The notes beneath the pieces are model-generated. The model was not told the DNA's origin. It saw nothing but the letters and a program-made list of their open reading frames with translations, and did not search any database. Below, piece after piece: positions 1 through 64,000 of a stretch of 64,000 nucleotides of DNA (its first letter is position 1; each line of letters starts with the position of its first letter). Source of the DNA: Streptomyces lienomycini (GTDB lineage: Bacteria; Actinomycetota; Actinomycetes; Streptomycetales; Streptomycetaceae); contig NZ_CP116257.1 in NCBI RefSeq assembly GCF_027947595.1, forward strand, positions 6,074,001-6,138,000, given 5' to 3'. Position numbers and translations under genes: made by a program.

Positions 1-414
1 GAGCCGCTCGCGGCCGACGCGGAAATGCCGTCCGCGGTCGAGGACTTCAACTATCCGGGTGCGGACAGGATCCTGGCGGACGAGGGAATCCGACTGAAGC
101 GCGGAGACGGCCACATTCAGTTGGCCGAGTGCGGTCAGACCGCCGACCAGATCACGGTCTACACCGTCGCGGACACATCCGCCGGCCGGAAGGGAACGTA
201 CTGCTTCCAGGCCACGGCGAAGTCCGGCTACCTCACGCTGGAGCTGCCTCGCGTCTTCGCTCTCGAGACCAGCACGAACCCCATCAGTGCGGACCTGACC
301 GCCGAGGGACAGACCCAGACCGTCAACATGACCGAAGACGACTTCAAGAGTGTGGGTGAGGGAACCGTCGGCGGCGCCCAGTCGGTTCTGGTCGAGATCC
401 GCGTCACCGGCTGA
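1..414 (+). CDS. Small secreted protein, 5' truncated by window edge
   Basis: The reading frame is open from base 1, so the start and any signal peptide lie outside the window. The visible 137 residues end in the motif VEIRVTG. They align closely with the complete protein at 7498-8031: both have AVEDF, GADRIL/NADRIL, KRGDGHI/HKGDGHI, AEC, GTYCFQ and GEGT blocks in the same order. Two cysteines (AEC and YCF) are shared and could form a disulfide. The gene lies just upstream of the trypsin-fold gene at 453, and the same pairing occurs at 7498/8087, so the two products probably act together outside the cell. I know no function for this family. It is real coding sequence by conservation with its paralogue; any role as partner or chaperone is inference. 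Confidence 0.8.
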   Translation, partial: EPLAADAEMPSAVEDFNYPGADRILADEGIRLKRGDGHIQLAECGQTADQITVYTVADTSAGRKGTYCFQATAKSGYLTLELPRVFALETSTNPISADLTAEGQTQTVNMTEDDFKSVGEGTVGGAQSVLVEIRVTG

Positions 415-452
415 TGCCCCTGACCTCTTCGTACAGGAGTGAGCACCACGTC

Positions 453-2024
453 ATGTCCCCACCCCGCGTACGCGCCGCCTTGGCCGCGGGCCTGATGGCC
501 ACCGCCGTCGCCGCCGGTTGTCTCACCGCAGGCACCGCCCAGGCCACCACCGGCCCGGCCGTCACCGACGGCACCTACGACTTCACCGCCCGCCTGACGA
601 CAGGTGACGACCAGCGGGCCTGTTCCGGCGTGCTCGTCGACGCCCGATGGGTGGCCACCGCCGCCAGCTGCTTCGCCGACGACCTCGGTGCCGGGCCGGT
701 CGCCGCGGGCAAGCCCAAGTGGAAGACCACGGCCGTCCTCGGCGCCTCCCCGGACGCCGGCAACACCTTCGACGTCGTCGAGATAGCCCCTCGCACCGAC
801 CGCGACGTGGTTCTGGCCCGCCTCGACCGCCCGGCCGACGCGGTCACCGTCCCGTTCGCCACCACCGCGCCCACCGCGGGCGAGGAGCTGACGGCCGTCG
901 GGTTCGGCCGGACCAAGGACGCGTGGGTGCCCGACACCCGGCACACGGCCGCCTTCACCGTCCAGTCCGTCTCCGGCACCACGCTCGCCCTCGACGGCAA
1001 GACCGACGACGACGCCATCTGCGCCGGCGACGCCGGCGGCCCCCTGCTGCGACAGAAGGACGGCAAGTTCGAACTCGTCGCCCTCGCCAGCCAGTCCTGG
1101 CAGGGCGGCTGCTGGGGCTCCGACCCGGCCGAGACCCGCAACGACGCCGTGTCACCGCGCCTCGACGACGCCGCGCTCCGGACCTGGGTGCGGGAGACGC
1201 GGGAGCAGCTGCGCGAGGTCGTGTACGCGGCCGACGTGAGCGGGGACGGGCGGAGTGACCTCGTCGTTCTGAGCAAGGACGGGGAGATCACCGTGCGTAC
1301 GGCGAGGGCGACGGTCGCGACGAGGCCGGGAGACCCTCTGTATCACTTCAACCCGCCCGTGCACCGGAGCGCGGGCTGGAGCAACTTCCTCGGTCAGGAG
1401 GGCAAGGGCCGCCTCTACTTCGCCGACGTCAACGGCGACAACAAAGCCGACCTCATCGTCCACGAAACCAACGGCGACATCGCCGTCCGCACCAACAAGG
1501 GCACCTACTTCGACAGCGGCACCCACTGGAGCGCCGGCTGGAGCAACTTCCTCGGCCACGAGGGCAAGGGCCGCCTCTACTTCGCCGACATCAACGGCGA
1601 CAACAAAGCCGACCTCATCGTCCACGAAACCAACGGCGACATCGCCGTCCGCACCAACAAGGGCACCTACTTCGACAGCGGCACCCACTGGAGCGCCGGC
1701 TGGAGCAACTTCCTCGGCCACGAGGGCAAGGGCCGCCTCTACTTCGCCGACATCAACGGCGACAACAAAGCCGACCTCATCGTCCACGAAACCAACGGCG
1801 ACATCGCCGTCCGCACCAACAAGGGCACCTACTTCGACAGCGGCACCCACTGGAGCGCCGGCTGGAGCAACTTCCTCGGCCATCCGAAGGGCGGCCTCCA
1901 CTTCGCCGACGTGAATGCCGACGGCAAGGCGGACCTGTTGGTGCGGACCGCGGACGGCAGGATCGAGGTCCGCAGGAACACCGGCACGTACTTCCAGCTC
2001 CTGGACGGGGACGACTGGGTCTAG
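453..2024 (+). CDS. Secreted trypsin-fold pseudoprotease with FG-GAP/VCBS repeats
   Basis: The 523-residue product has a Sec signal peptide (MATAVAAGCLTAGTAQA, ending near residue 31), a trypsin-like S1 domain (about 35-245) and FG-GAP/VCBS repeats (about 270-520). The expected S1 motif TAAHC reads TAASC (Ser72 for His) and GDSGGP reads GDAGGP (Ala194 for Ser). Only the Asp of RDVVLARL (Asp118) remains, so proteolysis is unlikely. The repeats carry DxNGDxKADL calcium-binding loops. I chose ATG 453 because AGGAG lies upstream at 435-439 and the signal peptide follows at once. An ATG at 414 overlapping the previous stop is an alternative. It is probably a secreted binding protein paired with the small protein before it. 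Confidence 0.85.
   Translation: MSPPRVRAALAAGLMATAVAAGCLTAGTAQATTGPAVTDGTYDFTARLTTGDDQRACSGVLVDARWVATAASCFADDLGAGPVAAGKPKWKTTAVLGASPDAGNTFDVVEIAPRTDRDVVLARLDRPADAVTVPFATTAPTAGEELTAVGFGRTKDAWVPDTRHTAAFTVQSVSGTTLALDGKTDDDAICAGDAGGPLLRQKDGKFELVALASQSWQGGCWGSDPAETRNDAVSPRLDDAALRTWVRETREQLREVVYAADVSGDGRSDLVVLSKDGEITVRTARATVATRPGDPLYHFNPPVHRSAGWSNFLGQEGKGRLYFADVNGDNKADLIVHETNGDIAVRTNKGTYFDSGTHWSAGWSNFLGHEGKGRLYFADINGDNKADLIVHETNGDIAVRTNKGTYFDSGTHWSAGWSNFLGHEGKGRLYFADINGDNKADLIVHETNGDIAVRTNKGTYFDSGTHWSAGWSNFLGHPKGGLHFADVNADGKADLLVRTADGRIEVRRNTGTYFQLLDGDDWV
1368..2021 (+). repeat. Tandem 162-bp repeat inside the VCBS region
   Basis: The 162-bp unit (54 codons, starting SAGWSNFLG and ending DSGTHW) begins at 1368, 1530 and 1692, with a fourth divergent copy from 1854. 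Units two and three read as identical at DNA level. The first differs at a few positions (QEG for HEG, DVNGD for DINGD). The near-identity at synonymous positions points to recent expansion or homogenisation, not ancient repeats held by selection on protein alone. Confidence 0.9.
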
Positions 2025-2135
2025 GGGGTCCCTCCCGCTTGACCCGGCGTCCCGTGCGACCGGTCGCTCCCGTGCCCGGAGGTGACCGGTCCGCCCGGAC
2101 CAAGCCGGTTCCGACCGGGGCGGCCCCCGGGGACG

Positions 2136-2171
2136 GAGCAGGGCCACCGGCCGAAGCCGGTGGCCCTGCTC
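2136..2171. terminator. Bidirectional hairpin terminator
   Basis: A 16-bp perfect stem (2136-2151 with 2156-2171) closes on a CGAA tetraloop. It sits between the convergent gene ends at 2024 and 2203. There is no T-tract, as is usual in Streptomyces. Confidence 0.85.
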
Positions 2172-2202
2172 GCCGTTCAACGCGTCGGAGAGGCCCCGCG
2201 GA

Positions 2203-2832
2203 TCAGCGCCAGGCGTCGGGAACGCGCGCCAGTTGGACCAGCACGTCCCACTCCACCGGCCGGGCGTCCGGGTCCGCCCACGGCGCCCCGAGGGCCACCC
2301 AGTACCCGCGACGGGCCCTGATGCCCCGCAGCGCGTCCCAGTCCCCCGGTGTGCCGAGATCGTCGATCCCGGACTCGGCCCCACACGACGGACAGGCCGT
2401 CTCCGTGGGGGCCCCGTCACGCCAGAAGACTTCCCCCGAGAACCCGCAGATCCGGCACACGGTCTCGGTGCCGAGCGAGCCGCAGGAGACCCGATCCGCC
2501 ATCCGGCGGGCGCGATCGACCGGAGGGGGAGCGGGGGTACGCCACTGCGGTGGGATGTTCTCGAGTTGCCGGAGAACGTCCCAGTGCCTCGGCTTACGGC
2601 GGGGCCGCTCCCATCGGGCGCCGGACCCGAGCCACCAGCCCCGGAACGCGTGCAGCCCTTCCACTCCGCTCCACGCGCCGGGGGTCGCGCCCATGTCGCC
2701 GATGCCCGACTCGTTGCCGCAGCAGTCACAGACCGTGTTGGTCGGCCAGCCGGCCTCCCAGAACCTGTCCTCGTCGTATCCGCACATGCGGCAGAAGTCC
2801 TCAGCCGCGGGGACCGCTTCCTCCTCCGGCAT
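2203..2832 (-). CDS. Putative immunity protein, duplicated cysteine-rich domain
   Basis: The 209-residue product consists of two related halves. Each has a CxxCG knuckle, an FW pair, then a second CxxCG followed by ESGI, and a tail with a Trp-rich stretch and a WDVL-QL-PxxWR ending (first half about 10-100, second about 120-209). Eight cysteines in four CxxC pairs suggest two zinc-ribbon-like sites. Its ATG (2832-2830) directly follows the TAG of the large toxin gene, with no bases between, so translation is probably coupled. A small gene directly behind a polymorphic toxin normally encodes its cognate immunity protein, and I infer that role. The halves resemble CPCC-type cysteine-rich proteins. 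No signal peptide is present, fitting cytosolic protection. Confidence 0.7.
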   Translation of the reverse strand: MPEEEAVPAAEDFCRMCGYDEDRFWEAGWPTNTVCDCCGNESGIGDMGATPGAWSGVEGLHAFRGWWLGSGARWERPRRKPRHWDVLRQLENIPPQWRTPAPPPVDRARRMADRVSCGSLGTETVCRICGFSGEVFWRDGAPTETACPSCGAESGIDDLGTPGDWDALRGIRARRGYWVALGAPWADPDARPVEWDVLVQLARVPDAWR

Positions 2833-5800
2833 CTACCGCTCCGTTCCTTGCGCCTTCAGGTAGTCCTCCAGCGTCGGATAAGCATTCGGATCGTATCCGT
2901 AGGGGTTGGTGGCGCTCTTGGGCGCGGGGCGGTTCATGCTCATGGGCAGGTCGTCCTTGGTGAAGGCGGTGAGCGTGTTGCTGTTCTTCTCGTAGACGAT
3001 GTAGTTGCCGTTGCCGCGATCCCAGACGCGGTACCCCTGAGGCGGCTGCGGCAGCTTGGCCGCGTTGCGGTACCCGTGCGCCATCTCCACGTACTCCCTC
3101 GCGCTCCCCAGCTCCGGGAACTCCCCCCTGTGCTTCTTCCAGTGGATGAACGCGTTCTGTGCGTTGGTGTAGCCCTTCGAAGGCTTGCCGGTGGCCCAGA
3201 TGTGCGGAACCTTGCCGTTGGCCCGCATGGACTTGGCGAAGGCCTCGACGGCCGAGAAGCCCTTCTTGCCCCACTTCGTACCCGTGGCGCCCCAGCCGAC
3301 GATCGGGATGGCGGCGGCGCAGGAGAGGCTGGAGTTGAGGGCGTCGCCCTCCGCTCCGTACCAGCCGCAGTTGAGCAGGTCGAAGCCCTCGCCGAAGCCG
3401 GGGACCATGCCTGCCGCGTCCAGGAGGGTGTGGCCGATGGTGGCCATGTCCCACCAGTCGGCTTCCTCCTCGGCCGCCATGTCGGCGAAGGCGTCCTCCA
3501 GGCTCTCGAGCCCCTTGATGTCCTCGCGGTCCTGCTCCTCCAGCTTCTTGCGCTCCTGCTCGGCCTCCTCCCACGCCTTGGTGGCCCAGGCGAACAGCGC
3601 CTCGCTCATGGCCTCGGCGGCGGCGTCGGCGTCCTTGCCGGCGGCCTCCGCGGACGCGCGGGCCTCTCCCGCCGCCACCCAGGCGACGGCGGCCGAACCG
3701 GCGGCGGCGTCGGCCGAGACCTGCGCGCGGGCGGCGGAGTTGTCCGCGTCACGAGCGGCCCGGTGGGCGTCGGCCTCCGCGGCACGCGCGACCCTCGCCG
3801 ACTCGGCGGCGTCGGCGGCCGACCGCGCCGCGGCGTCGGCGGACGCGTCCGCGTCCTTGGCGTAGTCGGCGGCGTCCTGGGCCGAGTCCTGGGCCTGCTG
3901 CGCGTACTTCTTGGCGTCCTCGGCGGCGTTGTTGGCCGTCGCTGCGGCCCGGTGCGCTTCGGCGGCGTGCTTCTGGGCCGTCGCGGCGACCGCCGACGCG
4001 TCGGCGATCAGACCCTGCACCCGGGCCACATGGGTCGCCGTCAGCAGGTCCTTGCGCTTGGTCTCGTACTGCCCGGTCTCGATGAAGGCGTGCAGGACCT
4101 GCGGCGGACCCGCCAGCGCGATGCGGGCCCCGGCGGCGACCTCCGCCGTGCCCGACCCGGCGAGCTGGACGGCGACGACCCGCTCGTCCTGGGTGCGCTG
4201 CGCGTAGTACTCGCTGGTGATGAACTCACGCAGCGCGGCCGGGGAGCCGTCCGCGAGGGCGGCCTTGCCCGCCTTCACCACTCCGGCCCCGGCACCGTTC
4301 ATCAGCTGGGTGACGGTGACCCGGTAGTCGTTGGCCGCGGCCTTGTGCTGGCCGGTGGCCAGGAAGGCGGCTACCGTCGCCGCGTCCCCGGCGAGTGCCG
4401 TCTCCGCCGCCGCGCGAACGGCCTCGGACTCGGAGTGGGTGGCGAGCCGGTTGACGCGTGCCCGGTCGTCCAGCTCCTGAGCCTGGTCCCGACCGTCACG
4501 CACGTACGCGACGACGTCCTCGGCCGAACCGGCCAGGGCGACCTCGGCGGCGGCGACGCTCCACGGACCGCGCGTCTTCACCGTGTTCAGCGCGACCTTG
4601 CGCGCCTGAGGGGCGACCGCGGCGACGTCGACGTCCGGTTGACCGACCTCGGCGGCAAGACGGTCCGCCTCCTCCTCCAGCGCCTTGGACGCCTGGGCCT
4701 GCTCGGCCAGCTTCGTGGCGCGCTCGTCGTCGAGTTCCTTCAGCGAGCGTGCCTGCTCGATCGCTCCTGCCGTCCGGGCGGCCAGTTCCTCCTTCTCGAT
4801 CTCGCGCGCGAGGGTGAAGGTGGTCTGCGCCTTGGTGACCGCCGCGGTCGCCTCGTTGGCGGCGTCCTGGGCGGCGTTGGCGTGCTTCGTGGACTCGGCC
4901 GCCGCGGTCGCGGCGTCACCCGCGTGGTCGGCCGCGTCCTCAGCCGCCTTGGCGGCGTTCTCGGCGTGCTTCGCGGCCGAGTTGGCCGCGTCCCGGGCCT
5001 CGTAGGCGGCCTTGGCCGCCTTGCCCGCCAATGCCTCCGCCCGGTTCGCGGCGGCCGTGGCCTGGGCGGCGTGCCGGTGGGCCTCGGCCGCGGCTGCCCT
5101 GGCGCGTGCCGCCTGGGCGCTGGACACGCCGGCCTGGCCGCTCGCCGCCGACGCAGCACTGGCCGCGGCGTCCGCGTTGAGACCCGCGGAAGCCGCCGCC
5201 TTGGCGGCGTTGGCCGCCTCGGAGGCGGCCGTGCCGGCGTGGTCGGCGGCGGTCGCGGCCGTCTTCGCGCCCTTGGCTGCGTCCCGCGCGTCCTCGGCCG
5301 CCGCACGGGCGGCGGCCGCCTTCCCGGCGTCGGTCGCCGCGTCGGCCGCGGCCTTGCGGGCGTTGGACGCGGCCTGGGCCGCCGCGGCGGCGGCGGACGC
5401 GGCCTGGGCCGCGGCGTTGGCGGCCACACGCGCCGACGTGGTGGCGGCGTTCGCCGCGTCGATGGCCTGCTGAGCGGCCCGTGCCGCGCCGCGCGCCGCG
5501 TCGGCGGCCCTGCCCGCCGCGCTCGACGCCTTCTGCGCGTCGTTCTTGGCCGCCTCGGTCTCCTTGGCCGCCTTCTGCGCCGACTCCTTGGCGAGCCGGG
5601 TGGCCTCGACCGCGCGGGCCGACGCCTCCTTCGACTTCTCCGTCTCCGCCTTGGCCTGCCGTCCGGCCTCGGTGGCCCACTCGGCGAGCTGGGCGACGGT
5701 CGCCTGCTCCTGGTCGCGGGCCCGCGCGATGTACTGGCCGACCTCCAGGAACTCCCGGATGTCGTTGATGTCGCCGTTCATCGCCAGCCGGGCGGCCTCA

Positions 5801-6492
5801 CGGGTCGCCTCGCCGCCGGTGCTCATGATCTGGACGACCTGCACCCGGGCATCGTTGTCGGCGGCGGTGTACTGGCCGTCGTTGAGGAACTTCCGTACGT
5901 CCTCGATGGTGCCGTTGAGCGCCTTCTGACCGGCGGCCTTGACTCCCGGTCCGGACGCCGCCGAAATGATCTGCACGACCTGGACCCGCTGGTCCTGCTG
6001 GAGCGGAGCCTCCCAGCCGTCCTTGAGGAAGGCGTCCAGGTCCTCCGGGGTCCCGGCGAGTGCCTGCTGGGCGGCCGCACGTACCTCCCGCCCGCCCAGG
6101 GAGAGGATCTGTACGGCCTCCACCCGGTCGTCGCTGAGCTGTGCGACGGCGTTCTCACTGTCGAGGAACTTCCGCACGTCGTCGTCGGATCCGAGCAGCG
6201 CGACCTCGGCCGCGGCCTTCGCCGCCGGCCCTCCCGACTGCCACAGCTCCAGCACCCGACCCCGGTCGGTGGCCGGAATGTAGTCGGTCACCTCCTCGTC
6301 GTCCCCCAACTCGTCGAGGGCGGAGGCCGGCGCGGTGCTCAACGCGCCCAGCAGCAGGGCGGCGAGGAGGGTGAGGCACAGGGAGCGCAGCGCGGCGAGC
6401 CGCCATCGCGACCCGCGGATCGCGCCACCCGTGCGTACATGTCCATGGGTTCTGCGTCTTGTACTGACTATTCGACTCAAGAGTCCATTCAT
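2833..6492 (-). CDS. ALF-repeat polymorphic toxin with C-terminal nuclease-like domain
   Basis: This is a 1219-residue secreted protein. In order: a long basic signal peptide with hydrophobic core and APASA cleavage site (to about 58); four ALF repeats (about 80-255; for example EVALLGSDDDVRKFL); a very long Ala-rich coiled coil; four more ALF repeats (about 635-820); a second Ala-rich coiled coil; a pretoxin-like segment (PGFGEGFDLLNCGWYG, then IPIVGWGATGTKWGKK); and a C-terminal domain of about 130 residues. That last domain has HWKKHRGEF, SAREYVEMAHGY and a Gly-Asn-Tyr/VYEKN/AFTKD strand region, resembling RNase toxins of the Barnase-EndoU-colicin-RelE (BECR) fold. Catalytic activity is inferred. 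The ATG at 6492 has AGGA immediately adjacent, so the exact start is uncertain; TTG at 6480 is possible. Confidence 0.75.
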   Translation of the reverse strand: MNGLLSRIVSTRRRTHGHVRTGGAIRGSRWRLAALRSLCLTLLAALLLGALSTAPASALDELGDDEEVTDYIPATDRGRVLELWQSGGPAAKAAAEVALLGSDDDVRKFLDSENAVAQLSDDRVEAVQILSLGGREVRAAAQQALAGTPEDLDAFLKDGWEAPLQQDQRVQVVQIISAASGPGVKAAGQKALNGTIEDVRKFLNDGQYTAADNDARVQVVQIMSTGGEATREAARLAMNGDINDIREFLEVGQYIARARDQEQATVAQLAEWATEAGRQAKAETEKSKEASARAVEATRLAKESAQKAAKETEAAKNDAQKASSAAGRAADAARGAARAAQQAIDAANAATTSARVAANAAAQAASAAAAAAQAASNARKAAADAATDAGKAAAARAAAEDARDAAKGAKTAATAADHAGTAASEAANAAKAAASAGLNADAAASAASAASGQAGVSSAQAARARAAAAEAHRHAAQATAAANRAEALAGKAAKAAYEARDAANSAAKHAENAAKAAEDAADHAGDAATAAAESTKHANAAQDAANEATAAVTKAQTTFTLAREIEKEELAARTAGAIEQARSLKELDDERATKLAEQAQASKALEEEADRLAAEVGQPDVDVAAVAPQARKVALNTVKTRGPWSVAAAEVALAGSAEDVVAYVRDGRDQAQELDDRARVNRLATHSESEAVRAAAETALAGDAATVAAFLATGQHKAAANDYRVTVTQLMNGAGAGVVKAGKAALADGSPAALREFITSEYYAQRTQDERVVAVQLAGSGTAEVAAGARIALAGPPQVLHAFIETGQYETKRKDLLTATHVARVQGLIADASAVAATAQKHAAEAHRAAATANNAAEDAKKYAQQAQDSAQDAADYAKDADASADAAARSAADAAESARVARAAEADAHRAARDADNSAARAQVSADAAAGSAAVAWVAAGEARASAEAAGKDADAAAEAMSEALFAWATKAWEEAEQERKKLEEQDREDIKGLESLEDAFADMAAEEEADWWDMATIGHTLLDAAGMVPGFGEGFDLLNCGWYGAEGDALNSSLSCAAAIPIVGWGATGTKWGKKGFSAVEAFAKSMRANGKVPHIWATGKPSKGYTNAQNAFIHWKKHRGEFPELGSAREYVEMAHGYRNAAKLPQPPQGYRVWDRGNGNYIVYEKNSNTLTAFTKDDLPMSMNRPAPKSATNPYGYDPNAYPTLEDYLKAQGTER

Positions 6493-6561
6493 TCCTGACT
6501 GACCGACAGAACACGTGTCGGCTACCGAACTTCGGCGGAGCGAGCCTACTTGTGCGTTACA

Positions 6562-6597
6562 GGTGACAACCTTGTGGGCGACTTGTGATCACGTGAT
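6562..6597. promoter_or_regulatory. Shared upstream element, copy A
   Basis: The block matches 7291-7323 in nearly every base: GGTGAC, then CTTGTGGGCGACTTGTGA, then a CGTGAT end. Here the right part is a perfect ATCACGTGAT palindrome. It lies between the divergent toxin gene (start 6492) and the gene at 6676, so it could be a promoter or operator for either. The binding factor is unknown. Confidence 0.55.
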
Positions 6598-6675
6598 GGC
6601 TCAGCACCTCGGGGACGGCGCTCGGGGTGCGTCCATGGCCCTCCCGGACTCCGCGCCACCGACAAGGACCCCGCC

Positions 6676-7224
6676 ATGCTCTCCCCCGACCGCATCCGTG
6701 ACCTCCTGCGCGAGCTGGACGACCCCGCGCACCTGGAACTCCCCGAGCACTACGACATCCCGGCCGCCCGTCAGCGCTTCGCGCGGCTCGCCGAGGCGCT
6801 GGGGCGGCGTTTCGGGCCGTCGGTGACGGTGGGCGGGGCGCAGGACGCCAGCTTCTACGGCTACGTCTCGGTTCCCGCCCCGGCCTCGGGGACGGACCGG
6901 ACCCTGTGGGTGCTGATCAGCAACTTCGGCCCCTTCGTCACCACCCGCACGGGCCGGGACTGGGGGGTGGCCGACTGCGAGGAGGGCCTCGACGACGCGT
7001 TCGTCGCCTGGCTCGACGAGCTGTGTACGGAGTTGTCCTGCGTGTACGTGCCCGTCACGTTGCTGCTGGAGCCGTACGACGGGCCGAGCCAGCTGGAGGA
7101 CGAGGAGATTCCCGAGGAGATCCTTGCCGCGCTCGCGGCCGAGTCCGGCGACCAGGACGACGACGCGGACGAGGACGAGGAGTTGCCCCTGGCCTGGTGG
7201 GACCGGTACTTCCAGTTCATGTGA
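6676..7224 (+). CDS. Conserved-looking protein of unknown function, acidic tail
   Basis: The product is 182 residues with no signal peptide, membrane segment or domain I recognise. It has a helical start (LLRELDDP), a middle that looks like beta strands (FYGYVSVP, LWVLISNFGPFVTT), then a Cys-containing helix (ADCEEGLDDAFVAWLDELCTELS). A strongly acidic tail (GDQDDDADEDEE) precedes the aromatic end WWDRYFQFM. AAGGA lies 9 bases or so before the ATG. It is divergent from the toxin gene and shares an upstream sequence element with the next gene at 7498. Its place between toxin and secreted cassette allows a second immunity or accessory role, but nothing in the sequence proves this. Confidence 0.7.
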   Translation: MLSPDRIRDLLRELDDPAHLELPEHYDIPAARQRFARLAEALGRRFGPSVTVGGAQDASFYGYVSVPAPASGTDRTLWVLISNFGPFVTTRTGRDWGVADCEEGLDDAFVAWLDELCTELSCVYVPVTLLLEPYDGPSQLEDEEIPEEILAALAAESGDQDDDADEDEELPLAWWDRYFQFM

Positions 7225-7290
7225 GTTTGACCTGACTGATCGCCAGTTCAGATGCGGACAAACGGAGTTCGGCGTCGCGGCCGCGTATGT

Positions 7291-7323
7291 GGTGACCCTG
7301 TGGACGACTTGTGACCGCGTGAT
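7291..7323. promoter_or_regulatory. Shared upstream element, copy B
   Basis: This block matches the element at 6562-6597 (GGTGAC, CTGTGGACGACTTGTGA, CGTGAT), lacking three bases of it. A preceding TTCGGCG block is also shared. It lies about 175 bases before the GTG at 7498, so it may be the promoter or operator of that secreted cassette. Confidence 0.55.
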
Positions 7324-7497
7324 AACTTGCGCTCTCGGTGCGCCAGGAGGGGCGTCACGAGGGGGCGAGGGGGTCTTGGCCGCCGGGAGGGTTTCCGGTG
7401 GCCCCGCGTGCTGACCGCGCGGACCACGTCTGCCCGAACGGTGCCGCTGCCCTTGGCGCGTCGCGCAACAGGCAACGCCCCGCCTCGGAAGGACAAC

Positions 7498-8031
7498 GTG
7501 AAGACACGCCGATTCCCCCGTTTCAGCAAGCCGCTCCTCGCCGGACTGCTCGCCGCCGGTGCCGTCACCGGCGCCTCCTCGCTCGCCTACGCGGTCAGCG
7601 CCTCCGACACCTCCACCGCCGCCACTCCCGCCCTGGCCGCGGCGGCGGCCGACGGCCCGGCCTACGCGGTCGAGGACTTCCAGCACCCCAACGCCGACCG
7701 CATCCTCGAGGAGAAGGGCATCACCCTCCACAAGGGGGACGGGCACATCTTCTTCGCCGAGTGCGACGGATCGCCGGAGCAGATCCAGGTCTGGACCCGC
7801 AAGAGCGCCGAAGGCACCTACTGCTTCCAGACCACCTCCACCACGGGCTTCCTCAGCCTCGAGGTGCCCGAGGTCTACGCCCTGCAGACCACGGACACGG
7901 CCGTGCACGCCGAACTGAGCGCGGACGGCAAGACCCAGGAGATCGAGCTGACCAAGAACGACTTCCAGGGCGTCGGCGAGGGCACCGGCGGTGCCTCCAC
8001 CGTCCTGCTGGAACTCCGCGTCACCGGCTGA
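7498..8031 (+). CDS. Small secreted protein, partner of the second pseudoprotease
   Basis: The 177-residue product has a Sec signal peptide (basic VKTRRFPRF, hydrophobic LLAGLLAAGAVTGASSL, cleavage after AYA near residue 33) and a mature domain of about 140 residues. The domain contains AVEDF, NADRIL, HKGDGHI, two cysteines (AEC, YCF) and the end LELRVTG. It is the complete paralogue of the truncated gene at 1-414. GTG 7498 is chosen because GGAAGGA precedes it by four bases and the signal peptide starts there. The trypsin-fold gene follows after 55 bases on the same strand, repeating the arrangement at the left edge. Function unknown; a secreted binding partner, inhibitor-like protein or folding aid for the neighbour are possibilities. 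Confidence 0.85.
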   Translation: MKTRRFPRFSKPLLAGLLAAGAVTGASSLAYAVSASDTSTAATPALAAAAADGPAYAVEDFQHPNADRILEEKGITLHKGDGHIFFAECDGSPEQIQVWTRKSAEGTYCFQTTSTTGFLSLEVPEVYALQTTDTAVHAELSADGKTQEIELTKNDFQGVGEGTGGASTVLLELRVTG

Positions 8032-8086
8032 CCCGACTCCCGACCGCCGTATCCCGCCGTCCCTCGAGAGGATCGAGTACCGACCC

Positions 8087-10216
8087 GTGTCACGACTTAG
8101 TTCCCGCGCCGCGATCACCGCGGGCCTGATGGCCACCGCCGTCGCCGCCAGCTGTCTCACCGCTGGCACCGCCCAGGCCGCCACCGGCCCGGCCAGTACG
8201 GCCAACGCCTACAACTTCACCGCCCGCCTGGACATGGGCGACGACCAGAGATCCTGCACCGGCGTGCTCGTCGCCTCCCAGTGGGTGGCCACCGCCGCCA
8301 GCTGCTTCGCCGACGACCTCGGCGCCGGTCCCGTCACCGCGGGCAAGCCCAAGTGGAGAACCACGGCCTGGTTCCCCATAGACCCGAATCCCGACGGCCC
8401 CGGCGGCGCCAGCAAGCCCGTCGAGATCGTCGAGCTGGTCCCCCGCACCGACCGCGACATGGTCCTGGCCCGCCTCGCGGCGCCCGCGGGCGGCCCCACC
8501 GTCCCGTTCGCCACCACCGCGCCCACCGCGGGCGAGGAACTGACGGCCGTCGGGTTCGGCCGGACCAAGGACGCGTGGGTGCCCGACACCCGGCACACGG
8601 CCGCCTTCACCGTCCAGTCCGTCTCCGGCACCACGCTCGCCCTCGACGGCAAGACCGACGACGACGCCATCTGCGCCGGCGACGCCGGCGGCCCCCTGCT
8701 GCGGCAGAAGGACGGCAAGTTCGAACTCGTCGCCCTCGCCAGCCAGTCCTGGCAGGGCGGCTGCTGGGGCTCCGACCCGGCCGAGACCCGCAACGACGCC
8801 GTGTCACCGCGCCTCGACAACATCGTCGGGGGCGACACCCTCGCGCCCGGCACCGTTCTCCACGCCGAGGACAGCCTCACCTCCAACGCCGCCCGCCTCA
8901 CCCTGAAGGCCGACGGCAACCTGGTCGTCGTCTCCAACGCCGGCAAGACCCTGTGGTCCACCGGCACCGCGGGCCACCCCGGCGCCACCGCCCGGTTCGA
9001 CACCAACGGCAACCTCGCCGTCCTCGACGCCGACGGCAGCACCGTCCTGTGGGAGTCGAAGACGACCGCGCCCGGCGGCACGGCCGTCCTCCAGGACCGC
9101 GGCAACTTCGTCATCCGCGACGCCCAGGGCGCGTCCCGGTGGGCCGCGGGCACCGAGATCCGCCACGACTACAACGGCGACGGCCGCAGCGACCTGGCCG
9201 AGTGGTACGACTACGGCGACGGCCACGACGAGATCCACACCTTCTCCGCGAAGGCCGACGGCGGCTTCAACGCCCCCGCGCACGCGTGGAGCGTCCTGCC
9301 CGGGAACTACTGGGCCGAGAACATGAAGCGCTTCACCGGCGACTTCAACGGGGACGGCCGCGGGGACGTCGCCGCCTTCTACGGCTACTCCAACGGCGAC
9401 GTCGGCCTGATCACCTGGCTCAGCCTGGGCGGCGGCCTCTTCTCCGAGCCGCAGCACTCCTGGAAGACCACCTCGGGCTGGTCGTTCGACCGCATGACGG
9501 TCAACTCCGGCGACTTCGACGGCGACGGGCGCGACGACGTCGCCGTCTGGTACGACTACGCCGACGGCGGCGACAAGCTCCACACCTTCCTCGCCAAGGC
9601 CGACGGCGGCTTCGCCAGCCCCTTCGCGTCCTTCACGCGCACCGAGGGCTGGACCGCCTCGCACATGAAGTTCAGCACCGGCGACTTCAACGGCGACGGC
9701 CGTGACGACCTCGCCGCCCTCTACGGCTACGCCACCGGCGAAGTGCGGATCATCACGTTCCCCGCCACTGCCGACGGCGGCTTCGTCAACACGCCCGTCA
9801 ACGGCTGGAGCACCACCGGCTGGAACTTCGACGCCGCCAGCCTCCACTCCGGCGACTTCGACGGCGACGGCCGCGACGACCTCGCCGCCTGGTACGACTA
9901 CGGCGACGGCCACGACGCCGTGATCGGCTTCACCGCCGACGCCACGGGCAAGTTCGGCAACCGCACCGAGCTGTGGACCGTCGCGCCCGACAACTACTAC
10001 CGCGAGCGGATGCAGATCGTCACCGGCGACTACAACGGCGACGGCCGCGACGACCTGGCCACCCTCTACGGCTACTCGGACGGCCGGGTCAAGACCATCA
10101 CCTGGACCGCCAAGGCCGACGGCACCCTCAACTCCCCGCTGCACAGCTGGGAGATCGCCAGCGGCTGGACGTTCGACCGCATGCACATGATCGAGCGCTA
10201 CAACAGCCCCGCCTGA
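8087..10216 (+). CDS. Secreted trypsin-fold pseudoprotease with B-lectin and FG-GAP repeats
   Basis: The 709-residue product has a Sec signal peptide (ending AQAA near 32), an S1 trypsin-like domain (about 35-250), a bulb-type (mannose-binding type) lectin domain (about 255-360) and six FG-GAP/VCBS repeats (about 365-705). As in the paralogue at 453, TAAHC reads TAASC (Ser72) and GDSGGP reads GDAGGP (Ala200), leaving only Asp124 of the triad. The lectin part has three strands of the type LKADGNLVV, FDTNGNLAV and QDRGNFVI. The repeats alternate WYDYGDG and YGYSNG variants, each with a D-NGDGR-D loop. The likely role is glycan or surface binding outside the cell. GTG 8087 opens the signal peptide; a GAGAGGA lies 14 bases upstream. 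Confidence 0.85.
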   Translation: MSRLSSRAAITAGLMATAVAASCLTAGTAQAATGPASTANAYNFTARLDMGDDQRSCTGVLVASQWVATAASCFADDLGAGPVTAGKPKWRTTAWFPIDPNPDGPGGASKPVEIVELVPRTDRDMVLARLAAPAGGPTVPFATTAPTAGEELTAVGFGRTKDAWVPDTRHTAAFTVQSVSGTTLALDGKTDDDAICAGDAGGPLLRQKDGKFELVALASQSWQGGCWGSDPAETRNDAVSPRLDNIVGGDTLAPGTVLHAEDSLTSNAARLTLKADGNLVVVSNAGKTLWSTGTAGHPGATARFDTNGNLAVLDADGSTVLWESKTTAPGGTAVLQDRGNFVIRDAQGASRWAAGTEIRHDYNGDGRSDLAEWYDYGDGHDEIHTFSAKADGGFNAPAHAWSVLPGNYWAENMKRFTGDFNGDGRGDVAAFYGYSNGDVGLITWLSLGGGLFSEPQHSWKTTSGWSFDRMTVNSGDFDGDGRDDVAVWYDYADGGDKLHTFLAKADGGFASPFASFTRTEGWTASHMKFSTGDFNGDGRDDLAALYGYATGEVRIITFPATADGGFVNTPVNGWSTTGWNFDAASLHSGDFDGDGRDDLAAWYDYGDGHDAVIGFTADATGKFGNRTELWTVAPDNYYRERMQIVTGDYNGDGRDDLATLYGYSDGRVKTITWTAKADGTLNSPLHSWEIASGWTFDRMHMIERYNSPA

Positions 10217-10244
10217 GCCGACCACGGCCGACGGCCAACGGCCA

Positions 10245-10282
10245 ACGGGCCCCGCCACTCCGTTCGGAGCGGCGGGGCCCGT
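10245..10282. terminator. Hairpin terminator between convergent genes
   Basis: An 18-bp stem with one A/C mismatch (10245-10262 with 10265-10282) closes on a two-base loop. It lies between the VCBS gene end at 10216 and the convergent regulator end at 10295. Confidence 0.85.
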
Positions 10283-10294
10283 CCGTCTCCGCGG

Positions 10295-11764
10295 TCAGCC
10301 CAGCGCCGCCACCTTGTCCCGGTACCCCCGCACCGGGGCCGCGTCCCGGTAGGGCTCCAGGCGCCGCTCGAAGTCGCGGACGTACTCCGTGGCCCGCACC
10401 GAGCGCATCTCCGCCGCCTGCCCGGCCGCCTCGGCGGCCAGCTGGCAGGCCTGGTCCAGTTCGCCGAGGCCCAGGCGCGCGGTGGCGAGGACGACCCGGC
10501 AGAACAGCCGGCTGCGGGCGTAGACGGGGGCGCGCAGTTGCAGTGAGCGTTCCGCGTGCTGGGCGGCGGCGCGGAACTGCTGCAGGTCGCGGTGGCAGTG
10601 CCCGAACTCGTCGGCGAGCTGCGCCTCGTCGAAGAAGCGCGCCCAGTGCGGCACCTCGTCGCCGGGCCGGGCGGCCTCCAGGGCCCGCTCGGCGCGCACC
10701 AGGGCCGCGGTGCAGGCCCGTACCTCGCCGAGCAGGCCGTGCGCCCGCGCCTCGGCGGCGTGCAGCAGCGTCTGGACGACCGGCGGCGCGGAGGTCCCGA
10801 CCCCCTGCTGCGCCACCCGCGCCAGCTGCACGGCCTCGCGCCCGTGGCCCAGGTAGACGGCCTGCCGGCTCATGGTGACCAGCACGTAGGAGCCGTACGC
10901 CCGGTCGCCCGCCGCCTGCGACAGCCGCAGCGCCTGCACGAAGTAGCGCTGGGCGAGGCCGTGCGCGGCGATGTCGTACGACGTCCAGCCGGCGAGCCGG
11001 GTCAGGTCGGCCGCGGCGGCGAAGAGGCGCCGGCCGGTCTGCTCGCCGTAGGTGCCGCGCAGCATCGGTTCCAGCTCGTGCTCCAGGTAGCGCACGAGGG
11101 CCTGGCGGGCGTGGCCGCCGCCGTACCGGTCGTCGAGGCTGCGGAACAGCTCGCCCACCGAGCGCAGAGCGGCGAGGTCGCCGCCGCTGACCTTCTGGCC
11201 GGGGCCGCGCTCGGCCGGGGGCCGGCGCCGGGACGGTTCGACCGGGACGGCGAGCCTCGGAGTGGCGGGGCGGCCCTGCGCGGGGATGCGGACGGGGACG
11301 GGTACCTCGGTGCGGGCCACCTTCTCGTCGGCGCGGCCGATCAGCCAGTCGCGGCTGGGGACGACGAGTCCGGCCGGGGTGAAGGCGATCTTCCGCAGTT
11401 CGGCGTGGCTGCCGGAGTCCTTGCGCCACAGCCCGCCGATGATGTCGACCGCCTCCTCCGGGCTTCCGGCGAACTCCAGGCCCGCGTAGACCGGTGCGCA
11501 GGCGTCCAGGCCGAGGTCCTGGGCGCTGAGGCGGCGGCCGAGGCGCCGGGTGAAGACCTCGGCGATCAGCGCCGGGGTGGTGCCGCGGGGCTGCTGGCCG
11601 CGCAGCCACCGGGTGACGGACGTCTTGTCGTATCTGAGGTCCAGGCCGTGTTCGAGTCCGAGCTGGTCGACGCGACGCGCGAGACCCGCGTTCGAGAACC
11701 CCGCTTCGGCGATGAGCGCGGCGAGCTGGCGGTTTGGGGTGCGCTGCGCGGGTCGTTCCGTCAT
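10295..11764 (-). CDS. NsdA-like regulator: cryptic HTH plus TPR-like helices
   Basis: The 489-residue product begins with a helical, XRE-like segment (GFSNAGLARRVDQLG, then YDKTSVTRWLRGQQP; residues about 15-60). A central conserved block (FTPAGLVVPSRDWLIG) follows, then a linker and a long helical C-terminus rich in Ala/Leu/Arg that looks like TPR units (about 200-480). This matches the NsdA/NsdB family of Streptomyces, whose founding member negatively affects sporulation and antibiotic formation. The ATG at 11764 has GGAG upstream, with a long spacing of 13. The gene is divergent from lipB; next to lipB-lipA in other Streptomyces there is also a regulator-like gene. Direct DNA binding is not established for this protein. 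Confidence 0.7.
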   Translation of the reverse strand: MTERPAQRTPNRQLAALIAEAGFSNAGLARRVDQLGLEHGLDLRYDKTSVTRWLRGQQPRGTTPALIAEVFTRRLGRRLSAQDLGLDACAPVYAGLEFAGSPEEAVDIIGGLWRKDSGSHAELRKIAFTPAGLVVPSRDWLIGRADEKVARTEVPVPVRIPAQGRPATPRLAVPVEPSRRRPPAERGPGQKVSGGDLAALRSVGELFRSLDDRYGGGHARQALVRYLEHELEPMLRGTYGEQTGRRLFAAAADLTRLAGWTSYDIAAHGLAQRYFVQALRLSQAAGDRAYGSYVLVTMSRQAVYLGHGREAVQLARVAQQGVGTSAPPVVQTLLHAAEARAHGLLGEVRACTAALVRAERALEAARPGDEVPHWARFFDEAQLADEFGHCHRDLQQFRAAAQHAERSLQLRAPVYARSRLFCRVVLATARLGLGELDQACQLAAEAAGQAAEMRSVRATEYVRDFERRLEPYRDAAPVRGYRDKVAALG

Positions 11765-11999
11765 GGTGCGGTGCGGTCTCCTGCCTTCCGGGCGTTCGAT
11801 GTGCCCGGAGCGCCTGTGAGCAGCCCTTATGGCCTCGTGAACGGCGCGAATGTAGCGGAGAGTAAGCGACCGGTCGCACCATTCGCCCGGCATTCATCCG
11901 ATCGTGTGAGGATTGCCCGCCCGGCTGACGGCGGGTGGGCGGTCGTACAGTGGCGTGGGCACGCTTCGTGCCTGACGACCTTGCAGGGAGGCACGTGCC

Positions 12000-12800
12000 G
12001 TGAGTGAGCTGCGCTTCGTCCGGATGGGGTTCGGTGCCGAACGCGTCGAGTACCGGGAGGCGTGGGACGAGCAGCGCCGGGTGCACGCCGCGCGGTTCGC
12101 CGACGAGGTCCCCGACACCGTGCTGCTCCTCGAACACCCGCCGGTCTACACCGCCGGACGGCGCACCGAGGAGAGCGAGCGCCCCCTGGACGGCACGCCG
12201 GTGATCGACGTGGACCGCGGCGGCAAGATCACCTGGCACGGTCCGGGCCAGCTGGTGGGCTACCCGATCCAGAAGCTGCCGCGCCCGGTCGACGTGGTGG
12301 CCCACGTGCGGCGGCTGGAGGAGGCCCTGATCCGCACGTGCGCGGAGTTCGGCCTGGAGACCAGCCGCGTCGAGGGCCGCAGCGGCGTCTGGGTCCTCGG
12401 CGACCCGGTGGAGCGGCGCCCCGCTCTCGGCGGCCTCTCCCTGGACTTCGACCCCCGCCTGGCCGACGACGAGTTCGACCCGCGGCTCAACGGCCCCGAG
12501 TACGCCCCGTCCAACGCGGGCCAGCGCCGCGAGGACCGCAAGATCGCCGCGATCGGCATCCGGGTCGCCAAGGGCGTCACGATGCACGGCTTCGCGCTCA
12601 ACGTGAACCCCGACAACAAGTGGTTCGACAAGATCATCCCCTGCGGCATCCGCGACGCGGGCGTCGCCTCCCTGGCGAACGAACTCGGCCGCGACGTGAC
12701 CATCGAGGAGGTCCTCCCGGTGGCCGAACGCCACCTGCGCGACGTCCTGGAGAACGCGGACCTCAAGCCCCGGGTCGTCGAGAAGGCACCGGCGGCATAG
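12000..12800 (+). CDS. lipB: Octanoyltransferase LipB
   Basis: LipB moves octanoyl from acyl carrier protein to lipoyl domains of 2-oxoacid dehydrogenases and GcvH, the first step of lipoate synthesis. The 266-residue product has the family motifs [21 protein letters not shown], the Lys-containing KIAAIGIRV and MHGFALNVN, and the catalytic Cys in [11 protein letters not shown]. Between GVWV and KIAAIG there is an insertion of about 35 residues (starting LGDPVERRP) not present in the E. coli enzyme and familiar from actinobacterial LipB. GTG 12000 is preceded by AGGGAGG at 11985-11991. lipA follows on the same strand after 175 bases that contain a repeat and a hairpin. Confidence 0.95.
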
Positions 12801-12820
12801 ATCCCGGCCCGGGGGCATAA

Positions 12821-12850
12821 ATCCAGCCCGTCCGGCGTTTGAGGGCGAGG
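12821..12850 (+). repeat. Streptomyces dispersed intergenic repeat
   Basis: The sequence starting ATCCAGCCCGTCCGGCG and continuing TTTGAGGGCGAGG matches a short element I recall from many Streptomyces intergenic regions. Only this one copy was seen in the window. A strong hairpin follows at 12875. Confidence 0.5.
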
Positions 12851-12874
12851 CCCGCTCAGGGCCGATGCGGGGGC

Positions 12875-12894
12875 CTGGGGGCGGCAGCCCCCAG
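12875..12894. terminator. Hairpin between lipB and lipA
   Basis: CTGGGGGC-GGCA-GCCCCCAG is a perfect 8-bp stem with a 4-base loop. It may end lipB transcription or process the message before lipA, which would then need its own promoter. Confidence 0.6.
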
Positions 12895-12975
12895 AGGCCA
12901 GCACCCTCGCCGGGCATTCAAATCAACGGGCGTACGCTTAAAGGCGCCGAAGAATCAAACGCTAGGGAGCCGGTC

Positions 12976-13929
12976 GTGTCCGCAGTCGCACCCGACGGAC
13001 GCAAGATGCTGCGCCTGGAGGTCCGCAACAGCCAGACCCCCATCGAGCGCAAGCCCGAGTGGATCAAGACCCGGGCGAAAATGGGCCCCGAGTACACCAA
13101 GATGCAGAACCTCGTGAAGAGCGAGGGCCTGCACACGGTCTGCCAGGAAGCCGGCTGTCCCAACATCTACGAGTGCTGGGAGGACCGCGAGGCGACCTTC
13201 CTCATCGGTGGCGACCAGTGCACGCGGCGCTGCGACTTCTGCCAGATCGACACGGGCAGGCCCGAGGCGCTCGACCGCGACGAGCCGCGGCGCGTCGGGG
13301 AGTCCGTGGTCACCATGGACCTGAACTACGCCACCATCACCGGCGTCGCCCGCGACGACCTCCCGGACGGCGGCGCCTGGCTGTACGCGGAGACGGTGCG
13401 CCAGATCCACCAGCAGACGGCGGACCGCGAGGCGGGCCGCACCAAGGTGGAGCTGCTGGCCCCCGACTTCAACGCGGTGCCGGAGCTGCTGCGGGAGGTC
13501 TTCGACTCCCGCCCCGAGGTCTTCGCGCACAACGTCGAGACGGTCCCGCGGATCTTCAAGCGGATCCGCCCCGGCTTCCGCTACGAGCGCTCGCTGAAGG
13601 TCATCACCGACGCCCGTGACTACGGTCTGGTCACCAAGTCGAACCTGATCCTCGGCATGGGCGAGACCCGCGAGGAGATCAGCGAGGCGCTGAAGCAGCT
13701 GCACGACGCCGGCTGCGAGCTGATCACCATCACGCAGTACCTGCGCCCGTCCGTGCGCCACCACCCCGTGGAGCGCTGGGTCAAGCCGCAGGAGTTCGTG
13801 GAGCTGAAGGAGGAGGCCGAGCAGCTCGGCTTCTCCGGTGTGATGTCGGGTCCGCTGGTGCGTTCGTCCTACCGGGCCGGGCGGCTGTACGGAATGGCCA
13901 TGGAGCAGCGCCGGTCCGCCACCGTGTGA
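12976..13929 (+). CDS. lipA: Lipoyl synthase LipA
   Basis: LipA is a radical-SAM enzyme that inserts two sulfur atoms into protein-bound octanoyl groups, completing the lipoyl cofactor begun by LipB. The 317-residue product has the auxiliary-cluster motif [12 protein letters not shown] (Cx4Cx5C) and the radical-SAM motif CTRRCDFC (Cx3Cx2C), then the expected NVETVPR and LGMGE blocks and the C-terminal VRSSYRAG segment. The start is GTG 12976, with AGGGAGC at 12964-12970; an upstream in-frame stretch lacks family similarity. It lies downstream of lipB on the same strand, fitting a shared pathway. Confidence 0.96.
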
Positions 13930-13971
13930 ATTCACGCACAAGGTGCTACCGGTCGGTAATGGCCGATGCGC

Positions 13972-14018
13972 CGCGGCCCCGACCGTCCTCGCAGCTGAGG
14001 GCACCGGTCGGGGCCGCG
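13972..14018. terminator. lipA hairpin terminator
   Basis: A 14-bp perfect stem (13972-13985 with 14005-14018) encloses a 19-base loop, 43 bases after the lipA stop. Confidence 0.8.
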
Positions 14019-14185
14019 CGTGCGTCGCGGGGTCCGGCATCGGGGCTTCACGTCCGTTTGACCGGCGGGTCACGCCCTGGTAACACCAGTCAGTGACCCT
14101 GGAATCACAGCACGTACATCACCGCGTGCACCATCACGTACACCTGTCTCCGTACCCGGAGCCGTACCGAGGGGGGACCTCCACG

Positions 14186-14416
14186 ATGCAGGCCGCGCCC
14201 GTTCGTGCCACCGCCGTCCGCGTCGGCGCCGTTCGCGCCACCGCCATCCCGTCGTTCACCACCGCCCTGCGGGCCGTCGAGTCGCTGCTGATGAGCGGCG
14301 GCCAGCGCACCGCCCGGCGCAACGCCTGGACCTCCGTGCTCGAGGACCGCCGCCGCGCCAAGGACCGGATCGAGACGGAGCGCGCGCTGCGCCAGTCCGT
14401 CGTCGGCCGCCCCTGA
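14186..14416 (+). CDS. Small basic protein of unknown function
   Basis: From ATG 14186 the product is 76 residues. A strong GAGGGGGGA lies at 14169-14176, ten bases upstream. The N-terminus is rich in Ala, Val and Arg (PVRATAVRVGAVRATAIPS). A helical region follows with TALRAVESLLM, and the C-terminus is highly charged (DRRRAKDRIETERALRQS). No domain is recognised. A gene of this kind lies between lipA and the DUF4191 gene in related Streptomyces. An in-frame GTG at 14093 would add 31 His-rich residues but has no good ribosome binding site and overlaps the palindrome CTGGTAACACCAG (14077-14089), so I did not use it. Confidence 0.6.
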   Translation: MQAAPVRATAVRVGAVRATAIPSFTTALRAVESLLMSGGQRTARRNAWTSVLEDRRRAKDRIETERALRQSVVGRP

Positions 14417-14485
14417 CCGCGTCCCTCCCCCTCCCGCCGGGCACTGCCGTCGTCGGCGCTTTGCGGGGCACGTAGACTTCGTGCC

Positions 14486-15190
14486 ATGGCGAGGAAGGAA
14501 CCTGCAGCGGACGCTGCGAATCCCGGGCGACTGAAGCAGATCGCTCTGACCTACAAGATGACCCGCAAGGCCGACAAGAAGATCGGTCTTGTGCTCGCGG
14601 GTGTCGGCATCGTCGTCTTCGGTGTCCTCCTCGCGATCGGTTTCTTGATCGGTCACCCCATCTATCTGGGCATCCTGGGCGTGCTGCTCGCCTTCCTCGC
14701 GACGGCGATCGTCTTCGGGCGCCGGGCCGAGCGGGCGGCCTTCGGTCAGATGGAGGGACAGCCGGGCGCGGCGGCGGCCGTGCTGGACAACATCGGCCGC
14801 GGCTGGACGACCACCCCGGCGGTGGCGATGAACCGCAATCAGGACGTCGTGCACCGCGCGGTCGGCAAGGCCGGCATCGTGCTGGTCGCGGAGGGCAACC
14901 CGAACCGGGTGAAGTCCCTGCTCGCGGCCGAGAAGAAGAAGATGAACCGCATCGTCGCCGACGTGCCCGTGCACGATCTGGTGGTGGGCACCGGCGAGGG
15001 CCAGGTCGAGCTGAAGAAGCTGCGCACGACCATGCTCAAGCTCCCCCGCGTGCTGTCCGGCCCGCAGGTCACCGTGACCAACGACCGGCTGCGCGCCCTG
15101 GGCGACCTGATGAGCAACATGCCGCTGCCCAAGGGGCCGATGCCGAAGGGCATGCGCATGCCCCGCGGCGGCAACCCCAGGCAGCGCTGA
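14486..15190 (+). CDS. DUF4191 membrane protein
   Basis: The 234-residue product matches the actinobacterial DUF4191 family, found next to lipA and glnA. A short basic cytosolic start (RLKQIALTYKMTRKADKK) is followed by two closely spaced membrane helices (about 35-57 and 59-78). A soluble domain follows with RNQDVVHRAVGKAGIVLVAEG and KMNRIVADVPVH, and the tail is basic and rich in Met, Pro and Gly (KGPMPKGMRMPRGG). The biochemical role is unknown. The conserved link to lipoate and glutamine synthesis genes is positional only. Confidence 0.85.
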   Translation: MARKEPAADAANPGRLKQIALTYKMTRKADKKIGLVLAGVGIVVFGVLLAIGFLIGHPIYLGILGVLLAFLATAIVFGRRAERAAFGQMEGQPGAAAAVLDNIGRGWTTTPAVAMNRNQDVVHRAVGKAGIVLVAEGNPNRVKSLLAAEKKKMNRIVADVPVHDLVVGTGEGQVELKKLRTTMLKLPRVLSGPQVTVTNDRLRALGDLMSNMPLPKGPMPKGMRMPRGGNPRQR

Positions 15191-15207
15191 CCCCGTAGGA
15201 CTTCGAA

Positions 15208-15266
15208 CGCCGGTACGGCGAGGGGGCATCCGGATCGACTCCGGATGCCCCCTCGCCGTACCGGCG
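15208..15266. terminator. 27-bp perfect hairpin, bidirectional terminator
   Basis: Bases 15208-15234 pair perfectly with 15240-15266 around a TCGAC loop. It separates the convergent genes ending at 15190 and 15279 and should stop transcription from both sides. Confidence 0.92.
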
Positions 15267-15278
15267 TCGCGGCGTGGG

Positions 15279-15746
15279 TCAGATCCGGACTTCCACCGTG
15301 CGCGCGACCCGGTCGTGCAGGCCGCGGCCGTCGCGGTCCCAGATCAGCGCCGGGAGGGCGAGGCACAGCAGGACCGTGCGCAGCAGGGCGCGCAGCGGGC
15401 TGGGGCGCCCCGTGGCCAGGTCCACCACGCGCAGCCCGAAGAGCCGCTTGCCCGGGGTGAAGCCGACCGTGCCGACGGTCAGCACGCCGAGCACGAAGAA
15501 GATCAGCAGGGCCCAGTTGCCCGTCGACTGGTTGTAGCCGTCCGTGATCAGGCCGTATGCGATCAGGAGGCACAGGGCCCAGTCGACGGCGACGGCCCCG
15601 ATGCGCCGGCCCGGACGGGCGATCGAGCCCGGGCCCTCCTCGGGCAGACCGAGCTGCTCCCCCCGGTGTCCGAGGTCGGCGCCGGACTCCTCGATGGCCG
15701 CGCGCGGCCCGGAGAGCCACGATCCGATTGCTTGCCTGTTGTCCAC
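15279..15746 (-). CDS. RDD-family membrane protein
   Basis: The 155-residue product has a soluble N-terminus (about 1-45), then the RDD signature: PGRRIGAVAVDWALCLL with Arg and Asp, a second membrane span (WALLIFFVLGVLTVGTVGF), the conserved GFTPGKRLFGLRVVD loop, and a third span near LRTVLLCLALPAL ending in DGRGLHDR. RDD proteins are small integral membrane proteins; some are implicated in ion transport, but the function here is unknown. It is divergent from glnA, so the 220-base region with the GlnR box lies between the two starts. In S. coelicolor an RDD gene has the same place. Confidence 0.88.
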   Translation of the reverse strand: MDNRQAIGSWLSGPRAAIEESGADLGHRGEQLGLPEEGPGSIARPGRRIGAVAVDWALCLLIAYGLITDGYNQSTGNWALLIFFVLGVLTVGTVGFTPGKRLFGLRVVDLATGRPSPLRALLRTVLLCLALPALIWDRDGRGLHDRVARTVEVRI

Positions 15747-15832
15747 CCGACCACGGTACTGCGCCCGTATACGTCCCGAGAACGGCGGGGTGTGAGGGGC
15801 CCCGATCCGACCTAGGCTGGGGGCGGAGCCGG

Positions 15833-15870
15833 TTAACTTCTGTGAAACAAATGGGTCACGCCCGAGAAAT
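15833..15870 (+). promoter_or_regulatory. GlnR box upstream of glnA
   Basis: The sequence reads TTAAC-N6-GAAAC-N6-GTCAC-N6-GAAAT, exactly the spacing of the actinobacterial GlnR consensus gTnAc-n6-GaAAc repeated twice. It lies about 100 bases upstream of the glnA start. A possible -10 (TAGGGT, 15881-15886) follows. GlnR should activate glnA in nitrogen limitation. Confidence 0.88.
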
Positions 15871-15966
15871 CACCCGTCCCTAGGGTCGAGGAAGCGTGTG
15901 CCACCCGCACTGGCCGCACGAACGATCTACCACCCCGGCGGGACGGTCGGGAGTAGGAGGAGCTGG

Positions 15967-17376
15967 ATGTTCCAGAACGCCGACGACGCCAAGAAGTTCA
16001 TCGCGGACGAGGACGTCAAGTTCGTCGACGTCCGGTTCTGCGACCTGCCGGGCGTCATGCAGCACTTCACGTTGCCCGCCGAGGCGTTCGACCCCGACGA
16101 CGAGCAGGCCTTCGACGGATCCTCGATCCGCGGCTTCCAGGCCATCCACGAGTCGGACATGTCCCTGCGCCCCGACCTGTCCACCGCGCGCATCGACCCG
16201 TTCCGCCGGGACAAGACCCTCAACATCAACTTCTTCATCCACGACCCGATCACGGGCGAGCAGTACTCCCGCGACCCGCGGAACGTGGCGAAGAAGGCCG
16301 AGGCGTACCTGGCCTCCACGGGCATCGCCGACACGGCGTACTTCGGCCCGGAGGCGGAGTTCTACGTCTTCGACTCCGTCCGCTTCGCCACCCGCGAGAA
16401 CGAGTCCTTCTACCACATCGACTCCGAGGCCGGCGCCTGGAACACCGGCGCGCTGGAGGACAACCGCGGCTACAAGGTCCGTTACAAGGGCGGCTACTTC
16501 CCGGTCCCGCCGGTCGACCACTTCGCCGACCTGCGCGCCGAGATGTCCCTGGAGCTGCAGCAGTCCGGCCTCCAGCTGGAGCGTCTGCACCACGAGGTGG
16601 GCACCGCCGGCCAGGCCGAGATCAACTACCGGTTCAACACGCTGCTCGCCGCCGCCGACGACCTGATGCTGTTCAAGTACATCGTCAAGAACGTGGCCTG
16701 GCGCAACGGCAAGACGGCGACCTTCATGCCGAAGCCGATCTTCGGTGACAACGGCTCGGGCATGCACGTCCACCAGTCGCTGTGGACGGGCGGCGAGCCG
16801 CTCTTCTACGACGAGCAGGGCTACGCGGGACTGTCGGACACCGCCCGCTACTACATCGGCGGCATCCTCAAGCACGCCCCGTCGCTGCTGGCCTTCACCA
16901 ACCCGACGGTGAACTCCTACCACCGCCTGGTGCCGGGCTTCGAGGCGCCGGTGAACCTGGTGTACTCGCAGCGCAACCGCTCGGCCGCGATGCGTATCCC
17001 GATCACGGGTTCGAACCCGAAGGCCAAGCGCGTCGAGTTCCGCGCCCCGGACGCCTCCGGCAACCCGTACCTGGCGTTCTCGGCCCTGCTCCTCGCGGGC
17101 CTGGACGGCATCAAGAACAAGATCGAGCCGGCCGAGCCGATCGACAAGGACCTCTACGAGCTGGCTCCCGAGGAGCACGCGAACGTGGCGCAGGTCCCGA
17201 CCTCCCTCGGCGCCGTCCTCGACCGTCTGGAGGCCGACCACGAGTTCCTGCTCCAGGGCGACGTGTTCACGCCGGACCTGATCGAGACGTGGATCGACTT
17301 CAAGCGCGCCAACGAGATCGCGCCGCTGCAGCTGCGTCCGCACCCGCACGAGTTCGAGATGTACTTCGACGTGTGA
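15967..17376 (+). CDS. glnA: Glutamine synthetase type I (GlnA)
   Basis: GlnA makes glutamine from glutamate, ammonium and ATP and is the main ammonium-assimilating enzyme; the active form is a dodecamer. The 469-residue product carries the beta-Grasp signature DGSSIRGF, the ATP-site stretch [16 protein letters not shown], the glutamate loop NRSAAMRIP and the adenylylation site [10 protein letters not shown]. The tyrosine is residue 397, the position used in GSI-beta enzymes, so GlnE (55597-58599) should modify it. ATG 15967 is preceded by AGGAGG at 15955-15960. A GlnR box lies upstream and a 14-bp-stem terminator downstream. Confidence 0.97.
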
Positions 17377-17403
17377 CCGGACCGGGCCCCCGCCCGAGCC
17401 GTC

Positions 17404-17443
17404 CGGCGCCCCCGCCCCCTCTTCCCGGAGGGCGGGGGCGCCG
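17404..17443. terminator. glnA hairpin terminator
   Basis: A 14-bp GC-rich perfect stem (17404-17417 with 17430-17443) lies 27 bases after the glnA stop. Confidence 0.85.
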
Positions 17444-17540
17444 TCGTGCGTGGCCGAAAACACTTCACAGGGTGCGGGCGTGCCGGGATCATGTCCCTAA
17501 GACGGTTGTTCGAGTCAGGGGGACGGGGAGAGTGCCGGAG

Positions 17541-17801
17541 ATGCCGGACCGGAACGACGAGGAGCGCGAGTACGACCTGAGGTGGGCCGACGGTGCCGAG
17601 CACAAGGAGCCCTCGGCGCGCGCCCGCATGCTGGCCGCGCGCTGGAAGGAGAACCCTCCCGGGCCGGTCCCCTTCCGCGCCGATCCCGAGCACGTGCGCT
17701 CCGGGCGCCGGTCGTCGTGGGTGTCCACGGCCGTGGTGCTGGGCTGCGTGGCCGCGGTGATCGTGCTGCTCGGATACGTCAACTTCCGGGCGCCCTACTA
17801 G
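17541..17801 (+). CDS. Small single-pass membrane protein
   Basis: The 86-residue product has a charged cytosolic part (MPDRNDEEREYDLRWADG, then Arg-rich RARMLAARWKENPPGPVPF) and one C-terminal membrane helix (STAVVLGCVAAVIVLLGYV). No domain is recognised. ATG 17541 is chosen because GGGGAG lies ten bases upstream; GTG 17532 is in frame but too close to it. The gene sits between glnA and htpX, as a small membrane protein gene does in related genomes. Function unknown. Confidence 0.7.
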   Translation: MPDRNDEEREYDLRWADGAEHKEPSARARMLAARWKENPPGPVPFRADPEHVRSGRRSSWVSTAVVLGCVAAVIVLLGYVNFRAPY

Positions 17802-17860
17802 AGCCTTCGCCGGGTGCACACTGGACAGCGGGACGAGTGCCCGACTGTGAGGTGATGCAG

Positions 17861-18775
17861 ATGCAGAGCCGCTTCCGGAGTGACCGGCGGTTGACCGTGC
17901 GCATGGGAATCACGCTGTTCCTGCTCGGTCTGCTGTACGTGGGGTTCGTCGCCGCGCTGATCGCGGTGCTGAAGTCCTGGGTGCTGGTCGTGGTGATCGT
18001 GGCGCTGGTGCTGGGGGCGCAGTACTGGTTCTCCGACCGGATCGCGCTGTTCGCGATGCGCGGCCGGGTCGTGGAGCGGGACGAGTACCCGGAGCTGCAC
18101 GGGGTGGTGGACCGGCTGGCGGCGATGGCCGACATGCCGAAGCCGGTGGTCGCGGTGTCGGAGATGGAGATGCCGAACGCGTTCGCGACCGGCCGCAATC
18201 CGGACAACGCGGTGGTCTGCGTCACCTCCGGCCTGTTGCGGCGGCTGGAGCCCGCCGAGCTGGAGGGGGTGCTCGCGCACGAGCTGTCGCACGTGGCGCA
18301 CAAGGACGTCGCGGTGATCACGGTGGCGTCCTTCCTCGGCGTGATCGCCGGACTGATCGTGCGCTTCGCCTTCTACTCGCAGCTCTTCGGCGGACGCCGG
18401 GACCAGAACACCATGGCCGTCCTGGCGGTCGTGATGGGTGTCTCCGCGGCCGTGTACGCGCTGAGTTTCCTGCTGATCCGGGCCCTGTCCCGGTACCGGG
18501 AGCTGGCGGCCGACCGCGCCGCCGCGCTGCTCACCGGGCGCCCCTCGGCCCTGGCGGCGGCCCTGACCAAGGTCACGGGCGACATCGCCCGGATCCCGAC
18601 CAAGGACCTGCGGACCGCGCAGGCCTTCAACGCCTTCTACTTCACTCCCGCCTTCGGCTCCGAGCCCGGCATCAGCCGGTTCTTCGCCACCCATCCCAGC
18701 CTGGAGCAGCGGCTCGACCAGCTGGGCCGGATCTCCGCCGAGCTGGGCGAGGCGACGGCCCCCGGCAAGGCCTGA
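17861..18775 (+). CDS. htpX: HtpX-like M48 membrane zinc metalloprotease
   Basis: HtpX-type proteases clear misfolded membrane proteins and act in envelope stress. The 304-residue product has two N-terminal membrane helices (about 15-60), the catalytic HELSH motif with the second zinc His, two further hydrophobic spans, and the third zinc ligand in ELAADRAAAL. ATG 17861 is chosen because the GTGAGG ribosome binding site lies eight bases before it; ATG 17855 is too close. The next gene, 17 bases downstream, is pspAB, a partner often linked to htpX in actinobacteria, which suggests an operon for membrane stress. Confidence 0.88.
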   Translation: MQSRFRSDRRLTVRMGITLFLLGLLYVGFVAALIAVLKSWVLVVVIVALVLGAQYWFSDRIALFAMRGRVVERDEYPELHGVVDRLAAMADMPKPVVAVSEMEMPNAFATGRNPDNAVVCVTSGLLRRLEPAELEGVLAHELSHVAHKDVAVITVASFLGVIAGLIVRFAFYSQLFGGRRDQNTMAVLAVVMGVSAAVYALSFLLIRALSRYRELAADRAAALLTGRPSALAAALTKVTGDIARIPTKDLRTAQAFNAFYFTPAFGSEPGISRFFATHPSLEQRLDQLGRISAELGEATAPGKA

Positions 18776-18792
18776 GGGGGGAAGGGGCAGGC

Positions 18793-19371
18793 ATGGGGCT
18801 GCTGGACATTCTGCTCGGCCGGTCCAGGCCGGTGGCGCCCGACCTGGACCGTCTCTTCGCGCTGCCGTCGGCGGCGGTGAGCCTGGAGGCCGCGGCCGGG
18901 TTCACGCCGACCGGGCGGGGCGCGGTGTGCTTCGCCACGGTCGAGGGCGCCGCCTTCGAGCGCACGCACCGCGAGATCCGCGCCCTGCTGGACGCCGACG
19001 CCGGCCGGACCCCGGTGGAGCTGACCCACGACTCCTACGGCTACTCCTGGCTCGTCTCGCACCGCTCCCCGGGCGAGCTGCCGGAGCTGGTGAACGACCT
19101 GCACGCGGTGAACAGCACCCTGGAAGGGGGCGGTTTCGGCCCGCGGCTGCTCTGCTCGCTGGCGGGTTTCGCGGACGACGACGGGCGCCCGCTCGCCCTG
19201 GTCTACCTCTACAAGCGCGGCACGTTCTACCCCTTCGCGCCGCTGCCCGGCGGCCGGGAGCAGCGGGACAACGCGCTGGAGCTGCGGATTCGGTCGGTGC
19301 TCGCCGGTGAACTGCCGGTGGAGGGCGACCTGGGCCGCTGGTTCCCCGTGTGGGGGGCGCCCGGACTGTGA
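18793..19371 (+). CDS. pspAB: PspA-associated protein PspAB
   Basis: The 192-residue product matches the PspAB family: the conserved start GLLDILLGRSRPV, the PTGRGAVCF block, the central DSYGYSWLV and the C-terminal ALVYLYKRGTFYPFAP segment. PspAB proteins are found with PspA or with HtpX-type proteases in actinobacteria and archaea; their biochemical action is not known. It is cytosolic by sequence. It lies 17 bases after htpX on the same strand, so cotranscription is likely. No pspA gene is in the window. Confidence 0.82.
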   Translation: MGLLDILLGRSRPVAPDLDRLFALPSAAVSLEAAAGFTPTGRGAVCFATVEGAAFERTHREIRALLDADAGRTPVELTHDSYGYSWLVSHRSPGELPELVNDLHAVNSTLEGGGFGPRLLCSLAGFADDDGRPLALVYLYKRGTFYPFAPLPGGREQRDNALELRIRSVLAGELPVEGDLGRWFPVWGAPGL

Positions 19372-19453
19372 CCGGGCGGGCGCCGCCGACTGTCGGTGGT
19401 CTGGTGCACGATGGCCCCACCGAGCACGCTAGGGACGGGCGGAGGCGCTGGCA

Positions 19454-20638
19454 ATGGGCGACGGAACCAGGCACATCGGGACGGCGGAGCGGCGGGAGCG
19501 GCTGGCCCTGCGCCAGCGGCTGGCGGGCGCGGCCCGGGCGGGGAGCCCGGAGGAGGTCGCCGGGTCACTGGTCGCGCTGCACGGCACGGACCCCTCGACG
19601 GTGTATCTGGCCGTGGGCGCGCGGCTGGCGGACGCCGCGAAGACCGTGGGCGGGACGGAGCGTGCGCTGTACGAGGACGGGGTGCTGGTCCGGATGCACG
19701 GCATGCGGCACACCGTGTTCGTGTTCCCTACGGAGCTGACCGCGGTCGTGCACGCCTCCACGGGACGCACCGTCGCCGCCCGGGAGCGGTCCAGGCTGGT
19801 CAGGAACATGGCGGAGGCCGGGGCTCCGGACGCGGCCTGGCTGGCGGAGGTCGAGGAGTCGACGCTGGCCGCGCTGTCCCGGCGGGGTCAGGCCACGGCG
19901 GCCGAACTGGCTCGCGACGAGCCGCGTCTGAAGGAGCAGTTCGCGTACGCGGCCGGGAAGAGCTACGAGGGTGTGCACACCGTCTCCACCCGCCTGCTGA
20001 GGGTGCTGGGCGTGGAGGGCAAGGTGGTCAGGGGCCGCCCGCTGGGGTCGTGGACGTCCAGCCAGTTCCGCTGGGCACCGGCGCCCGAGCATCCCGAGCT
20101 GGACACCGGCGTGGCGCAGGCGGAGCTGTTGCGGCGCTGGCTCGAGGCGTGCGGCCCGGCGACCGAGGACGACCTCAAGTGGTGGACCGGGTGGCGGGTG
20201 ACGGAGGTGCGCCGGGCGCTGGCCGCGATCGGCGCGGAGGCGGTCTCGCTGGACGAGGGCACGGGGTACGTCGTCTCCGGTGACACCGGTCCGGTCGCCG
20301 GGCCGGACGAGCCGTGGGCGGCGCTGCTGCCCGCCCTGGACCCGACCGCGATGGGCTGGCAGCGGCGGGACTGGTATCTCGCCCCCGAGCTGCGGCCGGT
20401 GCTGTTCGACCGCAGCGGCAACATCGGGCCGACGGTGTGGTGGAACGGCCGCGTCGTCGGCGGCTGGGCCCAGCGGCCCGACGGCGAGATCGTCTGGCGG
20501 ATCCTGGACGGCGAGGGCGTCGGCGGCGGCGCGGAGGCCGCGATCGGGGCGGAGGCGGAGCGACTGGCGTCCTGGGTGGGCACGACTCGGATCACGCCCC
20601 GGTTCCGGACGCCGCTGGAACGGGAGTTGTCGGCGTAG
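19454..20638 (+). CDS. AlkZ/YcaQ-like winged-helix protein
   Basis: The 394-residue product belongs to the HTH_42 superfamily, which includes the DNA glycosylases AlkZ (protects against its own genotoxic antibiotic) and YcaQ. The N-terminus (LRQRLAGAAR, then SLVALHGTDPSTVYLAV) is followed by winged-helix regions (for example STRLLRVLGVEGKVVRGRP) and the C-terminal PALDPTAMGWQRRDWYL and WWNGRVVGGW motifs. Where family glycosylases have the catalytic QxQ or QxD, this one seems to read HGT, so activity is doubtful. A GGAGG lies upstream of ATG 19454. No antibiotic cluster is nearby. Confidence 0.7.
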   Translation: MGDGTRHIGTAERRERLALRQRLAGAARAGSPEEVAGSLVALHGTDPSTVYLAVGARLADAAKTVGGTERALYEDGVLVRMHGMRHTVFVFPTELTAVVHASTGRTVAARERSRLVRNMAEAGAPDAAWLAEVEESTLAALSRRGQATAAELARDEPRLKEQFAYAAGKSYEGVHTVSTRLLRVLGVEGKVVRGRPLGSWTSSQFRWAPAPEHPELDTGVAQAELLRRWLEACGPATEDDLKWWTGWRVTEVRRALAAIGAEAVSLDEGTGYVVSGDTGPVAGPDEPWAALLPALDPTAMGWQRRDWYLAPELRPVLFDRSGNIGPTVWWNGRVVGGWAQRPDGEIVWRILDGEGVGGGAEAAIGAEAERLASWVGTTRITPRFRTPLERELSA

Positions 20639-20694
20639 AAGGGAAGGCCCCCTCGGCCCGGCGCTTGGGGCGCCGGCTCCCGAGGACGGCAACG

Positions 20695-20736
20695 CGGACG
20701 CCGGGCGCCCTCAGCGGGGAGGGCGCCCGGCGTCCG
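20695..20736. terminator. 18-bp-stem bidirectional terminator
   Basis: Bases 20695-20712 pair perfectly with 20719-20736 around AGCGGG. It lies between the convergent genes ending at 20638 and 20740. Confidence 0.9.
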
Positions 20737-20739
20737 GCT

Positions 20740-21123
20740 TCACCGCGAGTACCGCATCAGCGCCCGCACCATGTGGCACGTGGTGTCCGACGGCGGGTGA
20801 ACCCCGATGGTCAGCGCGGCGCTCCGTATCCTCTCGTTGCGCGCCTGGTCGGGCAGGTGGACGCCGGAGTCGAGCAGGGCGATGGCGAGCCGCATCGCCT
20901 TGAGCCGGCGGTTGTGCGTGACGTACCACTCGCGGGGACGGCCCGCGGGCAGCGGACGCTTCTCGACGGGTTCGTACGGCACGTCGAGCAGGACGGGCCG
21001 CTTGGCGGTGGACTGGGTGGGCAGCGGCTTCGGCTTCAGTGCGGCAGCGGGCACGGGCATCCTCCAGTCGCGGTCAGGGCGCCGTCCGGGCCTCCCGGCG
21101 ACACCCTCGAACACTGCTTCCAT
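20740..21123 (-). CDS. Conserved protein of unknown function
   Basis: From ATG 21123 the product is 127 residues. After a variable N-terminus comes a Pro/Lys segment (AALKPKPLPTQSTAKRPVLLD), then YEPVEKRPLPAGRPREWYV. A helical C-terminus follows with THNRRLKAMRLAIALLDSG and the ending DTTCHMVRALMRYSR. No domain is recognised. The start is uncertain: ATG 21123 has a GGTGGG seven bases upstream, while ATG 21060 (MPVPAAALK) has GGAGG directly abutting, which is too close. A TAAAAT hexamer overlapping ATG 21123 could be a -10 box, which would favour the shorter form of 106 residues. Confidence 0.6.
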   Translation of the reverse strand: MEAVFEGVAGRPGRRPDRDWRMPVPAAALKPKPLPTQSTAKRPVLLDVPYEPVEKRPLPAGRPREWYVTHNRRLKAMRLAIALLDSGVHLPDQARNERIRSAALTIGVHPPSDTTCHMVRALMRYSR

Positions 21124-21229
21124 TTTACTGCCCACCACTGACAAAAGCCCCTGGCCACAACGGCTTTCGGGGTGTCTGTGACGCACGTGGTGAACGAGTT
21201 CCCGTGCCCCTCGGGCTACCGTGTGCGCC

Positions 21230-21589
21230 ATGGAGATCTGGATCAATCCGGCGTGTTCGAAGTGCCGCAGCGCGATCAGTCTGCTCGACGCCGAGGGGGC
21301 CGACTACACCGTCCGCCGCTACCTGGACGACGTGCCGAGCGCGGCGGAGATCCGCGAGGTGCTCACCCGCCTCGGACTCGAACCCTGGGACATCACCCGC
21401 ACCCAGGAGGCGGACGCCGGGGAGCTGGGGATCAAGGACTGGCCGCGTGACGAGGGGTCGCGCGAGCGGTGGATCACCGCGCTCACCGAGCACCCCAAGC
21501 TGATCCAGCGCCCGATCATCACGGCCGACGACGGAACGGCCGTCGTGGGCCGCACCGACGAGGCGGTCCGGGACGCGCTGTCCCGCTAG
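21230..21589 (+). CDS. ArsC/Spx-family thioredoxin-fold reductase
   Basis: The 119-residue product has the ArsC-family fold: MEIWINPACSKCRSAISLL with a CxxC redox pair near residue 10, then LGLEPWDI and the C-terminal LIQRPIITADDGTAVVGR that supplies the cis-Pro. Members reduce arsenate or act as Spx-like regulators. Without other ars genes nearby, arsenate reduction is unproven. No ribosome binding site is seen. A TACCGT hexamer lies eight bases upstream of ATG 21230, so the transcript may be leaderless. Confidence 0.82.
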   Translation: MEIWINPACSKCRSAISLLDAEGADYTVRRYLDDVPSAAEIREVLTRLGLEPWDITRTQEADAGELGIKDWPRDEGSRERWITALTEHPKLIQRPIITADDGTAVVGRTDEAVRDALSR

Positions 21590-21632
21590 CCGGGGACGCC
21601 CCGAGGCGGGCGGGGCGCGACGCGGGTGAGGC

Positions 21633-22505
21633 TCAGTCGCCCGGCGCGGTGAGGAAGTCGGCGAGGCGGTGGCCCAGTTCGGCCGGCGCGCACTGCGGCA
21701 GCGCGTGATGGGAGATGTCCGGCAGGACGGCCGTCCGCACCCGGGGCAGCAGCTCGCGCGCCCGGGCCGCCACCTCGGCCGGGTCGTGGGCCCCGCTGTT
21801 CGCGGCCACGAGCACCAGGACCGGGAGGTCCAGTGCGCGCAGCGCCTGCGGGGCGGGGCGCGGCCCGGTCACCGGCCTGCGTTCGGGGAAGCCGACGGCG
21901 GCCTCCTGGAGGGCGAGCCAGTCGGCGTCGAGCGGGGTCGCGCCGGTCTCCCGGTCCAGGAAGGCACGGACCCGGCGGGGCGTGGGCCGCAGCAGCATCG
22001 GCAGCGCCCGGAGCAGGTAGGCCGCCCTGAACCCGGCGAAGCACCGGGTCGGGTCCAGGAGGAACAGGCGGCGTACCCGGTCGGGTGCGTGCAGGGCGTG
22101 GTGCAGGGCGATCCAGGCGCCGTAGGAGTGCCCGCCGAGGTCCGTCTCCCCGATGCCGAGGCCGTCGAGGACCGCGTCCAGCCAGTCGGTGAGGTCGGCG
22201 ACCGTACGGGGGTGGCGCTCCCCGGCCGGTGTGCTGCGGCCGGGGGCGCCGACCAGGTCGACGGCGTGGACGCGGTGGGTGCGGGACAGCGCGGCCGCCT
22301 GGGCGTACCAGGAGGCGGAGGTCGCCGCGCCGCCGCCCGGCAGCAGTACGAGGGGGCGGCCGTCGGCCGGGCCACTCACGTGGACGTGGGTGTCGCCGAA
22401 GGGGGTGGGCACCGTCACCGGCCCGGTTCCCTCGGGCCATTTGGCCATGACCTTGTCGTAGGCGTCGTGGAAACGTGCGGCGTCGTACGGACCGCGAGCG
22501 CTCAT
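21633..22505 (-). CDS. Alpha/beta hydrolase
   Basis: The 290-residue product has the alpha/beta-hydrolase plan. An oxyanion strand (PLVLLPGGGA) near residue 50 is followed by the nucleophile elbow GGHSYGAW (GxSxG) near 140, then the acid in LVLVAANSGAHDPAE and the His in DISHHALPQ near the end. No signal peptide is present, so it acts in the cytosol. The substrate cannot be read from the sequence. It is divergent from a MarR-family gene, and the palindromic operator at 22555-22587 lies between them, so MarR probably represses it and is relieved by its substrate or a related small molecule. Confidence 0.85.
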   Translation of the reverse strand: MSARGPYDAARFHDAYDKVMAKWPEGTGPVTVPTPFGDTHVHVSGPADGRPLVLLPGGGAATSASWYAQAAALSRTHRVHAVDLVGAPGRSTPAGERHPRTVADLTDWLDAVLDGLGIGETDLGGHSYGAWIALHHALHAPDRVRRLFLLDPTRCFAGFRAAYLLRALPMLLRPTPRRVRAFLDRETGATPLDADWLALQEAAVGFPERRPVTGPRPAPQALRALDLPVLVLVAANSGAHDPAEVAARARELLPRVRTAVLPDISHHALPQCAPAELGHRLADFLTAPGD

Positions 22506-22554
22506 GCGTGGTGCCCCCTGTTTCGCCTGCTCCCTGTTCCTGCTCCTCCAGTAT

Positions 22555-22587
22555 TATCTCGCTGAACGAGATACTTGTCGAGCGAGA
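22555..22587. promoter_or_regulatory. Putative MarR operator
   Basis: TATCTCG-CTGAA-CGAGATA (22555-22573) is a perfect inverted repeat. A second overlapping repeat pairs TCTCGCT with AGCGAGA (22557-22587). It sits in the short promoter region between the divergent hydrolase and MarR genes. Confidence 0.65.
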
Positions 22588-22608
22588 CGAAAACGGAGGG
22601 CTGACCCC

Positions 22609-23112
22609 ATGACCGACCCCGGGACGGAGATGGAGATCGTCCATCTGCTGCGCGCGGTCACCGTCGAACTGGGGGCGCACAGCGCCCGGTTCGCGCAGCG
22701 CAACGGCATGCACCCCACCGACGTCCGCGCGCTCATCGTGCTCATGGACGCCGCGCGGGCCGACGAGGCGATGACCGCCGGCCGCCTGGGTGCCGCGCTC
22801 GGGCTGAACTCCGCGGGGGCGACGGCGCTGGTCGACCGGCTGGAGCGGGCCGGTCACGTGCGCCGGGTGCGCGACGCACGGGACCGGCGCAGGGTCACCG
22901 TCGAGGTGGACGAGCGGGCCGTCGGCCTGGGCCAGGCCCACTTCGGGCCGCTGATCGGGCGTGCGGTGGAACTGCTGCGCGGGTACGACGCGCGGGAACT
23001 GGCGGCGATCAGGGGCTTCCTGACCGGAGTGCGGGAGGCGGCCGAGGAGGGCGGGGCCGGGCACCGCGACCCCGCACGGCCCCGTGAACCGCACCACAAC
23101 GACGCCGGGTAA
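22609..23112 (+). CDS. MarR-family transcriptional regulator
   Basis: The 167-residue product has the MarR winged helix: the N-terminal dimer helix (MEIVHLLRAVTVELGAHS), recognition helix region LGAALGLNSAGATALVDRLERAG, and wing VRRVRDARDRRRVTVEV, followed by a C-terminal dimer helix. ATG 22609 is chosen for the CGGAGGGC about ten bases upstream; further upstream in-frame sequence runs through the operator. It is divergent from the alpha/beta hydrolase, a common MarR arrangement. Its final codons overlap the GlnR box of glnII. Confidence 0.88.
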   Translation: MTDPGTEMEIVHLLRAVTVELGAHSARFAQRNGMHPTDVRALIVLMDAARADEAMTAGRLGAALGLNSAGATALVDRLERAGHVRRVRDARDRRRVTVEVDERAVGLGQAHFGPLIGRAVELLRGYDARELAAIRGFLTGVREAAEEGGAGHRDPARPREPHHNDAG

Positions 23113-23146
23113 CACGGGGTTCACACACGGGCAACGGTCGGGAAAT
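23109..23146 (+). promoter_or_regulatory. GlnR box upstream of glnII
   Basis: The sequence reads GTAAC-N6-TTCAC-N6-GCAAC-N6-GAAAT, the same 5-6-5-6-5-6-5 spacing as the glnA box. It begins in the last codon of the marR gene, about 100 bases before the glnII start. Confidence 0.82.
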
Positions 23147-23246
23147 CGCCCGTTGCCACGCTGCTCGGCAGTGGACGCGGCGCCCCGGTGCCGCACGCCG
23201 CAGCACCCGCGAACGCGCCCAGACCCACCCCGAAGGATGTGGCCCC

Positions 23247-24287
23247 GTGACCTTCAAGGCTGAGTACATCTGGATCGACGGCACCGAGCCGACGGCCAAG
23301 CTCCGTTCCAAGACGAAGATCATCACGGACGCCCCCGCCGGCCTGGACGCCCTGCCGGTCTGGGGCTTCGACGGCTCCTCCACCAACCAGGCCGAGGGCG
23401 GCTCCTCGGACTGCGTGCTGAAGCCGGTCTTCTCCTGCCCCGACCCGCTCCGCGGCGGCGACGACATCCTGGTGCTGTGCGAGGTCCTGGACACGGACCT
23501 GACGCCGCACCCCAGCAACACCCGCGCCGAACTGGCCGAGGTGTCGGAGCGCTTCGCCGCGCAGGAGCCGGTCTTCGGCATCGAGCAGGAGTACACGTTC
23601 TTCAAGGGCGCCCGCCCGCTCGGCTTCCCCGAGGGCGGCTTCCCGGCCGCGCAGGGCGGCTACTACTGCGGTGTCGGCTCGGACGAGATCTTCGGCCGCG
23701 ACGTCGTCGAGGCCCACCTGGAGAACTGCCTGAAGGCCGGTCTCGGCATCTCCGGCATCAACGCCGAGGTCATGCCCGGCCAGTGGGAGTTCCAGGTCGG
23801 CCCGCTGGCCCCGCTGGACGTCTCCGACCAGCTGTGGGTGGCCCGCTGGCTGCTCTACCGCACGGCCGAGGACTTCGAGGTCTCCGCCACCCTCGACCCC
23901 AAGCCGGTCAAGGGCGACTGGAACGGCGCGGGCGCGCACACCAACTTCTCCACCAGGGCGATGCGCGAAGGACCCGAGGGGTATGCCGCGATCATCACCG
24001 CCGCCGAGTCCCTCGGTGAGGGCTCCAAGCCGATGGACCACGTCAAGAACTACGGCGCCGGCATCGACGACCGCCTCACCGGCCTGCACGAGACCGCCCC
24101 GTGGAACGAGTACTCCTACGGCGTCTCCGACCGCGGTGCCTCGGTGCGCATCCCGTGGCAGGTCGAGAAGGACGGCAAGGGCTACATCGAGGACCGCCGC
24201 CCCAACGCCAACGTCGACCCGTACGTGGTGACGCGGCTGCTCGTCGACACCTGCTGCGCGGCGCTGGAGAAGGCCGGCCAGGTCTGA
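23247..24287 (+). CDS. glnII: Glutamine synthetase type II (GlnII)
   Basis: GlnII is the eukaryote-like, heat-labile glutamine synthetase of Streptomyces. The 346-residue length and motifs (PVWGFDGSSTNQAEG, FGIEQEYTFF, the GINAEVMPGQWEFQVGP block, GDWNGAGAHTNFSTRAMR and the DRGASVRIP ATP/glutamate loop) fit GSII. It lacks the GSI adenylylation loop, so GlnE should not modify it. GTG 23247 has CGAAGGA ten bases upstream. A GlnR box precedes it, so it should be induced with glnA in nitrogen limitation. Confidence 0.97.
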   Translation: MTFKAEYIWIDGTEPTAKLRSKTKIITDAPAGLDALPVWGFDGSSTNQAEGGSSDCVLKPVFSCPDPLRGGDDILVLCEVLDTDLTPHPSNTRAELAEVSERFAAQEPVFGIEQEYTFFKGARPLGFPEGGFPAAQGGYYCGVGSDEIFGRDVVEAHLENCLKAGLGISGINAEVMPGQWEFQVGPLAPLDVSDQLWVARWLLYRTAEDFEVSATLDPKPVKGDWNGAGAHTNFSTRAMREGPEGYAAIITAAESLGEGSKPMDHVKNYGAGIDDRLTGLHETAPWNEYSYGVSDRGASVRIPWQVEKDGKGYIEDRRPNANVDPYVVTRLLVDTCCAALEKAGQV

Positions 24288-24303
24288 GCCCGGCCGCGCT
24301 GCC

Positions 24304-24900
24304 AGTGGTATCGGCCACGCCGACGACCGCTTCCTGGTGGTGCAGCGGATACCGGACGTCCCCCACGTGTTCGCGCAGGTGTGGCACGAGGAGGGCGGGG
24401 AGTACCGGCCGGGCCCGCCAGGAGCCCGGCTGGGACGCGGGCGTCGACTGGCGCTGCGGGTACGACAGCCGCAGGGCACTGGTCGCGACCGTGCGGGACC
24501 ACCGGGACCCGGACACCGGTGACGCATGGCCGGTGTCCCGCTCCCAGGCCTGGCGGTTGGCGGACCGGCTGTGGCTGGAGCGGCTGGCCGAGCAGGAGAC
24601 CTGGGGCGAGGAGACCACCGGCCCCGACCGGCTCACCCGCGTCTTCGAGGCCCTGGACTTCCACCGGCAGAGCACCGAGGCCGCCGCCGAGGGGCACGGA
24701 CTCGTGCTGCGCCACGGCGGTTTCGACGGTTTCGAGGAGACGACCACGGCCGTCGGACACGAGGTCGTGGCGGCGTTCGCCGGGTCCGGGCTGTCCACCC
24801 GGGGGGACGGCGACCCGGGCACCGCCGTCTTGGTCACCCCGCTGAACTGGCGCAAACGGCTGGCGGGACGACCGGCCCGGCGGCTGGTTCACGCCGGCCG
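24304..24900 (+). pseudogene. Decayed gene fragment downstream of glnII
   Basis: Two frames carry protein-like sequence with no usable start. The first (from 24304) reads GIGHADDRFLVVQRIPDVPH and FAQVWHEEGGEYR. After about 24410 the coding pattern moves to another frame, RQEPGWDAGVDW, then WLERLAEQETWGEE, DRLTRVFEALDFHRQSTEAA and FEETTTAVGHEVVAAFA. The break suggests an internal deletion with frameshift, and another may follow GVDW. I infer a degraded copy of a cytosolic protein of unknown function. The composition is like the neighbours, so decay is probably old or lineage-specific. Confidence 0.55.
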
Positions 24901-24958
24901 GCGTCCACACCCTGAGAGGAGTCTCCTCTCCCCCGCCGCCGTCTGCTTCAATGGGCCC

Positions 24959-25081
24959 ATGGCCAGCTTCCGGAAGTACGCAGCGACGGGTCGCCATGAC
25001 CTCGAGCCGTTCTGGCCTTCCCGTCAGCACGACGACTTCGACCGGGTGTGTTGCCGCGCGACGACCGCGCCGGCCCGCTAG
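24959..25081 (+). CDS. Possible cysteine-rich leader peptide (40 aa)
   Basis: From ATG 24959 a 40-residue peptide reads MASFRKYAATGRHDL, then QHDDFDRVCCRATTAPAR to the stop. The pattern R-x-H-x-D-x-x-R-V followed by cysteines resembles the short leader peptides that precede cysteine and sulfur genes in Streptomyces. The two adjacent Cys codons could sense cysteinyl-tRNA. The next gene begins 130 bases downstream and is a winged-helix regulator, not a known sulfur gene, so the link is open. It could instead be a small stand-alone protein. Confidence 0.5.
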   Translation: MASFRKYAATGRHDLEPFWPSRQHDDFDRVCCRATTAPAR

Positions 25082-25211
25082 AACGCCGAACACCCCAGGC
25101 CTTCCACGCCTTCGCCGGTGCGCACGACGTACGTCCCGCGACGCGCCCGACCATGAACTCGCGCCCGTCGCTCCTCCCGACGAACCTCTCGCGCGAAAGA
25201 GCTGACGTCTC

Positions 25212-25838
25212 ATGGCGACCACCCGTTCCCTGTCCACCGTCACCCTCGACTCCCCCACCCACGCCCCCGGCGCCGCCCCCTCCGCCCTCCCGGGCGCCGG
25301 CGGCCCCCGGCACCGGCTGCGCGCCGTCGACCGGGACGAGGTGGTGGACGTCGCGGACCTGCTGCCGCCGGGCGCCACCTGGATGCCCGCACCCCAGCAC
25401 ACCCTGCCGGCGCTGCCGGGCCGGCCCCCGATGGTCGGATACCTGGTCCTCGTCCCCGCCGACCGGCAGCCGCCGTTCCGGCCACTGGGCGGGACCGACC
25501 CGGCGCCGGTGGGCGGCGCCGACGGTGCGCGGGGACAGGGCGGGGACCCGCTCGTCCGGATCGATGCCGCACGGCGCACCGCGGCCGTCGACGGACGCGA
25601 ACTCGACCTGACCTACCTGGAGTTCGAACTGCTCGCCCATCTCGTGACCCACCCGCACCGGGTGCACACCCGCGATCAGCTGGTCACCACGGTGTGGGGC
25701 TACGGACATGTGGGCGACGGCCGCACCGTCGACGTGCACGTGGCCCGGCTGCGCCGCAAGCTCGGCGCGGAGCACCGGCAGACGATCCAGACCGTGCGGC
25801 GCGTCGGCTACAAGTACACGCCGCCCACCGGACGCTGA
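25212..25838 (+). CDS. OmpR-type winged-helix regulator without receiver domain
   Basis: The 208-residue product has a low-complexity, Pro/Ala-rich N-terminus, a middle with VGYLVLVPADRQ, and a C-terminal OmpR/PhoB-type DNA-binding domain (about 115-205). This carries LDLTYLEFELLAHLV, the recognition helix region RVHTRDQLVTTVWGYG, and DGRTVDVHVARLRRKLG with the wing TVRRVGYKY. No phospho-receiver domain is present, so it is not a classic response regulator. The start ATG 25212 has only a weak AAAGAG upstream. Targets are unknown. Confidence 0.82.
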   Translation: MATTRSLSTVTLDSPTHAPGAAPSALPGAGGPRHRLRAVDRDEVVDVADLLPPGATWMPAPQHTLPALPGRPPMVGYLVLVPADRQPPFRPLGGTDPAPVGGADGARGQGGDPLVRIDAARRTAAVDGRELDLTYLEFELLAHLVTHPHRVHTRDQLVTTVWGYGHVGDGRTVDVHVARLRRKLGAEHRQTIQTVRRVGYKYTPPTGR

Positions 25839-25849
25839 CCCCGCGCACC

Positions 25850-25868
25850 TCTCTGCCGAGGGCAGAGA
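25850..25868. promoter_or_regulatory. Short hairpin/palindrome before the reductase gene
   Basis: TCTCTGCC-GAG-GGCAGAGA is a perfect 8-bp inverted repeat, 12 bases after the regulator stop and 41 bases before the next start. It may be a terminator or an operator. Confidence 0.5.
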
Positions 25869-25908
25869 AACGTTCCCCGGGGCCGCCGCACCGGGCACAG
25901 TGACCGGC

Positions 25909-26937
25909 ATGAGGCTACTGGTGCTGGGCGGTACGGAGTTCGTGGGGCGGGCCGTGGTCGAGGCGGCGCTCGGCCGCGGCTGGGAGGTGACCGTCCTGCA
26001 CCGCGGGCGGCACGCCCCGCCGCCGGGGGTGCGGGCGTTGCACGGCGACCGCACCGCGCCCGACGGGCTCGCCGCCCTGGCCCGGGGCACCTGGGACGCC
26101 GTCGTCGACACCTGGTCGGCGGCGCCCCGCGCCGTACGGGACGCGGCGCGGCTGCTGCGGGGCCGCGCCGGACGGTACGTGTACGTGTCAAGCTGCTCGG
26201 TGTACGCCTGGGCCCCGCCCGCCGGGTACGCCGAGGACGCCCCGCTCGTCGAGGGCGCCTCGGCGGACGCCGGCCGGCGCGACTACGCCCGGGACAAGCG
26301 GGGCGCCGAGCTGGCCGTCCTGGACGCCTTCGGCGCGGACCGCTCGGTGCTCGTGCGGGCCGGGCTGATCCTCGGTCCGTACGAGAACGTCGGCCGGCTG
26401 CCGTGGTGGCTGGACCGCGTCGCCCGCGGCGGCCCCGTCCTGGCCCCGGGCCCGCGTGAGCTGCCCCTGCAGTACGTCGACGTCCGCGACCTCGCCGACT
26501 GGACGCTCGGCGCGGTCGAGCGGGAGCTGAGCGGACCGTACAACCTGGCCTCGCCGCCGGGGCACGCCACCATGGGCGGCCTGCTCGACGCCTGCGCGGG
26601 AGCCACCGGCGGCGCGGCGGAGCTGCGGTGGACCGCGCCCGAGACGGTCCTCGCCGCCGGCATCGAGCCGTGGGGGCAGCTGCCGGTGTGGACGCCGCCG
26701 GGCAGCGACCTGCACGACGCCCTGCAGAGCGCGGACGTCTCCCGCGCCCTGGCGACGGGGCTCACCTGCCGTTCGGTGGGCGACACCGTCACCGACACCT
26801 GGGCCTGGCTGCGCGGCATCGGCGGCACGGCGCCCCGGCGCCCGGACCGGCCGCCGGTCGGCCTGGACGCGGAGACGGAGGCGAAGGTCCTCGCCGCCGA
26901 CGGGCCCGGCGGGGGTGTATCTGGCACCACCCCCTGA
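25909..26937 (+). CDS. NAD(P)-dependent SDR/epimerase-family reductase
   Basis: The 342-residue product starts with a Rossmann motif (MRLLVLGGTEFVGRAVVEAA), has VYVSSCSVYAW for the catalytic Ser region and YARDK for the YxxxK pair, then the extended-SDR segment VRAGLILGPYENVGRLPWWL and DVRDLADW. This is the plan of extended short-chain dehydrogenases that act on nucleotide sugars or similar substrates. No sugar cluster is nearby, so the substrate is open. ATG 25909 is taken; an in-frame GTG lies nine bases upstream. It follows the winged-helix gene on the same strand. Confidence 0.85.
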   Translation: MRLLVLGGTEFVGRAVVEAALGRGWEVTVLHRGRHAPPPGVRALHGDRTAPDGLAALARGTWDAVVDTWSAAPRAVRDAARLLRGRAGRYVYVSSCSVYAWAPPAGYAEDAPLVEGASADAGRRDYARDKRGAELAVLDAFGADRSVLVRAGLILGPYENVGRLPWWLDRVARGGPVLAPGPRELPLQYVDVRDLADWTLGAVERELSGPYNLASPPGHATMGGLLDACAGATGGAAELRWTAPETVLAAGIEPWGQLPVWTPPGSDLHDALQSADVSRALATGLTCRSVGDTVTDTWAWLRGIGGTAPRRPDRPPVGLDAETEAKVLAADGPGGGVSGTTP

Positions 26938-26989
26938 TCGGGGTGCCCGGCCCAGTGTTCCGCCCGGTCGCCTCCGCCACACTGATGCC

Positions 26990-28267
26990 ATGAGCATCGA
27001 GACGAAGAGCGGCACACGGGTGACACAGCCACGAACGCGGGTTCACGGCATGGCGTCGTCGGCCGTCCGCGGACTGGCGTTGGCCTTCATCTCCCTGCCC
27101 GGGGCGGTGCTCTGCTTCTGCCTGACCCTCGTGTCCGTCGCCCTCGTCCCGATCGGGGTGGGCATCGTCACCACGCCGTACGTGCTGAGCGGAGTACGGG
27201 CCTTCGCGGACCGGCGCCGGCTGCTCGCCGCCCAGTGGGGCGGGGTGCGGATACCGCGGGCGTACCGGACGCTGCCCGCGGACGCCAATCCGTGGGCCCG
27301 GACCTTCGGGATGCTCCGTGACCCGGCGACCTGGCGGGACCTTCGCTGGCTGCCGGTCGACATGACTGCGGGCTTCGTCACCGCTCTGCTGGCCTTCGCG
27401 CTGCCGCTCTACCCGCTGGAGGGCTTCGTCATCGCGGCCGGGCTGTGGCGGGTGCTGCCCGACGGGTACTGGTACGGCTTCGTCCATGTCACCGACCAGA
27501 CCTCCGCCTTCGCCGCCGCGGGCCTGGGCCTCGTGCTGCTCGTCGCCGCCCTCTGGCTCGCCCCGCTCCTGCTGCACGCCCACTTCCGGCTCACCCATGC
27601 GATGCTCGGCTCCGGCCAGGGCGAACTCGCCGAACGGGTACGCGTACTGACCGAGACGCGGCGCGACGCCGTCGACACCTCCGCCGCCGAGCTGCGCCGC
27701 ATCGAGCGCGACCTGCACGACGGGGCGCAGGCCCGGCTGGTCGCCATGGGCATGGACCTGGGCACCGTCGAGGCGCTGCTGGAGAAAAACCCGGCGAAGG
27801 CCAGGGAGTTGCTCGCGCAGGCCCGCCAGTCCTCGGCCGACGCCCTGACCGAGCTGCGTGAGCTGGTGCGCGGCATCCATCCGCCGGTACTCGCCGAACG
27901 CGGGCTGGGCGACGCGGTGCGCGCCCTCGCCCTGCGGCTGCCCCTCACCGTCGAGGTCGCCGTGGACCTGCCCGGCCGCGCCGAGGCACCCGTGGAGTCG
28001 GCCGCGTACTTCGCGGTCAGCGAGGTGCTCACCAATGCCGTGAAGCACTCCGGCGCCGACCGGATCTGGATCGACCTGCACCATGAGGACGGCCGGCTGC
28101 GCGTCACCGTCACCGACAACGGCAAGGGCGGTGCGGTGGTCGGGAAGGGATCGGGCCTGGTGGGGCTGGAGCGGCGACTCGGTACATTCGACGGCGTCCT
28201 GGCCGTCAGCTCGCCCGCGGGCGGCCCCACCATGGTCACCATGGAGATCCCTTGCGCGTTGTCCTAG
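26990..28267 (+). CDS. NarL-type sensor histidine kinase
   Basis: The 425-residue product has about four membrane helices in the N-terminal half (about 20-200, including LAFISLPGAVLCFCLTLVSV and the VTALLAFALPLYP region). A HisKA_3 dimerisation domain with the phospho-accepting His in RRIERDLHDGAQAR follows. A HATPase_c domain with N-box SEVLTNAVKHSGA and G-box DNGKGGA completes it. It should autophosphorylate and pass phosphate to the response regulator whose start overlaps its end by 16 bases. The signal is not readable. ATG 26990 has no good ribosome binding site. Confidence 0.92.
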   Translation: MSIETKSGTRVTQPRTRVHGMASSAVRGLALAFISLPGAVLCFCLTLVSVALVPIGVGIVTTPYVLSGVRAFADRRRLLAAQWGGVRIPRAYRTLPADANPWARTFGMLRDPATWRDLRWLPVDMTAGFVTALLAFALPLYPLEGFVIAAGLWRVLPDGYWYGFVHVTDQTSAFAAAGLGLVLLVAALWLAPLLLHAHFRLTHAMLGSGQGELAERVRVLTETRRDAVDTSAAELRRIERDLHDGAQARLVAMGMDLGTVEALLEKNPAKARELLAQARQSSADALTELRELVRGIHPPVLAERGLGDAVRALALRLPLTVEVAVDLPGRAEAPVESAAYFAVSEVLTNAVKHSGADRIWIDLHHEDGRLRVTVTDNGKGGAVVGKGSGLVGLERRLGTFDGVLAVSSPAGGPTMVTMEIPCALS

Positions 28268-28905
28268 CCGAAGACCTGTTCCTGCTGCGCGACGGACTGG
28301 TCCGGCTCCTGGAAGCCCACGACTTCGAGATCGCCGCTGCCGTCGAGACCGGCCCCGAGCTGTCCCGGGCCCTGGCCGAACTGGAGCCGGACGTCGCCGT
28401 GGTCGACGTCCGGCTGCCGCCCACGCTCACCGACGAGGGCCTGCAGTGCGCGCTCGAGGCCCGCCGCAACCGGCCCGGGATGCCGGTCCTGGTCCTCTCC
28501 CAGCACGTGGAGCAGTTGTACGCGAGTGAGCTGCTGGCCGACGGGAGCGGCGGGGTGGGGTACCTGCTCAAGGACCGGGTGTTCGACGCGGAGCAGTTCG
28601 TGGACGCCGTACGGCGGGTGGCGGCGGGCGGCACGGCGATGGATCCGCAGGTCATCCAGCAGCTGCTCAGCCGGCGCGCGGCGGAGGACCGGCCGCTGGA
28701 GCGGCTGACGCCCCGCGAACTGGAGGTGCTGGAGCTGATGGCGCAGGGCCGGACCAACGGAGCGATCGCGGGCAAGCTCGTCGTCACGGAGCGGGCGATC
28801 GCGAAGCACACGGCGAACATCTTCGCGAAGTTGAGCCTGGAGGTCTCGGACGACGACAACCGCCGTGTCCTGGCGGTTCTCGCCTACCTGGACCGCGGCC
28901 GCTGA
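28252..28905 (+). CDS. LuxR/NarL-family response regulator
   Basis: The 217-residue product has a receiver domain (about 1-125) with acidic pocket AED, phospho-Asp in VAVVDVRLP and Lys in YLLKDRV. The C-terminal LuxR helix-turn-helix (about 150-215) has LTPRELEVLELMAQGRTNGA and VTERAIAKHTANIFAKL. The start is TTG 28252, reading LRVVLAED, with GGAG eight bases upstream; it overlaps the kinase end by 16 bases, which argues for translational coupling. The output genes are unknown. Confidence 0.92.
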   Translation: MRVVLAEDLFLLRDGLVRLLEAHDFEIAAAVETGPELSRALAELEPDVAVVDVRLPPTLTDEGLQCALEARRNRPGMPVLVLSQHVEQLYASELLADGSGGVGYLLKDRVFDAEQFVDAVRRVAAGGTAMDPQVIQQLLSRRAAEDRPLERLTPRELEVLELMAQGRTNGAIAGKLVVTERAIAKHTANIFAKLSLEVSDDDNRRVLAVLAYLDRGR

Positions 28906-29049
28906 CCCCGTCGCGTGTCCCTCGCGTCCCACGGGCCCCGTCGATTTCGGAGTCCGGTGAACACCGCCGGAGCGGCTTCCGTATGGAGGGGAGCCGCTTC
29001 ACTCCTGTCGGGCGCCCTCGATGCCCCGCAAGGAAGTCAGAGGAGTTCC

Positions 29050-30555
29050 ATGGGACGCAACACGAGAAAACGCCGTACGCCGCTGGCCACCAAGATCGTT
29101 GCCGGGGCGGCGGCCCTGGCGGTCGGCGGGGGCGGGCTGGTCTGGGCCAACTTCCACGCCTCGGCGCACGAGGAGCATTCCGGCCACGACCGGACCCGGT
29201 CGGCCGCCGCGCAGGTGGCGACGATCGACTGTCCCGACGTCGGTCAGAGGATCCGTGACGTGCCGGACCGGGCGCGCGGGGAGGTCGACGGCGAACTGGC
29301 CACGATGGACAGCCAGATCACCGACGCCTACCAGCGGCTCGCCACCACACGGCGGGCGCAGGCGGGTGACGCGCGGTTCGTCCAGAACACCATTCTCGGC
29401 CCGCTCGAGGACCGGCGGAAGGCGCTCATCGACCGCATCCAGCTGGAGATCAACCGGGCCGGCGGCAGGGCCGACGACACCCTGGACGAGCTGGCCGGAT
29501 GCCAGGGCCGCCCCGCGGACCGGCCGCAGAACGGCGGCGGTCAGAACGGCGGGGGCCAGGAGGACGGGGGCCAGGGCGACGGCGGTCAGGGCGACGGCGG
29601 TCAGAACCAGGACGACAACGGCAACGGTGTCGCGGGCCCGGTCGCCGAGGACTTCGTCGACATCAACGACGTCGAACCGAACTCCCGCGACAGCGGGAAC
29701 GGTCTGGCCGCGAACGGCGACGGCGGTTCCACGGGCACCTTCACCACGGACTGCGGCGTCAACGAGAACAACCTGTTCAACAGCGACAACCTGATCGCCG
29801 CCCCGGGTGTCGACAACGGCGCGCACCACACGCACGACTACGTCGGCAACCAGGACAACGACGCCTTCTCCAGCGACGAGGACCTCGCCGCCGCGGACAC
29901 CTCCTGCCGGAACCAGGCCGACAGGTCCACGTACTACTGGCCGGTGCTGCGCCTCCAGGACGGTACGCAGGAGTTCGACGCGGGCGACCAGGGCGGTGGC
30001 GCCGAGGGCAACATCGGCAGGATCCTCAAGCCGGCCGAGGCGCGGATCACGTTCGTCGGCAGCCGGCAGGGCGACGTGGTCGCGATGCCGAAGTTCCTGC
30101 GCGTCATCACCGGCGACGCCAAGTCCTTCACCAACGGCGACGCGAACGCCAACACCTCGTGGAGCTGCTCCGGCTTCGAGGACCGGCAGGTGACGGACAA
30201 GTACCCGCTGTGCCCCGAGGGCAGCCAGGTGCTGCGGACGGTCAACTTCCAGAGCTGCTGGGACGGCCGGAACATCGACAGCGCCAACCACCGGGACCAC
30301 ATGGCGTTCGTCCAGCGGGACGGCAGCTGCCCGGACGGCTTCCAGGCCGTCCCGCAGCTGCAGATCCGCCTCGCGTACGACATCCCCGCCCCGACCGTCG
30401 AGAACGGCCAGGTGCGGAACCCGTACGCCGTGGACAGCTTCCCGGAGCAGCTGCACAAGCCGATCACCGATCACAACGACTTCATCAACGTCATGGACGA
30501 GAAGCTGATGAACAAGGTGGTCGGCTGCGTCAACCGCGGCAAGGACTGCCAGTAG
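29050..30555 (+). CDS. Secreted DUF1996-domain protein
   Basis: The 501-residue product has a basic start ([14 protein letters not shown]) and a hydrophobic export segment ([20 protein letters not shown]). A helical region with [18 protein letters not shown] and [16 protein letters not shown] follows. A Gly/Gln/Asp-rich linker (about 165-195) leads to a C-terminal DUF1996 domain starting near [20 protein letters not shown] and ending [11 protein letters not shown]1996 occurs in fungal and actinobacterial secreted proteins; its function is not settled. Several Cys and His ([23 protein letters not shown]) may be structural or metal binding. GAGGAG precedes ATG 29050. Confidence 0.85.
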
Positions 30556-30560
30556 TCCGA

Positions 30561-30614
30561 GGAACGGCAGTGGGCCGGTGGCGGGTCTCCCCGCCGCCGG
30601 CCCACTGCCGTTCC
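30561..30614. terminator. 24-bp-stem bidirectional terminator
   Basis: Bases 30561-30584 pair with 30591-30614 with one G-T wobble around a six-base loop, between convergent genes ending at 30555 and 30629. Confidence 0.92.
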
Positions 30615-30628
30615 CGCTCCGCTCCCGG

Positions 30629-31069
30629 TCAGCCACCGTGCCCCGCGTGCTCCCCCGACCCTGCCGAGTGGTCGCCGCCGCCGTGCCGGACGCCCTGCTC
30701 CAGGGTGCCGCCGAGGCTGCCGCGGAGTTGGGCCACGACGTCCTCGTGGCCGACGGCGACCCACTTGCGGCCGACGAGGTAGTAGCCGCCGTAGTCCTTG
30801 GCCGTGTTGATCCACTCGCGTTGGCCCCGGTCGGTGGCGAAGGTGGCGAGGACGTACTTCTCGTCGCCCGTCCCGCAGAGGGCCTGCCGGATGGTGTCGG
30901 CGTCGGTCTGCAGGTCCGGCGCGCACTTCGCCTCGGCCGCCAGGTGCTCCAGACTGCCGGTCGCCGTCCTCGGTACGGCGGCGGCGCCGTCCCCGCCGGA
31001 TCCGCAGCCCGTCAGCGCCAGTACCGCCGCCAGGGCGGCCGGCGCGAGCATCGGTCGGGTGAGCCTCAT
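30629..31069 (-). CDS. Putative lipoprotein
   Basis: The 146-residue product has a lipoprotein signal peptide with lipobox LTGC (Cys near residue 22), followed by a Gly/Ser linker. A domain of about 90 residues follows with CAPDLQTDADTIRQALC, EKYVLATFATDRGQREWINT and YYLVGRKWVAVG. The tail is rich in His and Gly (GGGDHSAGSGEHAGHGG). Two cysteines in the domain may form a disulfide. No known family is recognised. It should be anchored on the outer face of the membrane. Confidence 0.75.
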   Translation of the reverse strand: MRLTRPMLAPAALAAVLALTGCGSGGDGAAAVPRTATGSLEHLAAEAKCAPDLQTDADTIRQALCGTGDEKYVLATFATDRGQREWINTAKDYGGYYLVGRKWVAVGHEDVVAQLRGSLGGTLEQGVRHGGGDHSAGSGEHAGHGG

Positions 31070-31205
31070 GTGTTCCTCCGGTCCGCTGGTGCGACATGCC
31101 GCACGGAGCCCCCGCGAGGGGCTCCCGCCATCGATACGGGCACGGGCCGCGAAGTACTCAGCGCCCCGGGTGCCCCGGTGCGCCGGTCCGTGCGAGAGTG
31201 GCGGC

Positions 31206-31715
31206 GTGGACCAGGACTGGGAAGAGCGCGTGACGGCCGCCTGGGCGGCGATCGACGACTACGCCGAGGAGGGTGCCGCCGACTTCCGCGCGGCGATCGA
31301 CGCCCTCGCCGACGAGTTGCCGGCGGACAGCCCCCTCGGCCTGTTCGAGCGCGCCTGCGCCTGGGACTCCACCGGCCACTCCGACCGGGCGGTGCCGCTG
31401 TACCGCGAGGCCCTGGAACGCGGGCTGAGCGGGGCGAGCCCCTACAAGGGGCGCCGGGCGAAGATCCAGCTCTCCAGCTCCCTGCGCAACACCGGGCACC
31501 CGGAGGAGGGCGTGAAGCTGCTCTCACCCGAACTGGTGGCCCCCTCCGACGAGTTGAACGACGCGGTGCGGGCGACGCTCGCGCTGTGCCTGTCGAGCAT
31601 GGGCCGCGACCGCGAGGGCCTGTCCCTGGTGCTCGGCGCCCTCGCACCCCATCTGCCGCGCTACCAGAGGTCGATGGCCAACTACGCGCGGCTGCTGGTG
31701 GAACCCGAGGAGTAG
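31206..31715 (+). CDS. Small TPR-like protein
   Basis: The 169-residue product is made of helical repeats of TPR type: DSTGHSDRAVPLYREALERG, IQLSSSLRNTGHPEEGVKLL and LALCLSSMGRDREGLSLVLG, each with the small/large residue pattern of tetratricopeptides. It is a likely protein-protein interaction module in the cytosol. GTG 31206 has no clear ribosome binding site. It is divergent from the lipoprotein gene and precedes the sigma-like membrane protein gene. No specific partner can be named. Confidence 0.8.
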   Translation: MDQDWEERVTAAWAAIDDYAEEGAADFRAAIDALADELPADSPLGLFERACAWDSTGHSDRAVPLYREALERGLSGASPYKGRRAKIQLSSSLRNTGHPEEGVKLLSPELVAPSDELNDAVRATLALCLSSMGRDREGLSLVLGALAPHLPRYQRSMANYARLLVEPEE

Positions 31716-31776
31716 CGCGCCCCGGACCGGACCGGGCCCATGGTGACCATCGCCGGGTTCGCTCGTTCTGCTGAAC

Positions 31777-33708
31777 GTGCAGCCACAGGATGTCGCCCCG
31801 CGCCCCGCACCGTCCTCCGCCTCCTCGTCCGACCCGGTCGTCGACGTCGAGCAGGCCGAGGCCGCGCTCGTCGAGCACTACCCGCGCCTGGCCCGGCTGG
31901 CCTATCTGGTGCTGCCGCCGGGGCTCGGCCGCAGCCGCCGCGTCCTGACCGCGCACGCCCTCACCCAGCGCGCCCTGCCCCGGAACCGGACGGCGACGCC
32001 CGTGATCCCGGCCCAGTCCACCGGCCGCGAGATCGACCCCGGGTACGCGCTGATCCGGCTCCGGGTGGTGCGTACGGCGCTGGAGGCGGGGCTGCCGCTG
32101 CGGCGGCGGGCGTGGCCCAGGCGGTCCCAGCTGCCGCCGCTGCTGCCCCACGTGCGGGGCCTCAAGCTCTTCCCGCGTTCCGGCGGTGCCGACGAACTCG
32201 CCCTGGACCAGCGGCTGTCCGCGCTCAGCGGGCCGGGCCGGGCGGCGTACGCGCTGCGCGGTCTGGAGAACCTCCCCGACGACGGCGTACGGCAGTTGCT
32301 CGGGGCCGCCGGGGTCGCCGACGCGGACGCCGCGCTGCGGGAGGCCGACGGGGTGCCGGGCCAGTACGGGCTGCTGGGCTCCCCGGAGTTCGACCCCTGC
32401 TCGCTGCAGGCCCGGCCGACCGATCTGCTGCGCCGGCGGCAGCACACGAGGGCCGCGCTGGTCGCCGGGGCGGCGCTGGTGGTGTGCGGGGCGCTCCTCG
32501 GGCTGCCCGGGGACGGCTGGGGCCCGGACGGCGCCGCCGCCCCGCCGTACGCCCGCAACCCGGCCGCCGAGGCCGCCCTCGACCCGGGCCGGCTGACGAA
32601 GGCCGCGCCGGCGGCGTGGGAGACGTCCGCCCGCACGGACTTCTCGGTGTGGCCGGCGCGCGGTGACCTCACCGGCGACGGGGAACTGCTGCGCCGCGCC
32701 CTGGCCGTCTGGGCCCGGCCCGGCGAGGGCGTGGGGGTGTCCGCGACGCCGGGGACCCAGACCGGCGGCCCGGCCGGTCCGCCGCAGCTGCTGTACGCCG
32801 GGGCCGTCGACAACGCCCGGGTGGTGATCCTGCACGACGGTCTCCGGCTGGTCCGGTACGCCGAGCCGAAGGACGGGACGGCCGGGGCCGCCCTGGACTT
32901 CGCGCGGACCGACGGGGCCGGCCGGGCCGCGGCGACCGCGGTGGTCCTCGGCCGGGCCGACGGGAACGTCCGCTATCTGACGGCCCCCTGGGTGACGAAG
33001 GCGGCCGGGCGCGATCTGGTCGAGCCGGACTCCGGTGCCAGGGAGCTGACGCTCACCGACGGCGTGACGTCCCCGCTGTCCAGCCCGGTGCAGCAGGAGT
33101 CCGGCGCGTGCACGTCGTGGAACGTGCTGGAGCTGACCGACGGCTCGGACACCCGGGTGGTCACCGACCTCGGTGAGCTGGTGCCCGCGCGTCTGACCAC
33201 CGGACGCCCCGGTGCGGCGAAGGACGCCTCGGGCGCGAAGGCGCTGGGCGCCTGGGCACCGTACGCCTGCTCACTGGGCGCGGTCCGCGGGCAGGGGGTG
33301 CGGTCGGTGAACGCCTGGGAGTTCGCGACGCAGCCGCTGCCCGACGCGACGGGGTCGGGGACGTGGGTGTGCACCCGGGCCGAGACCTGGCGGGGCGAAG
33401 GGGTCCGGGCGATGGCGCAGTTCCGGACGCCGGGCGGCGTGCAGGGCGCGGTGGCGGCCAAGGCCCAGGACGTGCCGGCCTGCGGCGAGCGCGACCCGCA
33501 CGTACTGGCCGGGGTGCTGTGGAAGTCGGAGGGCGGGCACTGGTACCTGCTCGCCGCGGGCAGCCGCGACACCGAGTCGATCGAGGCGACGGGCGGCATC
33601 AGCGGCGCGGCCGACGGGAACCTGCTGACGGCCAAGGCCGAGCAGGGCGCGCGGGCGGAGCTGAAGGGCACGCTGAAGAACGGGCGGACGATCGGCGGAC
33701 TGCGCTAG
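31777..33708 (+). CDS. Sigma-factor-like N-terminus fused to a membrane-anchored domain
   Basis: The 643-residue product reads in three parts. The N-terminus (about 20-200) resembles a degenerate ECF sigma factor: EHYPRLARLAYLVLPP like region 2, then LSALSGPGRAAYALRGLENL and VRQLLGAAGVADADAAL like region 4. One membrane helix (LVAGAALVVCGALLGLPG, about 225-245) follows. The C-terminal 390 residues would lie outside and include paired cysteines, APYACSLGAVRGQ and GTWVCTRAETWRGEG. I know no characterised homologue. GTG 31777 lacks a clear ribosome binding site. Confidence 0.7.
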   Translation: MQPQDVAPRPAPSSASSSDPVVDVEQAEAALVEHYPRLARLAYLVLPPGLGRSRRVLTAHALTQRALPRNRTATPVIPAQSTGREIDPGYALIRLRVVRTALEAGLPLRRRAWPRRSQLPPLLPHVRGLKLFPRSGGADELALDQRLSALSGPGRAAYALRGLENLPDDGVRQLLGAAGVADADAALREADGVPGQYGLLGSPEFDPCSLQARPTDLLRRRQHTRAALVAGAALVVCGALLGLPGDGWGPDGAAAPPYARNPAAEAALDPGRLTKAAPAAWETSARTDFSVWPARGDLTGDGELLRRALAVWARPGEGVGVSATPGTQTGGPAGPPQLLYAGAVDNARVVILHDGLRLVRYAEPKDGTAGAALDFARTDGAGRAAATAVVLGRADGNVRYLTAPWVTKAAGRDLVEPDSGARELTLTDGVTSPLSSPVQQESGACTSWNVLELTDGSDTRVVTDLGELVPARLTTGRPGAAKDASGAKALGAWAPYACSLGAVRGQGVRSVNAWEFATQPLPDATGSGTWVCTRAETWRGEGVRAMAQFRTPGGVQGAVAAKAQDVPACGERDPHVLAGVLWKSEGGHWYLLAAGSRDTESIEATGGISGAADGNLLTAKAEQGARAELKGTLKNGRTIGGLR

Positions 33709-33741
33709 CACCCGCTCGCCCCCTCGCTCGCTCACCCGCTC

Positions 33742-33759
33742 GTTGACGCTGGCGTCAAC
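33742..33759. promoter_or_regulatory. Perfect palindromic operator
   Basis: GTTGACGCTGGCGTCAAC is a perfect 8-bp inverted repeat around TG, about 50 bases upstream of the ATG at 33812. A further TTGACGC half-site lies at 33804-33810, touching that start. Such sites are typical for TetR-family repressors; a TetR gene lies at 34957. Confidence 0.65.
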
Positions 33760-33811
33760 AAGTACGCGCAAGAGGGTTCCGCGCCGAGCTACCCGTCAGT
33801 ACATTGACGCC

Positions 33812-34003
33812 ATGTCTCATAAGCATGTTCCGTTCGCGGCACGGCTGCCGAGGCCGACGGCCCTGCTCCTGGCGGCCGGTGCCGCCCTCGTCGTCGGCCG
33901 GGCGGTGCGGCGCCGGACGCAGGGTCGCCGCGGCGGCCGGGGTCCGCGCCGCGGCCGTCGGTCTCCGGGGCGTCCCGCTCCCGCCCGCCGACGCTGCTGG
34001 TGA
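33812..34003 (+). CDS. Short N-terminal membrane-anchor peptide, possibly frameshifted
   Basis: The 63-residue product starts MSHKHVPFAARLPRP, has one hydrophobic stretch (TALLLAAGAALVVGRAV) and then becomes extremely Arg/Gly-rich ([15 protein letters not shown]) before the stop. The start looks genuine, but the Arg-rich tail looks like out-of-frame reading of GC-rich DNA. Its TGA overlaps the GTG of the reductase at 34000 (GTGA). Either it is a coupled small membrane protein, or a frameshift has split the N-terminus from a longer reductase. I favour the frameshift reading slightly. Confidence 0.5.
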   Translation: MSHKHVPFAARLPRPTALLLAAGAALVVGRAVRRRTQGRRGGRGPRRGRRSPGRPAPARRRCW

Positions 34004-34899
34004 CCGCGCACGAGCGGGTGGCCGACGGGGTGGTGCGGATCCGCCTGGAGGGCGCCGACCTGCCGCGCTGGGAGCCGGGGGCCCATCTGGACCTGGTGCT
34101 GCCGTCGGGGCTCGTACGGCAGTACTCGCTGTGCGGCGATCCGGAGGACACCTCGTCGTACACCGTCGCCGCACGGCTGGTCGAGGACGGGCGGGGCGGC
34201 TCGCGCGAGGTGCACGAGCAGGTGCAGGAGGGGTCGGAGCTGGAGGTGCGCGGACCGCGCAACCGCTTCCCGCTGGTCGACGCGCCCGCCTACGCCTTCG
34301 TCGCCGGGGGTATCGGCATCACGCCCCTCCTGCCCATGCTGCGGTCGCTGCCGGAGGGCACCGAGTGGCGGCTGCTGTACGGCGGGCGGACGCGCGCGTC
34401 GATGCCGTTCCTGGAGGAGGTCGAGAAGCTCGACCCCGAGGGCGGCCGTGTCACCGTGGTCGCCGAGAACGAGGACGGGCGGCCCGACCTCGACACCTTC
34501 CTGACGGACCTCCCCGAGGGCGCGGCCGTGTACTGCTGTGGGCCCGAGGGCCTGATGGCGGCCGTCGGGGAGCGGCTGCCCGAGGGTGTCGCACCGCACC
34601 TGGAGCGGTTCGCGCCGCTCGCGACGGCCGACGGCGACGGGGAGTTCGAGGTCGAGCTGCACCGCAGCGGGCGCACGCTGACCGTGCCCGGCGACTCCTC
34701 GGTGCTGGCCGCCGTGCGCGCCGAGCTGCCGAACACCCCGTACTCCTGCGAGCAGGGCTGGTGCGGGACCTGCCAACAGAAGGTGCTGGAGGGCGAGATC
34801 GATCACCGGGACGAGCTGCTGACCGACTCCGAGCGGGGTGACTCGATGCTCATCTGCGTGTCCAGGTGCCGGGGGACACGGCTGGTGCTCGACATGTGA
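34000..34899 (+). CDS. Phthalate dioxygenase reductase-type oxidoreductase
   Basis: The 299-residue product has three domains in the class IA order. An FMN/FAD-binding barrel carries RQYSL (about 1-95). An NAD-binding domain with AGGIGITPLLPML and CCGPEGLM (about 100-205) follows. A C-terminal plant-type [2Fe-2S] ferredoxin has CEQGWCGTC and the fourth Cys in MLICVSR (about 215-299). Such proteins pass electrons from NADH to an oxygenase. No oxygenase gene is adjacent. An upstream in-frame stretch (PPTLLVTAHERVADG) suggests the true N-terminus may be longer. The TetR gene downstream is a likely regulator. Confidence 0.85.
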   Translation: MTAHERVADGVVRIRLEGADLPRWEPGAHLDLVLPSGLVRQYSLCGDPEDTSSYTVAARLVEDGRGGSREVHEQVQEGSELEVRGPRNRFPLVDAPAYAFVAGGIGITPLLPMLRSLPEGTEWRLLYGGRTRASMPFLEEVEKLDPEGGRVTVVAENEDGRPDLDTFLTDLPEGAAVYCCGPEGLMAAVGERLPEGVAPHLERFAPLATADGDGEFEVELHRSGRTLTVPGDSSVLAAVRAELPNTPYSCEQGWCGTCQQKVLEGEIDHRDELLTDSERGDSMLICVSRCRGTRLVLDM

Positions 34900-34956
34900 A
34901 CACCGATGCCCGGTCCGGCCCGTTCGGGGGCCGGATTCGATCGGTAAGGTGTTCGT

Positions 34957-35649
34957 ATGACTACCGGGGCACGCCGCAGAATGGGCGTCGAGGAGCGGCG
35001 GCAGCAGTTGATCGGCGTCGCGCTCGATCTGTTCAGCCGTCGCTCGCCCGACGAGGTGTCCATCGACGAGATAGCGTCGGCGGCGGGCATCTCGCGTCCG
35101 CTGGTCTATCACTACTTCCCCGGCAAACTCAGCCTGTACGAGGCCGCGTTGCAGCGCGCCTCGGACGATCTGGCGGCCCGGTTCGCGGAGCCGCGCGAGG
35201 GCCCGCTGGGGGCGCGGCTGCTGCGGGTCATGGTCCGCTACTTCGACTTCGTCGACGAGCACGGCCCGGGTTTCTCGGCCCTGATGCGCGGCGGGCCGGC
35301 CGTCGGCTCCTCCACGACCAACGCGCTGGTGGACTCCGTGCGGCAGGCCGCGTATGTCCAGATCCTTTCGCATCTGGACGTCACCGACGCGCCCGTCCGC
35401 CTGGAACTGGTCGTCCGCTCCTGGATCTCGCTCGCCGAGTCGACGGCGCTGATCTGGCTGGACGGGCGCCGCATCCCGCGCGCCGAACTGGCGGCGCAGC
35501 TCGTGCAGGACTTCGGCGCGCTGGTGGCGGTGAGCGCCGCCCACGACGAGGAGATGGGCGCCCTGATGCGCCGCGTCCTCGCGGACGAACCCGCCGACGG
35601 CCCCTTCGCGGACCTGGTGGACCGGCTGCTCACGCTGACGGCCCGGTGA
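34957..35649 (+). CDS. TetR-family transcriptional regulator
   Basis: The 230-residue product has the TetR helix-turn-helix (EERRQQLIGVALDLFSRR, IDEIASAAGISRPLVYHYFP) in residues about 10-55 and a helical ligand-binding domain (FDFVDEHGPGFSALMRGG onward). A TAAGGT hexamer lies seven bases before ATG 34957 and there is no ribosome binding site, so the message may be leaderless. The next gene overlaps its stop. Likely target: the reductase promoter with the palindrome at 33742, though this is inference. Confidence 0.88.
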   Translation: MTTGARRRMGVEERRQQLIGVALDLFSRRSPDEVSIDEIASAAGISRPLVYHYFPGKLSLYEAALQRASDDLAARFAEPREGPLGARLLRVMVRYFDFVDEHGPGFSALMRGGPAVGSSTTNALVDSVRQAAYVQILSHLDVTDAPVRLELVVRSWISLAESTALIWLDGRRIPRAELAAQLVQDFGALVAVSAAHDEEMGALMRRVLADEPADGPFADLVDRLLTLTAR

Positions 35650-36089
35650 GTGCCCTGCCGGAGTGGGGACTGGTCGTGGAGACGACCGTGGGCACCGGGG
35701 AGCGCAAGCACACGGAGGCCCAGGTGGTGGGGCACGTCTCCGGGTCCCTGGAAGAGGCGCTCGGGGAACTGGAACGGCGGGCGCGGAGTTACTCCCCCAC
35801 CCATCCCCTCAGCCCCCGGCGGCGTCGCCTGCTGCGGGTCGGCGACGGGTTCCTGCTCGTCGTGGACGGGGCCTGGCAGTCGTTCGTCACCCGGTTCACG
35901 GTGGCGGAACTGCTGGAGGACTCGGCGGCGCCGAAGGCCCCCGAGCCCGTGGTCGAGGCGCCCCCGGAGCCGGTCGCCGAGGCGGCCCCGCCCGCCCCCG
36001 CTCCCCCGCCGGTCGGGCCGGAGCCCGAGGTGGACGCGGACGGGGTGCCGGTGCGGCCGGCCTGGCTGGGCCGCCGCGACCTGCCGTGA
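35646..36089 (+). CDS. Protein of unknown function coupled to TetR
   Basis: The 147-residue product starts at GTG 35646, overlapping the TetR stop as GTGA. The first 95 residues look folded (ALPEWGLVVETTVGTGERK, GSLEEALGELERRARSY, LLRVGDGFLLVVDGAWQSF, VTRFTVAELLED). The rest is a Pro/Glu/Ala-rich linker (APKAPEPVVEAPPEPVAEAA) with a short end, PAWLGRRDLP. No family is recognised. Cotranslation with TetR is likely. Confidence 0.72.
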   Translation: MSALPEWGLVVETTVGTGERKHTEAQVVGHVSGSLEEALGELERRARSYSPTHPLSPRRRRLLRVGDGFLLVVDGAWQSFVTRFTVAELLEDSAAPKAPEPVVEAPPEPVAEAAPPAPAPPPVGPEPEVDADGVPVRPAWLGRRDLP

Positions 36090-36113
36090 GCCCCGCGACC
36101 CGCCCGGCGGGGC

Positions 36114-36470
36114 CTACTGGCTCTCGTACTTCCGGTACGACGGGTCCAGGTCGCGGACCTCGGCCGACAGGTGCAGCCGGAGGCCGTCCCTGGGGGGCAC
36201 GTGCTCGCGCAGGAGTTCCACCACGGCCTCGGTGAGCCGGGTCTTGGTCGCGTCGTCGCGTCCGGCGAGCAGGGCGATCGAGACGTTGACGATGGCGTGC
36301 CGCTCGAGTTCCGCGCCGACGACCTCGTCCTCGGTGCGCGTCACCCTGGTCTTGCACGCCTCCAGCCGTGCGGCGGCCGTCTCGACGACCACCGGGTGCA
36401 GGGCGAGCGCGAACTCCTCCCAGTCGACGTCGTCGAGATAGGGGGAACGCTCGACACTGATCTGCGGCAT
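36114..36470 (-). CDS. 5-carboxymethyl-2-hydroxymuconate isomerase-type tautomerase
   Basis: The 118-residue length and sequence fit the CHMI branch of the tautomerase superfamily: MPQISVERSPYL gives the catalytic N-terminal Pro after Met removal. This is followed by HAIVNVSIALLAGRDDATKTRL and LREHVPPRDGLRLHLSAEVRDLD. CHMI acts in homoprotocatechuate breakdown, but no other genes of that pathway are here, so the true substrate is unknown. It is convergent with the gene ending at 36089. The amylopullulanase gene lies downstream on the same strand. Confidence 0.8.
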   Translation of the reverse strand: MPQISVERSPYLDDVDWEEFALALHPVVVETAAARLEACKTRVTRTEDEVVGAELERHAIVNVSIALLAGRDDATKTRLTEAVVELLREHVPPRDGLRLHLSAEVRDLDPSYRKYESQ

Positions 36471-36517
36471 GGGTGCTCCTGTTCTGCGGCGGACAGGAGC
36501 ACCCTAACCGCGGGGCG

Positions 36518-41932
<5,415 letters not shown>

Positions 41933-41996
41933 AGGCGTGAGCTCCTTGCGAGTACGGCTCGTTCGGGTCCGACCCCGGCGAGACCGTAGCGCTGTC

Positions 41997-42034
41997 GCAA
42001 GAGTTGCGGCAAGAGCAGTGAAAGCAACGGCAAG
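41997..42034. promoter_or_regulatory. Cluster of MalR-like GCAAG half-sites
   Basis: GCAAG occurs at 41997-42001, 42009-42013 and 42030-42034, that is CTTGC on the amylopullulanase strand. The same half-site clusters in the malE-malR intergenic region. It lies 65-100 bases upstream of the amylopullulanase start. Confidence 0.55.
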
Positions 42035-42066
42035 AATTTTCACGATCTTGGGGCTGTCGGACGGTT

Positions 42067-42077
42067 TGGTCCGACCA
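42067..42077. promoter_or_regulatory. LldR operator 1 (own promoter)
   Basis: TGGTCCGACCA is a perfect palindrome with a single central base. It lies 60 bases upstream of the GntR-family gene; the core recurs at 44670 and 44714. Confidence 0.75.
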
Positions 42078-42136
42078 CATACGTTGTGTGACATAGTTGG
42101 GGCGGTAAACCGTCCGGCCGAGCGAGGGAGTGGCAG

Positions 42137-42856
42137 ATGTCCGTCGAGTGGCAGCCCGTGCGGCAGTCCCGCACGCACGAACTCGTGCTCCAGAGCATCG
42201 AGGAACGCGTGCTGGCCGGGGAGTTGAAGGCCGGGGACCGGCTGCCGCCGGAGCGCGAGCTGGCACCGGTCCTGGGTGTCAGCCGGTCCGCGCTGCGCGA
42301 GGCGCTGCGGGTGCTGGAGACCATCGGGGTGCTGGTCGCGCAGGCGGGCCGCGGACCGGACGCCGGTGCGCGGATCGTGCGCAACCCCGACGACGCGCTC
42401 GGCCGGCTGCTGCGCCTGCACTTCGCGCTGGGGAGCTACGGCCTGGAGGACGTGCTGGAGGCCCGCGTGGTGCTGGAGCGCTCGAGTTTCGAGGCCGCCG
42501 CGGAGCATGCCTCGGCGGAGGACCTCGACGAGGCGGCGGCACTCGTCGCGAGGATGGGTGAACCGGGCGTGGACGTGCCCGAGTTCAACGACCTCGACAC
42601 CCGCTTCCACGTGCAGATCGCCCGCGGCTCCGGCAACCAGCTCACCTCCACCCTCACCTCGGCCGTGCGCGAGTCGGTGCGCCCGCTGATCCTGCGGGCC
42701 CTGGAGGCCGCCGAGGACTGGCCGGCCACGGCTGCGGCGCTCAACGCCGAGCACGCCGAACTGCTGCGACTGGTGCGCGCGGGCGAGGGCGGGAAGGCCG
42801 CCGACCTGGCCGAGAAGCACATCCGCGGCTTCCACGGCACCCTGGTCAGCGGCTAG
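42137..42856 (+). CDS. lldR: FadR/LldR-type GntR regulator of lactate genes
   Basis: The 239-residue product has a GntR winged helix (about 10-75; LVLQSIEERVLAGELKAGDR, LPPERELAPVLGVSRSALRE). A FadR-type C-terminal domain (FCD, about 95-230) follows, with metal-binding Asp/His pattern FNDLDTRFHVQIARGSGN and a late AEKHIRGFHG. In this family LldR binds lactate and represses lactate genes. Its gene ends 13 bases from the convergent lactate permease and the same palindrome is found at its own promoter, the permease promoter and the lutA promoter. The symbol is by function and context, not proven. Confidence 0.82.
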   Translation: MSVEWQPVRQSRTHELVLQSIEERVLAGELKAGDRLPPERELAPVLGVSRSALREALRVLETIGVLVAQAGRGPDAGARIVRNPDDALGRLLRLHFALGSYGLEDVLEARVVLERSSFEAAAEHASAEDLDEAAALVARMGEPGVDVPEFNDLDTRFHVQIARGSGNQLTSTLTSAVRESVRPLILRALEAAEDWPATAAALNAEHAELLRLVRAGEGGKAADLAEKHIRGFHGTLVSG

Positions 42857-42868
42857 CGCCCCGTCCGG

Positions 42869-44542
42869 TTACGGCAGCATCCAGGACAGCACCGGCAGCG
42901 ACTGCAGGTACACCAGGACGCACAGCACCGCCAGCATCCCGACGCTGTATCCGGCGACCCTGCCCAGCAGGACGCGTTCGGAGCCGGGCTGTTCGACCGC
43001 GGTGGCGGCGATGGTCAGGTTCTGCGGGCTGACCATCTTGCCGACGACGCCACCGGAGGTGTTGGCGGCGACCAGCAGGGTCGGGTCGATGCCCGCGCCC
43101 TGGCCCGCGGTCTGCTGGAGGGTGGCGAACAGTGCGTTCGCGGAGGTGTCGGAGCCGGTGACGGCGGTGCCGAGCCAGCCGAGTATCGGGGAGAACAGGG
43201 CGAAGAGTCCGCCGACGGCGGCGAGCCAGGTGCCGATGGCGACCGTCTGGCCGGACTGGTTCATGACGTATCCGAGCGCCAGCACGGTGGCGACCGTGGC
43301 GATGGCGGTGCGCATGTTCTTCACGGTGCGTCCCGCGGCGGCCAGACCCGCGCGGGCGGTCATCGGATAGCGGTCGGTGTCGCCCGCCAGGCCGTACACG
43401 AGCATCACGAGGAGCCCGGAGATGATCAGCAGCGTGCCGGGGTTGCCCAGCACCTCCAGCTTGTAGACCGCGCTCCCGGAGGGGGAACCGTCCGCGGCGA
43501 GGAGGTTGCCGTACAGGCCCGGCCAGTCGAGCTCCAGGGTGAGCTTGCCGAGCAGCGTGGGCATGTCCAGCCCGCCGACGTTCAGCTTGGCGAGCCCGAA
43601 GATCGCGATGACCAGGACGTACGGCAGCACGGCCAACGTGACCCGGCGGGGGGTCAGCGGCTCCGGGTCGACCTGGGAGCGCTGGTCGTCGGGGGTCTTC
43701 GGCACCCAGAAGCGCAGCATCAGCACGGCGGCCGCGAAGCCGGCGAGTGAGGCGACGACGTCGGTGAGTTCGTACGCGAAGTGGGACGCGCACCAGAACT
43801 GGGCGAGCGCGAAGACGAATCCGGTGACCAGGGCGATGGGCCACAACTGCCGGACACCGCGCCGTCCGTCGACGACGAAGAGCAGCAGCAGCGGCACGAA
43901 GAGCGCCAGCAGCGGGCTCTGCCTGCCGATCACCGCGGCGACGTCCTCGGCCGGGATGCCGGTGAGGTTCCCGGCGGTGGTGATGGGGATGGCCATGGCG
44001 CCGAAGGCGACCGGTGCGGTGTTGGCGAGCAGGACGGTCACGGCCGACTTGAGCTTCGGCAGTCCGAGGGCCATCAGCATCGCGGCGGTGATCGCGACCG
44101 GGGCGCCGAAGCCGGCGAGGGCCTCCAGGAGGCCGCCGAAACAGAACGCGATGAGCATGGCCTGAATCCGCAGATCGCCCCGGCCGACGGCGCTGAAGGA
44201 GCGGCGCAGGTCCTCGAAGCGCTTGCTGATCACGGTGAGTTCGTAGAACCAGATCGCGGCGACGACGATCAGCATCACCGGGAAGAGGCCGAACACCGCG
44301 CCCTGGGTGGCGGAGAGCACGCCCAGCCGAACCGGCATCCCGTAGCCGAACACCGCCACCAGCAGGGCGACCAGCAGGGCACCGAGCGCGGACTGCAGGG
44401 CCGAGCGCTTGGCCGCCATCAGCAGCAGGAAGAAGGCCGCGAGGGGGACCACGCCCAGGAGGGCGGTGGCGGCGAGGCTGTCCCCGACGGCGGCCACGTC
44501 GGGGGTGAAGGCCGCTAGGACGGCCGGTGGCGCGGTGGTCAC
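42869..44542 (-). CDS. lldP: L-lactate permease (LctP family)
   Basis: The 557-residue membrane protein has about twelve or more hydrophobic helices and LctP family blocks. They include FCFGGLLEALAGFGAPVAIT with the GFGAP motif, ALLANTAPVAFGA-type sequence near LLANTAPVAFGAMAIP, and the C-terminal LLVAANTSGGVVGKMVSPQ. It should import lactate with protons. GTG 44542 is chosen for AGGAGGAG ten bases upstream; a longer frame has no support. It is divergent from lutABC across a region with two LldR-type palindromes. Confidence 0.93.
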   Translation of the reverse strand: MTTAPPAVLAAFTPDVAAVGDSLAATALLGVVPLAAFFLLLMAAKRSALQSALGALLVALLVAVFGYGMPVRLGVLSATQGAVFGLFPVMLIVVAAIWFYELTVISKRFEDLRRSFSAVGRGDLRIQAMLIAFCFGGLLEALAGFGAPVAITAAMLMALGLPKLKSAVTVLLANTAPVAFGAMAIPITTAGNLTGIPAEDVAAVIGRQSPLLALFVPLLLLFVVDGRRGVRQLWPIALVTGFVFALAQFWCASHFAYELTDVVASLAGFAAAVLMLRFWVPKTPDDQRSQVDPEPLTPRRVTLAVLPYVLVIAIFGLAKLNVGGLDMPTLLGKLTLELDWPGLYGNLLAADGSPSGSAVYKLEVLGNPGTLLIISGLLVMLVYGLAGDTDRYPMTARAGLAAAGRTVKNMRTAIATVATVLALGYVMNQSGQTVAIGTWLAAVGGLFALFSPILGWLGTAVTGSDTSANALFATLQQTAGQGAGIDPTLLVAANTSGGVVGKMVSPQNLTIAATAVEQPGSERVLLGRVAGYSVGMLAVLCVLVYLQSLPVLSWMLP

Positions 44543-44669
44543 GGAAGTGCTCCTCCTGAGTTTTGCGCGCCGTGCCGGCACCGGGTGCCCCGAGCCCCGA
44601 GCGGCCTGGGCGCCCTGTCACTGTCGAACGGTTTCTCAGTAGGTCACTGAAGATGTCGCATGTCAATAA

Positions 44670-44678
44670 GGTCCGACC
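44670..44678. promoter_or_regulatory. LldR operator 2 (permease side)
   Basis: GGTCCGACC, preceded by TTT on the permease strand as at 42065, lies about 130 bases upstream of the permease start. It shares its core with the copies at 42067 and 44714. Confidence 0.7.
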
Positions 44679-44713
44679 AAACTATTTCTCTTCCCCTTAC
44701 GGACCGAGGCTAG

Positions 44714-44728
44714 TATGGTCCGACCATA
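44714..44728. promoter_or_regulatory. LldR operator 3 (lutA side)
   Basis: TATGGTCCGACCATA is a 15-bp perfect palindrome with one central base, 20 bases upstream of the lutA start. It is the most extended of the three copies. Confidence 0.78.
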
Positions 44729-44748
44729 CGAACGATCGAGGAGATCCC

Positions 44749-45516
44749 ATGCGCATCGGACTCTTCGCCACCTGTCTGGGAGACACACTCTTCCCCGAGG
44801 CGGTGAAATCCACCGCGGTACTGCTGGCCCGTCTGGGGCACGACGTGGTGTTTCCGCCGGAGCAGACCTGCTGCGGCCAGATGCACGTCAACACCGGCTA
44901 CCAGCGCGAGCCGGTCCCCCTGGTGCGGGGCTTCGCCGAGCAGTTCGGCGACCCGTCGATCGAGGCGGTGGTGATGCCGTCCGGTTCGTGCGCGGGCTCG
45001 GTCCGCCACCAGCACGAGATCGTCGCCGAGCGGTACGGGGACGCGGCACTGCGTGCCGGGGTCGCCACCGTGAAGGCCAAGACGTACGAGCTGTCGGAGT
45101 TCCTCGTCGACGTCCTGGACGTGACGCGGGTCGGCGCGTACTTCCCGCACCGGGTGACGTACCACCCGACCTGCCACTCGCTGCGGATGCTGCGGGTGGG
45201 CGACAAGCCGCTGCGGCTGCTGCGCGCGGTCGACGGCATCGACCTGGTGGAGCTGCCCGAGGCGGATGCCTGCTGCGGGTTCGGCGGCACCTTCGCGGTC
45301 AAGAACGGCGAGACCTCCTCCGCCATGCTCCAGGACAAGATGCGCCACGTCACCGGCACCGGCGCCGACGTGTGCACGGCCGGCGACGCGTCCTGCCTGA
45401 TGCACATCGGCGGCGGCCTGTCCCGCATCAAGGCCGGTACGCGCACCCTGCACCTGGCGCAGATCCTCGCCGCGACCCGCACCTCGCCGTACGCCCTGAC
45501 GGAGGCCGCCCGATGA
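44749..45516 (+). CDS. lutA: Lactate utilisation protein A
   Basis: The 255-residue product has two CCG domains: EQTCCGQMHVNTGY near residue 42 and ADACCGFGGTFAVKNG near 170, with cysteines for an iron-sulfur cluster as in heterodisulfide-reductase-type subunits. LutA, LutB and LutC together oxidise L-lactate to pyruvate in bacteria such as Bacillus. GAGGAGA precedes ATG 44749. The lutB start overlaps its stop (ATGA), so the three genes form one coupled operon under the palindrome at 44714. Confidence 0.92.
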   Translation: MRIGLFATCLGDTLFPEAVKSTAVLLARLGHDVVFPPEQTCCGQMHVNTGYQREPVPLVRGFAEQFGDPSIEAVVMPSGSCAGSVRHQHEIVAERYGDAALRAGVATVKAKTYELSEFLVDVLDVTRVGAYFPHRVTYHPTCHSLRMLRVGDKPLRLLRAVDGIDLVELPEADACCGFGGTFAVKNGETSSAMLQDKMRHVTGTGADVCTAGDASCLMHIGGGLSRIKAGTRTLHLAQILAATRTSPYALTEAAR

Positions 45517-47192
45517 GCAGCACCTTCCTCGGCATGCCCGCCGCCCCGCCCCGCTCGCCGTACGGGACGGGCAACCTGCGCGGCGACAAGAAGTTCCCCA
45601 AGGCCGCGAGCGGTGAGCTGCGCAACGAGCAGTTGCGCCGCAACCTCGGCAAGGCCACCCACTCCATCCGCGCCAAGCGGCTCGCGGTCACCGGTGAACT
45701 GCCGGACTGGGAGGCGCTGCGCGACGCCGGTTCGGCGATCAAGACGGACACCATGAACCGGCTGCCCGAGCTGCTGGAACAGCTGGAGCGGAAGGTCACC
45801 GAGCACGGCGGCACCGTCCACTGGGCGCGCGACGGCGTGGAGGCCAACGAGATCGTCACCCGGCTGGTCGAGGAGACCGGCAGCGACGAGGTCATCAAGG
45901 TCAAGTCGATGGCCACCCAGGAGATCGGGCTCAACGAGCACCTGGAGACGCGGGGGATCACCGCGTACGAGACCGACCTGGCCGAGCTGATCGTGCAGCT
46001 CGCCCACGACAAGCCGTCGCACATCCTGGTCCCGGCGATCCACCGCAACCGCGACGAGGTCCGGGACATCTTCCGCCGGGAGATCCCGGGCGTCGACCCG
46101 GACCTCGACTCCGTGCCCGCGCATCTGGCGGCGGCGGCCCGCGCGTACCTGCGCGAGAAGTTCATGACGACCCCGGTGGCGGTCTCCGGCGCCAACTTCG
46201 GGATCGCCGAGACCGGCACCCTGTCGGTGGTCGAGTCCGAGGGCAACGGCCGGATGTGCCTGACCATGCCCCGGACGCTGATCACCGTCATGGGCATCGA
46301 GAAGGTACTCCCCCGCTACCAGGACCTGGAGGTCTTCCTCCAGTTGCTGCCGCGTTCCTCGACCGGTGAGCGGATGAACCCGTACACCTCGATGTGGACG
46401 GGGGTGACCCCGGGCGACGGGCCGCAGGAGTTCCATCTGGTGCTGCTCGACAACGGGCGCACGGCGGCGCTCGCGGACCGGATCGGGCGCGAGGCCCTCA
46501 ACTGCATCCGCTGCTCGGCCTGCCTCAACGTCTGTCCCGTGTACGAGCGGACCGGCGGCCACGCCTACGGCTCGACCTACCCCGGGCCGATCGGCGCGGT
46601 GCTCACCCCGCAGCTCGCCGGGATGCACGCCGCGAAGGACGACCCCAACAGCTCGCTGCCGTACGCCTCCAGCCTGTGCGGGGCCTGCTTCGACGCCTGC
46701 CCGGTGAAGATCGACATCCCGTCGCTCCTGGTCGAGCTGCGCCACCAGCACACCGAGCGGTCCGGGGTGACGGCCGAGAAGCTGGCGATGAAGGCGGCGG
46801 CCACGGTCATGAAGCGGCCGAAGCTGTTCACCGCCGCGCAGAAGGCGGCCGGAGCGGGCCGTGTGCTGGCCGGGCGGGACGGCGTGTTCTCGCACCTCCC
46901 ACCGCCGTTCGACGGCTGGAGCGACAGCCGGGACACCCCGGCGCCGCCCAAGCAGAGCTTCCGCTCCTGGCTGGCCTCCGCCGACGGCGCGGGAGCCCTG
47001 CGAGCGGCGGCCGAGGAGGGCGAGGCGGCCCGGCGGACCGAGACGGCCGGCCCCGCCGAGACGGCCGGCCCCGCCGAGGCGGCCGGTCGCGGTGTGGCGG
47101 CCCCCGCCGAACCCGCCTACCCCGATGGCCCCGACAGCTCCGACGCATCCGGCGCCCTGGCCGGCGCCCATGACCCCGAGGAGGAGCGGTGA
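45513..47192 (+). CDS. lutB: Lactate utilisation protein B
   Basis: The 559-residue product has an N-terminal LUD domain (about 60-300; SMATQEIGLNEHLE, SGANFGIAETGTLSVVESEG). A ferredoxin domain follows with two [4Fe-4S] motifs, CIRCSACLNVCPVY (about 331) and CGACFDACPVKI (about 390). A helical end and an unusual tail of about 60 residues rich in Ala, Glu, Gly and Pro complete it, including a short repeat (TAGPAE). Members usually end before that tail. GGAGG precedes ATG 45513. It acts with LutA and LutC in electron transfer from lactate. Confidence 0.93.
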   Translation: MSSTFLGMPAAPPRSPYGTGNLRGDKKFPKAASGELRNEQLRRNLGKATHSIRAKRLAVTGELPDWEALRDAGSAIKTDTMNRLPELLEQLERKVTEHGGTVHWARDGVEANEIVTRLVEETGSDEVIKVKSMATQEIGLNEHLETRGITAYETDLAELIVQLAHDKPSHILVPAIHRNRDEVRDIFRREIPGVDPDLDSVPAHLAAAARAYLREKFMTTPVAVSGANFGIAETGTLSVVESEGNGRMCLTMPRTLITVMGIEKVLPRYQDLEVFLQLLPRSSTGERMNPYTSMWTGVTPGDGPQEFHLVLLDNGRTAALADRIGREALNCIRCSACLNVCPVYERTGGHAYGSTYPGPIGAVLTPQLAGMHAAKDDPNSSLPYASSLCGACFDACPVKIDIPSLLVELRHQHTERSGVTAEKLAMKAAATVMKRPKLFTAAQKAAGAGRVLAGRDGVFSHLPPPFDGWSDSRDTPAPPKQSFRSWLASADGAGALRAAAEEGEAARRTETAGPAETAGPAEAAGRGVAAPAEPAYPDGPDSSDASGALAGAHDPEEER

Positions 47193-47818
47193 CCGCACGC
47201 GAGACTGTGCTCGGACGGGTCCGGGACGCGCTGGCCCTGTCCCGCGCGCCCGAGGTGGCCGTCCCCCGCGCCTACCTCACCGGCCGCACCCTGCCCGACG
47301 AGGAGCGGCTCGCCCTCTTCGTGGACCGGCTGGTCGACTACAAGGCGCGGGTGCACCCGTGCACCGCCGACCGCACCGCGGCGGTCGTCGCCGAGGTGCT
47401 GCGCGAGCGCGGGGCGCGGAAGGTCGGGGTGCCGGCCGGACTCGACCCGACCTGGCTGGGCGCCTACGACGGCGAGGTCCGGGAGGACTCGGCGGACGTT
47501 CCGGCGCCCGCGCTCGACGCGCTGGACGCGGTGGTGACCGCCTCCGCCGTCAGCTGCGCGGAGACCGGCACGATCTTCCTGGACGGCTCGTCCGGCCAGG
47601 GCCGACGGGCGCTGTCGCTCGTCCCCGACCTGCACGTGTGCGTCGTCGACCTGTCGTCGGTGACGGTCGGCGTGCCGGAGGCCGTGGCACGGCTGGTGCC
47701 GGAGCGGCCGACGACGCTGATCAGCGGGCCGTCGGCGACCTCCGACATCGAGTTGGAGCGGGTCGAGGGCGTGCACGGCCCGCGCACCCTGGAGGTGGTG
47801 ATCCGCACCGACGCGTGA
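47189..47818 (+). CDS. lutC: Lactate utilisation protein C
   Basis: The 209-residue product is a LUD-domain protein: FVDRLVDYKARVHPC, KVGVPAGLDPTWL, VVTASAVSCAETGTIFLDG, VGVPEAVARL and the C-terminal ISGPSATSDIELERVEGVHG. GTG 47189 overlaps the lutB stop as GTGA and has GAGGAG upstream. It is the third part of the lactate oxidation complex. Two inverted repeats follow and separate it from the convergent aglA. Confidence 0.93.
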   Translation: MTARETVLGRVRDALALSRAPEVAVPRAYLTGRTLPDEERLALFVDRLVDYKARVHPCTADRTAAVVAEVLRERGARKVGVPAGLDPTWLGAYDGEVREDSADVPAPALDALDAVVTASAVSCAETGTIFLDGSSGQGRRALSLVPDLHVCVVDLSSVTVGVPEAVARLVPERPTTLISGPSATSDIELERVEGVHGPRTLEVVIRTDA

Positions 47819-47848
47819 GCGCCGGGCGGAGGGTGGGGGCATCACCTC

Positions 47849-47936
47849 AAAAGCGTGAGCACTCGGGCCGACTTTGTCCTTGGGCCGCTCGTTTGAGCGC
47901 CCGGAGGACACATGGCCGCCGACTGCTCACGCTTTT
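47849..47936. repeat. Long-range inverted repeat with inner hairpin
   Basis: AAAAGCGTGAGCA (47849-47861) pairs perfectly with TGCTCACGCTTTT (47924-47936). Inside it an imperfect hairpin joins GGGCCGCTC with GAGCGCCC around GTTT. Its A and T ends are unusual for this GC-rich genome. Confidence 0.7.
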
Positions 47937-47957
47937 CGGCACACCACCCCCGTCAGC

Positions 47958-47996
47958 GAGGCCCGCCGCTCCCCTCCTCGGAACGCGGCGGGCCTC
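47958..47996. terminator. Hairpin terminator between lutC and aglA
   Basis: A 12-bp perfect stem (47958-47969 with 47985-47996) lies 24 bases from the convergent aglA stop. Confidence 0.8.
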
Positions 47997-48019
47997 CTGG
48001 CAGCGGGTTCTGCCGGGTG

Positions 48020-49702
48020 TCAGGCCCGGGTCCACCACACCGTCGTGTCCGCCGGTACCTTCGCCTCGCCGGACGCCTCGGTGATCTCACCGCTGGCCAG
48101 CAGGACGCGTCCGTGTGCGGGCACCGCCACCGATTCGCCGGTGGTGTTGGCGACGCAGACGAAGTCCCCGCGCCGGAAGGCGACGACGCCCTCGGGGGCG
48201 CGCAGCCACTCGATCGCGTCGCCCGCGCCGAGGTCGGCGGTGGCGCGGCGGACGGCCAGGGCCTCGCGGTACAGCTCCAGGGTCGAGCCGGGCTCGCCGG
48301 TCTGCGCCTCTACGCTCAGCTCGCCCCAGCCCGCCGGCTGCGGCAGCCAGCTGCCGCCCTCTCCGAAGCCGTACGAGGAGCCCTCGCGGGTCCACGGGAT
48401 CGGGACGCGGCAGCCGTCGCGGAAGCCGTCCTGGCCCGCGCCGCGGAAGTAGGCCGGGTCCTGGCGGACCTCGTCGGGCAGGTCGACGACGTCGGGGAGG
48501 CCCAGTTCCTCGCCCTGGTAGACGTAGGCCGAGCCGGGCAGGGCCAGCATGAGGAGGGTGGCGGCGCGGGCGCGGCGCAGGCCCAGTGCGCGGTCGCCGG
48601 CCAGGCGGATCTGGGTGCCGAGGCCCGCCGGGTTGGCGAAGCGGGTGGCGTGGCGGGTGACGTCGTGGTTGGAGAGGACCCAGGTGGCGGGGGCGCCGAC
48701 CGGGCGCATGGCGTCCAGCGTGCGGTCGATGACCGTGCGCAGCTCCTCGGCGTCCCAGTGGGTGCCCAGGTACTGGAAGTTGAACGCCTGGTGCAGCTCG
48801 TCCGGGCGGACGTAGTGGGCGGTGCGCTCGACGGTCGGGGTCCAGGCCTCGGCGACGAAGATGCGCTCGCCGCTGTACTCGTCGAGGATCAGCCGCCACT
48901 GGCGGTAGATGTCGTGGACGCCGTCCTGGTCGAAGAACGGCATGACATCGTTGCCCAGCAGCTTCAGCTGCTCGTGGGACCCGAGGTCGGGCAGGCCCGC
49001 GGCCTTCACCATGCCGTGGGCGACGTCGATGCGGAAGCCGTCCACGCCCATGTCCAGCCAGAACCGCAGGATGGAGCGGAACTCGTCGCCGACGGCCGGG
49101 TGCTCCCAGTTGAAGTCGGGCTGCTCGGGGGCGAACAGGTGCAGGTACCACTCCCCCGGCGTGCCGTCGGGCTCGGTGACCCGGGTCCAGGCGGGGCCGC
49201 CGAAGATGGACTCCCAGTCGTTGGGCGGCAGTTCGCCGTTCTTCCCCTTGCCGGGGCGGAAGTGGTAGCGGTCCCGGGAGGGGGAGCCGGGGCCCTCGGC
49301 GAGGGCGCGCTTGAACCACTCGTACTGGTCGGAGGAGTGGTTGGGCACCAGGTCGACGATGATGCGCAGGCCCAGCGCGTGGGCGTCGCGGATCAGCGCG
49401 TCGGCGTCCAGGAGGGTGCCGAACATGGGGTCGACGGCCCGGTAGTCGGCGACGTCGTAGCCGGCGTCGGCCTGCGGGGAGGCGTAGAAGGGGCTGAGCC
49501 ACACGGCGTCCACGCCCAGGTCGCGCAGGTAGGGCAGGCGGGTGCGGACACCCTCCAGGTCGCCCATGCCGTCGCCGTTGCTGTCGGCGAAGCTGCGCGG
49601 GTACACCTGGTAGATGACCGCGTCCCGCCACCAGTCGTGGCGCTCGGAGACGGTGGCGACGGCGGAGGTGGGGGCCGGTGCGGCGGAAGGCTGCTGGCTC
49701 AT
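48020..49702 (-). CDS. aglA: Intracellular alpha-glucosidase AglA
   Basis: The 560-residue GH13 enzyme hydrolyses imported maltose and maltodextrins. It has WWRDAVIYQVYPRSF, the first GH13 region DLVPNHSSD, the nucleophile region GFRIDVAHGM, the acid region FVAEAWTP and VLSNHDVTRHATR. There is no signal peptide, so it works in the cytosol, matching the MalEFG importer encoded upstream. It lies 129 bases after malG with a hairpin between, so it is probably cotranscribed but at a lower level. Confidence 0.92.
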   Translation of the reverse strand: MSQQPSAAPAPTSAVATVSERHDWWRDAVIYQVYPRSFADSNGDGMGDLEGVRTRLPYLRDLGVDAVWLSPFYASPQADAGYDVADYRAVDPMFGTLLDADALIRDAHALGLRIIVDLVPNHSSDQYEWFKRALAEGPGSPSRDRYHFRPGKGKNGELPPNDWESIFGGPAWTRVTEPDGTPGEWYLHLFAPEQPDFNWEHPAVGDEFRSILRFWLDMGVDGFRIDVAHGMVKAAGLPDLGSHEQLKLLGNDVMPFFDQDGVHDIYRQWRLILDEYSGERIFVAEAWTPTVERTAHYVRPDELHQAFNFQYLGTHWDAEELRTVIDRTLDAMRPVGAPATWVLSNHDVTRHATRFANPAGLGTQIRLAGDRALGLRRARAATLLMLALPGSAYVYQGEELGLPDVVDLPDEVRQDPAYFRGAGQDGFRDGCRVPIPWTREGSSYGFGEGGSWLPQPAGWGELSVEAQTGEPGSTLELYREALAVRRATADLGAGDAIEWLRAPEGVVAFRRGDFVCVANTTGESVAVPAHGRVLLASGEITEASGEAKVPADTTVWWTRA

Positions 49703-49767
49703 GTCGTCCTTGGTACGTAGCGAAACGGAGCGGTACGGAGTCGAGGCGTCGGTGGCGGAGGAGGCGG

Positions 49768-49808
49768 CCGGCCGCGGTGCTGCGGGGTCGGATGGGCACC
49801 GCGGCCGG
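49768..49808 (-). terminator. Hairpin between malG and aglA
   Basis: A 13-bp perfect stem (49768-49780 with 49796-49808) lies 24 bases after malG. It could attenuate or process the message before aglA. Confidence 0.65.
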
Positions 49809-49831
49809 ACGTTTTCCGGGTCGGGCGGCGA

Positions 49832-50743
49832 TCAGCCCTTCGTGCCGCCCGCGGTGAGGCCGGTCACCAGGTTCTTCTGCACCAGGTAGAAGAACGCGGA
49901 GACGGGTATCGCGACGAGCACGGCGGTGGCCGCCATCAGGTTGCGCTGCGCGTCGTGCTCGCTGACGAAGCTCTGCAGTCCGACGGCGAAGGTGTACTTC
50001 GTGTCGCTGAGCATGAACGTCGAGGCGAAGGCGACCTCGCCGAAGGCGGTGATGAAGCTGTAGAAGCCGGCGACCGCGAGGCCCGGCCGGGCCAGCGGCA
50101 GGATCAGCCGGAAGAAGGTGCCGAAGGGGCTCAGCCCGTCGACGCGTCCGGCCTCGTCGATCTCGAACGGGATGGTGTCGAAGTAGCCCTTGAGCAGCCA
50201 GGCGCAGTACGGCACCGCGGTCGAGCAGTAGACGAGGACCAGGCCGAAGTAGTTGTCGATGAGCTGGAGCTTCGACAGGATCTGGTACATCGGCACGATC
50301 AGTACCGCGATGGGGAACATCTGGGTGACCAGCAGGACCCACATGAGCTTCTTGTAGCCGGGGAAGCGCATCCGCGAGACCGCGTAGCCGGTGGTGGCGG
50401 CGACCATGACGCCGATGACCGTGGTGCCCAGCGAGACGATCAGCGAACTCTTCAGCCAGTCGAAGAAGTTGGTGTCCTGGAGCACGAACGCGTAGTTGTC
50501 GAAGGTCATCTTCGACCAGATGCGCCCGGGGTGCAGGTAGTCGTTCTTGTCCGGGCCGAGGGACAGGTAGACCAGCCAGGCGACCGGGAAGAGCGCGACG
50601 AGGCTCGCGAGGGTCAGGACGCCGTGGGAGGCGAGGGACGCGGCGCGGCTGCGTTCGCCGCGGCCGCGGACCTTGCGCGGGGCTGCGGCGGACGGGGCGG
50701 CCCGCTCGGCGGGGGCCTCGGTCGGCGCGGTGCTTGTACTCAT
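49832..50743 (-). CDS. malG: Maltodextrin ABC permease MalG
   Basis: The 303-residue product has six membrane helices and the ABC permease loop EAGRVDGLSPFGTFFRLILP, which contacts the ATPase. It pairs with MalF to form the channel. ATG 50743 is chosen for AGGAG six bases upstream and a 13-base gap to malF; an upstream ATG at 50779 would overlap malF. No ATPase gene is in the operon; in Streptomyces the shared ATPase MsiK, encoded elsewhere, energises such importers. Confidence 0.94.
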   Translation of the reverse strand: MSTSTAPTEAPAERAAPSAAAPRKVRGRGERSRAASLASHGVLTLASLVALFPVAWLVYLSLGPDKNDYLHPGRIWSKMTFDNYAFVLQDTNFFDWLKSSLIVSLGTTVIGVMVAATTGYAVSRMRFPGYKKLMWVLLVTQMFPIAVLIVPMYQILSKLQLIDNYFGLVLVYCSTAVPYCAWLLKGYFDTIPFEIDEAGRVDGLSPFGTFFRLILPLARPGLAVAGFYSFITAFGEVAFASTFMLSDTKYTFAVGLQSFVSEHDAQRNLMAATAVLVAIPVSAFFYLVQKNLVTGLTAGGTKG

Positions 50744-50756
50744 GGCGGCTCCTGCC

Positions 50757-51761
50757 TCAGTTCGCGAGCTGCTGCTCATTGCGGTTCAGCCAGCGGCGGT
50801 AGAAGGAGGTGAAGACGATCAGGATGGCCAGCAGCAGGATGCCGTAGGCCGCGGACTGCGCGAAGTCGCGCGGCTGCTGCCCGAAGCCGAGCTGGTACGC
50901 CCAGGTGACGAGGATCTGCGCGTCGGGGGCGGTGTTGCCGAACAGCAGGAAGATCACGGCGAACTGGTTGAAGGTCCAGATGACGCCGAGCAGGACGACG
51001 GTGGAGCTGACGGACCTGAGGCCGGGCAGGGTGACGTGGCGGAACTGCTGCCAGGCGTTCGCGCCGTCCATCTCGGACGCCTCGTACAGAGTGTTGTCGA
51101 TGGACTGCAGGCCGCCGAGGAGGGAGACCATCATGAACGGCACACCGCACCACGTGTTGACCATGATGGCGGAGAACCGCTGCCAGAAGGTGTCCTCGAG
51201 CCACGCCGGCGTCGGCAGGTGCAGCCACTCCAGGGCCGCGTTGATGATGCCCTCGTCGGCGAGCATGAAGCGCCAGCCGAAGACGGTGACGAAGGTGGGC
51301 ACGGCCCACGGCAGGACCAGGATCAGCCGGTAGAGGGTGCGGCCGCGCAGCTTCTGGTTGAGGAGCAGGGCCAGGCCCAGGCCGATGAAGTAGTGCAGGC
51401 CGACGCAGACCGCCGTCCACACGATGGTCCAGATGAAGTGCGACCAGAAGCGGTCGTACGCCGTCGGGCCCCACAGGATGTCGGCGTAGTTGTCCAGGCC
51501 GACGAACTTGTAGGTGGCCTCGATCTCGTTGACGCCGATGGTGCGCGCGCTGTTGAGGCTGTTGGCGTCGGTGAGGGTGAGGTAGAGGCCGTATCCCAGC
51601 GGATACAGCACGAGGACGCCGATCACGACGGCCACCGGCGCGATCATGGCGTAGGCGTACCAGTGCTTCTGGTAGCCGTCTTTCAGACGCCGGCCGAGGC
51701 CGGGCCGCGGGCTGCGGTCACCGCGGCGCTTGCCGGTCGCGCGGTCGATGGTGACTGTCAT
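50757..51761 (-). CDS. malF: Maltodextrin ABC permease MalF
   Basis: The 334-residue product has six to seven membrane helices (first near YAYAMIAPVAVVIGVLVLYP) and the EAA loop EASEMDGANAWQQFRHVTLP. It lacks the long periplasmic insert of E. coli MalF, as usual for Gram-positives. It lies between malE and malG on the same strand. A strong hairpin separates it from malE. Confidence 0.94.
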   Translation of the reverse strand: MTVTIDRATGKRRGDRSPRPGLGRRLKDGYQKHWYAYAMIAPVAVVIGVLVLYPLGYGLYLTLTDANSLNSARTIGVNEIEATYKFVGLDNYADILWGPTAYDRFWSHFIWTIVWTAVCVGLHYFIGLGLALLLNQKLRGRTLYRLILVLPWAVPTFVTVFGWRFMLADEGIINAALEWLHLPTPAWLEDTFWQRFSAIMVNTWCGVPFMMVSLLGGLQSIDNTLYEASEMDGANAWQQFRHVTLPGLRSVSSTVVLLGVIWTFNQFAVIFLLFGNTAPDAQILVTWAYQLGFGQQPRDFAQSAAYGILLLAILIVFTSFYRRWLNRNEQQLAN

Positions 51762-51823
51762 GGTTCGACACCTTCGGGAGCATCAGGAAGATCAGAGGGT
51801 CGGGGGTGCGGCGCACGGCCGGT

Positions 51824-51864
51824 GACCGCCGGGTCCCCTCCCCCCACTGGGGGACCCGGCGGTC
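51824..51864 (-). terminator. Hairpin between malE and malF
   Basis: A 15-bp perfect stem (51824-51838 with 51850-51864) lies nine bases after malE. Such structures often let the binding-protein gene be expressed above the permease genes. Confidence 0.8.
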
Positions 51865-51872
51865 GGGTGCCT

Positions 51873-53144
51873 CTACTTGCTGAAGTCCGGCACCAGCTTG
51901 GCGATCGCGGTCTCGACGTCGCCCAGCCCCTTGTCCAGGGACTTCTTGCCGCCGGCGATCTGGGGCAGCTCGTCGTCCAGCGGGGTCAGCAGGGAGCTGT
52001 ACTCCGGCAGCGACGGGCGCGGCTGGGCGGCGGGCAGGACCGTCTGGTAGCCGGCGATGCCCGGGTCGGCCTTGACCTGCTCGGTGTAGGCGTCGTCGCG
52101 GGTCGGCAGCGTGGAGTTCTTCAGGGCGACGGCCTCCTGGGACTTCGCCGAGGTCATGAAGTTCACGAACTTCAGCGCCGCCTCCTGGTGCGCCTTGTCC
52201 GAACCGGCGTAGACCGACAGGTTGTGGCCGCCGGTCGGGGCGCCCGCCTTGCCGGTGGTGCCGGCCGGGACGGTGGCGATGCCGAGGTTGCTCTTGTCCT
52301 TGAAGGCGGAGCCCTTGTAGAAGTTGGTGATCTCCCACGGGCCCTGGATGATCGAGGCGACCTTGCCGCTGACGAACGCCTCCTGGATGTGGGCGTAGGC
52401 GTCCGCGGTGACGTCGGCCTTGTGCAGGCCCTTGCCGTCGAACAGGCTCAGCCAGGTGCCGTACGCCTTCTTCGCCTCGGGCGAGTTGACGGTGATCTTC
52501 TTGGCCTCGACGTCGACCGTGTCGGTGCCCTCGCCGTACAGGAACGGCTGCGCGTAGTACCCGGCGGTGGAGGCCCAGTAGCCGTCGACGCCGGTCTTGT
52601 CCTTGATGGTGGCGGCGGCCTTCTTCAGGTCGTCCCAGGTCTTGGGGGCCTCGACGCCGGCCTTCTTGAACAGTTCCTTGTTGTAGACGAAGGCGAGGGT
52701 GTCGGTGACCAGCGGGACGCCGTAGGTCTTGCCCTCGTACTTGGCCTGCTCGATCAGCTTGGGCTGGAACTTGTCCTGCTCGGCGAGGGCCTCGGTGCCG
52801 TCCAGCGGCAGGAAGAAGCCCTTCTTGGCGAAGGCGGCGGTCCAGCCGACGTCCGTGCGCAGCACGTCCGGGGCCCCCGAGGCACCGGCGGCGGTGTCGA
52901 ACTTGTTCTGCGCCTGGTCGAAGGGGACGTTGACGAAGTTGACCTTGACGCCCTTGTTGGCGGCCTCGAACTCCTTGACCAGGGCCTTGTAGGTCGGCGC
53001 CTCGTTGGTCGCGTTGGACGTGTCCCAGTAGGTGATGGTGACCGGTCCGCCCGACTCGCTGTCGCTGTCGCCGTCCCCGCCGCACGCCGTCGCCGCCAGG
53101 GCGAGGGACGCCACCAGCGCGGTGGCCGCTATGCCACGCCGCAT
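51873..53144 (-). CDS. malE: Maltodextrin-binding lipoprotein MalE
   Basis: The 423-residue lipoprotein has a signal peptide with the Cys of TAC at about residue 21 and a family 1 solute-binding domain. Typical blocks are VTITYWDTSNATNEA, GAPDVLRTDVGWTAAFAKKG, KYEGKTYGVPLVTDTLAFVY, YNKELFKKAG and MTSAKSQEAVALKNSTLPT. It captures maltodextrins released by the amylopullulanase for MalFG. ATG 53144 has AAGGAG seven bases upstream. MalR-type half-sites lie at 53278-53298 in its promoter region. Confidence 0.95.
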   Translation of the reverse strand: MRRGIAATALVASLALAATACGGDGDSDSESGGPVTITYWDTSNATNEAPTYKALVKEFEAANKGVKVNFVNVPFDQAQNKFDTAAGASGAPDVLRTDVGWTAAFAKKGFFLPLDGTEALAEQDKFQPKLIEQAKYEGKTYGVPLVTDTLAFVYNKELFKKAGVEAPKTWDDLKKAAATIKDKTGVDGYWASTAGYYAQPFLYGEGTDTVDVEAKKITVNSPEAKKAYGTWLSLFDGKGLHKADVTADAYAHIQEAFVSGKVASIIQGPWEITNFYKGSAFKDKSNLGIATVPAGTTGKAGAPTGGHNLSVYAGSDKAHQEAALKFVNFMTSAKSQEAVALKNSTLPTRDDAYTEQVKADPGIAGYQTVLPAAQPRPSLPEYSSLLTPLDDELPQIAGGKKSLDKGLGDVETAIAKLVPDFSK

Positions 53145-53277
53145 GAGTTCTCCTTGAGGGTGAAAGCCCGTGTGGTGCAGGGTGCGGGCCCGTCCGCCGC
53201 TCCTGCCGACCGCCGACCGCTTCGTTGCTGCCGTCGGGCGACGTGAACGTAACAGCGTTGAAAGCTCGGCGAAAGGT

Positions 53278-53298
53278 CTTGCTGCAAAAATGTGCAAG
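53278..53298. promoter_or_regulatory. MalR operator-like inverted repeat
   Basis: CTTGC and GCAAG (53278-53282, 53294-53298) are inverted around 11 bases, within the malE promoter region. CTTGC-type repeats are the reported MalR target in Streptomyces. Confidence 0.65.
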
Positions 53299-53384
53299 AG
53301 ATCTCCGAAGTTATCCGGGCGTGACCTCTCGGCGACCGTCATGAGACGCTTGTTTACGGGGCCCGAGCGGTATCGGGCCGGTTG

Positions 53385-53407
53385 TGCAAGACTCTGCAAG
53401 CTCTTGC
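53385..53407. promoter_or_regulatory. MalR operator-like direct repeats
   Basis: TGCAAG at 53385 and 53395, ten bases apart, are followed by inverted CTTGC at 53403. The ten-base spacing puts both on one helix face. They lie between malE and malR. Confidence 0.65.
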
Positions 53408-53535
53408 CGCCACATTCTTGAGGGAGCGCGATGACGCAGCAGCCCGTGCCGGGCCGTCCGACGGGCCGTCCAACAGGCCGCCCACGGCGCCCGATCGGTG
53501 TGCAAGGCGGCGGCCGACAGGTACAGTCCACCCCT

Positions 53536-54570
53536 GTGACCACACGGCTTGCCGACATCGCCGCCCAGGCGGGGGTGAGCGAAGCGACCGTCAGCCGCGT
53601 CCTCAACGGGAAGCCGGGCGTCGCCGCCACCACCCGCCAGTCCGTACTCGCCGCCCTCGACGTGCTGGGCTACGAGCGCCCGGTGCGGCTGCGTCAGCGC
53701 AGCGAGGGCCTGGTGGGCCTGATCACCCCGGAGTTGGAGAACCCGATATTCCCGGCGCTGGCGCAGGTGATCGGGCAGGCGCTGACCCGCCAGGGCTACA
53801 CGCCGGTCCTCGCCACCCAGACCCCGGGCGGCTCCACCGAGGACGAGTTGACCGAGATGCTGGTCGACCGCGGGGTCGCCGGCATCATCTACGTCTCGGG
53901 GCTGCACGCCGACACCACCGCCGACATGCAGCGCTACGAGCGGCTGCGCGCGCAGGGCGTGCCGTTCGTCCTCGTCGACGGCTTCTCCTCGAAGGTGCAG
54001 GCGCCCTTCATCTCCCCCGACGACCGGGCGGCGATGAGTCTCGCGGTCACGCACCTCGTCTCGCTCGGCCACACCCGGATCGGGCTGGCGCTGGGGCCGA
54101 AGCGGTTCGTGCCGGTGCAGCGCAAGATCGAGGGTTTCGTCCGCACCGTGCAGGACCAGTTGCACCTGAGTGCGGAGACGGTCGAGAAGGAGATGGTCCA
54201 GCACTCGCTCTACACCCTGGAGGGCGGCCAGGCGGCGGCCACCGCGCTCATCGGACGGGACTGCACGGCGGTGGTGTGCGCCAGCGACATGATGGCGCTG
54301 GGTGCGATACGCGCGGCCCGGCAGCTCGACCTGGACGTGCCCAAGGACATCTCGGTCGTCGGCTTCGACGACTCGCCGCTGATCGCCTTCACCGACCCGC
54401 CGCTGACGACGGTCCGCAAGCCGGTCCCGGCGATGGGGCAGGCGGCGGTGCGCACGCTGCTGGAGGAGATCGGCGGCACCCCCGCGCCGCACAGCGAGTT
54501 CGTGTTCATGCCGGAGCTGGTGGTACGCGGCTCGACGGCGTCCGCACCGGGCGAGCGCAACCGCCCCTGA
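53536..54570 (+). CDS. malR: LacI-family repressor MalR
   Basis: The 344-residue product has the LacI helix-turn-helix (TRLADIAAQAGVSEATVSRV, hinge LNGKPGVAATTRQSVLAALD) and a sugar-binding core (VGLITPELENPIFPALAQVI, CASDMMALGAIRAARQLDLD, VGFDDSPLIAFTDPPLTT). MalR represses malEFG and aglA and responds to maltodextrins. GTG 53536 gives the length I recall for S. coelicolor MalR. ATG 53431, with GAGGGAG upstream, would add 35 low-complexity residues and remains possible. It is divergent from malE. Confidence 0.93.
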   Translation: MTTRLADIAAQAGVSEATVSRVLNGKPGVAATTRQSVLAALDVLGYERPVRLRQRSEGLVGLITPELENPIFPALAQVIGQALTRQGYTPVLATQTPGGSTEDELTEMLVDRGVAGIIYVSGLHADTTADMQRYERLRAQGVPFVLVDGFSSKVQAPFISPDDRAAMSLAVTHLVSLGHTRIGLALGPKRFVPVQRKIEGFVRTVQDQLHLSAETVEKEMVQHSLYTLEGGQAAATALIGRDCTAVVCASDMMALGAIRAARQLDLDVPKDISVVGFDDSPLIAFTDPPLTTVRKPVPAMGQAAVRTLLEEIGGTPAPHSEFVFMPELVVRGSTASAPGERNRP

Positions 54571-54656
54571 CCTCCGCGCTCCGTCCGGCGGATGCGGGAC
54601 GGGACAAACAGGGGGATCATCGGTGAAACAGGGCTTTTCTGGCAGACTTCACGCCT

Positions 54657-55517
54657 ATGGGTGACGCGACCGCGAGGACTGGGGAACGCCTGGAGGACGG
54701 CGTTCCGCGCCCCGTCGCCGAGACGACGGGGAGGGGCCTCCTGCGCCGCCTTCGCGCTCCGCGCCGGCCCCGCCTGTGGTTCGAGATCCTTCTGATCGCG
54801 CTCAGTTACTGGACGTACTCCCTGGTCCGCAACGCGGTGCCGGAACAGCGGACGGCGGCGCTGCGCAACGCCGACTGGATCTGGCGCGTCGAGAACCAAC
54901 TCGGCATCGCCGTCGAGGAGTCCGTCAACCACGCCGTGAACTCGGTGACCTGGCTCGTCGTCGGCATGAACTACTACTACGCCACCATGCACTTCGTGGT
55001 GACCCTGGGCGTACTGGTGTGGCTCTTCCGCAGTCATCCCGGCCGCTACGCGGCGACCCGACTGGTCCTCTTCGCGACCACGGGCGTGGCCCTGGCCGGC
55101 TACTACCTGTTTCCGCTCGCCCCGCCCCGCCTGATGACCGGCGGGCACTTCGTCGACACGGTGCTGGTGCACCAGACGTGGGGGTCGATGGCGTCCGGGG
55201 ACCTGAAGAACATGTCCAACCAGTACGCGGCGATGCCGTCGATGCACATCGGGTGGTCGGTGTGGTGCGGGCTGACCGTCTTCGCGCTGGCCTCGGTGCC
55301 GTGGGTGCGGGTGCTGGGGCTGGTGTACCCGGCGCTCACGCTGGTGGTGATCGTGGCGACGGCGAACCACTTCTGGCTGGACGCGGTAGGGGGTGTGGCG
55401 TGTCTGGCGTTCGGGTACGGGGTCGCTGCCGTGTGGTACGGGAGGCTGCCGTACGCGTTGCCCCGGGTGGTGCCGCGGGCCGTACGGCGGAGGGTGTGGT
55501 TGCCGGGGCGGGCTTAG
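54657..55517 (+). CDS. PAP2-superfamily membrane phosphatase/lipid synthase
   Basis: The 286-residue product has about six membrane helices and PAP2 motifs MPSMHIGWSVW and ANHFWLDAVGG, with catalytic His in each, as in inositol phosphorylceramide synthase-like enzymes. It acts on a lipid phosphate or phosphoinositide head group at the outer membrane face; the substrate is unknown. No ribosome binding site is seen before ATG 54657, so it may be leaderless. It is convergent with glnE. Confidence 0.85.
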   Translation: MGDATARTGERLEDGVPRPVAETTGRGLLRRLRAPRRPRLWFEILLIALSYWTYSLVRNAVPEQRTAALRNADWIWRVENQLGIAVEESVNHAVNSVTWLVVGMNYYYATMHFVVTLGVLVWLFRSHPGRYAATRLVLFATTGVALAGYYLFPLAPPRLMTGGHFVDTVLVHQTWGSMASGDLKNMSNQYAAMPSMHIGWSVWCGLTVFALASVPWVRVLGLVYPALTLVVIVATANHFWLDAVGGVACLAFGYGVAAVWYGRLPYALPRVVPRAVRRRVWLPGRA

Positions 55518-55596
55518 CTGCGGGGTGCCGCGACGCCGGGCCGCGCGACCTCCAGTCCCAGCCCCGGCAGCGGGGGCGCGGCCGAGGCGGAAGCCG

Positions 55597-58500
55597 TCAT
55601 GCGTAGAACAGCTCCTCCACCACCGTCCGGGCCCTGCGTGCCGTACGCCGGTACTCGTCCAGCATGTCGCCCGCGTGGCCCGAGGCGTGGCCGAGGTAGC
55701 GGCCCACGGCCGCCAGCTCGCGCGGGTCGGTCGGGAAGGTGTCGCCGGCCCGTCCCCGGACCAGCATCACGGCGTTGCGCACCCGGGTCGCCAGCACCCA
55801 CGCCTCGTCGAGGGTCGCGGTGTCCTCCTGCGAGACGAACCCGGCGTCCCGGGCGGCGGCCAGGGCCGCGCGTGTCCCGGTGGTCCGCAGCCCGGCGACC
55901 TCGTGCCCGTGCCGGAGCTGGAAGAGCTGCACGGTCCATTCCACGTCGGAGAGCCCGCCCGGCCCCAGTTTGGCGTGCAGCTTGGGGTCGGCGCCGCGCG
56001 GCAGCCGCTCGGACTCCATGCGGGCCTTGAGCCGCCGGATCTCCCGTACGGCGTCCTCCTCCAGCCCGCCCGCCGGGTAGCGCAGGGGGTCGATCAGCTC
56101 GATGAAGCGCCGCCCCAGGTCCTCGTCCCCGGCGACGAACTCGGCCCGCAGCAGGGCGTGCGACTCCCAGCCGAGCGACCAGCGCCGGTAGTAGGCCGCG
56201 TACGACTTCAGGGTCCGCACCAGCGGCCCGGACCGGCCCTCGGGGCGCAGGTCGGCGTCGATCAGCAGCGGCGGGTCGGCGCTCGGCACCTGGAGCAGGC
56301 GCCGCATCTCGGCGACGACCTTGTTGGCGGCGTCGCCCGCCTCCCGCTCGTCCACCCCGTCGCGGGGCTCGTGCACGAAGAGGACGTCCGCGTCGGAGCC
56401 GTAGCCCAGCTCGTGCCCGCCGAAGCGGCCCATGCCGATGATCGCGAACCGGGTGGGCAGGACGTCGCCCCACTTGTCGCGCACGACCGCCCGCAGCGTC
56501 CCCGCCAGCGTCGCCGCCGTCAGGTCGGACACGGCGCCGCCGACGAGGTCCACCAGGGCGCCCTGGTCGGCCTCGACGGGCTGGGCCTCGGTGCCGTAGG
56601 AGCCGACGATGTCCGCGGCGGCCGTGCGGAACAGCTCCCGGCGCCGTACGCCGCGTACCGCGGTGACGGCCTGTACGGCGTCGTCGGCGCGGCGGACCGC
56701 GGCGAGGGTCTCCTGCTCCAGCTGGGCCCGGCCGCGCGGCCGCAGTCCCCCGGCGACGCCGTCGCCGAGCAGCGCGACCGCCTCCGGGGCCCGCATCAGC
56801 AGGTCGGGGGCGAGCCGCCCGGCGGACAGCACGCGGGCGAGGTTCTCGGCGGCGGCGCCCTCGTCCCGCAGCAGCCGGAGGTACCAGGGGGTCTTGCCGA
56901 GCGCGTCGGAGACCTTGCGGAAGTTGAGCAGCCCGGTGTCCGGGTCGGCGGAGTCGGCGAACCAGCCCAGCAGCACGGGCAGCAGGGTCCGCTGGATGGC
57001 GGCCTTGCGGGTGACGCCGGACGCCAGCGCCTCCAGGTGCCGCAGGGCGGCGGCCGGGTCGGCGTATCCGAGGGCGACCAGGCGTTCCCGGGCCGCCTCG
57101 GGGCTGAGCCGGGCCTCGCCGGGGGCGAGCTGGGCGACGGCGTCGAGCAGCGGCCGGTAGAACAGCTTCTCGTGCAGCCGGCGTACGACGGAGGCGTGCC
57201 GCTTCCAGGCGCGCAGCAGCCCGGCGACCGGGTCGGTGCGCAGGCCCAGGGAGCGGCCGAGGCGGCGCAGGTCGGCCTCGTCCTCGGGCACGAGGTGGGT
57301 GCGGCGCAGCCGGTGCAGCTGGATGCGGTGCTCCATGGAGCGCAGGAAGCGGTACGCCTCGTCGAGCTGGGCGGCGTCGGTGCGGCCGACGTAGCCGCCC
57401 GCGGCGAGGGCCTCCAGCGCGTCGAGTGTGGTGCCGCTGTGCAGGGAGGTGTCGGCCCGCCCGTGCACCAGTTGGAGGAGCTGTACGGCGAACTCGACGT
57501 CCCGGAGGCCGCCGGGGCCGAGTTTCAGCTGCCGGTCGACCTCGGCGACGGGGATGGTCTCCACCACCCGGCGGCGCATCTTCTGCACGTCCGGGACGAA
57601 GTTCTCGCGGTCGGCGGCCTGCCACACCAGGGGCTGGAGGGCGGCGACGTACTCGGCGCCGAGGCCGGGGTCGCCGGCCACCGGGCGGGCCTTGAGCAGC
57701 GCCTGGAACTCCCAGGTCTTGGCCCAGCGCTGGTAGTAGGCGACGTGGCTGCTGAGGGTGCGCACGAGGGGGCCGTTGCGGCCCTCGGGGCGGAGGTTGG
57801 CGTCGACGGGCCAGATGGAGCCCTCGACGGTGGTCTCGGAGCAGATCCGCATCAGGTGCGCGGCGAGCGAGGTCGCGGCCCGCATCGCCCCGGTCTCGTC
57901 GGCGTCGGGGCCCGTGTCCGACGCCTCGCCCACGAAGATGACGTCGACGTCGGAGACGTAGTTCAGCTCGTGTCCGCCGCACTTGCCCATCGCGATCACC
58001 GCGAGCCTGCACCGCGCGGCGTCCTCGGGCGCGGCGGCCTCGGCGAGGGCCAGGGCGGCGCGCAGGGTGGCGGTGGCGAGGTCGGCCAGCTCGGCGGCGG
58101 TCTCGGCGACGTCGATGGTGCCGCACACGTCACGGGCGGCGATGGACAGCAGGCAGCGCCGGTAGGCGACGCGCAGGGAGACCGGGTCGGTGGCCTCGGC
58201 GAGCCCCCGCTCGAACTCCTCGACACCGCGGTGCAGGTCCCGCGGCTCGTACGTCACCAGGGCCTGCCAGTCCCCGGCGTGCCGGGCGAGGTGGTCGGCG
58301 AGCGCCTCGGAGGCGCCGAGCACACCGAGGAGACGGTCGCGCAGCGGCTTGGCCGCTATCAGCGTGTCCAGCAGCTCCTGCCGGGCGGTGGGGTCGGGCT
58401 GCGCCTCCAGGAGCCGCACCAGTCCGTGCAGGGCGAGGTCCGGGTCGGCGGTGGCGCCCAGCGCCTCCAGGAGGACGGGGTCGGCGCGCAGCTCGGCCAG

Positions 58501-58599
58501 TTCCGCGCCGTCCAGGAGTCGTTCGGCGGCCGAGGGATCGGTGAAGCCGTGCCGCAGCAGCCGTGTGAAGGTACTGCTCCTGCGCCCCGGCGCCGTCAT
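55597..58599 (-). CDS. glnE: Glutamine synthetase adenylyltransferase GlnE
   Basis: The 1000-residue bifunctional enzyme adds and removes AMP on Tyr397 of GlnA. Two nucleotidyltransferase domains are visible: an N-terminal one with [20 protein letters not shown] (about 204-223), normally deadenylylating, and a C-terminal one with [20 protein letters not shown] (about 715-730), normally adenylylating. Helical linkers separate them. Length is typical. It lies near glnA, glnII and glnA2. Its target motif is intact in GlnA and absent from GlnII. About 170 bases separate its start from the divergent yefM. Confidence 0.96.
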
Positions 58600-58730
58600 C
58601 TCGGCCTCCTGTCGGACTGCGGGGCGCGTGGGCCCGGTCGGATCAAGGTCGTACGGGCTGAGCGTAGCCGGACAACGGCGTGCGGGCGCCGGGGCGTACC
58701 GCTCCCGATCCCCGGTGGACCCCTCCCGAC

Positions 58731-58751
58731 TCGTACGATATCTTGTACAAG
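58731..58751. promoter_or_regulatory. YefM-YoeB operator
   Basis: Two palindromes, TCGTACGA (58731-58738) and CTTGTACAAG (58742-58751), sit about 30 bases before yefM. A TGTACA core is the known YefM target in E. coli, so this is the likely autoregulatory site. Confidence 0.75.
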
Positions 58752-58772
58752 CCGAGGAAGGGAGGCACTGGT

Positions 58773-59036
58773 ATGTCCATTACCGCCAGCGAAGCCCGTC
58801 AGAATCTGTTCCCGCTGATAGAGCAGGTCAACGAGGACCACGCCCCGGTACACATCACCTCCCGCAAGGGGAACGCCGTGCTCATGTCCGAGGAGGACTT
58901 CACGGCGTGGACGGAGACGGTGCATCTGCTGCGCTCCCCGCGCAACGCCCGCCGTCTGCTCGACTCCATCGCGGAGGCCGAAGCGGGCGGGGCACGGCGG
59001 CACGACCTGATCGACCCGGACGCGGAGCGGGCGTGA
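58773..59036 (+). CDS. yefM: Antitoxin YefM
   Basis: The 87-residue product is a Phd/YefM antitoxin: [20 protein letters not shown] for DNA binding and dimerisation, [17 protein letters not shown], then [22 protein letters not shown]-terminal acidic part follows that should wrap the toxin. It neutralises YoeB and, with it, represses the operon. GGGAGG precedes ATG 58773. The toxin start overlaps its stop. Confidence 0.95.
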
Positions 59037-59287
59037 GAATCACTTTCACGTCCCACGGCTGGGAGGACTACGTCCACTGGGCCGAGAGCGACCGGAAGGT
59101 GACCAAGCGGATCAACAGGCTGATCTCCGACATCACCCGTGACCCGTTCAAGGGCATCGGCAAGCCGGAGCCGCTCAAGGGGGACCTGTCGGGCTACTGG
59201 TCACGGCGCATCGACGACACGCACCGTCTCGTGTACAAGCCCACCGACGACGTGCTGATCATCGTCCAGGCGCGCTACCACTACTGA
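59033..59287 (+). CDS. yoeB: Toxin YoeB (ribosome-dependent mRNA endonuclease)
   Basis: The 84-residue product has the RelE-like fold and YoeB motifs: [51 protein letters not shown] and the end [20 protein letters not shown] with the catalytic His-Tyr. It cuts mRNA in the ribosomal A site. GTG 59033 overlaps the yefM stop as GTGA, which keeps antitoxin production first. Its last seven bases overlap the end of nadE on the other strand. Confidence 0.94.
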
Positions 59288-61095
59288 GGCGTGCCCGAAC
59301 CGGCTGGTGCAGCGGCTCGGCCGCCTCGGCCGGTCTCGCGCCAGCGGTTGGTGACCGGCAGGCGGCGGTCCCTGCCGAAGCCCTTGGGCGAGATCTTGGT
59401 GCCCGGCGGGTACTGCCGCCGCTTGTACTCCGCGGCGTCCACCATGCGCAGCGTCCGCGTCACCAGTTCCCGGTCGTATCCGGCGGCCACGATCTCGTCC
59501 GCGCCCCGGTCGCGGTCGACGTACAGGGCGAGGATCGCGTCCAGCACCGGGTAGTCCGGCAGGGAGTCCGTGTCGACCTGGCCGGGGCGCAGCTCGGCGC
59601 TGGGCGGCTTGGTGATCGAGTTCTCGGGGATGGGCGGGGTCCGGCCGCGGTCCCGGGCCGCCCGGTTGCGCCACTCGGCGAGGCGGAGGACCGACGTCTT
59701 GTACACGTCCTTGATGGGCCCGTACGCGCCCACCGAGTCGCCGTACAGCGTGGAGTAGCCGACCGCCAGCTCCGACTTGTTGCCGGGGGCCAGCACGAGG
59801 TGGCCCTCCTGGTTGGAGATGGCCATCAGCAGCGTGCCGCGCAGCCGGGACTGGAGGTTCTCCTCCGCCAGTCCGGTCAGCTCCAGCGCGCCCGTGTACG
59901 CGTCGAACATCGGCTCGATGGACACGGTGCGGAGGGTGAGGCCGGTGCGCCGGGCCAGCTCGGCCGCGTCGTCCCGGGAGTGCTGGGAGGAGTACCTGGA
60001 CGGCATCGAGACGCCGTACACGTGCCGCGCGCCGAGTGCGTCGCAGGCGATCGACGCGACCAGCGCGGAGTCGATGCCGCCGGACAGGCCGATCAGCACC
60101 GAGCGGAAGCCGTTCTTCGCGACGTAGGCGCGCAGGCCGGTGACGAGGGCCGAGTAGACCTCCTCGTCGTCGTCCAGCGGCTCGGCGTGGCCGCCGGACC
60201 GCCACGGCTCACCGGCGGGCATCGTGTCCGCCGCCTCCTCCGCTTCGGAGAGCACCACCCGGTCGATGCGCAGTCCGTCGTCCACGACGCCCGCGGGCGG
60301 CTGCGCCTCGGCGGCGGGCAGGTCGAGGTCCAGCACCACGCACCCCTCGGTGAACCGCGGCGCCCGCGCCAGAACCCGCCCGTCCCGGTCGACGACGATC
60401 GAGTCGCCGTCGAAGACCAGCTCGTCCTGCCCGCCGGTCATGGCGAGGTAGGCGGTGGTGCACCCGGCCTCCTGGGCGCGCTTGCGGACCAGTTCGAGCC
60501 GGGTGTCGTCCTTGTCGCGCTCGTACGGGGAGGCGTTGACGGAGAGCAGCAGCCCGGCCCGCGCCGAGCGGGTGGCCGGCACCCGGCCGCCGTCCTGCCA
60601 GAGGTCCTCGCAGATGGCGAGCGCCACGTCGACGCCGCGCACCCGCACCACGGGCAGGGTGTCGCCGGGCACGAAGTGGCGGTACTCGTCGAAGACGCCG
60701 TAGTTCGGCAGGTGGTGCTTGGCGAAGCTGAGCGCCACCTCGCCGCCGTGCAGCACGGCCGCCGCGTTCTGCGGGGCGCCGGCGGGCTGGCCGTACCTGG
60801 GCTGCGCGGTCGCCGAGCGGTCGAGGTGGCCGACGACCACGGGTACCGCGCCGAGGCCCTCGTCCGCCAGCCGCGCCGCGAGCGAGCGCAGGGCGGCGCG
60901 GGACGCCTCGACGAAGGAGGACCTGAGGGCCAGGTCCTCCACCGGGTACCCGGTCAGCGTCATCTCCGGGAACGCCACCAGGTGCGCTCCCTGCCCGGCC
61001 GCGTGCCGGGTCCAGCGCAGGACCGACTCGGCGTTGCCGTCGAGGTCGCCGACGGTGGAGTCGATCTGGTTGAGGGCGAGTCGTAGGCGGGGCAC
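59281..61095 (-). CDS. nadE: Glutamine-dependent NAD synthetase NadE
   Basis: The 604-residue enzyme makes NAD from deamido-NAD, ATP and glutamine. An N-terminal nitrilase-type glutaminase (about 1-270) has catalytic Glu in [10 protein letters not shown], Lys in [11 protein letters not shown] and Cys in ICEDLW. A C-terminal synthetase has the PP-loop [33 protein letters not shown] and [17 protein letters not shown] 61095 ([10 protein letters not shown]) matches the family start; GTG 61104 adds three residues. A TACAGT hexamer just upstream suggests a leaderless message. It supplies another use for glutamine in this region. Confidence 0.94.
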
Positions 61096-61178
61096 GGGCC
61101 CCACTGTAATCGTCAGAACGACGCAATGGGGCGACGGTTGTGTTACCGCCTGATGTCCGAGACCTCACGCACGCCGTC

Positions 61179-61805
61179 TCAGCTCCTCGGTTTCGCGCCC
61201 CGCTCGGCCAGCAGGTCCGCCATCAGCCGGATCTCCGACTCCTGCGACTCCACCATGCCCCCGGCCAGCCGCTTCTCCACGCCGACGGTGCACCTGTCGA
61301 CGCACCCCTTCGCCATGTGGACGCCGCCCTTGTGGTGCTCGGTCATCAGCTGGAGGTAGAAGACCTCGGCCTGCTTCCCGTTGAGCGTCCCGAGCTTCTC
61401 CATCTCCGCGTCGGTGGCCATCCCGGGCATCAGCGAGCCCTTGCCCGCGGAGGGCGCGTCGCCCATGCCCATCCAGGTCATCGGCGGGTCGGAGGACACC
61501 TTGGGCAGCGCCCACAGGTCGAGCCAGCCGATCATCATGCCGCGCTGGTTGGCCTGGGTCTGCGCGATGTCGTACGCGAGCCGCCGCACCTCCTCGTCGT
61601 CGGTGCGGTCGCGCACGATGTACGACATCTCCACGGCCTGCTGGTGGTGGACCGACATGTCCCGCGCGAACCCGGCGTCCGCGGAGTCGGCGGACGGGAC
61701 CCGGCTGCCGCCGTCGTCCCCGGCGACCGCGTAGGTGATCCCACCGGCCGCGACGAGCACCGCGGCCGCGGCGCCCGCGATCCAGCCGGTCCGCTTCGGG
61801 GTCAC
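61179..61805 (-). CDS. DUF305 exported protein
   Basis: The 208-residue product has one N-terminal membrane or signal segment (WIAGAAAAVLVAAGGITYAV). A ferritin-like DUF305 domain with the paired motifs DMSVHHQQAVEMS and MTEHHKGGVHMAK follows, rich in His and Met. Some DUF305 proteins bind copper, but no copper genes are here. GTG 61805 overlaps the stop of the DUF3105 gene as GTGA, so the two are coupled and likely form one extracytoplasmic unit. Confidence 0.88.
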   Translation of the reverse strand: MTPKRTGWIAGAAAAVLVAAGGITYAVAGDDGGSRVPSADSADAGFARDMSVHHQQAVEMSYIVRDRTDDEEVRRLAYDIAQTQANQRGMMIGWLDLWALPKVSSDPPMTWMGMGDAPSAGKGSLMPGMATDAEMEKLGTLNGKQAEVFYLQLMTEHHKGGVHMAKGCVDRCTVGVEKRLAGGMVESQESEIRLMADLLAERGAKPRS

Positions 61806-62476
61806 TGGGACAGCCCGTTGGTGCACGCGGCCCCCGGCTCGGGGGTCTGCTCGCCCTGGACGAACTTCTCGAAGAACGTGTCCACGTTCGGGTCGTCGGC
61901 GCCGGTCACCGTGCGCTGGTGTCCCCAGGCGGACAGCACGATCGGGTCCTTCTGCTTCTCGTCCGGGCTCATCAGCGAGTACGGCGTCTTCTCGACCTTG
62001 GCGGCGAGCTTGTCGACGTCGGCCTTGTCCGCCTTGTCGGTGTACGTCACCCAGACGGCGCCGTGCTCCAGCGAGTGCACGGCGTTCTCGTTGTTCAGCG
62101 GCTTGGTGTAGACGTCGCCGTCGCAGTTCATCCAGACCTGGTTGTGGTCCCCTCCGACGGGGGGTTCGACGGGGTAGGTCACCTTCTCGGTGACGTGGTT
62201 GCGGCCGAGGTCGCCCTTCCAGGTCCGCAGCCCGTCCGCGTCGGTGGCGAACTTGCCGGAGGTCTTCGTCCCGTCGCCCTTGGACTCCATGCCGTCGGAG
62301 TCGTCGGACTGCGACCGGACGAGGAAGACGCCGCCGACGACGAGACCGGCGACGACCACGGTGCTGAGCGCGACCGTGAGGATCCGGTTGCGGCGGGTGC
62401 GGGCCTCCTCGGCACGCCGCATCTCGGCTATGCGGGCCTGTCGCGCCGTGGTGCTGCTCTTCTTGGCGGAACCCAT
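61802..62476 (-). CDS. DUF3105 membrane-anchored protein
   Basis: The 224-residue product has a basic cytosolic start (KKSSTTARQARIAEMRRAEE), one membrane helix (ILTVALSTVVVAGLVVGGVFLV) and an outer DUF3105 domain. The domain carries VTYPVEPPVGGDHN, WMNCDGDVYTKPL and VHSLEHGAVWVTY. It has two Cys (MNC, AAC) and several His that may bind metal. Function is unknown. It is coupled with the DUF305 gene, a common pairing in Streptomyces, and divergent from glnA2 across 303 bases. Confidence 0.88.
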   Translation of the reverse strand: MGSAKKSSTTARQARIAEMRRAEEARTRRNRILTVALSTVVVAGLVVGGVFLVRSQSDDSDGMESKGDGTKTSGKFATDADGLRTWKGDLGRNHVTEKVTYPVEPPVGGDHNQVWMNCDGDVYTKPLNNENAVHSLEHGAVWVTYTDKADKADVDKLAAKVEKTPYSLMSPDEKQKDPIVLSAWGHQRTVTGADDPNVDTFFEKFVQGEQTPEPGAACTNGLSQ

Positions 62477-62779
62477 GGGGTGTTGCCCTTCTGGGAAGAA
62501 ATCTCGGGAGGGATCTGAGGACGGAGAGGCGGTGAGGTCCGCTGATCGTAATGGCGCGGGACCGGTCCTTCGTAGGGAGGTCGCAGGATCCGTCCCGGCC
62601 GGATCCCAGGAATGGCCCGATCGAACAGGTGGCCTCTACGCTGCGCTCACGGGGCGGGCCGGCCGACCGAGGCCCGCAACGCGTACGAAACGGTCCTGTG
62701 GTGTGATGCTCAGGTGCCCGACCGCCTCCCGCCGTACCGGAGACAGGCGGCCTGACCAGCGAGGATGGGGAAGCGGAAG
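62477..62779. other. Intergenic region upstream of glnA2
   Basis: These 303 bases separate the divergent DUF3105 gene and glnA2. I see no ORF with a family match, no GlnR box of the gTnAc-n6-GaAAc type and no strong hairpin. It should carry both promoters, but none is clear to me. Confidence 0.6.
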
Positions 62780-64000
62780 ATGGACAAGCAGCAGGAGTTC
62801 GTGATCCGGACGCTGGAGGAGCGCGACATCCGGTTCGTACGCCTGTGGTTCACGGACGTGCTGGGCTTCCTCAAGTCCGTCGCCGTGGCCCCGGCCGAAC
62901 TGGAGCAGGCCTTCGACGAGGGCATCGGCTTCGACGGCTCCGCGATCGAGGGCTTCGCCCGGGTCTACGAGTCCGACATGATCGCCAAGCCGGACCCGTC
63001 GACGTTCCAGGTCCTGCCCTGGCGCGCGGAGGCCCCGGGCACGGCCCGCATGTTCTGCGACATCCTGATGCCGGACGGCTCGCCGTCCTTCGCGGACCCG
63101 CGCTACGTCCTCAAGCGCGCCCTGGCCCGCACCTCCGACCTGGGCTTCACCTTCTACACCCACCCGGAGATCGAGTTCTTCCTGCTGAAGGACAAGCCGG
63201 TCGACGGCTCGGTGCCCACCCCCGCCGACAACTCCGGCTACTTCGACCACACTCCGCAGAACATCGGCATGGACTTCCGCCGCCAGGCGATCACGATGCT
63301 GGAGTCGATGGGCATCTCGGTGGAGTTCTCCCACCACGAGGGCGCCCCGGGCCAGCAGGAGATCGACCTGCGCTACGCGGACGCACTGTCCACGGCCGAC
63401 AACATCATGACGTTCCGCCTGGTCATGAAGCAGGTGGCGCTGGAGCAGGGCCTCCAGGCCACGTTCATGCCGAAGCCGTTCTCGGAGTACCCGGGCTCGG
63501 GCATGCACACCCACCTCTCCCTCTTCGAGGGCGACCGCAACGCGTTCTACGAGTCCGGCGCGGAGTACCAGCTCTCCAAGGTGGGGCGCTCCTTCATCGC
63601 GGGCCTGCTGCGCCACGCCGCCGAGATCTCCGCGGTCACCAACCAGTGGGTGAACTCCTACAAGCGCATCTGGGGCGGCACCGAGCGCACCGCCGGCGCG
63701 GGCGGCGAGGCTCCCTCCTACATCTGCTGGGGCCACAACAACCGCTCCGCCCTGGTCCGCGTCCCGATGTACAAGCCCGGCAAGACCGGCTCGGCCCGCG
63801 TGGAGGTCCGCTCCATCGACTCCGGCGCCAACCCGTACCTCACCTACGCCGTCCTCCTCGCCGCCGGCCTCAAGGGCATCGAGGAGGGCTACGAGCTCCC
63901 GCCGGGCGCGGAGGACGACGTCTGGGCCCTCTCGGACGCGGAGCGCCGCGCCCTGGGCATCGAGCCCCTCCCCCAGAACCTGGGCGAGGCCCTCGCCCTG
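62780..64000 (+). CDS. glnA2: GlnA2, GSI-type gamma-glutamylpolyamine synthetase (3' cut by edge)
   Basis: The visible 407 residues are a GSI-like protein: VRLWFTDVLGFLKSVAVAP, FDGSAIEGFARVYESDM, TFMPKPFSEYPGSGMHTHLS for ATP, and NNRSALVRVPMYKPGKTGSA. In S. coelicolor GlnA2 was reported to glutamylate polyamines and not to replace GlnA for ammonium assimilation. The stop is beyond the window, so about 45 residues are missing. ATG 62780 has GGGGAAG upstream; ATG 62765 is in frame and would add five residues. No GlnR box was found upstream. Confidence 0.92.
   Translation, partial: MDKQQEFVIRTLEERDIRFVRLWFTDVLGFLKSVAVAPAELEQAFDEGIGFDGSAIEGFARVYESDMIAKPDPSTFQVLPWRAEAPGTARMFCDILMPDGSPSFADPRYVLKRALARTSDLGFTFYTHPEIEFFLLKDKPVDGSVPTPADNSGYFDHTPQNIGMDFRRQAITMLESMGISVEFSHHEGAPGQQEIDLRYADALSTADNIMTFRLVMKQVALEQGLQATFMPKPFSEYPGSGMHTHLSLFEGDRNAFYESGAEYQLSKVGRSFIAGLLRHAAEISAVTNQWVNSYKRIWGGTERTAGAGGEAPSYICWGHNNRSALVRVPMYKPGKTGSARVEVRSIDSGANPYLTYAVLLAAGLKGIEEGYELPPGAEDDVWALSDAERRALGIEPLPQNLGEALAL

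Follow-up and report, generated by a model that had tools for sequence, protein, structure and literature searches.

Umbrella (Umb) toxin particles were described in 2024 as a secreted weapon that Streptomyces use against related species (Zhao et al., 2024; PMC11062931), and the work was extended in 2025 (Zhao et al., 2025), with attention to the diversification of the lectins (PMC13274773). In the cryo-EM account of Umb1, the ALF repeats of the central protein UmbC form a crown ring onto which the adaptor UmbB docks at ALF2, 3, 4, 7, and 8, and replacement of Ile4 of ALF2 by Gln, the residue found in ALF6, abolishes binding of UmbB1 (PMC11062931). The N-terminal Ala-Val-Glu-Asp (AVED) motif of UmbB is held by UmbA, a protein with lectin domains and a trypsin fold that is inactive; the toxin is borne on the UmbC stalk and its immunity gene, umbD, can come after umbC (PMC11062931). 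A locus is recognized in that paper by the presence of umbB within ten genes, and 77 Umb toxin families were catalogued (Zhao et al., 2024; PMC11062931).

The locus considered here lies in a window of 64,000 nucleotides (the whole stretch of DNA that was analyzed), which is part of a 7.86-Mb genome assembled as a single contig (C1). Where relatives of its genes are named, they come from Streptomyces, with the single exception of a distant relative of the toxin in Pseudomonas. The locus very probably encodes an umbrella toxin with a toxic tip and an immunity protein; as the umbrella system is already known, it is a further member, whose tip is informative and whose doubled immunity protein is as yet unclassified. 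The details that deserve note are this doubled immunity protein, orphan immunity genes in other genomes and an extra umbB-umbA pair. A gene whose repeats are labeled as of unknown function in Pfam is placed in a structurally characterized particle system, and its putative enzymatic tip can be tested.

The UmbC scaffold

The umbC gene and its parts are as follows:

2833..6492, minus strand: umbC, 1219 residues, scaffold and toxin (ALF, PF03752, E 2e-78; PDB 8w20, E 1.7e-184)
6316..6492, minus strand: signal-sequence-like N-terminus, residues 1-59 (from the sequence)
5725..6264, minus strand: ALF1-ALF4, residues 77-256, putative half of the crown ring (ALF matches)
4582..5724, minus strand: first Ala-rich coiled-coil stalk segment, residues ~257-637 (from the sequence; aligns to the Umb1 stalk)
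4063..4581, minus strand: ALF5-ALF8, residues 638-810, putative other half of the ring (ALF matches)
3508..4062, minus strand: second Ala-rich stalk segment, residues ~811-995 (from the sequence; the 8w20 match ends at residue 990)
3226..3465, minus strand: linker or pretoxin-like segment, residues ~1010-1089
2836..3225, minus strand: BECR-fold toxin tip, residues 1090-1219 (H1117, H1121-x-x-E1124, S1185-x-x-R1188)

The reading frame has no internal stops, and ALF was the only Pfam family matched by the whole protein, in eight stretches, four in each of the two blocks; NCBIfam and PADLOC returned nothing for UmbC. PDB entry 8w20, which we take to be the UmbC of Umb1 from Streptomyces coelicolor (the chain is named 'Intein C-terminal splicing domain-containing protein' in the PDB table), aligns over residues 27-990, and residue by residue over 27-809, so that both extended stalk segments are present. 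UmbC proteins are characterized by a TAT signal; the N-terminus here looks like a signal sequence, with a basic start (RRR at residues 12-14), a hydrophobic run and APASA. Judged by its sequence, the protein is an UmbC, the component at the center of the umbrella particles of Streptomyces.

The first-pass annotation had reported a 1219-residue frame with two four-repeat ALF blocks, Ala-rich stretches between and after them, and an immunity gene starting directly after the toxin stop, and this is confirmed by the reading frame, the eight ALF stretches and the adjoining codons (TAG at 2833-2835, then ATG at 2830-2832 of the 209-residue frame 2203-2832). Its remark that ALF repeats lack an assigned function, a label that Pfam still carries, has been superseded by the umbrella particle papers, in which the ALF crown ring is seen to dock UmbB by cryo-EM, and the description of the system as incompletely described is likewise outdated, ALF proteins being the UmbC scaffold of the umbrella particle (PMC11062931). 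The idea of a delivery or surface-extension scaffold was not far from this, although the particle is a secreted assembly of several proteins, and homologs of the remaining ones are encoded beside umbC.

With position 4 of each repeat taken to be the one that follows the conserved Arg, and the register read by eye from the 8w20 alignment, ALF2, 3, 4, 7, and 8 have Val at the docking position, ALF6 has Ala, ALF1 has Gly, and ALF5 contains no equivalent of the conserved Arg. Since this is the docking-position pattern of Umb1, a particle with five spokes, assembled and secreted, would be the natural expectation for this locus.

Three further umbC genes with other C-termini are present in the genome (C1:2393-2397 kb, 2415-2419 kb, and 6981-6985 kb). 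Ring and stalk of the four proteins align with 36-54% identity (best segment per pair), no paralog alignment reaches beyond residue 980 of the UmbC of this locus when all segments are considered, and its last 240 residues gave no match at E 0.01 to the three paralog tails, as is expected of polymorphic toxins. The tails of the UmbC proteins at 2416 and 6981 kb begin with ~105 residues that are 42% identical and then diverge, and the protein at 6981 kb carries a pretoxin HINT (PT-HINT) domain (9.3e-15). In total, the genome holds four UmbC frames with 31 ALF matches, four UmbB matches and six UmbA matches; the UmbB match nearest to umbC at 2416 kb is ~19 kb away, and none of the four lies near umbC at 6981 kb. 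A long stalk with repeats would, taken alone, also be compatible with a non-toxic role at the surface or in adhesion, in line with the surface extension of the first-pass annotation, which is extremely improbable, as the C-terminus is unlike those of the three paralogs while ring and stalk are alike, toxin and immunity genes are linked in the toxin-bearing genomes among 392 Streptomyces genomes (see below), and the solved homolog is a secreted toxin particle (PMC11062931).

Two umbB-umbA pairs around umbC

The umbrella reading also rests on the neighboring genes, as umbC is flanked on both sides by an umbB-umbA pair (1-2024 and 7498-10216, both on the plus strand), which the first-pass annotation had not included:

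1..414, plus strand: umbB copy a, AVED motif; its 5' end lies before the window (genome match C1:6073914-6074411)
414..2024, plus strand: umbA copy a, inactive trypsin fold (TAASC, GDAGGP) and FG-GAP propeller
7498..8031, plus strand: umbB copy b, AVED motif
8087..10216, plus strand: umbA copy b (start codon estimated), inactive trypsin fold, B_lectin, and FG-GAP propeller

Two umbB copies, both with AVED, are thus found within ten genes of umbC. Both UmbA homologs match trypsin (PF00089; 3.6e-17 and 6.6e-16) and FG-GAP, and copy b additionally matches B_lectin. The usual His and Ser of trypsin are replaced in both proteins, which read TAASC and GDAGGP at what we take to be the positions of His57 and Ser195. 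The names UmbA and UmbB are used here on the grounds of motif, domain order and gene neighborhood.

The two umbA genes have a near-identical trypsin block of 322 bases in common (845-1166 and 8497-8818), with two differences over the 318 bases counted, while the alignable DNA of the two pairs has an identity of 77.9% over 1177 columns when this block is counted in. The block stops where the lectin parts start to differ, which fits a probable recent gene conversion together with lectin exchange by recombination, and the latter agrees with the lectin diversification reported in 2025 (PMC13274773). Separately, the FG-GAP part of umbA copy a contains a tandem array (1362-1910; 162-base unit corresponding to 54 residues, 3.4 copies, 96% matches), best read as a recent expansion of the propeller.

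Among the stretches of DNA examined at 11 loci of relatives, UmbB matches were found in seven and UmbA matches in four; neither was matched at L057 and L063, which start at contig ends, nor at L064 and L066. The closest relative, L056, whose toxin is 88% identical, has its umbB and umbA on the same side of umbC, and no second pair was found in the 9 kb behind the toxin. An 18-kb stretch from Streptomyces sp. SID12488 (L060) harbors two successive umb loci (3840-13918), each with an umbB and an umbA match, the second umbC being represented among the matches listed by an N-terminal match only (13094-13918). The gene between umbC and umbB copy b (6676-7224, plus strand, 182 residues) was considered as a part of the system and set aside, as it matched no family above the cut-off, gave no tblastn match at 1e-5 in the 11 relative loci, some of which are cut by contig ends, and has a 51% paralog elsewhere in the genome (C1:6418913-6419452).

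Probable toxin tip and putative immunity protein

The BECR-like C-terminal domain proposed in the first-pass annotation is supported by the kinds of check suggested there, a structure prediction and a profile search. The AlphaFold2 model of the tip (mean pLDDT 83.3) has a BECR fold and matches 8ey4_A (Foldseek 1.2e-6, 35% identity) as well as colicin D (PDB 1v74, 5znm), and the profile search found the 8ey4 toxin chain with E 1.3e-18. The pretoxin-like segment that had been placed before it could not be confirmed by Pfam, which gave no match for it at E 0.1 (residues 1025-1219, window 2836-3420) or, in the search with the whole protein, at E 1; by eye, residues ~1010-1089 are alike in relatives with the same toxin.

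The colicin D signature consists of [KH]K, Hxx[ED], [ST], and [TS]xxK (PMC3482391). In an alignment of 12 toxin rows, HxxE is present in all 12 and [ST]xxR in 11, with R in place of the K of colicin D; H1117 stands at the [KH] position, and the following K is W or F. The tip is probably a colicin D-like BECR ribonuclease that cuts RNA, and tRNA is its likely target. That the tip of this umbrella protein instead cuts rRNA or mRNA in the manner of its BECR relatives RelE and HigB, or has lost its activity, appears rather unlikely, even though RelE and HigB chains also match the model (with low Z), W replaces one of the lysines of colicin D in the tip, and the substrates of BECR proteins are described as difficult to predict from either sequence or fold (PMC9086364).

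PHROGs gave one match only for the proteins of the locus, to the tip (E 0.086). When the toxin region within the 1219-residue protein served as a protein query, no match at E 0.001 was obtained among 270 candidates, which we treat as a limit of the tool on this query, as searches of genome DNA did find relatives. In 396 genomes drawn from the whole phylum, a profile search recovered the genome itself and a single weak match from a different genus (L068, 1.7e-4). Among 392 Streptomyces genomes, the toxin was found in nine (12 matches). In Streptomyces ureilyticus (L064), a 121-residue frame (4776-5141) encodes the toxin domain with no stalk. It lies behind a partial umbC match, has an immunity unit after it, and looks like a displaced orphan toxin cassette.

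Directly behind the toxin stop lies the candidate immunity gene:

2203..2832, minus strand: umbD, 209 residues, putative immunity protein with two tandem CxxC-CxxC units (2530-2811 and 2206-2490)

The two units of UmbD, each with two CxxC pairs, share 48% identity. The matches in Pfam and NCBIfam were limited to the zinc-ribbon type and fell below the cut-offs, and PADLOC returned nothing. A sequence search found 18 relatives, 11 of them with a named organism, which is Streptomyces in every case. An UmbD relative occurs in 41 of the 392 Streptomyces genomes (some matches are weak, down to E 9.6e-4), including all nine with the toxin; 11 of the 12 toxin matches are adjoined by an UmbD relative on the same strand, the twelfth being a toxin fragment. 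At each of 10 Streptomyces loci, a frame related to the UmbD units lies directly behind the toxin: seven of the loci have a single unit, L056 has a fused double unit, and L063 and L065 each have two separate genes in tandem. In a tree built from 13 immunity units, the placement of both UmbD halves lacked resolution. The earlier interpretation as a polymorphic toxin with an adjacent immunity gene is supported by both sequence and model, and the unusual doubled UmbD probably protects the producer.

The remaining 32 of these 41 genomes carry an UmbD relative and have no toxin match. At all 22 stand-alone loci that were examined, from 22 of these 32 genomes (among L028-L055), no toxin lies within the 3.1-3.6 kb covered, and inspection by eye of the upstream frames at 21 of them, and at an extra copy in a toxin-bearing genome (L037), revealed no ALF or toxin sequence where a gene is likely; several of the upstream genes resemble regulators. 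These loci, the lack of any matching immunity family and the regulator-like neighbors speak for the product of 2203-2832 being a zinc-binding regulator or export helper rather than an immunity protein. This appears improbable, since an UmbD relative lies directly downstream of the toxin at all 10 Streptomyces loci and also at the orphan cassette of S. ureilyticus, the distant toxin relatives of Escherichia coli (8ey4) and Pseudomonas brassicacearum (L066) have a Cys-rich partner as well, and stand-alone copies fit orphan immunity genes as well. The stand-alone relatives look like such orphans. The toxin-immunity pair suggests that orphan Cys-rich genes elsewhere in Streptomyces may confer resistance to umbrella toxins.

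For an umbrella toxin with UmbD as its immunity protein, the following course of events can be proposed. UmbC would be exported and its eight ALF repeats would close into a ring, of which ALF2, 3, 4, 7, and 8 would each dock an UmbB adaptor. The N-terminal AVED of UmbB would sit in the dead active-site cleft of the inactive trypsin fold of UmbA, whose lectin domain would bind surface glycans of related species, while the coiled-coil stalk would hold the C-terminal tip. The tip, as a colicin D-like BECR ribonuclease, would then enter the target cell and cut RNA, most likely tRNA, and binding of UmbD to the tip would shield the producer.

Comparison with CDI systems and known umbrella loci

A solved relative of the tip is the toxin of E. 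coli O32:H37 (PDB 8ey4), a CDI toxin by the title of the entry; a search of one literature library found no paper naming 8EY4, or 'O32 H37' with contact-dependent growth inhibition. HxxE and [ST]xx[RK] are common to both toxins, but the umbrella tip is carried on an ALF stalk, which 8ey4 lacks. The partner of the 8ey4 toxin (chain I) is a small Cys-rich protein of the Cys_rich_CPCC family (PF14206). Similarly, a frame of at least 3084 residues in P. brassicacearum ends in a toxin relative (38% identity) that is followed by a PF14206 CPCC protein (2.6e-28). The toxin-immunity pair connects an umbrella toxin with a structurally solved CDI toxin.

UmbD and Cys_rich_CPCC both have two CxxC-type knuckles and both lie beside relatives of the same toxin, yet UmbD misses the Pfam model of PF14206 (no match at E 1), as do four of its relatives (L057, L063, L060, and P0022) at the same threshold. 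Comparison of the UmbD units with CPCC by hhalign gave, with small alignments, a probability of 29, and in reverse one of 28 over just 10 columns; with 45 units against 78 CPCC proteins the probability was 89, the match being local to the cysteine knuckles, and 36 when forced to be global. A PDB profile search with the UmbD units listed the knuckles of a release factor and of rubredoxin first, with no CPCC chain up to E 5, and the structure model of UmbD is unreliable (65.9), its structure search giving a single match at E 9.2. It can be said from these sequences that Cys-rich knuckles are used in common against one toxin family. A more far-reaching scenario, which we consider doubtful, holds that the Cys-rich units are an undescribed immunity family with deep common ancestry with CPCC, that the pair moved between Gram-negative CDI systems and Gram-positive umbrella particles, with the immunity protein diverging past sequence recognition, and that the doubled UmbD neutralizes two toxin variants and the stand-alone units of other Streptomyces confer acquired resistance to this umbrella toxin. 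Novelty at the family level is not claimed for toxin or immunity protein, both of which may already be catalogued with the 77 published Umb toxin families.

Compared with Umb1-Umb3 of S. coelicolor (PDB 8w20, 8w22; PMC11062931, PMC13274773), the tip here is a CDI- and colicin D-like BECR domain, whereas the tips described before include the deaminase of UmbC1, the lipid II phosphatase of UmbC3 and 4TM tox (PMC11062931). The putative immunity protein is a Cys-rich double unit, in contrast to Imm1 and Imm88, and, unlike in Umb1-Umb3, a single umbC is flanked by two umbB-umbA pairs.
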